A stretch of DNA of 25,673 nt from a virus. Positions within the stretch are counted from its first letter, which is position 1. Each line of letters opens with the position of its first letter. Below are positions 1-25,673 of the stretch, piece by piece. The notes below the pieces were generated by a model, which saw nothing but the letters and a program-made list of their open reading frames with translations, searched no databases and was not told the DNA's origin. The position numbers and the translations under genes are program-made. The stretch is taken from the IMG/VR virus record IMGVR_UViG_3300003322_000287, positions 1 to 25,673 of that record; one strand, given 5' to 3'.

Positions 1-707
1 GCTTCGAAGTCACGCATGAATTCTTTTTGTTCAAAGTTCTCCGCGTTGTAGTACCACGACTCGTTGTCGACATAAGTCTTTTGGGACATTACCCCTCGTT
101 CAATCTTGAAGCCGCGACGATTGATCTCTGTTACGTTGTAATCGTATCCAGGCAGATATGAACGAACTCCACCAGAACCACTAGAACCTCTTGCGAAACC
201 TGTACCGATGTGACCGATTTTGTGGTTAGTGTTGATGAGTGATGTCGACCAGTTGCTACCATCGTATTGAGTAACTGTCATGGTTTGGAAACCACCAGAG
301 TTACTTACTGATGCAACGCGACCGTTGGCACCTGTATTCGCAACACGGAACTCATCCCCCACAATGAAATAGCCGAGGTCGTTTACACCATCTGCTGTGA
401 TATCGAGAGTAAGAGTTGCTGTTGCGGTTGTACCGTTAGAAATCGCTGTGATCGTTGCACTCTTACGAGTACGATCCATGATCTGCCAAGAATAAGTGTC
501 TGATTCAATTGTACCACTCACACCGGCAATTTTCTCAGTCATATCGGTCAGATAGTACTGAGGAAACTTGATAATCAGAGCCGGAAGTATCTCGGGTTTT
601 TCAAGACCCGCTGAAAAGATATGTCCGGACAAGAGCTGCTGATCGCGAGCTTGTGTACCTGTACCCGAGATGGAACTCGGGACGTTGGTTCCTGGAATTA
701 GAGCCAT
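1..707 (-). CDS. putative major capsid protein, N-terminal 235 aa (runs off window)
   Basis: The reading frame opens at an ATG at 705-707 (MALIPGTNVPSS...) and stays open to the window edge, so the C-terminus is missing. It was read by hand. The visible part has a short polar N-terminus, then a Thr/Gly/Ser-rich beta-type region (about residues 80-190) and a mixed stretch ending in KTYVDNESWYYNAENFEQKE. No motif identifies it by itself. The call rests on position: it follows the terminase, portal and scaffold-like genes in the order usual for P22-like and crAss-like heads. It has no Shine-Dalgarno sequence; its A-rich leader is preceded by a 9-bp stem. It probably shares the sigma-54-type promoter upstream of the scaffold gene. 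It could instead be another virion protein. Confidence 0.6.
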   Translation of the reverse strand, partial: MALIPGTNVPSSISGTGTQARDQQLLSGHIFSAGLEKPEILPALIIKFPQYYLTDMTEKIAGVSGTIESDTYSWQIMDRTRKSATITAISNGTTATATLTLDITADGVNDLGYFIVGDEFRVANTGANGRVASVSNSGGFQTMTVTQYDGSNWSTSLINTNHKIGHIGTGFARGSSGSGGVRSYLPGYDYNVTEINRRGFKIERGVMSQKTYVDNESWYYNAENFEQKEFMRDFE

Positions 708-722
708 TTATTATTTTTTGTA

Positions 723-771
723 GTTTGTTGTTAGACGATATTTCTTCCCCGTTAGGAGGCTTACAACAAAC
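723..771 (-). repeat. 9-bp perfect inverted repeat in the leader of the putative capsid gene
   Basis: GTTTGTTGT at 723-731 is the exact reverse complement of ACAACAAAC at 763-771, with 31 nt between. It fills most of the 75-nt gap between the scaffold stop and the capsid ATG. On the transcribed strand the stem ends 15 nt before the ATG, followed by the A/T-rich TACAAAAAATAATAA. There is no U-tract, so it does not look like a terminator. A 5' stabilising hairpin, a processing site or a translational control element are possible readings. Confidence 0.6.
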
Positions 772-782
772 GAGAAGGTAGT

Positions 783-1940
783 TTAGAGACTACCAGGAGT
801 TTTGAGAGCACCAACATGTGCTGCGATTTTCTCGGCAGCTGATTTTGGTTTCGTTTCGGTTATAGGTGACGGAGGTATTGGAGGAGTGTTCAGTTGAACG
901 TTTTGTGCTTTAGAAAGAAGATCTTTCTGACCTTTTACGTAACCTTGTTTAGACTGATGACTTGCTATTTGTTCTCCCCATTCTGCCAGTGCGATAGTTC
1001 TTGAGAGTTTGGCTGCATCGACCCCACTGAGATCAATTTTTCCAAAGTGCTTCTCGATCAACTTACCGTTCCTGATACCTTCGTAGATGTAGTCACTGTG
1101 TTTTGCTTCGAGTGTTATACCTACTTTTTCGGGAGATAGAGTTTTAGATAGGTTTCTTGAGGCTTCCGCGAGGTCTCTGTTGAATTTAGATTTCCTCTCT
1201 TCTGCTTGGCGGGCAATCTCTTGTCTACGAAGTTGTGAGCGTTGGATGAGGTTTTGTTTCATCTGTTCGCCTTGGATTCTTTTAATCGAATCTGGAACTT
1301 CTGCGAGGGCCGCGTCTGCTGCTTCTTTGTTGTAGGAAGGTGTTCCGAATCCGTGTATCCGATCAATTTCTTGTTCGAACAGTTGGACGGGATCAATCTT
1401 GCTGTAGTCAACCATTGAAGCCGCCAGGTGACTCTTCCAGTCGCCTTTTTCTTTCGCTATCTTAAAAATCTCTTTGAATTCGTCGTCCAAATCCGAAACG
1501 AAAGAAGTTTGTGCTTCTTCCAATTCCTTGATTTTCGCTTGTTGTTTTGTAAAGGTTTGTACCAGATCGTCTTTAGACTTCACTCCATCTAGTTTCAAAG
1601 CACTGCTGAGATTTTCGATGGTTAGTGGTTCGTCGACAGGAGCAGTCGAAGTACTGAATAAATCCTTGTCCCATGCTTCTACGATAGTCTCTTGTGGAGA
1701 TGGTTCGGTAGATAATTCTGTTTTCGGGTCGGGTGTAACCTGGGTTACTGGTTGTTGAGCCACTGGCTCTTTCTCAGTTTTTGCAGGTTGCTCGACCGTT
1801 TGAACGGGTGACGGGGTAGGAGTTTCTGTATTTTGAGGGACTGCTGCGGAAGGTGTTGCACCTTGTGCGGCAGCCTTTTCTTTCAAGTTTTTGGCAAATG
1901 CGGCAAGACCGGTTGCCGCGTTCTGATCTAAATCTGACAT
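783..1940 (-). CDS. scaffold-like head assembly protein
   Basis: This 385-aa protein has an Ala/Pro/Gln/Thr-rich, probably disordered N-terminus (about residues 1-85) and long charged helices: roughly 125-175 (KELEEAQTSFVSDLDDEFKE) and 215-270 (RRQEIARQAEERKSKFNRDL). A second Pro-rich segment (about 350-365) precedes a short basic C-terminal helix. Low-complexity helical proteins ending in a basic helix between portal and capsid genes are commonly scaffolds, where the C-terminal helix binds the capsid subunit. The family was not recognised directly, so the role is inferred from position and composition. It is the first gene after the predicted sigma-54 site at 1979-1996; the leader is about 29 nt and has no Shine-Dalgarno sequence. 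Confidence 0.65.
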   Translation of the reverse strand: MSDLDQNAATGLAAFAKNLKEKAAAQGATPSAAVPQNTETPTPSPVQTVEQPAKTEKEPVAQQPVTQVTPDPKTELSTEPSPQETIVEAWDKDLFSTSTAPVDEPLTIENLSSALKLDGVKSKDDLVQTFTKQQAKIKELEEAQTSFVSDLDDEFKEIFKIAKEKGDWKSHLAASMVDYSKIDPVQLFEQEIDRIHGFGTPSYNKEAADAALAEVPDSIKRIQGEQMKQNLIQRSQLRRQEIARQAEERKSKFNRDLAEASRNLSKTLSPEKVGITLEAKHSDYIYEGIRNGKLIEKHFGKIDLSGVDAAKLSRTIALAEWGEQIASHQSKQGYVKGQKDLLSKAQNVQLNTPPIPPSPITETKPKSAAEKIAAHVGALKTPGSL

Positions 1941-1978
1941 TAAAGGAAGGAGGTTAGATTAAAAAGTACTTATTATTG

Positions 1979-1996
1979 TAGCAATAATCGTGCCAA
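1979..1996 (-). promoter_or_regulatory. sigma-54 (RpoN) type -24/-12 promoter, site 1
   Basis: Read on the minus strand the site is TTTGGCACGATTATTGCTA. It matches the sigma-54 consensus TGGCACG-N4-TTGCW at every defined position, with GG (1994-1993) and GC (1982-1981) exactly 12 bp apart. The predicted start is near 1969, about 29 nt before the scaffold-like ATG. The -24 element lies in the 60-bp gap after the portal stop. The 17-bp core is identical to site 2 at 8737-8754. Confidence 0.75.
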
Positions 1997-2027
1997 ACTC
2001 TAAGGTTTCGCTAAAGTCGCTAGAGTT
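1996..2027. repeat. inverted repeat immediately upstream of sigma-54 site 1
   Basis: AACTCTA (1996-2002) is the exact reverse complement of TAGAGTT (2021-2027). The 18-nt spacer itself contains GCG/CGC half-repeats. The centre is about -42 relative to the predicted start near 1969. It overlaps the last codons of the portal gene, so part of the pattern may be constrained by coding. It could be an activator site or a hairpin ending the upstream transcript. Confidence 0.45.
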
Positions 2028-4165
2028 TTTATCTTAGAATCGTTCAATTTGACTTTACCGGTCAAGGCTGTCTTATCGAGATTACCCTTATTTTTGAGTT
2101 GTTGCAGACCCATCTGACCCTGGATATTCTGCTGCTGCATCGCCGCTTGGTCCTGAGATAACTTCTGTTGAAGTTGAGCATCACGCTCTTGTTCAGCCTG
2201 TTGCATTTGTGCTTCAAGCATCTTGCGAACTGTGACTTTACGTTGAAGTTTACGTAGTGCCTGGCGAATGTCTGGATCGAGTAGAATGTCGAGAGCGTCT
2301 GTTGCTTCGAGTTGCTGTGCCTGAACCATCATTACGATGAAGTTTTCGAATTTAGACCTGTCTTGGAGAAGAGGAGGTAAGCTTTCTACCACAACACCTA
2401 CTGATTCGAGATCGATATCGATATTGTCTCGTAAGAAATCCACACCCGCAGATCCGATAATCGGTGCAAAAACTTCTCTGTCGGCCATAGCAATCCTCAT
2501 CAGTTTAGCCTGCTGAGTCATCACGCGTGACCAAAATCTCTCAAAACCAGCAAAATATGGTTTGGTGGTCATCGTCGATTGGAAGATAGCGGCATCGGTC
2601 ACTCCAACCGCTTGCGAAGGAGCCTGAACAACACCCTGCCTTTCCGCAGAACTACCCAAGATAATATTCTCTTGTTGGTCAAGAAAGCTCATTATCTCGA
2701 TATATTCCCTGATACCTTGACTTATCGATAAATCGATTTCTTTGAGCACGTTCATACCACCTTGCATCATCTGGTACTCTTTGGTGTTGACCGCAACGAT
2801 ACCAGCGGTCTTCAAGAACGAGGCTACTTTATCTAGGTTCCAGCCCTCCGGCATGAGAGCCATGTCAAAGACAAACCCTTTAGATCCGGCCCTGTTCATG
2901 GCAAGCTGAAGGTTGTACATCGCCATATCTTTGAGAAGGTCGAGTGCAACAACTTGCTCCACCTTAGACACCGACTGACCACCCATGTAGTTCGGCACCC
3001 AGCATGTATAAGGTGGTAGCGTTTTTTCGAGAGTGTCGAGATCACGAGGTTGGTTAGGAAGTTCTCCCCATTCTCTGACAATCTCTCCTCCGATCATGGT
3101 GATGCCTCTCCAACACTCCATTTTAGAAGTCATGAGGTTGGCTTTCTTTGGTACCTTATCTTCGTCCTTGAGTTCTTGCAGGTGCTCTGTGCCGTACTTC
3201 TCTTTGATCTCACTCTTGTACTTGCGAACTTTGAAGTCTCGCCAGGTCGCCCTGAGCACCATCACACGAGGCACGTTGTCGATATTCCTGAACCAGCCTA
3301 ACGTGCTATTGTCTATACAATCGAAGAAGTTAGCACCATTACCGGCTTGATACAAGCCAGCGTTCATGTTGGTGTAAATGTTGTAGTTGTTCTGAGCCTT
3401 CTCTAATTCTTCGTTAGAAAGGTTGTAGCGTTCGGCTGCTTCGGCCAAACCCATATAATAGGCTTCCAGGAAATAGGTACTATCGGACAGTTCGTCGTCT
3501 GTGGAGTTGGGGTCCCACACAAAGCAGAGTGGCTCTACACGTACTGGTCGAGGAATTCCGCGAACGATCTCATTCCTAACAAAACAAGCGTTCTGTATCC
3601 ATACATCTTTAAACGTTGCGTTCCTGAGTCGATCAACATTATTGCGTTTCGCGAGATCCTTTAATCCCATTTCATAAATGATCTCTAACTTGTCTTTGTA
3701 TTTGAGATCAGCCCACTCGTCTAAAGACAAATCGGTCTGGGGAATGTTGGGATCTTGTAATGGTAAGCCTGATCGTTGCTCTGCGAACTGTGCTGCGTCT
3801 TGAAGTCTTCGTTGTACACGCAATGTTTCTTTTGCTTCATGCTTACGCGAGACTGCTTCTTTCGATAACGCTCTTACTCTTAACTCCCATCCTCGTGATT
3901 CGAGTTCACCAACTAAGTTCTCAATCTTGGATTTTAAATTTGAGATACTTACATACATGGCTGGTAAATCGGTGCCATCTTGTGCCTTCTGTATAAAGTT
4001 AGCCATATCACCAGTACTTCCCTGGTTGAAATACTTCACAGCCTCTTGCTTCACGCGATACTTCAGGGCATAGGTGTTGGTGAGACTATATTTAGCAAGA
4101 GCCTTGCCCCATGCGAGATGATACTCGCGGTCTTTGCGTTGTGTCGAAAGTGGTGGCAAATTCAT
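2000..4165 (-). CDS. portal protein
   Basis: At 721 aa this is close in length to P22-type portals (about 725 aa). The portal forms the dodecameric ring at the unique capsid vertex through which the terminase threads DNA. The N-terminal part (about residues 70-100, MYVSISNLKSKIENLVGELE) resembles the start of the portal core in P22/crAss-like phages. The long C-terminal region (about 640-700) is a Gln-rich coiled coil (EAQMQQAEQERDAQLQQKLS), typical of the portal barrel and tail. It sits between the terminase side and the scaffold gene, as expected. Its ATG shares an ATGA overlap with the end of the upstream GIY-YIG gene, so translation is probably coupled through that mobile gene. Confidence 0.85.
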   Translation of the reverse strand: MNLPPLSTQRKDREYHLAWGKALAKYSLTNTYALKYRVKQEAVKYFNQGSTGDMANFIQKAQDGTDLPAMYVSISNLKSKIENLVGELESRGWELRVRALSKEAVSRKHEAKETLRVQRRLQDAAQFAEQRSGLPLQDPNIPQTDLSLDEWADLKYKDKLEIIYEMGLKDLAKRNNVDRLRNATFKDVWIQNACFVRNEIVRGIPRPVRVEPLCFVWDPNSTDDELSDSTYFLEAYYMGLAEAAERYNLSNEELEKAQNNYNIYTNMNAGLYQAGNGANFFDCIDNSTLGWFRNIDNVPRVMVLRATWRDFKVRKYKSEIKEKYGTEHLQELKDEDKVPKKANLMTSKMECWRGITMIGGEIVREWGELPNQPRDLDTLEKTLPPYTCWVPNYMGGQSVSKVEQVVALDLLKDMAMYNLQLAMNRAGSKGFVFDMALMPEGWNLDKVASFLKTAGIVAVNTKEYQMMQGGMNVLKEIDLSISQGIREYIEIMSFLDQQENIILGSSAERQGVVQAPSQAVGVTDAAIFQSTMTTKPYFAGFERFWSRVMTQQAKLMRIAMADREVFAPIIGSAGVDFLRDNIDIDLESVGVVVESLPPLLQDRSKFENFIVMMVQAQQLEATDALDILLDPDIRQALRKLQRKVTVRKMLEAQMQQAEQERDAQLQQKLSQDQAAMQQQNIQGQMGLQQLKNKGNLDKTALTGKVKLNDSKIKTLATLAKP

Positions 4166-4980
4166 ATTTGTTCTCTGTTTAGTTTTTCGTAATCCTCCTT
4201 ATACATCCATTTAAAGCCCCCTGTGGTCAATCTTCTCTTACTTCCTCTGCATATTTCTGTTATATGTGCCCCTATTAATCCGAGAGTCGTGCTCGCTTCT
4301 TTGATAAAATTCCATTCTCTTACGTACACGCCGGTTTTATTTAATTGCACCACAGGTCTTGCATTTCCGTTGTTCATACCACGATTAGCGTTTCCAATTT
4401 TATCTCTGGTCTCTTGTTTTACAATTTTTCCTATATTGGCTAATCGTGTTTTCTCCACCGCCTCCCTGTTTTGTTTTCTACCTCTTAATGCTTGTGCTCT
4501 TTTCAAAATTGTTTCTGGTGATTGTTTCCGCCCTCTCTGTGCTTCGCTTATTTTACGACGAGTTTCCTCTGTTACTTCGTGTTTGGGAGGACCATCTCGT
4601 TCATATCTTTTCTTTGCTGACTCACTCATTTTCTTTCTTGATACCTCACCCATTTTACCGTGTGATCCACCACCTTCTCTAAGATTCATGAGTTTATAAC
4701 CCATCAATCGATAATGAGCCATATAGAAACACTCGGCGTAATCCAGATGTTCTTGTGTGTATGAATCTTCTTCGAATTGAAGAAGTATTTCTAGTTTGTG
4801 ATTATCAACACCATATTTATTGAGAGAACTAAATATGCCAGATTGACCTTTGGTGTGTAGTCCTTTATAATTTGCTACTCTTTGATACAGATTTACTGTT
4901 TGTCCAATGTAGACTTTGTTGGACGGGCTTGTAATTTTATAGATACAGATTATTGGTATTCCTTTGGTGATCGTTATCAT
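4162..4980 (-). CDS. GIY-YIG homing endonuclease with NUMOD-type DNA-binding repeats
   Basis: A GIY-YIG nuclease domain occupies about residues 8-95, with IYKI near the start and KVYIGQT about ten residues later. Basic NUMOD3-like repeats follow (about 115-200: RKKMSESAKKR, RRKISEAQRGRK). A C-terminal NUMOD1/IENR1-like unit (about 205-265) reads PVVQLNKTGVYVREWNFIKE ... TTGGFKWMYKED. Such enzymes cut intron- or gene-free alleles and spread by recombination. It stands alone between the terminase and portal genes, with no sign of an intron. A 64-bp gap separates it from the terminase stop, and its stop codon overlaps the portal start (ATGA, 4162-4165). It is related to the second copy at 17329-17979. 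Confidence 0.88.
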   Translation of the reverse strand: MITITKGIPIICIYKITSPSNKVYIGQTVNLYQRVANYKGLHTKGQSGIFSSLNKYGVDNHKLEILLQFEEDSYTQEHLDYAECFYMAHYRLMGYKLMNLREGGGSHGKMGEVSRKKMSESAKKRYERDGPPKHEVTEETRRKISEAQRGRKQSPETILKRAQALRGRKQNREAVEKTRLANIGKIVKQETRDKIGNANRGMNNGNARPVVQLNKTGVYVREWNFIKEASTTLGLIGAHITEICRGSKRRLTTGGFKWMYKEDYEKLNREQI

Positions 4981-5044
4981 TTATATTAGTGAGGATATAG
5001 AAAGTTCAAAAACGGGATGGAGTGAGGTCAAAACAATATAATTT

Positions 5045-6955
5045 TCATCTATTGAAAAGTGGATTTGTTGATTTGACAGTTGGACGAAGAGTAGAGCCGT
5101 TATTAATCAGTTCTATTCGCCCACCAACATTGCGGTACTGTGTTGTTGGATTCTTCGATGCTTCAGCATCATGATGACTAGCTACTCTATGATCGGCTTG
5201 AAGAAGCAAAAGACACCAACCAACAGCTACGGCCAAGTCATCGTCCGCGTGATCCATTCCGAACTTACCGCATTCTTCTATGAATCGTAGTGAAGGAATT
5301 AAATGAGGATAATTCTCCCAATAAGCGTCTAACAGACCTATCATCTGTTGTTTTCTGGCGGGGGTCATCTTCTCTCCAACTTCCATCTTAAATCCACCTT
5401 GTACTAATGTTGGTGACTTGGGAGCGAGAGATAGAAGTTTTGCGTATTCTTTGTTTTGATGGTTCTCGAAATAATCTTTAGCTCGATAGCCTCCACGATT
5501 CATTTCTATAAGCACCTGCGTGTTGTTATACCACTGAAGAAGCATCGCCAACTGTTCGTAATAATCACCTAATTTTTTCGGACGGTCTGTGTATTCGGCA
5601 ACTATTTTTGGTCCTTCTAAACCGAAGGGACGTGCCATTATTGCAGTGCTAAGATTTGAATTATCTCTTGACTTTGTGGCGTCATCGTCATCTGCCGGGT
5701 CGAAGCTCGCGCAGTACCCGTTTTTGATTAGTCGCGGTCTTTCATAAACAATTATCTTACCGTCAGGATCTGGTACGAAATCAGGAGAACCACCTATCTT
5801 AGGACGCATCCAACCCTTAACTTGAAGAGGGGGATTGTCTTGAAGTTCTTTATATCTATTCGAGCGAGTGATCGGATTGCCAACACCAACACCATTCACA
5901 ATCAGAAAAGCATCTTCTTCGGTGATAGGCCACTTCTGGCGGAATTTGTTGTATACGATAGAACTCATCCCCTCTTTGCGTCGGCGTTCATAGATGATAG
6001 ATCGAATACCTTCTTCAATCATATCGTTTCCAAAAGAATCTAGATGCATGCACGAGAATCCCCAAAGTGCGTATCTTCTCAATCCGTACAAATGCGCTTT
6101 TGTCCAGAACTCCATTAGCCCCTTTCCTGCTTTACCTGTCTCTCCCATCGTGCCGAATATGAAGGGGGTGCCGACACGAGATCCGTCGTTGTCCATCAAA
6201 CACTCTTCCGCATTAGACCACAGTGACATTAATTCTTCTTGCTCACCGGCTTCATCGATAACAAGTTTAGCGTAAGCATTACCCGCATGACCTGTTGGTG
6301 TTGGCGCAACAGAAATGATTGAAGACATATTACCTATGTGTTTCTTCTGTGATTCTACCCACCTACCAAACACCATCGCGTCGCGACGATCTATGTGAAC
6401 ATAAGCACGGAGAAAAGGAGACACGTTCCGGTGTATATACTTATGCTTAGAGAATAAATTCCTAGAGTCTGTTTCACTTTTGGAATTCATTCCTATTTCG
6501 TATTCTTTGTGAAATGTTGCATCGTATACATTGTCTGCTGAGAAATCCCAACTAGCTCCTATTTGACGACGCTTAATATTCACTAATCCTTCTCCTGGTG
6601 TATCCAATACTTCCTGCTTAACCCTTGCGAAATCCATTTGAGTCGCTCGAAAGTCAGGTCTGATTTTTCCTCTAGTTTTATGTCTTATCCAACAATGGTT
6701 GAAATAGAAATAATACCTTCCAGGCATGCCGTCATATCCTTCTCGACACCTACGTATTTCTTCCAATTCCCAATCTAACCGCGCCCTATGATCGTCCCCA
6801 AATTCGGGTATTTCGATGTGCGTGTATTTCTTATTAACCATGAACGGATTAGTCGCCATCACTCGCGCCGTTTCATACTGCACCTTTGCTTCGAGTTCTT
6901 CGATGTAATCGTTCTTCGAAATGATACTAAACTTGTCGTCCTTATCCTTAGACAT
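5045..6955 (-). CDS. terL: terminase large subunit
   Basis: This 636-aa protein is the DNA-packaging motor. The ATPase domain has a Walker A-like loop KRRQIGASW (128-136), a Walker B LVIDEAGE (231-238) and a coupling-motif candidate GTMGE (268-272). The nuclease domain shows ASFDPADDDD (416-425), VLIEMNRGGY (481-490) and MDHADDDLAVAVGW (567-580), which carry the acidic residues expected of the RNase H-like fold. The aromatic stretch RYYFYFNHCWIRH (80-92) recalls crAss-like terminases. The ATG overlaps the end of the DUF616 gene by 8 nt. No small-terminase gene was recognised nearby. Confidence 0.95.
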   Translation of the reverse strand: MSKDKDDKFSIISKNDYIEELEAKVQYETARVMATNPFMVNKKYTHIEIPEFGDDHRARLDWELEEIRRCREGYDGMPGRYYFYFNHCWIRHKTRGKIRPDFRATQMDFARVKQEVLDTPGEGLVNIKRRQIGASWDFSADNVYDATFHKEYEIGMNSKSETDSRNLFSKHKYIHRNVSPFLRAYVHIDRRDAMVFGRWVESQKKHIGNMSSIISVAPTPTGHAGNAYAKLVIDEAGEQEELMSLWSNAEECLMDNDGSRVGTPFIFGTMGETGKAGKGLMEFWTKAHLYGLRRYALWGFSCMHLDSFGNDMIEEGIRSIIYERRRKEGMSSIVYNKFRQKWPITEEDAFLIVNGVGVGNPITRSNRYKELQDNPPLQVKGWMRPKIGGSPDFVPDPDGKIIVYERPRLIKNGYCASFDPADDDDATKSRDNSNLSTAIMARPFGLEGPKIVAEYTDRPKKLGDYYEQLAMLLQWYNNTQVLIEMNRGGYRAKDYFENHQNKEYAKLLSLAPKSPTLVQGGFKMEVGEKMTPARKQQMIGLLDAYWENYPHLIPSLRFIEECGKFGMDHADDDLAVAVGWCLLLLQADHRVASHHDAEASKNPTTQYRNVGGRIELINNGSTLRPTVKSTNPLFNR

Positions 6956-7847
6956 TGATATACTCTATAAATTTTCCTCGATATATCTTCACCTGTTTCA
7001 ACATCTCGCTTGGTTCCGGTAGATAGTCACTTAGCCAACGCTGGTATAGCATCGACTCTCCCCTTACAATTAGATGTGGTGTGTAAGGATGTTTTTCAAT
7101 TTCAGTTACTGCATCGGGGAAACCTCTCCAATTAATCCAACTATCTTTTGGTGCAACTTTTACTTCTTCTTTTGTCGAACAATTGATGATTTTGGAAGTA
7201 GGGATTTTTCGCGGGTTGTGAAGACGAGGTCCAAAGAAACGTTCGACGTGACCGTGTGGTATCTCTGTGATTTTTGTGCTCGACCAGAACGCGGCGAAAG
7301 GTGCTGATATCTGATCTCTCCAACTACCTTTGTCTACTTCGTTCCACCAAATTTTGTCAAAGCTCTTGGTATCTCCCCTTCTAACAATTACTCCACATCG
7401 ATACAGTCCTCCCTCGATTGGATACTTCAACGCATGATACCTCTCAATCTGCTTGTTAACTACTTCTTTGCTATCTAACTTTTTATCGAGAACAATTCTT
7501 GCTTCTGCGTAAACACAGTTTCGTTGGGGATGAGCGGTCATGTAAACAGTGCCGCCTTCAGGAAGCCCCACTATAAACTCGTTTAAATCTCCCTCTATCT
7601 GGTACGTGCAGTCGATGTAGATATTAGTATCGTACTGTTTCGTATCATATCGTATTTTGTAATACCGACTGAGTTTTTTGGAATCAGTGGCTTTCGCGGG
7701 GTCCGGCTTTACTATTGTCCAAGCGCCAGGATTATCAATGATCTGATCGGTTATTGCGACGTAGGACCAGCCTTCTGTGATTATTTTTGGCTGTTTTAGT
7801 GTGTCGCCCTCACCAATCAGTACGGTAAAGCAGATATTTCTATTCAA
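6948..7847 (-). CDS. DUF616 (TOD1/MUCI70-type) glycosyltransferase-like protein
   Basis: This 299-aa protein matches the DUF616 layout. It has an N-terminal strand (NICFTVLIGEGD), WSYVAITD (27-34), WTIVKP, KLSRYYKI (58-65), YIDCTYQI (77-84) at the place of the usual YIDGN motif, and AHPQRNCVYAEA (105-116). DUF616 proteins are nucleotide-sugar glycosyltransferase-like, mostly of unknown acceptor. No ATG is available before residue 103, so the start is probably TTG (7847); an ATT at 7854-7856 is the alternative. It lies between two small late genes, after a terminator-like hairpin, and overlaps the terminase start, so it belongs to the head operon. A role in decorating virion or host glycans is inference. 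Confidence 0.7.
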   Translation of the reverse strand: MNRNICFTVLIGEGDTLKQPKIITEGWSYVAITDQIIDNPGAWTIVKPDPAKATDSKKLSRYYKIRYDTKQYDTNIYIDCTYQIEGDLNEFIVGLPEGGTVYMTAHPQRNCVYAEARIVLDKKLDSKEVVNKQIERYHALKYPIEGGLYRCGVIVRRGDTKSFDKIWWNEVDKGSWRDQISAPFAAFWSSTKITEIPHGHVERFFGPRLHNPRKIPTSKIINCSTKEEVKVAPKDSWINWRGFPDAVTEIEKHPYTPHLIVRGESMLYQRWLSDYLPEPSEMLKQVKIYRGKFIEYINV

Positions 7848-7871
7848 ATTGTAAATGTTAGGTTAGAAGCA

Positions 7872-7904
7872 CCAAAACCCCCGTAACAGAATTGTCAGGG
7901 GGTT
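7872..7904 (-). terminator. Rho-independent-like terminator or attenuator
   Basis: On the minus strand AACCCCC (7904-7898) pairs perfectly with GGGGGTT (7882-7876) across a 15-nt loop, followed by TTGGT. The 7-bp GC-rich stem with a short U-run (GGGGGTTTTGG) lies between the 82-aa gene and the DUF616 gene. A partial terminator here would make the two small upstream genes more abundant than the terminase. Confidence 0.55.
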
Positions 7905-7928
7905 GAGGGAGGAAAGAATAGAGTCTTA

Positions 7929-8177
7929 TTAAGATCCAGTAATCGACGTTGCAGAAAGCGCCGTCATGAAATCAGCAAGTTCTTCCTGGATAGTGATAGT
8001 CCAACCGTCTGATGTTTGAATGACAGTGTCTTCTGTCCCATCGACGAGTGCAACAGCGCTAGTACCCCACAGGATAATACCTACTGTTTTGGGGGTGTCT
8101 GATTTAGTGAGAGTTGTCTTACCTTGCGGTGTCACGATCTGTATCGCGGTCGCAGTAAATACGCTTTTTTGTGCCAA
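7929..8177 (-). CDS. small hypothetical protein in head module
   Basis: The 82-aa product is Thr/Ser/Ala-rich, predicted mostly beta, without a signal peptide or Cys. It was not recognised. There is no in-frame ATG near the start; the best start is TTG at 8177 (reading MAQKSVF), with ATT and ATA codons just upstream and an in-frame stop before them. It lies 24 nt after the 75-aa gene and is followed by a terminator-like hairpin, which suits a small abundant virion protein such as a decoration or head-fibre component. That role is inference. Confidence 0.6.
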   Translation of the reverse strand: MAQKSVFTATAIQIVTPQGKTTLTKSDTPKTVGIILWGTSAVALVDGTEDTVIQTSDGWTITIQEELADFMTALSATSITGS

Positions 8178-8201
8178 AATTATTAGAGTTTAGAGGTTTA
8201 A

Positions 8202-8429
8202 TTATGCTTCTTTGAATTCAACGTAGTATTCTTTACCGGCCTCGAACTGTTCGCTAGAGAATTGTCCGAGTTCTATCTTACCTGTCGGAGTTGCTGCGAA
8301 GAAACTCTTGTTTTCATCACTACCAGTCATTACAGGATTAAGAGATGCGGTATAGAGGAATCGTCCGGTACCGTCCCAATGTTTAGTTTTGGTGACAGAG
8401 GTACATTGAAATTTTGCGATTGTTGACAT
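8202..8429 (-). CDS. small hypothetical protein in head module
   Basis: The 75-aa product starts at an ATG (MSTIAKFQCTSVTK) and has aromatic/charged beta-type composition ending in EAGKEYYVEFKEA. It was not recognised. It is the first protein gene after the long structured leader that begins at the sigma-54-type site near 8740. It is followed closely by the 82-aa gene, so the two probably form a pair expressed strongly late. A minor capsid or decoration role is possible but unproven. Confidence 0.65.
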   Translation of the reverse strand: MSTIAKFQCTSVTKTKHWDGTGRFLYTASLNPVMTGSDENKSFFAATPTGKIELGQFSSEQFEAGKEYYVEFKEA

Positions 8430-8474
8430 AAATTTGAAGTTTAAAAAATTAGAGATTTCGCGGGATGCGGTAGA

Positions 8475-8500
8475 AGACCCTACCCGGATTGATAGGGTCT
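8475..8500 (-). repeat. 8-bp perfect hairpin in late leader
   Basis: AGACCCTA (8475-8482) pairs perfectly with TAGGGTCT (8493-8500) over a 10-nt loop. It lies between the tRNA-like element and the 75-aa gene. No U-run follows on either strand, so a processing or mRNA-stabilising hairpin is more likely than a terminator. A weaker TAATC/GATTA pair lies just 5' of it on the transcribed strand. Confidence 0.5.
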
Positions 8501-8530
8501 AATCATTAAGGATTAATCGGGGGTTGTTGC

Positions 8531-8606
8531 GTCCCCGGGCTGGATTCGAACCAGCGTTCTAAAATTTATGAGACTTTCGAGATTGACCCCACTTCTCCAC
8601 CGCGCG
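8531..8606 (-). tRNA. tRNA-Met-like (CAT anticodon) with defective acceptor stem
   Basis: Read on the minus strand, a full cloverleaf body is visible. It has TG at positions 8-9, a D-stem GAGA/TCTC with an 11-nt loop containing GGGG, and an anticodon stem AAAGT/ATTTT around loop CTCATAA (anticodon CAT). A 5-nt variable region and a T-arm GCTGG-TTCGAAT-CCAGC complete it. The acceptor is wrong: CGCGCGG against CCGGGGA pairs only at four of seven positions. C1:A72 and A11:U24 are initiator-like features, but the A/U-rich anticodon stem is not. CCA is not encoded. It may be a decayed tRNA, a tRNA with edited ends, or a tRNA-like processing signal. It lies inside the leader downstream of sigma-54 site 2. 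Confidence 0.6.
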
Positions 8607-8613
8607 ATATAAG

Positions 8614-8655
8614 GTGTCCTCTGAGCGCCCCGATCTTACGAGAGGGGGAGGACAC
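8614..8655 (-). ncRNA. strong extended hairpin in the late leader RNA
   Basis: GTGTCCTC (8614-8621) is the exact complement of GAGGACAC (8648-8655). The 26-nt interior adds further pairing on the RNA strand (CCCC-TCT-CGTA-AGA-TC-GGGG), giving one long stem. Adjacent shorter hairpins are ACCGG/CCGGT (8665-8678) and GTCTCT/AGAGAC (8715-8727), the last lying at the predicted +1. The roughly 300 nt from 8727 to 8430 therefore look like a structured leader with no open reading frame. Confidence 0.55.
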
Positions 8656-8736
8656 ATGTTTGTTACCGGCCTACCGGTGTTTCGAATGATTTGCCTAGTA
8701 GTTCAGGGCGACCAGTCTCTAAGAGACACTATTTTA

Positions 8737-8754
8737 CAGCAATAATCGTGCCAA
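8737..8754 (-). promoter_or_regulatory. sigma-54 (RpoN) type -24/-12 promoter, site 2
   Basis: Minus strand TTTGGCACGATTATTGCTG matches TGGCACG-N4-TTGCW, with GG at 8752-8751 and GC at 8740-8739, exactly 12 bp apart. The predicted start is near 8727, where the RNA would begin with the GTCTCTTAGAGAC hairpin. It directs transcription through the tRNA-like leader into the two small late genes and the head module. The core is identical to site 1. Confidence 0.8.
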
Positions 8755-8755
8755 A

Positions 8756-8771
8756 TGTTTCACGTGGAACC
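8756..8771. promoter_or_regulatory. parS-like palindrome upstream of sigma-54 site 2
   Basis: TGTTTCACGTGGAACC matches 14 of 16 bases of the canonical bacterial parS sequence (TGTTTCACGTGAAACA). The inner GTTTCACGTGGAAC is a near-perfect inverted repeat. Its centre is about -37 from the predicted start, 2 bp from the -24 element. It may bind the promoter's activator or repressor; binding by host ParB/Noc-type proteins is a second possibility. It lies just past the stop of the 40-aa gene and before AACCTTTTT, also seen upstream of site 3. Confidence 0.45.
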
Positions 8772-8774
8772 TTT

Positions 8775-8897
8775 TTAGATAAGTGTTAGTAGTTGCTTAA
8801 TCTTCTCCTCTATTCGATCTCTAATATCGGGTGAAAGTTCTTTACTGGCGGCTTCACTGAGGTAGAGAATTGCTTCGGTTATTTCTAGTGTTGTCAT
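8775..8897 (-). CDS. small hypothetical protein (40 aa)
   Basis: The protein begins MTTLEITEAILYLSEAASKE and ends EKIKQLLTLI, an acidic amphipathic helix pair. The ATG overlaps the TGA of the glycosyltransferase gene (ATGA, 8894-8897), the arrangement used throughout this phage, which is the main support that it is translated. The stop at 8775-8777 ends the operon just before the parS-like palindrome and the next promoter. The function is unknown. Confidence 0.6.
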   Translation of the reverse strand: MTTLEITEAILYLSEAASKELSPDIRDRIEEKIKQLLTLI

Positions 8898-11050
8898 GAT
8901 AAAATTCTATGATGTTTAAGTATGTTTTCGTAAAGTTCAGGATGGACATAGTCGAGTTCCCCCGTTAGAATCTTGTGTCTGCTATAGACTATGATGTTGT
9001 TGCAATACCAGATATCTATGTTTTTGTTGTTGGATATCTTTTCGCGGAGGAGGGTGGATGGATAGAAACCTCTCTTTTCAAACTTCTCAGCCCACCAGGA
9101 AGCCCATTTTTCATTGTAGTGGTGAAGTCCCCCCTGACCAGGACACGCTGCGCTGAAGAGAATTAAACCCCCTGCGTGGTTGCAAAGAGTATCTACTAAA
9201 GTATCAGCATATCGTTCTTCCAGGTGTTCGGCTACTTCGACATTTATAACCAAATCAAACAATTGATGAGCGGGAAATGGTTTTCTGAGATCGTGATCTA
9301 TATAATTTTGGATTAGGAGTTTTTCGCGGGGTACGCCAAAATCTACACCAACCTTAGTAATCGTGTCTGGTAACACACTAAGCCATGCTCCCGTGTTACA
9401 TCCAAAATCAATCACCGATTCGACGTCCGTCAGATCGATGTGTTTGAATATTTCCTCAGCAGATCTACGTGAGTCAATGTCTTCACGGTACTGATCTGAA
9501 TAATCATTGTTCTTGTTTTTCCACTCCCATTTACTAACATATTCCAACAACTCTTCCTTCGACATTGCTTTGACTTTATCGTATTCTCCGGGATTATAAA
9601 AAGGATTTCTTGTTGAAGAGTTGATACCTATGTAATGATCGAAGTGATAAAGGTTTCCTGGAATTCGCGCTATCCTGTAGCCAAGTTTTTTGAAACGTTC
9701 GTAACGTTCCTTATCTTCAGGTCCGTAACTAATGAAGTTCTCATTCTCACCACCACCTTCAAAGAACTTCTGCTTGTTGAAAAATATTGCACCACCCACT
9801 GATGGGTTCTCCGGTGTGTCTACACCTTTACCTATTTTACGGAAAGGAAACAAGTCGTAGAGAGGAAAGATGTTTTTACGAAAGACGCGAGGTATTCGAG
9901 CAAAGAGATGACCGTACGGATACACCATGTCTGCGCGATTCTTCCTGAGTGCCTCAACAGCTTGCCAGATTTGTGCTGGTGGTAGAGCGACATCTACGTC
10001 GTAGTTGCAGATGATAGGGGTGTCCGCGAGTTCCGCCATCTTGTTGAGCATCCTGGTCCGATGGAAATGCTCCATATTGAAATGAACGTAATGGCACCAC
10101 TGTTTAAAGTGCTCGAACTTCTTATCGTCTCCTCTTTCACCGAGAATGATGTTCGTGGTGAATGCTTTCTGTAAAAGGCAAATAGAGAGTTCGGTATTCT
10201 CCATTCGGTCTTTATTATCATACATTACCGGCAAAGTAAATGTAACGTCTTGTAAGTTACACTTTGCGTCATCCAACGACTCCCACCTCTTCAGGTAGAA
10301 ATTGTGGTCACCTTCTTTCGCAAGAAGTCTACCAGCGAATAGTTTTGTTGGACGAATAACACGAGTGCCTTCTTTCTCTCCCAAAAACGCCGACCAAAAA
10401 CCAAACGTAGAATTCGCCAGGATGAAGTTATCACACAGTGAGGCGAGACACATCGCCTCTATATCCGTTTCTGTTTCTGGAAAGAATGCGTTTGGAAGAC
10501 AACCGAAATGAAACCTGCAATATTCTAAGTCGTCACTGATGAAGACAAGATTATATCGCTCGTAATCAAATGTCTGAAGAGCGTTGATGTAATAAGATGG
10601 CGAGAGAATGTGATAACCACCGTTCTTAATGTAATCACCGCGTCGAACGAAGATTGCTATTGTCTGCTGATCAAAAAGTCTGATGTGTTTCTCTTCAACT
10701 CCTAATTTAAAGAGCGAATGAAACGATAGTAATTCCTTAATGTCTTTTTCGTTCGGCCAATATTCGCTATGCTGAAAGTATCCGTCAATATCTGTAATCG
10801 TTTCTTCGCTCCACCACTTAGCGTCCTGGTGAATATCATAATGTCGATACGACTTCTCCTTATAAATGTTGGTTGTTTTGACATTTCCTTTAGGAAACTC
10901 GTTTTTGAAGTATTTGTGATAAGGCCATTCAGCAGGTATCCACCAATCAACACCGTACGTGTTCGCCATTGAATAGAGAAAGGCAATACCGAAAAGATTG
11001 TTTCCTAACCGAGGACCGTTTGGATCTGCTAGTTTGCTAAATTGCAGCAT
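8894..11050 (-). CDS. three-domain GT11-like / GT-A glycosyltransferase / SAM methyltransferase
   Basis: This 718-aa protein reads as three enzymes in one chain. Residues about 1-265 resemble GT11 alpha-1,2-fucosyltransferases: RLGNNLFG (14-21), FVRRGDY (134-140), SDD (172-174) and NSTFGFWSAFLG (213-224). Residues about 268-505 resemble a GT-A/galactosyltransferase C-domain: NYDVDV (349-354) as the DxD motif, VGGAIFF (418-424) and SYGPEDKERY (441-450). Residues about 525-690 are a Rossmann methyltransferase: VIDFGCNTGAW (546-556), D570, and VEVAEHLEE (604-612). Together they could build a methyl-capped glycan on virion proteins or on a host surface polymer; the acceptor is unknown. It overlaps the 67-aa gene by 14 nt and the 40-aa gene by ATGA. 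It is last but one of a long operon, beside head genes. Confidence 0.8.
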   Translation of the reverse strand: MLQFSKLADPNGPRLGNNLFGIAFLYSMANTYGVDWWIPAEWPYHKYFKNEFPKGNVKTTNIYKEKSYRHYDIHQDAKWWSEETITDIDGYFQHSEYWPNEKDIKELLSFHSLFKLGVEEKHIRLFDQQTIAIFVRRGDYIKNGGYHILSPSYYINALQTFDYERYNLVFISDDLEYCRFHFGCLPNAFFPETETDIEAMCLASLCDNFILANSTFGFWSAFLGEKEGTRVIRPTKLFAGRLLAKEGDHNFYLKRWESLDDAKCNLQDVTFTLPVMYDNKDRMENTELSICLLQKAFTTNIILGERGDDKKFEHFKQWCHYVHFNMEHFHRTRMLNKMAELADTPIICNYDVDVALPPAQIWQAVEALRKNRADMVYPYGHLFARIPRVFRKNIFPLYDLFPFRKIGKGVDTPENPSVGGAIFFNKQKFFEGGGENENFISYGPEDKERYERFKKLGYRIARIPGNLYHFDHYIGINSSTRNPFYNPGEYDKVKAMSKEELLEYVSKWEWKNKNNDYSDQYREDIDSRRSAEEIFKHIDLTDVESVIDFGCNTGAWLSVLPDTITKVGVDFGVPREKLLIQNYIDHDLRKPFPAHQLFDLVINVEVAEHLEERYADTLVDTLCNHAGGLILFSAACPGQGGLHHYNEKWASWWAEKFEKRGFYPSTLLREKISNNKNIDIWYCNNIIVYSRHKILTGELDYVHPELYENILKHHRILS

Positions 11051-11240
11051 AGATACCTTTGTCTCCGATTTCTTCTACTTGATTTTTAGCTTCGAGATAT
11101 TTAAGACTCATGACCAATTCGCCGGTATCAATCTCATCAGGAAGAATAGCAGAACCGATATAGTTGCGATGCGCATCCACTGTCTCTATCAATTCTACGA
11201 CATCTCGAAGAAGATTTTCGTCGATAACATACTGTTTCAT
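11037..11240 (-). CDS. small hypothetical protein (67 aa)
   Basis: The acidic, helical protein begins MKQYVIDENLLRDVVELIET. There is no Cys and no membrane segment. The ATG lies 2 nt after the metallophosphoesterase stop, and the 3' end overlaps the glycosyltransferase ATG by 14 nt, so it is embedded in the operon. No family was recognised. Small proteins of this kind (MKQYxIxExxLxxVxxYL) are common in phages of many hosts, without known function. Confidence 0.7.
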   Translation of the reverse strand: MKQYVIDENLLRDVVELIETVDAHRNYIGSAILPDEIDTGELVMSLKYLEAKNQVEEIGDKGIYAAI

Positions 11241-11242
11241 AT

Positions 11243-12253
11243 TTAGTAAATGTTTTGTCCAATAATCTTGTAATTGTTCACTCTGAAATTGCCTTCTTTG
11301 TCGAGAAAATCAATCGTCGCGAAACCGTGGTTCCAGTTGTTAATCGGAGCATAGTCTGGATTGAGCAGACACAGGCAGCCGGTGGAGTACGCCACATGAC
11401 TGTTTCCTTTGAGATCCTTGCACGAGTACTCGCTGATTTGATGAAGATGTCCGCCTATTACGTTGGTTTGGCTACGATTATAGAATGTTCTTGCGGGGGA
11501 TACGGACATGAATTGTCTACCGAATTCGTGACCGTGAACAATGATCATCTTACCGGCATGGATGAGTCGCTTATCCTTCACACATTCAATGCCGTATTCT
11601 TTCAACTTCAGCATCTTCTCAAGATGGAATTCCTCAAAGCCCCACACCTCCGGGGCCTTCCGCCATAGGAATTTCTCCCAACGCTCCTCATGATTTGAGA
11701 ACTTGTAGATGATCTTCGCTTGTGGAAATACTTTCTTTAAGTTTTCAAGAAAACTCCTAGTTGCATCGATTTCGTATTTGAAATCTCTCTCATCGGGACG
11801 TCTTTCGTAATTGGACATCTGGTAACAATCCATCAAATCTCCATTGATGACGAGATGAGTTGGATTATATTCTTTGATAAAATCAAGAGCAGTTGTTACC
11901 GCTTCATTCTGTTGGAACGGTATGTGCACATCGCTTATAATCGCTATCTTCGTCTTCTCGTCGACTTTGATATTATATGGAACGAATCGTTGCTTTTCTT
12001 GCTCAGGAAGTGCGTAAGGATTACTTACTTTGCCGTTTTCGAAATGTTTCACTTGTTTGATTTTACCTTTCTTTCTACCCCATTCTCCAACTGCTCCTCG
12101 TGCTCTTCTTAAGTGTTTCCTGGCATCTTCTCGATTGTCGTATAAGAGGGGATTTTCTTTAATAAGAATGTCTGCAAGAGGTGAGTTGCCTGTGGAGGGG
12201 TATTTGAATATGGCTTCTTCAGCCTTGAGTCTCTTGGTTGTTTTTTCCGGCAT
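11243..12253 (-). CDS. calcineurin-like metallophosphoesterase with N-terminal extension
   Basis: The 336-aa protein has all core motifs of the two-metal phosphoesterase fold: IAIISDVH (103-110), VINGDLMD (135-142), FSNHEER (185-191), IVHGHEFG (238-245) and VIGGHLHQ (265-272). Substrates in the family range from nucleotides and polynucleotides to phosphoproteins. Residues about 1-100 are a basic extension with a GNSPLADILIKENPLLYDNR segment that could be a helix-turn-helix or DNA-binding module. The ATG overlaps the preceding gene's stop (TAATG). A nucleic-acid substrate is plausible from the basic extension, but that is inference. Confidence 0.85.
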   Translation of the reverse strand: MPEKTTKRLKAEEAIFKYPSTGNSPLADILIKENPLLYDNREDARKHLRRARGAVGEWGRKKGKIKQVKHFENGKVSNPYALPEQEKQRFVPYNIKVDEKTKIAIISDVHIPFQQNEAVTTALDFIKEYNPTHLVINGDLMDCYQMSNYERRPDERDFKYEIDATRSFLENLKKVFPQAKIIYKFSNHEERWEKFLWRKAPEVWGFEEFHLEKMLKLKEYGIECVKDKRLIHAGKMIIVHGHEFGRQFMSVSPARTFYNRSQTNVIGGHLHQISEYSCKDLKGNSHVAYSTGCLCLLNPDYAPINNWNHGFATIDFLDKEGNFRVNNYKIIGQNIY

Positions 12254-12543
12254 TACGCTGTTTTACGTGGTGTGCTGATTTTGGAAGTAGGAATGTTCGC
12301 GGAGTTCGGTATCCTGATATTCCTGAACGAATGATCGTTATAACCTATTTTTGTACTCATGAGTTGACTGACACGACGGAGGGGTGGTCGCTTAAATAAC
12401 ATCTTCAGAACGGTCGTCTGAATTCTCCTCAGTATTCGATACTCGTCATAAGTCATGTCGCTCGGACGACGGGTAATAATTTCTTTATCTTTAAAGACTG
12501 TTTGGGCTGTTGAGTCCTTGTGATTTGATTCGCTTGATATCAT
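12253..12543 (-). CDS. small basic hypothetical protein (96 aa)
   Basis: The product is basic, with MTYDEYRILRRIQTTVLKML in the centre and a Ser/Pro/Lys-rich tail. It was not recognised. Its stop overlaps the phosphoesterase ATG (TAATG). The listed start (MISSES) overlaps the previous gene by 53 nt, more than usual here; an internal ATG at residue 30 (about 12456) would remove the overlap and still keep the central helix. Either start is possible. Confidence 0.55.
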   Translation of the reverse strand: MISSESNHKDSTAQTVFKDKEIITRRPSDMTYDEYRILRRIQTTVLKMLFKRPPLRRVSQLMSTKIGYNDHSFRNIRIPNSANIPTSKISTPRKTA

Positions 12544-12748
12544 TTATGGCGCCTGAGAATAATTTTGTGAATTCTTTCATCGAAGTTTTGAAAGGTGCGT
12601 TAAAGCCTCTCTTGATTTTACCGTGCTCGATTAACACACGATAGCCACTATTCTTGAGTGCGATGATTGTGTACGCTGTTCCTGGAAGATCTTTAACAAT
12701 TTCATTGGCTGTAGCGTCAAACCATTCGTGTTGTGTTTCTACGTTCAT
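12491..12748 (-). CDS. small hypothetical protein (85 aa)
   Basis: It begins MNVETQHEWFDATANEIVKD and has a compact alpha/beta-like pattern with a basic C-terminal helix. No family was recognised. The ATG shares ATGA with the stop of the 250-aa gene (12745-12748), which supports the start. The 3' end overlaps the next frame by up to 53 nt. It is part of the late operon between 14.1 and 8.8 kb. Confidence 0.65.
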   Translation of the reverse strand: MNVETQHEWFDATANEIVKDLPGTAYTIIALKNSGYRVLIEHGKIKRGFNAPFKTSMKEFTKLFSGAINDIKRIKSQGLNSPNSL

Positions 12749-13497
12749 TGTATATTGTGGATTAATCTGCGACCAGATTCGACGAGAAGATTATGATGTG
12801 CTTCAAGCAAATCGTTGTGATCGAGGTTGCTGCGGCGATCGTCACTACCGTATCGCTTCAAGGCCTCTGTGGCCTTCGAGATATTAACACCAGCACCTAG
12901 CACTGCGCTATAACCTAATGATTCTGTATCGTTCGCAGGAGAAGCCATGTCTTCTTCGAAGAATATGAGATCACAGATGGCTTCGAATAGCGCTGGATCA
13001 AAATTTCGAATGTTGATTAGAGACGCACCTACTTTGTTAAGAAACTTATCTTCTTTGTCACGTTGAATGACATTGATTACTTGCTCCGATGTCAGATTCA
13101 TTTGTTGCGGTGGCGCTTGCTGTGTCTCCAATCCTAATGCTTGTTTAAGTGACGAATTGTTCTCTTTTATCCACACCAACATTAGGTCAAGATCTCTCTC
13201 TGCGAGACCTAAGTCGAGAATGGTTTTCTTGTTGATTTCTGATATGTCGGACTGATAATTGTACTGGCTTTCTTCACCAGTCACCAGGCAGGGGAGATAG
13301 ACAGCCGTCATCTGTTTAGATTCGTTCATGTAAACGAGACGATATGTTCCTGTTTGTCTATTCACAACAGCACGGTATACGATAGATTCCTTTGGCTCAC
13401 CTACGTTGTTTTCGTTGTCAATAGGGTCGAACCATTTGAAGCTTTTGACATATAGGTAAACTATTTCACTATTGTCTGTTGTATCGGGTAACTTCAT
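12745..13497 (-). CDS. hypothetical phage protein (250 aa)
   Basis: It is acidic and soluble, with a beta-rich N-terminal half (about 1-90), a Gln/Pro-rich linker near residues 128-135 (QQAPPQQ) and a helical C-terminal half. No catalytic motif or membrane segment is visible. Both ends use ATGA overlaps (13494-13497 and 12745-12748), placing it firmly in the operon. Proximity to the helical gene upstream suggests they act together, but the role is unknown. Confidence 0.7.
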   Translation of the reverse strand: MKLPDTTDNSEIVYLYVKSFKWFDPIDNENNVGEPKESIVYRAVVNRQTGTYRLVYMNESKQMTAVYLPCLVTGEESQYNYQSDISEINKKTILDLGLAERDLDLMLVWIKENNSSLKQALGLETQQAPPQQMNLTSEQVINVIQRDKEDKFLNKVGASLINIRNFDPALFEAICDLIFFEEDMASPANDTESLGYSAVLGAGVNISKATEALKRYGSDDRRSNLDHNDLLEAHHNLLVESGRRLIHNIQ

Positions 13498-14114
13498 AAT
13501 TTTGCGTTTACTCTATCAATTGTGCTCATTTCTTCACCTTCTTCGTCCAGTTCAGGCACACCTGCGAGATCAGCAGAAGTGTTTGTGATGATATTCATCT
13601 GGACCGGCTCCTTCAACTTGATTCTTTGTTCGAGTTCTTTACGTTCTGCGTATAGAGCGTTGATACCTGCACCAAACTTCATGGCTTTTTCTGTCAACTT
13701 GAAAGCTAGTTCGGGATCTTTGTTAGCCATCTTCATCTTATCCATCTCCATCATCTCACGAGCCTCTGTAATTTGACGATTGATGGCTGCTAAAGCCGCT
13801 TTGTCTTCGTCGAACTGATGCTCACGATACCAGGTGATTGCTTTTTCAACTGCTTCCACCTTACCGTTGATGAGATTACGGACGTTCTTGTCCGGTCGAC
13901 CATCTTTCTCAACACCTGTATAACCGGCTATTCTGGCTGCTTTTTCTCGACGAGCTTTTTCAGGTAATGTGCGAAGAGGATTGTCATAATCTGTATCAGC
14001 CACCAAACAGACAAAGAAGAACTGACCGTTTGTTAGTTCGGCTAATTCTTTAATCGCTTGAGCACCAGGATTAAGTTCGTGAGTATCCTTGTCGTGGATG
14101 AGTTTGAACAGCAT
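13494..14114 (-). CDS. hypothetical phage protein with long helical region (206 aa)
   Basis: The N-terminal 85 residues are mixed alpha/beta with a conserved-looking RTLPEKARREKAARIAGY segment. Residues about 85-170 form a long charged, Met-rich helical or coiled-coil stretch (EMMEMDKMKMANKD), followed by an acidic tail. Such proteins recur in late operons of Bacteroidota phages as far as I recall, without function. Its ATG overlaps the 47-aa gene stop (TAATG) and its stop overlaps the next ATG (ATGA). Confidence 0.7.
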   Translation of the reverse strand: MLFKLIHDKDTHELNPGAQAIKELAELTNGQFFFVCLVADTDYDNPLRTLPEKARREKAARIAGYTGVEKDGRPDKNVRNLINGKVEAVEKAITWYREHQFDEDKAALAAINRQITEAREMMEMDKMKMANKDPELAFKLTEKAMKFGAGINALYAERKELEQRIKLKEPVQMNIITNTSADLAGVPELDEEGEEMSTIDRVNAKL

Positions 14115-14257
14115 TAACGAATGTTCTTACAGACTTCTAATAGTTTAGCGAGATATTCTTCTGACTTGTCGGACAGGTTGTCGAAGTGAACGGTACCGTC
14201 AGCCTTTGTAATCTTGAGAATCTGTTCTATGAGTTTTGACTTTTTGTCTTTAGCCAT
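14114..14257 (-). CDS. small hypothetical protein (47 aa)
   Basis: It begins MAKDKKSKLIEQILKITKAD and ends LLEVCKNIR, a charged helical protein. The ATG lies inside the end of the preceding membrane-protein gene (8-nt overlap), and the stop forms TAATG with the next start. That tight fit on both sides is the evidence for translation. No family was recognised. It was too short for a length-filtered ORF search and was read by hand. Confidence 0.65.
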   Translation of the reverse strand: MAKDKKSKLIEQILKITKADGTVHFDNLSDKSEEYLAKLLEVCKNIR

Positions 14258-14630
14258 GAATGAGTGAGAGGATTAGAATGATACCGGCACCAACAAACAC
14301 AGCGATCTTTTGACGTTTCTGTTTCTTGAGTTCTTTCCCGACGTCGGCGATGGTGTTGTTCAATATTTCGAGTTCTTTTTCTTTGAGAAGAAGTTGCTTG
14401 GCGTGTGTTGTCGAATCGTTGATGTAAGTCTGGATGATTGCACTGTCTGCACTGACCGTGTGTTCAAGCACTGAGACGTCTGTTTTGAGATCGATGATTC
14501 GTTGTTCGAGAATTTTTGCTTTCTCATTCTGCTCTAGGAACCAGCGGGCCACATCGTCAGGAATAGTGACGGATTGGGCACCGCTGGCTGTTGCAAAAAA
14601 CACAAACAACATTATGAAAAAATATTTCAC
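14250..14630 (-). CDS. secreted coiled-coil protein with C-terminal membrane anchor (spanin-like?)
   Basis: The preferred start is GTG at 14628-14630, one nt after the preceding stop, giving 126 aa. It has an N-terminal signal-like segment (KYFFIMLFVFFATASGAQS), a periplasmic-type coiled coil (about residues 25-100) and a C-terminal hydrophobic helix (IAVFVGAGIILILSLI). A protein anchored at the inner membrane by its C-terminus and crossing the periplasm as a coiled coil resembles the plan of a one-gene spanin, but there is no lipobox Cys. It directly follows a likely inner-membrane spanin, so the pair may act together in outer-membrane disruption. The assignment is inference from topology. 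A longer start upstream would overlap the previous gene. Confidence 0.6.
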   Translation of the reverse strand: MKYFFIMLFVFFATASGAQSVTIPDDVARWFLEQNEKAKILEQRIIDLKTDVSVLEHTVSADSAIIQTYINDSTTHAKQLLLKEKELEILNNTIADVGKELKKQKRQKIAVFVGAGIILILSLIHG

Positions 14631-14631
14631 T

Positions 14632-14976
14632 TCAATGACTTTTGTTATACTCGTCAAGCATCTTCGCTTCGAGTTGTTGAGAGTTGAGATTGTTGAACTT
14701 ACCTGGAACAGACTTCAACTCGGCGTCTCTGAGAGAATCGATCCTAAGATGATCACGATGGATATCAAGAAGAGAATCACGCTCCAACCTAAGAGCACGT
14801 CTTTCCTTTTCAGAATTTTCCAATTTGGTTTTGTACTCCAATTCTTTTGAACGAAGAGAATCTTGGATTCGTTTGTTGTCGACATGAACTTCAGGTTTGT
14901 AAAATAAGACGAATGCTACTCCGATCAGTAGACCGGCGATGCTGAGGATTGGTATTCTATACTTTCGATCCGCCAT
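14632..14976 (-). CDS. membrane-anchored coiled-coil protein, i-spanin-like
   Basis: The 114-aa protein has a short basic N-terminus (MADRKYR), one membrane helix (about residues 9-27, ILSIAGLLIGVAFVLFY) and a long charged coiled coil (about 35-85, KELEYKTKLENSEKERRALR). This is the type II, N-in topology of Rz-type inner-membrane spanins. The C-terminal SVPGKFNNLNSQQLEAKMLD segment recalls small proteins of Bacteroidota phage lysis regions. It overlaps the preceding gene by 20 nt and is followed at once by the secreted coiled-coil gene. Holin-accessory protein is the alternative. Confidence 0.6.
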   Translation of the reverse strand: MADRKYRIPILSIAGLLIGVAFVLFYKPEVHVDNKRIQDSLRSKELEYKTKLENSEKERRALRLERDSLLDIHRDHLRIDSLRDAELKSVPGKFNNLNSQQLEAKMLDEYNKSH

Positions 14977-15433
14977 TTCGTATGTCTTTTGCTTGTTCGA
15001 TATTTGATGTTGCCAGATTCCAGTATCGTCGAGCCTCGTGAAACAATAGTGTCAGAGCCGAATTGGTCTCCAAGACATCTCGATAAGCGTCGAATGTCGC
15101 TGTTAATTTGAGATCAAATGCTTTGTGATGATGTTCGAGATCAATAAGAACAAGATTACCTTCGTTTGCTGTTGAAGACGATTTCTCACTCAGTCTTATG
15201 AATTCGGATAACATTTTGTGTTTTCCTTCTTGTGCTGAAAGAGCAGAACCAATCGCAGCGAGATTATTAGCAGACGATTTAACATCGAATATGTACCAAG
15301 AAAGCGCATAGTTCATCTCTTCAAGAAACGAGCACGATTGGACGGTTTCTGCGATTGTCGATATTTCACCAAGATCACCGAGTAGTATACAAACTTCTTC
15401 AAGTAAAAGCGATGGAGAAGATCCTTTTGTCAT
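14957..15433 (-). CDS. helical hypothetical protein in the lysis-like cluster
   Basis: The start at 15433 (MTKGSSPSLLLEEVCILL) is set by an ATGA overlap with the 50-aa membrane-protein gene; the frame is open further upstream, but that part is basic, shadow-like sequence. The 158-aa product is almost entirely helical, with several Ala/Leu/Ser-rich stretches, no signal peptide and no clear membrane segment. No family was recognised. Its 3' end overlaps the spanin-like ATG by 20 nt. Confidence 0.6.
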   Translation of the reverse strand: MTKGSSPSLLLEEVCILLGDLGEISTIAETVQSCSFLEEMNYALSWYIFDVKSSANNLAAIGSALSAQEGKHKMLSEFIRLSEKSSSTANEGNLVLIDLEHHHKAFDLKLTATFDAYRDVLETNSALTLLFHEARRYWNLATSNIEQAKDIRNGGSKV

Positions 15434-15582
15434 ACAGCGTGCCCGATTACAAGTCCCAGCAGGAATGCGATGCCTGCTATCAGCCATTGACGCACTCTGA
15501 GTATTCCGACCGTTTGATCGAAGTCGAGATTTCTCCTGCAAAACTCGTCGAGAATGACTTCTATTGTTTCAATCTTTTCCAT
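15430..15582 (-). CDS. small single-span membrane protein (50 aa), holin candidate
   Basis: Read by hand: MEKIETIEVILDEFCRRNLD, a short linker, then a membrane helix (about residues 32-48, WLIAGIAFLLGLVIGHAV) at the C-terminus. The ATG overlaps the end of the secreted-protein gene by 14 nt and the TGA forms ATGA with the next gene, so it fits the operon exactly. Among secreted and spanin-like neighbours a holin or antiholin role is possible, but one C-terminal span is minimal evidence. Confidence 0.6.
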   Translation of the reverse strand: MEKIETIEVILDEFCRRNLDFDQTVGILRVRQWLIAGIAFLLGLVIGHAV

Positions 15583-15982
15583 TGTTGTGTTTCTTGTTGC
15601 AGATGTTTGTGGTCGACAGTGTTAGACTATGAGTCGCGTGAGGTGAATTATTTCTCACTGGTGTAACGAAAACTATGAAACCATTCTTCTCTCTAATCGC
15701 CATCGTGGTATATATGTCGCCGTTCACTTGGTTGACTAACATGAATGAGTTCTTTGAAAACTCAGACAAGGCTAGTGTGTCTGTGTCGCTAACTATCCCG
15801 AATCGACCATCACCGACCATCATTAACACTCGTTGTTTACCGCAAGAATATTTACCATTTGTTGTGACGGGTGATCTCTCCACCCACAGGTCAAGCTTCG
15901 CCGCTTGAAGTTGGGCGAAGCTGACCATAGGCAGGAACGAGAGTAAACCAAACAGGACGCAGAGACACAATATTTTCTTCAT
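15569..15982 (-). CDS. secreted hypothetical protein (137 aa)
   Basis: A classical signal peptide is visible (MKKILCLCVLFGLLSFLPMV then SFAQ, with likely cleavage after FA/Q near residue 23). The mature part is beta-rich (WVERSPVTTNGKYSCGKQRV ... YTTMAIREKNGFIVFVTP). The tail is Ser/Thr/Asn/His-rich. No enzyme motif is visible, so it is not an obvious endolysin. It is the first gene after the 640-bp structured region, probably first in its transcript, and overlaps the 50-aa membrane-protein gene by 14 nt. Confidence 0.65.
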   Translation of the reverse strand: MKKILCLCVLFGLLSFLPMVSFAQLQAAKLDLWVERSPVTTNGKYSCGKQRVLMMVGDGRFGIVSDTDTLALSEFSKNSFMLVNQVNGDIYTTMAIREKNGFIVFVTPVRNNSPHATHSLTLSTTNICNKKHNNGKD

Positions 15983-16625
15983 AATTGATTTCTTGAAAGA
16001 GAAGCCGACGTTTTTGGAAGGCTTCTCGATTCCTGAGAGATTCGACGTCCAGGTTAGTCAGAACGTCTTACTTTCGACAATTAATCAGAGGCACCGTATT
16101 GCTGTAACACCATGTTGTTGTAACACCTATGGTACGCTGCGGATTCAAGCGTTTCTGGCTACATCCTCAACTGTTATGCGGAGGACTCTGTTTGCGCAGT
16201 CTACTGATCTCTCTTTGTTTTAAATACTACTGAGAAAGTCTGTGCGATGGCTTAGTCTTTTCGACCATCTAAAACGGTTTTGTTTCACACCGATAAACCA
16301 GACAGTTTCGACTCTCTCATGATCTTAAAGAACGTTTTGCTCTATCGAGCGTTTGCGCCGACTCCTGTATCTACGAATTTCTTCGTGAACGCGATTCACC
16401 CGTTCGGCTTGGGACTCGCTATATTCGATCTTTCAAAGCGATGTAAAAGGCGCAAGAAAGATGGTTTAATTTCCATTAAACCATTGTATCGAACCTTTGT
16501 GATACTTTCTAAGAACGTTTGTCTCTTTAGAGACTTTTGTAAGAGTCGGCTCGTTTCCGTATGACCGACTCTCTAAAAACACACAACTACTAAACTGACT
16601 ATCTTATTTAACGAGAAAACTCTAT
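15983..16625 (-). other. 640-bp gene-free, hairpin-rich region upstream of the lysis-like operon
   Basis: No convincing coding frame on either strand; minus-strand ATGs run into stops within 10-15 codons. Perfect hairpins are visible: 15999-16006/16020-16027 (GAGAAGCC/GGCTTCTC), 16461-16484 (10-bp stem ATGGTTTAAT with TTCC loop), 16521-16534 (GTCTCT/AGAGAC) and 16542-16549/16565-16572 (AGAGTCGG/CCGACTCT). An imperfect 17-nt direct repeat (TTGCTGTAACACC, TTGTTGTAACACC) lies near 16099-16130. No tRNA and no sigma-54 site were found. It may hold a promoter, 3' processing signals and one or more structured RNAs. Confidence 0.5.
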
Positions 16626-17351
16626 CTAAGGTTGCAGAACGACTAGAGATTTTTGGAGGAATCTTCTATAAAGATTTACCGTGCAGAGCAGGTCATCTAA
16701 GCAATATTTCGATATTTTGTCAATTTCACCGCGATAAAAAGCATCGCTGACTTCAGAACCATTCATTGTTGTTTTTGATGAAGGAAGACCCATAGCAGCC
16801 GATACTGCTGCGAGAGAGTCTGGATAAAAAGAATTTCCTTGCCAAATCTTAGATAAATCGACGAAAGGCAATGTCCAGGGCTTGTCGTCGCCGGTATCCA
16901 GAATAGTTGGAATCGTGATATCATTTACTAGCATTCGTTTTGCAAGCAGCGGATCGTCGAAACCGACGATATTAAAACCAACTAGGCGAGCGTCTTTTCG
17001 AGCATTGGTAAATTTCGTCAAGTCATCCGCAAAGTTCTTGAGAATTGTTTTCTCATCACCTACGTAAGTCTTAGACAAGAGAGTTGTCTTACCTTCTGCG
17101 GTAGAAAGTCGTCCAGCAGAGATACACACGATTTTGGAAAAGGGTGCGTACAGTGCTGCTTTGTCCATATAGTACTCTTCAGGAGTCGTTTCCTTACCGG
17201 TCTTTTTGTTGATCTCGTTGAAGTTTCTGGATTTGTATATCCAGGCGTCTTTAAAATTCTGGGGAAGTGACGACCAGTCTTTCGACATGCGGACGCACTC
17301 TACATCATGAAAGAAAAGATCTGATTCCTTATACTGTCTTAGTTGTTTCAT
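16626..17351 (-). CDS. DEDDy 3'-5' exonuclease, PolB-exonuclease-like
   Basis: The best start is the ATG at 17349-17351 (MKQLRQYKES), giving 241 aa; the open frame further upstream only shadows the GIY-YIG gene. Exo I is FFHDVECV (13-20, D16/E18), Exo II is GFNIVGFDDP (125-134) and Exo III is YCLDDLL (216-222, Y216/D220), the layout of DnaQ-fold exonucleases related to the PolB proofreading domain (DNA_pol_B_exo2 type). No polymerase domain is attached. The protein probably trims DNA or RNA 3' ends in replication or repair. Its first 23 nt overlap the upstream homing-endonuclease gene, implying that insertion preserved this start. Confidence 0.8.
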   Translation of the reverse strand: MKQLRQYKESDLFFHDVECVRMSKDWSSLPQNFKDAWIYKSRNFNEINKKTGKETTPEEYYMDKAALYAPFSKIVCISAGRLSTAEGKTTLLSKTYVGDEKTILKNFADDLTKFTNARKDARLVGFNIVGFDDPLLAKRMLVNDITIPTILDTGDDKPWTLPFVDLSKIWQGNSFYPDSLAAVSAAMGLPSSKTTMNGSEVSDAFYRGEIDKISKYCLDDLLCTVNLYRRFLQKSLVVLQP

Positions 17352-17979
17352 ATTCGTTTTTATACATCCACTTAAAACCACAGGCTGATTTCTGACGACC
17401 TTTACAAACTTGTCGAATAGACGAAGCATGAACTGTGTTCAGTTCTCTGGCTGCCGCAGCCATCGATATATGTTCTTTGATGAATATATTATCGAGGGAT
17501 AACTGAACTATAGGAGTGGATTTAGAAGTTTTCAATCTTAGTTCTTCTATTTTTTCTGGATGACTCTTCCAGAAATTTCGAACGGATTTACTCGCTTTCT
17601 CTAAACTTTCAGGAGTTCTTCTTCTACCTCTTCTGACTTTGCTCATTTTGGTTTTGGTGCTTTCGGATAATTGATGACCTATCGGACCGATAGCGTTTGA
17701 GTAGATGTTGTACCCGAATCTGCGATCCCAACTTTTCAGTATATTCATCCAGTATTGTTCTTGCTCGATAAGATGCGAAACGGGACATCTATCAACAATA
17801 AAACATTCGAAATTGTTTTCATTGAATTCCTCTGCTAGAAACCTATTATCGTGGATTCCTTTTCTTAACTTGTAGAAATGTTCCGATAATCGTTTATTAC
17901 AGTTACGACTGCTACCGACATAAACTTTATTGTTGGAGATGTTGTGTAGAATGTATATACCCGAAATTCTTTCTTTCAT
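17329..17979 (-). CDS. GIY-YIG homing endonuclease with NUMOD repeats, second copy
   Basis: The start at 17979 (MKERISGIYILHN) is fixed by an ATGA overlap with the FEN-nuclease stop, giving 216 aa. The nuclease domain (about residues 5-95) shows GIYIL, KVYVGSS, the NKRLSEH arginine, EQEQYWM and GYNIYSNA, all in family order. A NUMOD3-like basic repeat (about 100-135) and a NUMOD1-like end (PIVQLSLDNIFIKE ... CGFKWMYKNEYE) follow. It splits an otherwise coupled nuclease operon and ends 23 nt inside the exonuclease gene. Its C-terminal GFKWMYK-E/D/N-YE block matches the copy at 4162-4980, so the two probably share an origin. Confidence 0.88.
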   Translation of the reverse strand: MKERISGIYILHNISNNKVYVGSSRNCNKRLSEHFYKLRKGIHDNRFLAEEFNENNFECFIVDRCPVSHLIEQEQYWMNILKSWDRRFGYNIYSNAIGPIGHQLSESTKTKMSKVRRGRRRTPESLEKASKSVRNFWKSHPEKIEELRLKTSKSTPIVQLSLDNIFIKEHISMAAAARELNTVHASSIRQVCKGRQKSACGFKWMYKNEYETTKTV

Positions 17980-18653
17980 TTTTCTAATAATTCTTTCGGT
18001 ACATCTCTGCGGAGCCACAACAAATCATACACTTCGTCAAACGCTTCCTGTCCTTTCCAACCGTATTGATTCGTATATAATTCAAGTACTTTGTCTTTCA
18101 TCGCTTCTACATCAAGGCCTTCAAGAATCTTCGGCGCTTTCGCTTTGCCAATCCTGTTGATTCCCGGAACGTTGTCACTCGAATCACCTATCAACATCTG
18201 ACAGTAGAAGTTAAACCAAGCTGTCTCTTCGTCTTGCTCTACAATCGTATTGTGATACGTGTTGTAGATATGACCCGGAAGTTGAAGCATATCCTTGTCA
18301 AAACTTACAACCACCGACTGACCAGGTACGTGTAACGTGGCAAGGCAGTCATCTGCTTCGTAGCCATCGATAACAATCGCACCTTTAAAGTCGACCATGT
18401 ATTGTCGGAGATCTTCGAAATATTTTGGTTTGAACGAAGGTCTGTTTCCTTTGTATGGTTTGATAGTCGCTCGCTCATACCTGAAGTTGCCTTTACCTGT
18501 TAAAAATATTTTCGATTTGTTTTCGAACAGTTCTTCGATACGTGATACGAACTCATCAATGTCGGCTACACAGTCTGTCCATGCAATGTTTTCTTTTGTC
18601 GTGAGTGCTCGCCAGACCTGAAGGTCACCGTCGATGAGTGGAACTAAGTTCAC
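17976..18653 (-). CDS. FEN/PIN-type 5'-3' nuclease (T4 RNase H/5'-exonuclease-like)
   Basis: The 225-aa protein carries the metal-binding set of the 5'-nuclease family: LIDGD (6-10), YEADDCLA (98-105), SFDKDMLQLPG (117-127) and MLIGDSSDN (153-161). The helix-3-turn-helix element NVPGINRIGKAKAPKIL follows (161-177). YKGNR (67-71) matches the helical-arch region. Such enzymes remove RNA primers or flaps during replication. The start is GTG at 18651-18653, overlapping the RNA-ligase stop as GTGA. It is coupled to the ligase upstream and the homing endonuclease downstream. Confidence 0.88.
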   Translation of the reverse strand: MNLVPLIDGDLQVWRALTTKENIAWTDCVADIDEFVSRIEELFENKSKIFLTGKGNFRYERATIKPYKGNRPSFKPKYFEDLRQYMVDFKGAIVIDGYEADDCLATLHVPGQSVVVSFDKDMLQLPGHIYNTYHNTIVEQDEETAWFNFYCQMLIGDSSDNVPGINRIGKAKAPKILEGLDVEAMKDKVLELYTNQYGWKGQEAFDEVYDLLWLRRDVPKELLEK

Positions 18654-19633
18654 ACCATCGCGAGATTAAGTTCATCCAACTTCTTGAAATACCACTCGCG
18701 AGCTTTCTTCGAAACAGCCGCACCAACTTTCTTAACTTCGAGTTGATTCTGAACGATTGTATCTTGTTCTTCTTTCAGCACATCTGTGACCATCCATTTC
18801 AAGAACTCACCTGTGTTTGTTTGGTCTGGTATGATGTTATCTCTATTACAGAGCACACCGAATCCCTGCTCAAGCCTGTTCTCGGTCACAACTTTCTCAA
18901 CAAACTCGTTGATACCATTCACCATCTCGACATCAACAGACGCGAGAGTTTTAACTTTGCTAACGGAGTGCTTTTCTCCTTTTACTTTGAAGATGTATTC
19001 CTGGTTCTTCGACTTCCATACAACGCCTTCTCCGATACCACTCACACCGAAAGATTTTGCTACAGGACATTCTTTCTCGACTTCTTCGGTAATTCTCACC
19101 AACTCATTTTGTGCGAGTTCTGGATTGTTGAAATCAATCTCGATTCCCCAAGTCTGATAAGAAATGATATTGTAAACATTAGGAGGAATAGCAACTACTC
19201 GATGGTACTGTCTCCACTCTCCATCCACCTCACAACCGAATATCACGAATCGTTTGGGTAGTTCGGAGATGCCAACACCTTTCTGGATGCCTTGTCCGCA
19301 CCACTCACCGAATATTGCGATGTGATCGTTGAAATCTATACCTTCGAACAGGGGGTCAAGATTTTGATTCATCATCGTGAGCATAAATCCGGCATTATCT
19401 TGTATTAATGAGAGAACGCGCTCACGAGACTGAAACTCAATCCTGTCTTTGTACTTGACAATTGCCGCGTTAGTACCGTGCAACTTGACGGTACCTGTAA
19501 ATTCGATAGTTGGATAGGGAGAGTCGTGTCGGTAGATTGCCGCACCGGTCTCGTCTTTGCCTTTGTAGTCATGGTTCGTGCGAACTGCTCTGACTATGTT
19601 ACGAAATTGTTCGATAGAGGGATATTTGATCAT
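18650..19633 (-). CDS. Rnl2-family RNA ligase
   Basis: The 327-aa protein has the nucleotidyltransferase motifs in order: motif I KLHGTNAAI (50-58, Lys50 as the adenylated nucleophile), FQSRERVLS (67-75), motif III IAIFGEW (105-111), motif IV GEGVVWK (201-207) and motif V FKVKGEKHS (215-223). The length fits T4 Rnl2 (about 334 aa). It seals 3'-OH/5'-phosphate RNA ends, typically repairing nicked RNA after host nuclease attack. The ATG is 16 nt after the split hypothetical gene, and the stop shares GTGA with the FEN nuclease. Confidence 0.88.
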   Translation of the reverse strand: MIKYPSIEQFRNIVRAVRTNHDYKGKDETGAAIYRHDSPYPTIEFTGTVKLHGTNAAIVKYKDRIEFQSRERVLSLIQDNAGFMLTMMNQNLDPLFEGIDFNDHIAIFGEWCGQGIQKGVGISELPKRFVIFGCEVDGEWRQYHRVVAIPPNVYNIISYQTWGIEIDFNNPELAQNELVRITEEVEKECPVAKSFGVSGIGEGVVWKSKNQEYIFKVKGEKHSVSKVKTLASVDVEMVNGINEFVEKVVTENRLEQGFGVLCNRDNIIPDQTNTGEFLKWMVTDVLKEEQDTIVQNQLEVKKVGAAVSKKAREWYFKKLDELNLAMV

Positions 19634-19649
19634 GCGTAGATTATCTATG

Positions 19650-20031
19650 TTATTCGACGCTTATTTTTGCGTAGATTATTTTCTTATCGATTACTTTGTT
19701 CCATTCGTCCGGATCAACGAATTCAACACCGTCATTCAACTTATCCGCGCAGAAGTCTTTGAAAATACCGTCACCGAGCCGCTTCATTGCATCAAACAGA
19801 TTGTTCTCATCGGTATCCTGGAAAGAGAAAATGTAGTTACCTTTTTCGTCGTAGAAGGTTGTTGTGTCGGAGCCATTATGAATGAAAGCGTAGAGCGTAT
19901 GCTTTCTTGGCGGCTTTGAAGGATTTGTTTTTCTTGTCGACGTCGTCCAGGTCAGATACGCTGTAAAACTCTTCAGCATCCGTGTCAAAGTAAATCGTCC
20001 AACCTCTGTACTCTTCTATTTCTATTTTCAT
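19650..20031 (-). pseudogene. hypothetical gene split by a 7-nt duplication (frameshift)
   Basis: From the ATG at 20029-20031 a 51-codon frame (MKIEIEEYRGWTIYFDTDAE ... AAKKAYALRFHS) ends at 19876-19878. The rest of the protein continues in another frame (FIHNGSDTTTFYDEKGNYIF ... KIIYAKISVE) to 19650. At the junction the plus strand has AAGCGTA (19886-19892) followed by GAGCGTA (19893-19899), a near-exact 7-nt tandem repeat. Dropping one unit fuses the frames smoothly as ...AAKKAYAFIHNGSD..., giving about 124 aa. The second frame has no good start of its own. It could be a recent mutation, a phase switch, an assembly error or a translational frameshift. No function was recognised. Confidence 0.65.
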
Positions 20032-20033
20032 AA

Positions 20034-20240
20034 CTATTGGTTCAATAAATCTCTCAAGTGAAGAAGTTCTTCTTCAGAAGCATTTTCAAGCGCCGTGCTG
20101 TTCCACTCCCAATCATCTCTCATGCCACCTATGTAGAAACCAAACAATCTGATGTAAGGATGATAGATGTGATGATAAGATGGAGGCGTGGTGCCTCTGA
20201 TCAAATTCACTAATTCTTTATGAGTGAGTTCGAGAGTCAT
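20034..20240 (-). CDS. small hypothetical protein (68 aa)
   Basis: The start at 20240 (MTLELTHKELVNLIRGTTPP) is chosen because its ATGA overlaps the stop of the 119-aa gene; an upstream in-frame start adds two residues only. The middle is aromatic-rich (YHHIYHPYIRLFGFYIGGMR) and the end is an acidic helix. It was not recognised. It lies 2 nt before the split gene. Confidence 0.65.
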   Translation of the reverse strand: MTLELTHKELVNLIRGTTPPSYHHIYHPYIRLFGFYIGGMRDDWEWNSTALENASEEELLHLRDLLNQ

Positions 20241-20596
20241 AAACAAGCCTTTAGCAAATCGCGCTTAAATGTTCTCTTACCGCCGACCTCATACCACATT
20301 TTGGGCATTTTTTCGTTGACACTGTTGAAGTCGATTGTCTTTAGAAGTTTTTCAATCTTGTCTAAGACGTCACCGTTTTCATCCAGTCTATCCTCGTCAA
20401 TACGTCCTAAAATCCAATCAGCGTCCAGTTTGAAGACTGGTTCAAGTTGAGAGGTGCGATATTCGATATCTTCAGGAAGATCTTCCGCGAGTTCTTCTTC
20501 TGTCTCGATGTTGTATTGTTCAAGCAAATCTTCTGGTTCTTGAAAGAACTCATCGTCGATGAAGAAGTTTTCGGGTAGGTCTGTGCCGTGTATCAT
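20237..20596 (-). CDS. acidic hypothetical protein (119 aa)
   Basis: The protein is very rich in Asp and Glu in its first 60 residues (FIDDEFFQEPEDLLEQYNIE) and becomes basic at the end (GGKRTFKRDLLKACL). A DNA-mimic or inhibitor of a host nucleic-acid protein is one idea suggested by charge alone. Both ends use ATGA overlaps with neighbours, which supports expression. No family was recognised. Confidence 0.65.
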   Translation of the reverse strand: MIHGTDLPENFFIDDEFFQEPEDLLEQYNIETEEELAEDLPEDIEYRTSQLEPVFKLDADWILGRIDEDRLDENGDVLDKIEKLLKTIDFNSVNEKMPKMWYEVGGKRTFKRDLLKACL

Positions 20597-20871
20597 GCTT
20601 TGTCTTTAAAAACAATAATCGAATCCCAATATCCTCCACCCATAGGATCTCCGTGAACCGTCAAAACGAGACAATCACAGGCGACACAATGTACACAAGC
20701 TGTCCATGGCTCTGACGGTAGTCGATGCTGATTGTTTTTGTCTTTGCAGTTCTTACATTCTACTTCTTGTAGGGCTCTTGTGTCGACAGTAAATCGTCTA
20801 AGTTCTTGAAGATTTTCCTCTAATTCTTTTAGACTTATGGCTTTAGAGTCTACAAAATTGCTGATTGTCAT
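20593..20871 (-). CDS. small Cys-rich, probable zinc-binding protein (92 aa)
   Basis: Cys pairs CKNC (about residues 39-42) and CVHCVACDC (about 59-67) could hold one or two zinc ions; a Gly-rich segment (DPMGGGYWD) follows. The family was not recognised. The ATG lies directly after a conserved promoter-like motif, with only 6 nt between TATAAG and the ATG, so a leaderless mRNA is possible. The stop shares ATGA with the acidic 119-aa gene. Confidence 0.65.
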   Translation of the reverse strand: MTISNFVDSKAISLKELEENLQELRRFTVDTRALQEVECKNCKDKNNQHRLPSEPWTACVHCVACDCLVLTVHGDPMGGGYWDSIIVFKDKA

Positions 20872-20905
20872 ATCTTACTTATACGTAAAATGTTAGATGA
20901 AGGTT
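20872..20905 (-). promoter_or_regulatory. repeated promoter-like motif, copy B
   Basis: Minus strand: AACCTTCATCTA, ACATTTTA, CGTATAAG, then 6 nt to the ATG at 20871. It is closely similar to copy A (21187-21218) and partly to copy C (25634-25673). TATAAG resembles a -10 box, which would put the start at or next to the ATG. It overlaps the last codons of the upstream 97-aa gene. Confidence 0.55.
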
Positions 20906-21186
20906 CTATTGTTTGCGTATCGTTTATACAGAGGATAGACGATGACCCTCTTTGTGTTAGAGAGCCGCCTCATCATGTCGTCAGCGTTTGTAGAGACAAG
21001 CGGAAGAGGATTCGGAACAGTGGTGTAGATAGGTTTTGAATGATATTTAAGTTCTCGGACGAGGATGCCCAGAAAATAAACACGGACCACACAGAACTTC
21101 CAATTGTCATACTCCTCTTCGAAGGAACCAGTACCGACAAAGATACTTTTGTTTTTGACGTGGATGTGTTGTCTGGTAACTCTCAT
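20893..21186 (-). CDS. small basic hypothetical protein (97 aa)
   Basis: It begins MRVTRQHIHVKNKSIFVGTG and has a beta-rich first half and a basic second half ending in KRVIVYPLYKRYANNRTFI. No family was recognised. The ATG follows promoter-like copy A by 5 nt, suggesting a leaderless mRNA. Its stop lies inside promoter-like copy B. It is the first gene after the structured gene-free stretch. Confidence 0.6.
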   Translation of the reverse strand: MRVTRQHIHVKNKSIFVGTGSFEEEYDNWKFCVVRVYFLGILVRELKYHSKPIYTTVPNPLPLVSTNADDMMRRLSNTKRVIVYPLYKRYANNRTFI

Positions 21187-21218
21187 CGTATATTATACGT
21201 AAATCATAGATAAAGGTT
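21187..21218 (-). promoter_or_regulatory. repeated promoter-like motif, copy A
   Basis: Minus strand: AACCTTTATCTATGATTTA, then CGTATAATATACG and the ATG at 21186. TATAAT is a perfect -10-like hexamer only 5 nt from the start codon, so initiation would fall at or beside the ATG. About 25 of 32 positions are shared with copy B by eye. Confidence 0.6.
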
Positions 21219-21868
21219 ATGACTTATCTAAGATTTCGGACATTGGGGTTGGTGTTTCCACCACAGGCCGCGAACACTTCTAAGTCACCCCATAACTTTT
21301 ACCACAACGAACAGAACGACCTCGTTTGTTTGCCGCAGTGAACGTGTACCGAGTCTCCTAAGATATTCTTTTTGAGTCCATCTGTGCTGGAACGAGGGGC
21401 GTATAGACGATAGAATGCCGATAGAGGGGGGGGGCCGCGACCACTCTCGTCGCTGTCTTTGCTCACATCTCGGTTGAGATGTTCGAGAACAGAATACATT
21501 CGAGCATCGGTAGTTGTTACTGTAGTAGTTGTCCCAATCTGGGAACTTACATGATGATGAAGTTAGATAGTGATTAGACTAGGAAGACGGGTAGAGATGA
21601 AAGGCGGCAAGAAGCAAGTCAAGCCCCCTACCCCCGTTAGGACTGTAACGAGTACAGAGGCTTGACACGCTACCTATTTGTGATTGGGACCGAGGTTCCC
21701 GGTATATCGACGATGAGGCTGTAAGCGGGTAGCAAGTCATTAGAAAACCCATTCTCTTACATTTAAAGCGTTATGGCGAGACTTATTCAGTTCACCGAAG
21801 CTAGAGATCTCTTCGAGAGATGTACGGCCCTGGATGAGCGGAAGGCCGTTAGAGAGTGTTTCTTATGA
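21219..21868 (-). other. 650-bp gene-poor stretch with nested RNA stems and a G9 tract
   Basis: Perfect stems are visible at 21618-21625/21659-21666 (GTCAAGCC/GGCTTGAC, enclosing CTGTA-ACGAG-TACAG), 21669-21674/21728-21733 (GCTACC/GGTAGC), 21807-21821 (ATCTCT-TCG-AGAGAT), 21824-21829/21844-21849 (ACGGCC/GGCCGT) and 21466-21481 (CATCTC-GGTT-GAGATG). This is consistent with one or more structured non-coding RNAs. A 66-codon minus-strand frame (21299-21499) crosses a run of nine G at 21426-21434; its composition is not convincing and it may be non-coding. No canonical tRNA was recognised. Confidence 0.5.
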
Positions 21869-22411
21869 TTAATCTAAAAAGATATTCCCGAACTCGAATT
21901 CGTCGAGAGTGTTTGTAGTAATCGCTAAAGTATGGGGATTGACAACAAGTGTTGGCACTCTTCTGAAAGCGGCGTAGTCTAAGCAATTTTTGGTTCCCCC
22001 GTCAGATCCATCGTGCGCACCTAATACAAAATCCCCCTGACCCAACTGATCAACCATCCATTTGTTTCGTATTTGCATACAAGCAGGAGTGTAGGACGCG
22101 TCTGTTACGAGATAGGGAGTGCAAAGGGGATTTGATAGAATTTCCCTATAAAGTTTTTGTGATTTCGGTATCCATTTGTTTTCCTGGTTCAAACAGGGTA
22201 AAGCTGCCGTGAAAGATATTTTTAAATCTATGAAAAGAAGCGCTAAGAGTGTATCTATACCCAACGCCATTCCGGTTATTCCGTTTGTGACTTCTAGTTT
22301 AATAAGAATAGTCTTTAACCTATCCCTAAGCCGATTCATCTGGGGGCTAGTGAGATCGTAGTCTTTCCAGAGTTTGTCAGGTCTATGCCCTGTAATAGTT
22401 ACTTTTCTCAT
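21869..22411 (-). CDS. SLOG-fold DUF1273/YpsA-like protein
   Basis: The 180-aa protein begins VTITGHRPDKLW, with GHRP at 8-11. It has TGMALGID (46-53), RNKWMVD (115-121) and GGTKNCLDYA (138-147), the pattern of the DUF1273/YpsA branch of the SLOG superfamily. SLOG proteins bind nucleotides or nucleotide-derived ligands and include sensors in anti-phage systems; phage copies are common and their role is unknown. It is transcribed from sigma-54-type site 3 with an approximately 114-nt structured leader. It stands alone, followed by the gene-poor stretch. Confidence 0.8.
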   Translation of the reverse strand: MRKVTITGHRPDKLWKDYDLTSPQMNRLRDRLKTILIKLEVTNGITGMALGIDTLLALLFIDLKISFTAALPCLNQENKWIPKSQKLYREILSNPLCTPYLVTDASYTPACMQIRNKWMVDQLGQGDFVLGAHDGSDGGTKNCLDYAAFRRVPTLVVNPHTLAITTNTLDEFEFGNIFLD

Positions 22412-22525
22412 GGGATATAAAAAGGGAAAGCCCCCGAAGATTCCTGATATTCGCCGCTTAGCAGAGTACCTGAGACAATCAACGGGGGCAATGTTTTTAA
22501 GTCAAGTACTACTTCTCGCTAAGCA
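22412..22525 (-). promoter_or_regulatory. structured 5' leader of the SLOG gene (attenuator-like)
   Basis: The predicted RNA starts near 22525. Its first bases, GCTTAGC (22524-22518), are the exact complement of GCTAAGC (22462-22456). That second strand lies inside the loop of a 7-bp GC stem, GCCCCCG (22489-22483) with CGGGGGC (22436-22430). The GC stem is followed by TTTCCCTTTTTAT, like an intrinsic terminator, 19 nt before the ATG. The two pairings could form a pseudoknot or compete, as in a riboswitch or attenuator. No known riboswitch class was recognised. Confidence 0.5.
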
Positions 22526-22534
22526 CCCTTATTA

Positions 22535-22552
22535 CAGCAAAAACCATGCCAA
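22535..22552 (-). promoter_or_regulatory. sigma-54 (RpoN) type -24/-12 promoter, site 3
   Basis: Minus strand TTGGCATGGTTTTTGCTG has GG at 22550-22549 and GC at 22538-22537, 12 bp apart. It differs from the consensus TGGCACG-N4-TTGCW at one position (TGGCATG). The T-rich spacer resembles strong sigma-54 sites. The predicted start is near 22525, upstream of the SLOG gene. Confidence 0.65.
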
Positions 22553-22558
22553 CTTTAG

Positions 22559-22594
22559 TACGAAACATTTCGTATGTGTAACCTTTTTGGTTAC
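22559..22594. repeat. two palindromes upstream of sigma-54 site 3
   Basis: TACGAAA-CA-TTTCGTA (22559-22574) is a perfect 7-bp inverted repeat centred near -41 from the predicted start. GTAACC-TTTTT-GGTTAC (22578-22594) is a perfect 6-bp hairpin next to it. The first sits where the palindromes at sites 1 and 2 also sit and may bind a regulator. The second contains AACCTTTTT, also present beside site 2, and may be a weak terminator or part of the regulatory site. Confidence 0.5.
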
Positions 22595-22637
22595 AGAGGG
22601 AATTCTTCATTCTCTTCGGTAGGATAAGGAATCATTT

Positions 22638-23768
22638 TTAGTAAGGTAAATCGAAATCGTCATCTCCCTGCTTCTCTCCTTCCTTGAAACTTTTATAATT
22701 CTTAGAGAGTGTTTCAAGTTTGTTATACGTAAAAACAGCCTCTATTGTTTCACGAGCTTCTTTAGAAATTAATTTGTTACCTCTTGAGTACATTTGATCG
22801 ATATCGGCGGAATTGATGTATTCGAACTGATCTCCTGGTTTACAAGGTTTTGCCGTTCTTCTCAATCTGATTCCTATCGTAATCGGCTCACCGTTGTGAT
22901 CATAGTGATATGCCATGTACGTCTTGGCCGCAATATTTGACCAATAGTTCGTGTAAACACAGTGTTTCATGAGAGTGCCTTCTTCGAAGCATCTTCTCTT
23001 GCTTAATATCAATTCGAATGAGTCTGGCAGTGTCGGTAAGTGCTCATACTCGATCTTCACGTCGTCAACAAAAGACAGTTCAAGAGCCATGATCTCACGA
23101 GTCATTTTATTGTGCTCCTCTTCGAATCTCTTGTCTGACCAGTTCCAGTCTAACTTACGACCAAGTGTATTGGCTTGTTGAACACAGTCTCCCCAATGAG
23201 GCCGAACCATCGTGTCATTCGCCAGGTAAGGATTTAAATCTTTTAACACCTTCGAGTACAGGTACACTTCTTTCTTTGGATAACGACCTTTCGCAATTGC
23301 TCTGCGTAAGAGTTCCGGCGATGTAGTTTTTGGAAACTTCAATGAAGAAATGATGTACTTACAGGCATCATGAGGATTGGTGATCTTACCAGCAAAGATC
23401 CTCCTGGCAAGTTCTTTAGTTAGCCACGGTACGAGATTCTCGTTGACCACCCACTCCTTACCCACATCGGTAAATACCTCTTTTAACCGCTTAGTATAGT
23501 CTACTTTCGGAGGAGTCCAACCATACAGTTTCTTAGTATCTTTTCGATAGGTAAAGCCGGAACGTTGATTAAACAACCTGAACAATTTGTTGTTAAACAT
23601 TACATTGTACGTGTTGTCAAAGTAGGCGATCTTGGTGTCGTCCTCGTATAGACCGCTCTCGTGTATCGTCTTAGGTACCTTTTTAGAGAAGTATCGAAAT
23701 CTCTGTTGTTCAGGACTTCGCGAGATCTCTTCCTTCCACCTCTTGTCTTCTTTGTAATATTTGATCAC
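22638..23768 (-). CDS. PcfJ-like protein
   Basis: The 376-aa protein carries the PcfJ hallmark near its C-terminus: RRCFEEGTLMKHCVYTNYW (about residues 258-276), followed by a beta region (YMAYHYDHNGEPITIGIRLR). The N-terminal 240 residues are basic and helical. PcfJ was named from a conjugative plasmid cluster; phage homologues are frequent but uncharacterised, and the conserved Cys/His suggests an enzyme or metal site. The start is GTG at 23766-23768, overlapping the upstream stop as GTGA. The C-terminus is acidic (GDDDFDLPY). Confidence 0.75.
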   Translation of the reverse strand: MIKYYKEDKRWKEEISRSPEQQRFRYFSKKVPKTIHESGLYEDDTKIAYFDNTYNVMFNNKLFRLFNQRSGFTYRKDTKKLYGWTPPKVDYTKRLKEVFTDVGKEWVVNENLVPWLTKELARRIFAGKITNPHDACKYIISSLKFPKTTSPELLRRAIAKGRYPKKEVYLYSKVLKDLNPYLANDTMVRPHWGDCVQQANTLGRKLDWNWSDKRFEEEHNKMTREIMALELSFVDDVKIEYEHLPTLPDSFELILSKRRCFEEGTLMKHCVYTNYWSNIAAKTYMAYHYDHNGEPITIGIRLRRTAKPCKPGDQFEYINSADIDQMYSRGNKLISKEARETIEAVFTYNKLETLSKNYKSFKEGEKQGDDDFDLPY

Positions 23769-25633
23769 AGGACGATGAGTTTACGTTTTTTCATCTTCTG
23801 CGTCAGCACGATTGGTTGTTGATGATAGTCGTTCGATTTTTCACCACGAAAAGCGTTAATTATCTCTTGATAATAATCTTTACAAGTCCCCGAGAATGAT
23901 TTCAAATCGAAGTGAGTTGGAGCGGGTGGAGAGCACCACACATTACCCCATTGCGGTGATTTCTCTACCCACGAAGGATTTCTCTCGTCTGTGTAGATGG
24001 TTCGCCCTGTTGGTTCACTGAACACACGGCTGGCAATCTTCTCAAGTTTGTTTTGAAGAGGAGAAACGTAGCCTATTGTGTGTTGCCACTCGTTTTCTTC
24101 AACAGGAGCCTCAACTTTATAAATCTCAGTAACCCTCGCACGTCCGCCACCAGGCATGATTCTACCATCGCGGAAGCCCGCATCAAAGCTCACCCAACCA
24201 TCCTCGTGAATCTTGCTGATTCGTACCGGAAAGTCTTCGTCGGCAGGAGCGTTCTTTTCTTTTACCCAGTCCCCCTTCGAAAATGACTCCGTGGGACGAG
24301 AAGATACGCTAGTATCTTCTTTAATCGGTTCAAATATTTTATTTACCTCGGGCATGGTCCGACCGATCTCTTCAAATGTAGCCTTCCTGATCTCACTCTC
24401 CCACACACCCGCTGAGAAAGCACCTGCTCCACCAATAGCGCGTTGTCCATCTAACCCCGTGCATGGCTCACTTACAGTGGTGATCTTAAATGTCTTACCT
24501 TTGTTACTCAAACCAACAGCGCTTATTGATCCATTATGTACCGTTGCGTAATCACCAACAACAAAAGAAGAAGGAGCCATGTTCCAACTACTAATACCAG
24601 CAGAACCAACAAAACCTCTATCTTTCTTCTCATTGAGATTATAAGGCTTACCATCTGATGGTATTTCGTGAGGAAGAGCACGGCGAACTCTATGAGCACT
24701 GACGTTTGCATCTTTGCGAAAATATAGAGCATCCGACGTTCCTCTCTCAAAACCCAAACTGTCTTCGATTAACTGAAACACATCACCTTCTTTCTTGTGA
24801 AGACTCAGTTTTGTTTCGATACACACAACCCAGTCACCAGGATTGTAACCACCGGCATAGTAAGATTTAGAAGAGACTGTCGTCTCTTCTCGCTCCGCAC
24901 TTGCTGACGCTCCTGCTTCACTCACACGAATGAATTGTGGCTTACTACCATTAAGACCTGCAAACCAATCAAGAGAAATCCAATCATTTCTTGAATCGTT
25001 TTTCAGGTATTCACCGTAAATTTCGTTACGTTTGATGTTGGTAACGGTCCACGCGGATGATTTTACAGAAAATAAATCATTACCAACATACCTCACCACA
25101 TCACCGACCTTAGGTATGAATGAGTACGGTTTAAGAGACTCTACCGTTGTCGACGGTTGCTGCGTCGTTGCTGATTTACTAAAATGAGCAATGATTTCTT
25201 CGGCGGTGGCTTTGCGAACGTAGTTCGAGTACATAGTATCATCAAAACCTTTATTACCGACTCTGAAATTCGAATCATTGACTTCTTTTATTTCATGAAT
25301 CGAATCAATCGGTCCACAAACACTACCGTTTTTGATAACTTTGATATACTCACCCTTATGATAAACATTATCATCAACCATCGCAGCGAGTGCGAGAACG
25401 AGTTGAGAATCGGAGGCTGGTACTTCTTTTCGATCCCCTATCGAGAAATAATACCCCATCCCCACACCCCTCCCGTTTGATCCAACGTAATTGGTGATTA
25501 GAAATTTGTTGTTATCACCGTCATTTCTGAGAGCAGCAGTCCACTCATAACCCAATTCTTCGAGTTTAGGAATGAGTGCTTCGCGTTCGGCGACTGTGCC
25601 GGTTATTGCAAGAGGATATTTAAACTTTTTCAT
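23765..25633 (-). CDS. 622-aa protein with five diverged SH3/KOW-like repeats
   Basis: Residues 1-85 form a separate module (LEELGYEWTAALRNDG). Five units follow, each opening with a G-[DE]-[YW]-type strand: HKGEYIKV (92-99), VGDVVRYV (176-183), PGDWVVCI (265-272), VGDYATVH (359-366) and KGDWVKEK (453-460). Three end in a VRKATAEEI-type phrase (139-147, 316-324 as VRRALPHEI, 415-423 as IRKATFEEI). Such beta-barrel strings usually bind nucleic acid or protein, but the function here is unknown. The C-terminal 110 residues are distinct, with a Pro/Trp-rich patch (SPQWGNVWCSPPAPTH). It is preceded by promoter-like copy C. Confidence 0.75.
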   Translation of the reverse strand: MKKFKYPLAITGTVAEREALIPKLEELGYEWTAALRNDGDNNKFLITNYVGSNGRGVGMGYYFSIGDRKEVPASDSQLVLALAAMVDDNVYHKGEYIKVIKNGSVCGPIDSIHEIKEVNDSNFRVGNKGFDDTMYSNYVRKATAEEIIAHFSKSATTQQPSTTVESLKPYSFIPKVGDVVRYVGNDLFSVKSSAWTVTNIKRNEIYGEYLKNDSRNDWISLDWFAGLNGSKPQFIRVSEAGASASAEREETTVSSKSYYAGGYNPGDWVVCIETKLSLHKKEGDVFQLIEDSLGFERGTSDALYFRKDANVSAHRVRRALPHEIPSDGKPYNLNEKKDRGFVGSAGISSWNMAPSSFVVGDYATVHNGSISAVGLSNKGKTFKITTVSEPCTGLDGQRAIGGAGAFSAGVWESEIRKATFEEIGRTMPEVNKIFEPIKEDTSVSSRPTESFSKGDWVKEKNAPADEDFPVRISKIHEDGWVSFDAGFRDGRIMPGGGRARVTEIYKVEAPVEENEWQHTIGYVSPLQNKLEKIASRVFSEPTGRTIYTDERNPSWVEKSPQWGNVWCSPPAPTHFDLKSFSGTCKDYYQEIINAFRGEKSNDYHQQPIVLTQKMKKRKLIVL

Positions 25634-25673
25634 TATGTCGTTTTTAGATATTTTATACGAGAAATCGTAGATA
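25634..25673 (-). promoter_or_regulatory. repeated promoter-like motif, copy C
   Basis: Minus strand from the window edge: TATCTACGATTTCT, then CGTATAAAATATC, and an 18-nt A-rich leader to the ATG at 25633. It shares ATCTA-n-GATTT and CGTATAA with copy A. Unlike copies A and B it leaves a normal short leader. The AACCTT part, if present, lies outside the window. Confidence 0.5.

Follow-up and report, generated by a model that had tools for sequence, protein, structure and literature searches.

What reads the short gap ahead of the scaffold and capsid genes of this virus, and what would have to switch it on? The gap lies in a 25.7-kb virus record (25,673 nucleotides, G000; this whole stretch of DNA is called the window below) that has no close phage in the database, and a sequence-only reading had proposed that a sigma-54 promoter there drives the head genes. 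The portal protein of the window is ~20-24% identical to the portals of crAss-like and Flavobacterium phages, and the gene order, terminase-portal-scaffold-capsid, is that found in these phages. The following genes bear on the question.

3..707, minus strand: major capsid protein, a fragment at the window end (phrog_13704, virion structural protein, E 1.8e-11)
783..1940, minus strand: scaffold candidate, 385 aa, the first gene after site 1, between portal and capsid
2000..4165, minus strand: portal protein (phrog_6547, E 8.8e-65)
5045..6955, minus strand: terminase large subunit (phrog_6681, E 4e-35)
6948..7847, minus strand: glycosyltransferase-like gene (phrog_26101, E 1.4e-23)
7929..8177, minus strand: small ORF, 82 aa, behind site 2, with orthologs in G001, G019 and G020 (39-43%)
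8202..8429, minus strand: small ORF, 75 aa (phrog_6978, unknown), 87% identical in G001
8531..8607, minus strand: tRNA-Met (CAT), downstream of site 2
21869..22411, minus strand: SLOG/YpsA-like gene, downstream of site 3 (phrog_289, E 6.6e-12; PF06908 below cut-off)

The capsid fragment is 91% identical to the 446-aa ortholog of G001, a 71-kb relative in which aligned DNA stretches are mostly 64-82% identical to the window. The scaffold candidate, which gave no match in PHROG and Pfam searches, has orthologs in relatives that are 21-74% identical. A homing endonuclease gene (4162-4980) is also located between terminase and portal, its G001 homolog being found elsewhere (51574-52311), and positions 8894-11050 encode a 718-aa phage protein in which two glycosyltransferase-like domains are combined with a methyltransferase domain.

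Three -24/-12 elements, all on the minus strand, were identified in the window, together with one further element adjacent to the second of them.

1980..1996, minus strand: site 1, -24/-12 element TTGGCACGATTATTGCT, spanning -27 to -11, ahead of the scaffold candidate and the capsid gene
1969, minus strand: predicted transcription start (+1) of site 1, inferred from sigma-54 geometry with -11 at 1980, without measurement
8738..8754, minus strand: site 2, -24/-12 element identical to site 1, ahead of tRNA-Met, the two small ORFs, glycosyltransferase, terminase and portal
8757..8770, no strand assigned: near-palindrome GTTCCACGTGAAAC, directly upstream of site 2, a candidate regulator-binding site
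22536..22552, minus strand: site 3, TTGGCATGGTTTTTGCT, 125 bp before the ORF at 21869-22411

Site 1 is located inside the 59 bp between the portal stop (2000) and the scaffold-candidate ATG (1940), which is, as had been claimed, the sole gap ahead of the scaffold and capsid genes. Its predicted +1, which is derived from geometry and coincides with the position 1969 proposed earlier, falls 29 nt before that ATG. The sequence and strand originally given for the site were correct, although the coordinate ranges were off by one base; likewise, the core does recur exactly, but at 8738-8755 and not at 8737-8754, the shared minus-strand string being 18 bp long (TTTGGCACGATTATTGCT, 1980-1997 and 8738-8755). 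The reported fit to the GG-GC consensus extends to all three window sites, each of which has GG at -25/-24 and GC at -13/-12; the C at -12 is, however, a feature of the window, the relatives mostly carrying T instead. Site 3 had been missed, and the same sequence is present at 66624-66640 in G001, where all three window sites recur at the same places. Around site 2, a 49-bp block is 94% identical in G001 while the rest of the gap has diverged, and the site-then-tRNA-Met layout is found in G001 and also in L077, where the tRNA-Met begins exactly at the predicted +1.

The near-palindrome beside site 2, GTTCCACGTGAAAC, which we take to resemble a parS sequence, is too close to the promoter core for a usual enhancer. 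The pattern GTTCCANGTGNAAN occurs once each in the window, G001 and G020, always at most 5 bp upstream of the site 2 17-mer.

The resemblance of these sites to sigma-54 promoters was assessed with a hand-made sigma-54 matrix, by which all three window sites reach at least 18 bits against a shuffle mean of 0.08, and with an independent matrix built from 42 E. coli ChIP-seq sites (PMC4591121), by which they score 21.3, 21.3 and 19.0 bits, with a p-value of 8e-6 for the site 1 gap. The consensus pattern with up to three mismatches matches the window three times against 0.49 expected, in line with the proposal that chance is unlikely. A chance origin of the sites was rejected on the mismatch-pattern counts, the shuffles and the gap p-values.

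A logo of 30 aligned phage sites shows GG at -25/-24, CACG at -23 to -20, TTG at -15 to -13, and A/T at -11 and -8, with G-24, G-13 and TT(-15/-14) at 97% and G-25 at 87%; GGCAC is strong, the stretch between the boxes is T-rich and little else is conserved. G-24, G-13, TT(-15/-14), GGCAC and the A/T at -8 agree with the sigma-54 consensus. In the relatives, position -12 is T in 55% and C in 30% of sites, and this drift to T is not typical of sigma-54 sites, although E. coli also has T at -12 in pspA, pspG and ygeW (TTGT; PMC4591121). When the phage and E. coli matrices are compared, the mean column correlation is 0.79 at offset 0 and at most 0.14 at other offsets, none of 20,000 permutations being as high, and matches almost disappear when the matrix is reversed. 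The spacing was also examined without pre-chosen sites: TGGCA-N6-TTG is found in 15 sense copies upstream of phage genes, against 0-4 at any other spacing and 2 antisense.

Portal, terminase and capsid scans yielded the relatives of the window (portal identity 34-89%), with G018, G019 and G020 recovered by the capsid-protein scan only. The portal-scaffold gap carries a -24/-12 site in all six relatives that cover it, as follows.

G001: identical to window site 1
G003/L076: TTGGCACGGTTTTTGTT
L077: ATGGCATAAATTTTGTA
G018/L230: TTGGCACGGTTTTTGTG
G019/L232: TTGGTACAATCTTTGTT
G020/L233: TTGGCACGGTTTTTGTT and, in tandem, ATGGCACGCTATTTGTT

By the E. coli matrix, the p-values for this gap range from 8e-6 to 5e-3 in seven genomes, of which the window and G001 are close kin and should be taken as one. 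A second site precedes the tRNA/small-ORF/terminase module in G001, L074, G003, L077, G018, G019 and G020; it is weak by the same matrix in L077 (p 0.07) and L074 (p 0.017), and for G003, where the interval had been set to enclose the site, the p-value is to be ignored. L234 has one site between terminase and portal. A strong G001 match at 29269 lies inside coding sequence and was left out of the counts. By comparison of sequences, this conservation shows the -24/-12 site to be under selection. The motif is absent from the gut crAss-like phages and the Flavobacterium phages Fpv1 and elemoE that were tested, and in viral contigs an extended motif pattern matched only two relatives already known.

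The exact 17-mer is more widespread, being found in 35 stretches of viral contigs; outside two relatives it lies in gene gaps at 28 of 34 places, a count in which some contigs are near-copies and gaps are defined by open reading frames. Of the contigs with the 17-mer, eighteen hold 36 exact consensus sites and no reversed-control site, and one contig of 302 kb has six exact consensus sites within 12 kb; possession of the 17-mer was the criterion by which the eighteen were selected, so that evidence comes only from their further sites. The 17-mer and its close variants were observed in gaps of phage contigs of up to 302 kb (L003-L037, L367-L396), some of them multi-copy on one strand. In some places (L021 1122-1191, L034 10973, L025 30, L026 6512) a TGCCAA-like inverted repeat (TTGGCA...TGCCAA) comes after the 17-mer, in some cases in tandem, and this arrangement may be a different element.

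Across the group, the sites are in sense orientation in gaps upstream of genes. In the two longest contigs, G001 and G019, strong gap sites occur on the structural-gene strand only, none being found on the strand of the DNA polymerase/replication module, and one G001 site lies 28 bp before the endolysin gene. Given these placements, the promoter class is probably a late one, its timing being inferred. G020 has seven strong gap sites ahead of genes, some of them outside the head module.

All 16 window genes and all 49 G001 genes lack a Shine-Dalgarno-like sequence, which points to a Bacteroidota host; the group probably infects Bacteroidota, an inference, as the host is unidentified and a search for it through a glycosyltransferase homolog found nothing. 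RpoN genes are common in Bacteroidota. In four Bacteroidota genomes (2.0 Mb), TGGCA-N6-TTG occurs 15 times in sense orientation upstream of genes against a mean of ~4 at other spacings, with a small antisense rise at N6 too (7), and host gaps contain close matches to the motif, such as GAGGCATGATTTTTGTA. Across whole Bacteroidota genomes the exact consensus is not enriched (3 in 12 genomes), nor is the consensus with one mismatch (107 against 106 in the control), so that the signal is seen only in upstream-restricted tests and the host-side evidence is modest. The sequence TTGGCACGATATTTTCT is present in a gene gap of three Bacteroidota genomes (L206, L220, L227), where it is a possible conserved host promoter, and this 17-mer occurs once in each of two further Bacteroidota genomes.

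Sigma-54 is inactive without an ATP-driven activator. It had been suggested that the late genes would depend on host physiology or on an activator encoded by the phage; the need for an activator stands, but for a phage-encoded one there is no support, as no sigma-54 activator (PF00158) was found in the phage contigs searched, which reach 73 kb and are fragments of genomes. No RpoN domain was found in the window, G001 or G002, which are likewise fragmentary records. With neither a phage-encoded activator nor a phage RpoN found in the contigs searched for each, the activation remains unexplained.

The proposal of a sigma-54-type promoter is thus supported by the matrix match, the fixed spacing, the conserved place before the head genes and a Bacteroidota-type host group in which RpoN is widespread. 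We consider it likely that the host sigma-54 holoenzyme drives the late genes and depends for its activation on an activator of the host or on a phage factor that has escaped recognition, although RpoN dependence is untested. Host RNA polymerase with host RpoN would form a closed complex on GG(-25/-24) and G[C/T](-13/-12), which an AAA+ activator, inferred to come from the host or to be a phage protein not recognised as such, would remodel to allow late-gene transcription; site 1 would serve scaffold, capsid and tail, and site 2 tRNA-Met, terminase and portal. The computations establish the motif, its spacing, orientation and conserved position, and in the contigs searched they reveal nothing recognisable as an RpoN, an activator or a T7-like polymerase of the phage; RpoN as the reader, the lateness of the genes and the identity of the activator are inferred from them.

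The chief rival reader, which remains live although we think it unlikely, is an ECF-like sigma factor present in the relatives: a phage protein of the sigma-70 family would guide the core polymerase of the host to these sites, whose likeness to -24/-12 promoters would have arisen by convergence. G001 (L060) encodes at 15112-15603 a protein that matches the PF07638 ECF sigma family above cut-off (23.1 bits), with homologs in G019 (68543-69037; 29%, E 9e-8) and G003 (~4880-5278; 26%, E 4e-6), and in both G001 and G019 the gene adjoins that for DNA polymerase. Its best Foldseek matches are ECF sigmas, which is only suggestive given a model of low confidence (pLDDT 61); moreover, some sites have GGAAC variants that look like ECF -35 boxes, and 'spacer' bases are conserved within each phage. 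The geometry nevertheless speaks against such a reader, as there is no conserved -10 at 16-17 bp past GGCAC, conservation stops at -11 except for the A/T at -8, and the invariant TTG 6 bp past GGCA matches no geometry of the sigma-70 family. Furthermore, the same pair is found with the same spacing in host upstream regions, and coincidence would have to account for the agreement with the E. coli sigma-54 matrix.

The repetition of the sequence in gaps and the near-palindrome beside site 2 would also be compatible with an operator, bound by a regulator of phage or host origin, in place of a promoter core. This is improbable, however, as the 17-mer has no conserved palindromic symmetry (sites with T at -12 lose GCA-N7-TGC) and is strand-specific, directed at the next gene and often 20-60 bp from its start codon. 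We give very little credence to an ordinary Bacteroidota housekeeping promoter (-33 TTTG, -7 TAnnTTTG) with an accidental resemblance: TTTG is common to both motifs, and boxes like TAnnTTTGC are found close to the equivalent genes of Fpv1 and elemoE, but TAnnTTTG is not gap-enriched (0.63 against 0.45 per kb in the window, 0.44 against 0.49 in G001) and the distance from GG to TTG is far too short for -33/-7. That promoter is disfavoured because its -33 and -7 elements are not seen at the sites and gap enrichment is lacking. It is equally hard to credit a promoter of a phage single-subunit RNA polymerase, which a long contiguous motif with an AT-rich stretch behind it might suggest; PF00940 was unmatched in the eight contigs tested, where no positive control matched either and absence is therefore unproven, and no DFDGD-type catalytic motif was found in a plausible RNA polymerase.

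For particle production the phages thus probably rely on a specialised sigma factor of the host, one requiring an ATP-driven activator that they do not visibly encode. More tentatively, and with somewhat less than even confidence, we propose that late expression throughout this lineage of phages starts at -24/-12 promoters although the phages themselves bring no AAA+ activator. The trigger would then be either an activator of the host that responds to infection or to envelope stress, or a phage protein, such as the ECF-like factor, that fires sigma-54-type promoters by some unidentified means. As sigma-54 requires an ATP-driven activator, the output of phage would, with virion genes under its control, be coupled to a stress or nutrient signal of the host. 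In that case, mutants in rpoN or in the activator should block particle formation after DNA replication, and the phages would supply ready-made reporters for the poorly studied sigma-54 of Bacteroidota. Among the papers returned by full-text searches of an open-access library, none describes a sigma-54 late promoter in a phage in its title or abstract.

Bacterial sigma-54 promoters such as E. coli pspA (TTGGCACGCAAATTGTA), hypA and glnA share with the phage sites the GG and G[C/T] elements and the spacing between them, TTGGCACG-N4-TTG[C/T]W, A/T at -8 and a short distance to the gene (PMC4591121). Unlike them, the phage sites head morphogenesis operons, prefer T at -12 in the relatives and have no nearby activator gene or established enhancer site. 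The crAss-like phages share with this group a related portal and the terminase-portal-head gene order, and for crAss001 the late genes are thought to depend on host RNA polymerase (PMC8375218); the motif of this group is nevertheless missing from the crAss-like gut phages tested and from Fpv1 and elemoE.

In phages such as T4 (gp55) and SPO1, the switch to late promoters is made by a phage sigma factor or activator. The phages described here use what appears to be a host sigma-54 class in place of a phage-specified -10 box, and an ECF-like phage sigma is present but does not suit the geometry of the motif. With switches of the T4/SPO1 type they likewise have in common one repeated class of promoter placed before the structural genes.

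Follow-up and report, generated by a model that had tools for sequence, protein, structure and literature searches.

Transcription of late genes in phages relies, as a rule, on host sigma-70 together with phage factors, on a sigma factor of the phage or on a polymerase of its own. The sigma-54 consensus is printed as TGGCAC N5-7 TTGCT in PMC12316311, which also gives grpE and groES as sigma-54-dependent in Bacteroides thetaiotaomicron, and grpE likewise in Flavobacterium psychrophilum, and lists IbpA in a chaperone cluster enriched in Bacteroidota; for the Crassvirales, PMC8375218 has middle and late genes likely depending on host RNA polymerase. The DNA analysed here, a viral stretch of 25,673 bases (hereafter the window), may be compared with the Crassvirales (crAss001, phi14:2), its portal being 21-25% and its terminase 23-29% identical to crAss-like records; the terminase is also 25% identical to that of Elemovirus. 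A scan of nearly all of phi14:2, half each of crAss001 and cr131_1, and two thirds of the Flavobacterium phage elemoE located no intergenic -24/-12 site, and in these stretches, 239,744 bases in total, the core of the element had two matches, neither of them intergenic before an ORF.

The window itself carries such elements, and by the sequence comparisons described below two of them form a conserved -24/-12 promoter pair that serves the head module in a family of phages and is most likely read by host sigma-54. Promoters of this type are already known. Full-text literature searches, with subscription journals mostly outside their coverage, gave among the matches listed none whose title or start of abstract described a family of phages that uses sigma-54 promoters for its head or late genes.

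Sequence and setting of the -24/-12 sites

The core of the element under study (site 2), TGGCACGATTATTGCT, occupies positions 8738-8753 on the minus strand (read 8753 to 8738), with the GG of the -24 box at 8752-8751 and the GC of the -12 box at 8740-8739, and is a full match to the sigma-54 consensus. Counting from the C at -12 (8739), transcription would be expected to start at 8727, in agreement with the start near 8727 put forward in a first-pass annotation of this DNA. Its twin (site 1; 1980-1995, minus strand, expected start 1969) lies in the gap between the portal gene (2000-4165) and a scaffold-like gene (783-1940). The same annotation had held the cores of these two sites to be alike, and they are indeed identical over 18 nt, AGCAATAATCGTGCCAAA on the plus strand (8738-8755 and 1980-1997); its placing of site 2 at 8737-8754 picked out a real site but was one base off. 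Also as proposed there, the identical promoters stand on the same strand 6.8 kb apart, the distance being 6758 bp start-to-start. The third site is TGGCATGGTTTTTGCT (22536-22551, minus strand), with an expected start at 22525.

Such sites are rare. The strict pattern TGGCAYGNNNNTTGCW (TGGCAYG-N4-TTGCW) occurs three times in the window, always on the minus strand, against a mean of 0.0025 in 400 window-sized first-order Markov sequences. Loose matching, allowing up to three mismatches, is not above chance in the window (77 found vs 80 expected), so that weight is placed only on the strict sites. The best sites score 19.6, a value to which one of 40 simulations came close (19.5), and it is the presence of several high-scoring sites in one 25.7-kb window that is unusual.

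Read along the minus strand, the region of site 2 runs from a 40-aa ORF (8897-8775) through the block AAAAGGTTCCACGTGAAACATTTGGCACGATTATTGCTGTAAAATAGT, a tRNA-Met (8607-8531) and a hairpin (8500-8475) to an ATG at 8429, the gap being bounded by a glycosyltransferase/methyltransferase gene (8894-11050) and a small ORF (8202-8429, minus strand). The latter, of 75 aa, is the first conserved protein gene after site 2 and is 87% identical in the close relative G001 (see below). Behind site 2 lie the tRNA-Met, small ORFs, a glycosyltransferase-like gene (6948-7847, minus strand), the gene for the terminase large subunit (5045-6955, minus strand; phrog_6681, 4e-35) and the portal gene (minus strand; phrog_6547, 8.8e-65). 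The glycosyltransferase-like gene had been annotated as DUF616; the family is right, i.e. Pfam PF04765, which we take to have formerly borne that name, but it is now called TOD1_MUCI70. Behind site 1, the scaffold-like gene (385 aa, minus strand) had no family match and is 73-74% conserved in G001, its putative role being suggested by its place between the portal gene and the capsid gene that follows it; the capsid gene is assigned to phrog_13704 in G001, and the G001 capsid protein had no match in the phage collection.

Upstream of the site 2 gap, the 718-aa ORF at 8894-11050 (minus strand) combines Glyco_transf_11, Glyco_transf_7C and Methyltransf_23 domains and is 78% conserved in G001. Two further minus-strand ORFs, 4162-4980 (between terminase and portal in the window) and 17329-18018, are related to each other and are likely to be mobile homing endonucleases; the G001 counterpart of the first lies behind site 2 and matches group I intron endonucleases.

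Conservation of place and spacing in relatives

The closest relatives, the IMG/VR contigs G001 (71,232 bases) and G002 (25,399 bases), show no differences where they were aligned and were accordingly counted as one lineage; between the window and G001 the portal is 89% and the terminase 60% identical. G001 holds exactly three TGGCAYGNNNNTTGCW sites, on one strand and in orthologous places, with 16-mers identical to those of the window (the counterpart of site 2 at 53353-53368 and that of site 3 at 66624-66639, each 16/16 identical), and G002 has the first two of the three. In gap 2, which is 54% identical overall between the window and G001, the longest identical run, TTTGGCACGATTATTGCTGTA (21 nt), falls at the promoter, and the only 30-nt segments at least 80% identical cover the promoter and the upstream AAAAGGTTCCACGTG; in gap 3 (53% identity) the longest identical run, TTGGCATGGTTTTTGCTGTAAT (22 nt), is again at the promoter. 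Gap 1 is 86% identical overall and conserved throughout the portal-coding side, which makes the comparison less informative for site 1. In G001 a 43-aa ORF begins 18 nt past the site 2 core, and two weaker sites are present, TTGCACGATATTTGCT at 28 nt before an endolysin gene and TGGCACGATATTTGTA at 40 nt before an HNH gene, the latter with a score within the range of simulated sequences.

More distant relatives (L099, L122, L123, L124, L125 and L126) were found by searches with aligned terminases and portals. The core TGGCAY-N5-TTG is present in the portal/scaffold gap of all seven lineages whose records cover that gap (the window, G001, L122, L123, L124, L125 and L126), and it was present in at most 0.1% of shuffles of these gaps (2000 per gap). 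A site before the small-gene/terminase block is found in six of eight (the window, G001, L122, L123, L124 and L125); L126 has no site before its terminase, and L099 has a degenerate form only, TGGAACGATAATTGTA. L123 and L124 carry an additional site before the portal, and L100, a more distant relative, had no core match. The -24/-12 reading made in the first-pass annotation survives this comparison: G001 keeps the sites letter for letter, and the portal/scaffold site is present throughout.

Of all the observations, the spacing of the two boxes speaks most strongly for a -24/-12 architecture. In the eight family records (198,126 bases) the core with its 5-nt spacer occurs 24 times, against 2 occurrences for the reversed and 2 for the scrambled motif, and spacers of 3, 4, 6 and 7 nt in the same records gave 2, 0, 2 and 3 matches, respectively. 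Eighteen of the 24 cores are not within a long ORF and have an ORF start 8-110 nt downstream. A chance match to the consensus, or a repeat without promoter function, would sit well with the chance-level loose matches and with the one simulated window at 19.5, but the conservation in seven lineages already contradicts this reading, which is opposed also by the strict sites, the fixed spacing, the orthologous positions and the shared orientation; we consider it very improbable. Bacteroidetes sigma-A promoters (TTTG/TAnnTTTG) were likewise rejected as an explanation of the sites, the conserved boxes being elsewhere. The strict sigma-A pattern is absent from the gaps scanned (41 of G001 and 18 of the window), and loose matches number a few in G001, one of them overlapping site 3, and none in the window.

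The window sites and all orthologous portal/scaffold sites have the GG of the -24 box (TGGCAC), and those of the window and G001 also have the GC of the -12 box (TTGCW). Loss of the GG/GC pairs in related phages had been named beforehand as refuting a sigma-54 site, and the outcome is mixed: GG is kept, but GC gives way to GT or GA in the more distant relatives. The portal/scaffold sites of the window and G001 carry C at -12, those of L122, L124, L125 and L126 carry T, and that of L123 carries A, as do the two further intergenic sites of this relative. The base thus differs between phages and is nearly uniform within each (C, T or A), as though each phage were adapted to the sigma-54 of its own host; the weaker HNH site of G001, with T, is the exception. 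We do not take the loss of GC in the distant relatives as refuting the sigma-54 reading, a position supported by bacterial genomes, because Bacteroidota chromosomes use the same GC and GT variants before Hsp20 and other genes.

Across viral contigs the exact 18-mer was found in 17 stretches, against 5 for the reversed control. The large phage contigs G006 (148 kb), G016 (208 kb) and G015 (303 kb), represented by loci L074-L077, each have 4-6 same-strand copies of TTGGCAYGATTRTTGCW, many of them 33-40 nt before an ORF. These contigs differ from the family in that the copies precede small genes whose function is mostly not assigned, with a sigma-70-family gene nearby and a weak SAM-lyase match, and no head module.

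Bacterial counterparts and the probable polymerase at the sites

The same promoter class is found on Bacteroidota chromosomes. By hand tally, TTGGCAYGNTNTTTGYW occurs 41 times in 247 Bacteroidota genomes against 12 times for the reversed control, 18 of the 41 sites carrying GC and 23 GT; Taibaiella lutea accounts for 12 (six GC and six GT), with zero control matches. An ORF starts within 130 nt downstream in 20 of the 30 Bacteroidota loci shown (hand tally), and five of ten downstream proteins tested were HSP20, of which three follow a GC site and two a GT site. When NTA is appended, the exact 18-mer has nine matches in the bacterial genome collection, spread over five phyla by record title; in six an ORF starts within 60 nt, and one match precedes RsfS. 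The phage sites share their boxes, spacing and position before genes with the RpoN promoters of Bacteroidota chaperone genes, in which GC and GT variants both stand before Hsp20, but unlike bacterial sigma-54 promoters they would start phage head genes and occur as a pair. Among loci L128-L156, GC or GT TTGGCAYGNTNTTTGYW sites stand before HSP20 genes (five of the ten proteins tested), which suggests that sigma-54 promoters of Bacteroidota tolerate variation in the -12 base.

RpoN is encoded in 118 of 118 Bacteroidota genomes; the type of the G001 ECF sigma factor and the distant relatives suggest that the phage host is a Bacteroidota bacterium. The form TTGGCAYGNNNNTTGCWNTA is present in 3 of 98 Taibaiella-family genomes, so that some possible hosts have few promoters of this class, and a stricter pattern had no match in 148 genomes of the phylum, being too strict to inform.

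We consider it highly probable that site 2 is a -24/-12 promoter read by host sigma-54 RNA polymerase and that, with site 1, it starts the two units of the head module. The unit of site 2 would comprise the tRNA-Met, small genes, glycosyltransferase, terminase and portal, and that of site 1 the scaffold and capsid. Sigma-54 polymerase would bind and wait until an AAA+ activator opened the DNA, and the head genes, which are presumably late, would not be expressed before an activator, from the host or an unrecognised one from the phage, was switched on during infection. Because sigma-54 requires an ATP-driven activator, the phage would gain strict on/off control linked to a signal of the host, and the conserved promoters suggest that particle assembly in these phages is timed through an unusual, stress-linked transcription system taken over from the host. 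A more tentative extension, towards which we are nearly evenly disposed, is that an uncultivated phage family times its head genes by host sigma-54 through the promoter class of Bacteroidota Hsp20 and chaperones, such that assembly is enhancer-dependent and fires with the protein-folding stress response of the host.

An alternative is that the element is the late promoter of the phage's own sigma factor, of ECF type in G001, and resembles a sigma-54 site by chance. G001 does encode an ECF sigma factor (15106-15603, plus strand; TIGR02985, Bacteroidetes type, 3.9e-10), sigma-70-family proteins are found also in G006, G015 and G016, the carriers of motif clusters, and the uniformity of the -12 base within each phage, the G001 HNH site excepted, looks as if a trans-acting factor had co-evolved with the sites. 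Large phages often carry sigma factors, however, and the co-occurrence of motif and sigma factor is therefore weak evidence. Moreover, two boxes held strictly 5 nt apart are too close for -35/-10 boxes; the second box that a sigma-70-type factor needs 16-18 nt after TGGCAC is not conserved in the aligned sites, where only A/T-richness is seen by eye; and the same element stands before bacterial Hsp20 and RsfS genes. We regard this alternative as improbable, and continue with reading by host sigma-54. The ECF sigma gene of G001 lies on the plus strand directly before the DNA polymerase gene.

The sigma-54 activator domain PF00158 was not found in G000-G002, records that are perhaps incomplete, and Pfam searches with ten G001 proteins, which found the ECF sigma factor, revealed no AAA+ activator; on these two negatives a phage-encoded activator was set aside. 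PF00158 matches in G006, G015 and G016 fall in long AAA+ ORFs. No upstream activator site was identified near site 2, the nearest upstream box being a CACGTG palindrome at about -37; activator sites usually lie farther upstream than this. That box belongs to a palindromic, parS-like element, AAAAGGTTCCACGTGAAACA (8756-8775, minus strand), just upstream of site 2 at about -48 to -29, a putative operator. Its 8756-8771 palindrome agrees at 15 of 16 positions with what we take to be the parS consensus, of which the window has one match, and its core AAAAGGTTCCACGTG is conserved in G001, where a single additional A follows. In viral contigs such a palindrome near a -24/-12 site was found in two stretches, both the same relatives, and in no other contig. 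Given this absence elsewhere and the additional A, parS as a plasmid-partition site was rejected and only a possible operator retained.

Leader and putative short RNAs behind the sites

What the first-pass annotation called a long non-coding leader behind site 2 contains a tRNA-Met (CAT; 8531-8607, minus strand), with a tRNA-Met at the same place in G001, and a 10-bp RNA hairpin, AGACCCUAUC/GGUAGGGUCU (8475-8500, minus strand; -18.3 kcal/mol, z -3.15), between the tRNA and the first head-module ORF. G001 has a 10-bp hairpin at the equivalent position. Counted on a MAFFT alignment the hairpin pairs poorly (80% of cells) because the loops differ in length, whereas each sequence alone folds to 10 bp; it is a possible terminator or processing site. 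As a separate observation, the acceptor stem of the window tRNA-Met does not close as in G001, its 3' strand having four extra bases (by eye), and the window tRNA folds no better than shuffles (z 0.89) as against z -3.24 in G001. The G001 acceptor has a C1-A72 mismatch, a feature of initiator tRNAs.

These features allow a reading in which site 2 is real but mainly gives a short tRNA-Met transcript ending at the hairpin, the head genes being reached by read-through or transcribed from elsewhere. The hairpin between tRNA and first ORF is strong in both lineages, and a putative short, terminator-bearing RNA lies behind site 3 as well. The U-run after the hairpin at 8500-8475 is weak, however; a scan from the hairpin to the ATG detected no sigma-A-like promoter, and at the equivalent sites of L122, L124 and L125 ARAGORN detected no tRNA and an ORF starts 23-72 nt downstream. 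We hold this reading to be unlikely, albeit the least so of the alternatives, and favour a site 2 promoter whose transcription probably passes the hairpin into the head module.

The first-pass annotation had further argued for coordinated control of a head regulon. The idea of coordinated control is supported in that both sites are kept, at the start of the small-gene/terminase block and in the portal/scaffold gap, but the term is too narrow: site 2 covers a tRNA too, site 3 precedes a putative short structured RNA, and the weaker G001 sites precede the endolysin and HNH genes.

The putative RNA of site 3 (about 100 nt; 22417-22525, minus strand) has in both the window and G001 a GC-rich terminator stem (GCCCCCG/CGGGGGC) with a U-run, ending just before the next ATG, and a 9-bp helix that links the 5' end with the terminator loop as a pseudoknot. 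The pseudoknot was first found by eye and its pairs then counted, 16 of 16 being kept in the two sequences (window and G001), three of them changed on both sides. The shuffle control is weak on two sequences (72/500) and the slid controls are clear; by minimum free energy the fold is not significant in the window (z -1.0) and significant in G001 (z -2.6). The RNA has no Rfam match. The gene behind site 3 differs between the lineages, being weakly YpsA-like in the window and weakly HNH-like in G001, so that the RNA itself is probably the product of site 3.

Follow-up and report, generated by a model that had tools for sequence, protein, structure and literature searches.

Pseudoknotted leader RNAs that terminate transcription are known from the preQ1 and fluoride riboswitches. 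In the literature covered, outside of which most subscription journals lie, no report was found of sigma-54 promoters or of an RNA of the kind described below in crAss-like phages, and the passages of PMC10734468 and PMC8375218 that were covered contain nothing bearing on either. The DNA analysed here (the window) is a 25.7-kb virus fragment, i.e., positions 1 to 25,673 of IMG/VR record IMGVR_UViG_3300003322_000287, which carries its main genes on the minus strand; its portal, terminase, RNA ligase and exonuclease belong to phage families. Its terminase exhibits, among the matches listed, around 22-29% identity to Crassvirales and Flavobacterium elemo-phage terminases. The RNA region is situated between an upstream gene of unassigned function (22638-23768) and a SLOG gene of the YpsA type, which matches phrog_289 (E 6.6e-12) and falls slightly below the Pfam cut-off for YpsA. 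The same element is present in the record of a second, related phage (G001, IMG/VR 3300003321_000095; 71,232 bases, possibly incomplete).

Organization of the RNA region in two phages

From the predicted transcript start onwards, a long bulged hairpin (P1 and P2) is predicted that exposes CCCCCG in its apical loop; a downstream CGGGGG, behind which a U-rich run stands, is complementary to this loop motif, such that a loop-tail pseudoknot or a terminator might form (Table 1). The 3' end of the RNA is predicted within this run, at about 22417-22425. Two complements of 7 nt are complete on the minus strand, namely GCTTAGC (22524-22518) with GCTAAGC (22462-22456) and GCCCCCG (22489-22483) with CGGGGGC (22436-22430), the latter arm being directly followed by TTTCCCTTTTTAT (22429-22417). 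The first-pass annotation had described the first 7 nt of the mRNA as complementary to a segment within the loop of a GC stem with a U-rich run behind it, and these coordinates hold; because the partner of the 5' segment lies within the GC-stem loop, the helices interleave.

Table 1. Coordinates of the RNA region, its neighbouring gene and the promoter motifs (window positions unless stated otherwise)
Feature	Position	Strand	Remarks
SLOG cargo gene, YpsA-type, 180 aa	21869-22411	minus	downstream; outside the conserved unit; G001 has an HNH gene at this place
Structured RNA region up to the SLOG start codon	22412-22525	minus	conserved in G001:66504-66613
P1 5' strand, UGCUUAGC	22518-22525	minus	starts at +1; fold and alignment with G001
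4-nt 5' bulge, AGUA	22510-22513	minus	precedes P2 5' strand
P2 5' strand, GUACUUGA	22502-22509	minus	five of its pairs in register with G001
P3 5' strand, CCCCCG	22483-22488	minus	in apical loop, followed by conserved UU; pairs invariant relative to G001
P2 3' strand, UCAGGUAC	22466-22473	minus	fold and alignment with G001
P1 3' strand, GCUAAGCG	22455-22462	minus	fold and alignment with G001
P3 3' strand, CGGGGG	22431-22436	minus	pairs invariant relative to G001
U-rich run, UUUCCCUUUUUAU	22417-22429	minus	putative terminator tail; the run of G001, UUUUCUUUU, is stronger
Sigma-54-type promoter core, TGGCATGGTTTTTGC (GG/GC elements)	22537-22551	minus	predicted +1 at 22525; identical at the orthologous place in G001
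Sigma-54-type core, TGGCACGATTATTGC	1981-1995	minus	41 nt before ORF 783-1940; conserved at the corresponding place in G001
Sigma-54-type core, TGGCACGATTATTGC	8739-8753	minus	before the tRNA-bearing non-coding stretch; conserved at the corresponding place in G001
TTATCTA/CGTATAAK motif	about 21190-21213; G001 L008:1972 and 6099	minus (window)	variant near 20890

The folding energy of the leader is unexceptional (z = -1.22; 25 of 200 shuffles as good), and of 2000 dinucleotide-shuffled versions of the 114-nt leader, 21 contained two interleaved perfect 7-bp helices in a post hoc test, so that the window alone gives only modest support. Stronger support is comparative: the same element is found at the orthologous place in G001, to which the excess of exact promoter cores in the window is added (see below). 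There, the upstream gene exhibits 73% identity to that of the window, with the element directly behind it (L008:4594-4729), and 23 ORFs of the window were matched in the parts of G001 compared. Common to both phages are the promoter, the position of +1, the long hairpin with a 5' bulge of 4-5 nt, CGGGGG and the U-run; both loops contain an A-rich stretch before CCCCCGUU, and in both the RNA preceding the G-run is predicted to fold into the same P1/P2 hairpin. Compared to shuffles, the energy of this part is notable in G001 (z -3.21) and not notable in the window (z -1.03). The P1 helix anchored at +1 comprises 12 pairs in G001 (as long in 1 of 20000 shuffles, P 5e-5) and 9 pairs in the window (P 0.013).

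Concerning covariation, a plain MAFFT alignment of the two RNAs (A3) places 13 P1/P2 pairs in register, which were chosen after both folds had been seen. All 13 are standard pairs in both RNAs, five being changed on both sides, two on one side and none broken; sliding controls drop from 100% to 34-45% paired, and the observed value is attained by 15 of 500 column shuffles. In an unselected test, in which the predicted fold of each phage was projected on the other, the G001 fold retained 18 of 21 pairs in the window (P 0.009) with six double changes (P 0.0015). The window fold retained 17 of 25 pairs in G001 (P 0.17), which is no better than chance and counts against the explanation preferred below, and likewise showed six double changes (P 0.019). 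With two examples only, covariation is suggestive and not proven, and it points to a P1/P2 fold that may be conserved by compensating changes; the covariance check in relatives proposed by the first-pass annotation has thereby yielded pairs changed on both sides, for two sequences. The six pairs of P3 are invariant, so P3 is without covariation support, a further point against the preferred explanation.

No match to the RNA was found in Rfam at gathering or permissive thresholds, known aptamer families included, and when the two leaders were compared with phage records by blastn, short chance pieces only were returned. Searches by terminase revealed no relatives in IMG/VR; G001 alone was recovered by the upstream gene and, equally, by the pattern of the element. 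A looser promoter-to-C-run pattern found 14 stretches, i.e., G001 and 13 others, none of the latter exhibiting hairpin and G-run on inspection by eye, and of 15 additional phages in which the TTTGGCACGATTATTGCT promoter occurs exactly, none contains CCCCCGTT-N-CGGGGG. The RNA model R1 gave four matches at E up to 1 in 25 records (window, G001 and two crAss phages), of which the two in crAss phages (E 0.002 and 0.58) were rejected, since both coincide in part with annotated coding genes and neither has the C-run. Record G007 is a fragment that, judged from promoter spacing, ends short of the expected place of the element. A leader peptide was also considered and rejected, as visual inspection of both RNAs showed no plausible conserved ORF.

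Beyond the SLOG gene, a stretch of around 680 nt (21187-21868) contains little coding sequence. At 21629-21641 on the plus strand, CTACCCCCGTTAG is identical to 13 nt of the RNA loop of G001 and sits within a stem formed by GTCAAGCC and GGCTTGAC.

Sigma-54-type promoter cores

The core upstream of the RNA (22551-22537) matches TGGCATG-N5-TGC exactly, with GG and GC 12 nt apart, and is called sigma-54-type on the basis of the sigma-54 consensus TGGCAYG-N5-TGC. With GC counted as -13/-12, the predicted +1 is the base with which P1 begins, in the window as in G001. It coincides with the mRNA start of the first-pass annotation and, given the position of the core, lies upstream of 22518, the latest start compatible with the leader proposed there. 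A sigma-70-type promoter was rejected, the scan signal not exceeding that of shuffles.

The window contains three exact cores, whereas 400 shuffles averaged 0.03 (no core in 388, one in 12, more than one in none). Besides the leader promoter, the cores of the window stand where genes begin and are shared with G001, which is counted in favour of the explanation preferred below. G001 contains four, all on the minus strand, of which three are situated at corresponding places and are identical to those of the window, and the fourth lies apparently inside coding sequence. Among seven named relatives or neighbours (crAss001, phi14:2, cr50_1, cr10_1, cr124_1, one unverified faecal phage and one elemo-phage), the core is absent from six and occurs once in the seventh; sigma-54-type promoters are therefore regarded as a trait of this lineage and not of crAss-like phages at large. 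In a bacterial genome, the same core with GGTTTTTGCTGTAA precedes a gltB-like gene (identified by eye from its translation), gltB being a classical sigma-54 target. From the core sequences we infer use by host RNA polymerase with sigma-54. A sigma-54 activator domain was found in neither the window nor G001, both records being probably incomplete, and this is counted against the preferred explanation; the host may supply the activator.

Just upstream of the leader promoter, two perfect palindromes are found (TACGAAA-TG-TTTCGTA, 22559-22574, and TGTAACC-AAAAA-GGTTACA, 22577-22595), which are possible activator sites; G001, in which the upstream gene extends as far as the promoter, has neither. 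Directly upstream of the promoter at 8739, GTTTCACGTGGAAC (8757-8770) resembles a parS site of ParB (one match, 0.08 expected), and a close variant is present at the same place in G001. A tRNA with anticodon CAT (8531-8607), situated downstream of a sigma-54-type promoter, is found in G001 as well. A second promoter-like motif (TTATCTA, about 8-9 nt, CGTATAAK) occurs shortly before genes in both phages. In three large phages, G020 (L041), G011 (L030) and G021 (L042), sigma-54-type promoters form clusters on a single strand: G020 has 7 within 12 kb, G011 and G021 have 5 each, and many of these promoters immediately precede small genes.

Small RNA, attenuator or SLOG leader

We lean, slightly beyond an even chance, towards a discrete structured phage RNA of about 110 nt with a sigma-54-type promoter, whose 3' arm doubles as terminator and from which leaky readthrough enters a variable cargo gene. 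Host RNA polymerase with sigma-54 would transcribe this RNA from its own promoter, starting at 22525; the bulged P1/P2 hairpin would form first and hold CCCCCG in its loop, with which the emerging CGGGGG would pair, so that a loop-tail pseudoknot would be closed just ahead of the U-rich run. This pairing would double as the terminator arm, such that most transcripts would end at the U-rich run as a small RNA, and some readthrough would allow expression of whichever cargo gene follows (SLOG here, HNH in G001). The RNA itself would act independently of the cargo gene; that it binds a partner through the exposed loop is a guess. A more far-reaching version, i.e., phage small RNAs that constitute a new family and use the loop-tail pseudoknot itself as terminator, made late because host sigma-54 polymerase is hijacked for the structural-gene programme, is put forward tentatively as a possibility short of even.

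Several observations are counted against the small-RNA reading. Only two examples of the element were found, and the U-run is broken by CCC in the window. A GC stem precedes the U-run in both phages, and the run of G001 is good, which speaks for the small RNA; in the window, a terminator pattern scan found a different local stem only. Concerning targets, no phage mRNA target of the loop was found by antisense comparison with phage gene starts, a further point against the small RNA: the best of 23 loop/gene-start pairings was no better than those of shuffled loops (98.5% as good). An alternative mini-hairpin before the U-run of the window was rejected, being absent from G001 as judged by eye.

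The main rival to the small-RNA reading is a cis-acting attenuator for any gene behind the promoter, with P1/P2 and a P3 terminator hairpin as alternative folds and with a factor, polymerase speed or translation tipping the balance between termination and readthrough. Both cargo genes begin directly after the U-run, at 10-19 nt from the G-run; this arrangement would be equally suited to a leader and is counted against the small RNA. The energies are estimated, for the two RNAs, at -14.9 and -13.2 kcal/mol for P3 alone, at -21.6 and -23.5 kcal/mol for the fold with P3 strands free, and at -30.1 and -30.8 kcal/mol for the best nested folds with P3, which exclude P1/P2. Pseudoknots cost of the order of 7-9 kcal/mol; at this cost the pseudoknot and the nested states are about equal, so that energy does not discriminate between them, and the closeness of the two estimates favours the attenuator to that extent. 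The order of synthesis would favour formation of P1/P2 before that of P3, which would pair with the exposed loop when the polymerase arrives at the U-run. However, the P3 arm stays free in the P1/P2 loop, so that P1/P2 would be no true antiterminator, and the cargo genes are unrelated; an attenuator is considered rather unlikely, if less so than the readings that follow.

That there is no functional RNA fold at all, but a promoter, a C-run/G-run terminator and chance pairing of the 5' end, or an element acting at the DNA level, would agree with the similar terminator-like C-run/G-run and T arms near 7870-7905 and with the roughly 1% of shuffles that contain two such interleaved helices; against it stand the P1 helices anchored at +1 in both phages and the double-sided changes in P1/P2, and it appears improbable. 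The first-pass annotation is supported, by the sequence and by G001, in its proposal of a short RNA with stems that compete or form a pseudoknot, starting near 22525 and ending in a GC arm and U-rich run. Its further suggestion, a riboswitch or autoregulatory leader sensing a SLOG ligand or the SLOG protein, is not supported by the comparison. The position directly before the SLOG gene and the binding of nucleotide-like ligands by SLOG proteins speak for it, but the gene behind the same RNA in G001 encodes an HNH endonuclease, no SLOG homologue was found in the records of G001, which may be incomplete, and of G007, and no Rfam riboswitch matches; we regard such sensing as highly improbable. 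As promoter and loop are conserved and SLOG is replaced by HNH, with no common downstream gene in the two cases, the RNA goes with the phage locus and not with the SLOG gene, and its retention before a quite different gene makes a regulatory RNA of the phage more probable than a SLOG sensor.

Comparison with known systems

If the small-RNA reading is correct, a phage lineage with a distant relationship to crAss-like phages uses host sigma-54 for the transcription of its late region and of a dedicated small RNA, a route for which no description in such phages was found in the literature covered. Both the timing of late transcription in these phages and the ability of a pseudoknot from a hairpin loop to serve as an intrinsic terminator would then be testable.

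The preQ1 and fluoride leaders share with this RNA a 5' hairpin and a loop that pairs downstream near a U-run, whereas here there is no Rfam match and the downstream gene is not conserved, so that no constant pathway is regulated. Similarity to bacterial sigma-54 (RpoN) promoters extends to the full GG/GC core, the 12-nt register and the occurrence of the core before the bacterial gltB-like gene; in contrast to these, the promoter described here lies in a phage, before a non-coding RNA, and no activator gene was seen. Small RNAs of bacteria and phages that end at intrinsic terminators equally possess, as a general kind, their own promoter, a length of about 110 nt and a GC arm with U-run. There are two differences to that group: the 5' hairpin would here supply the terminator arm from its loop, forming a pseudoknot, and the promoter is of the sigma-54 type.
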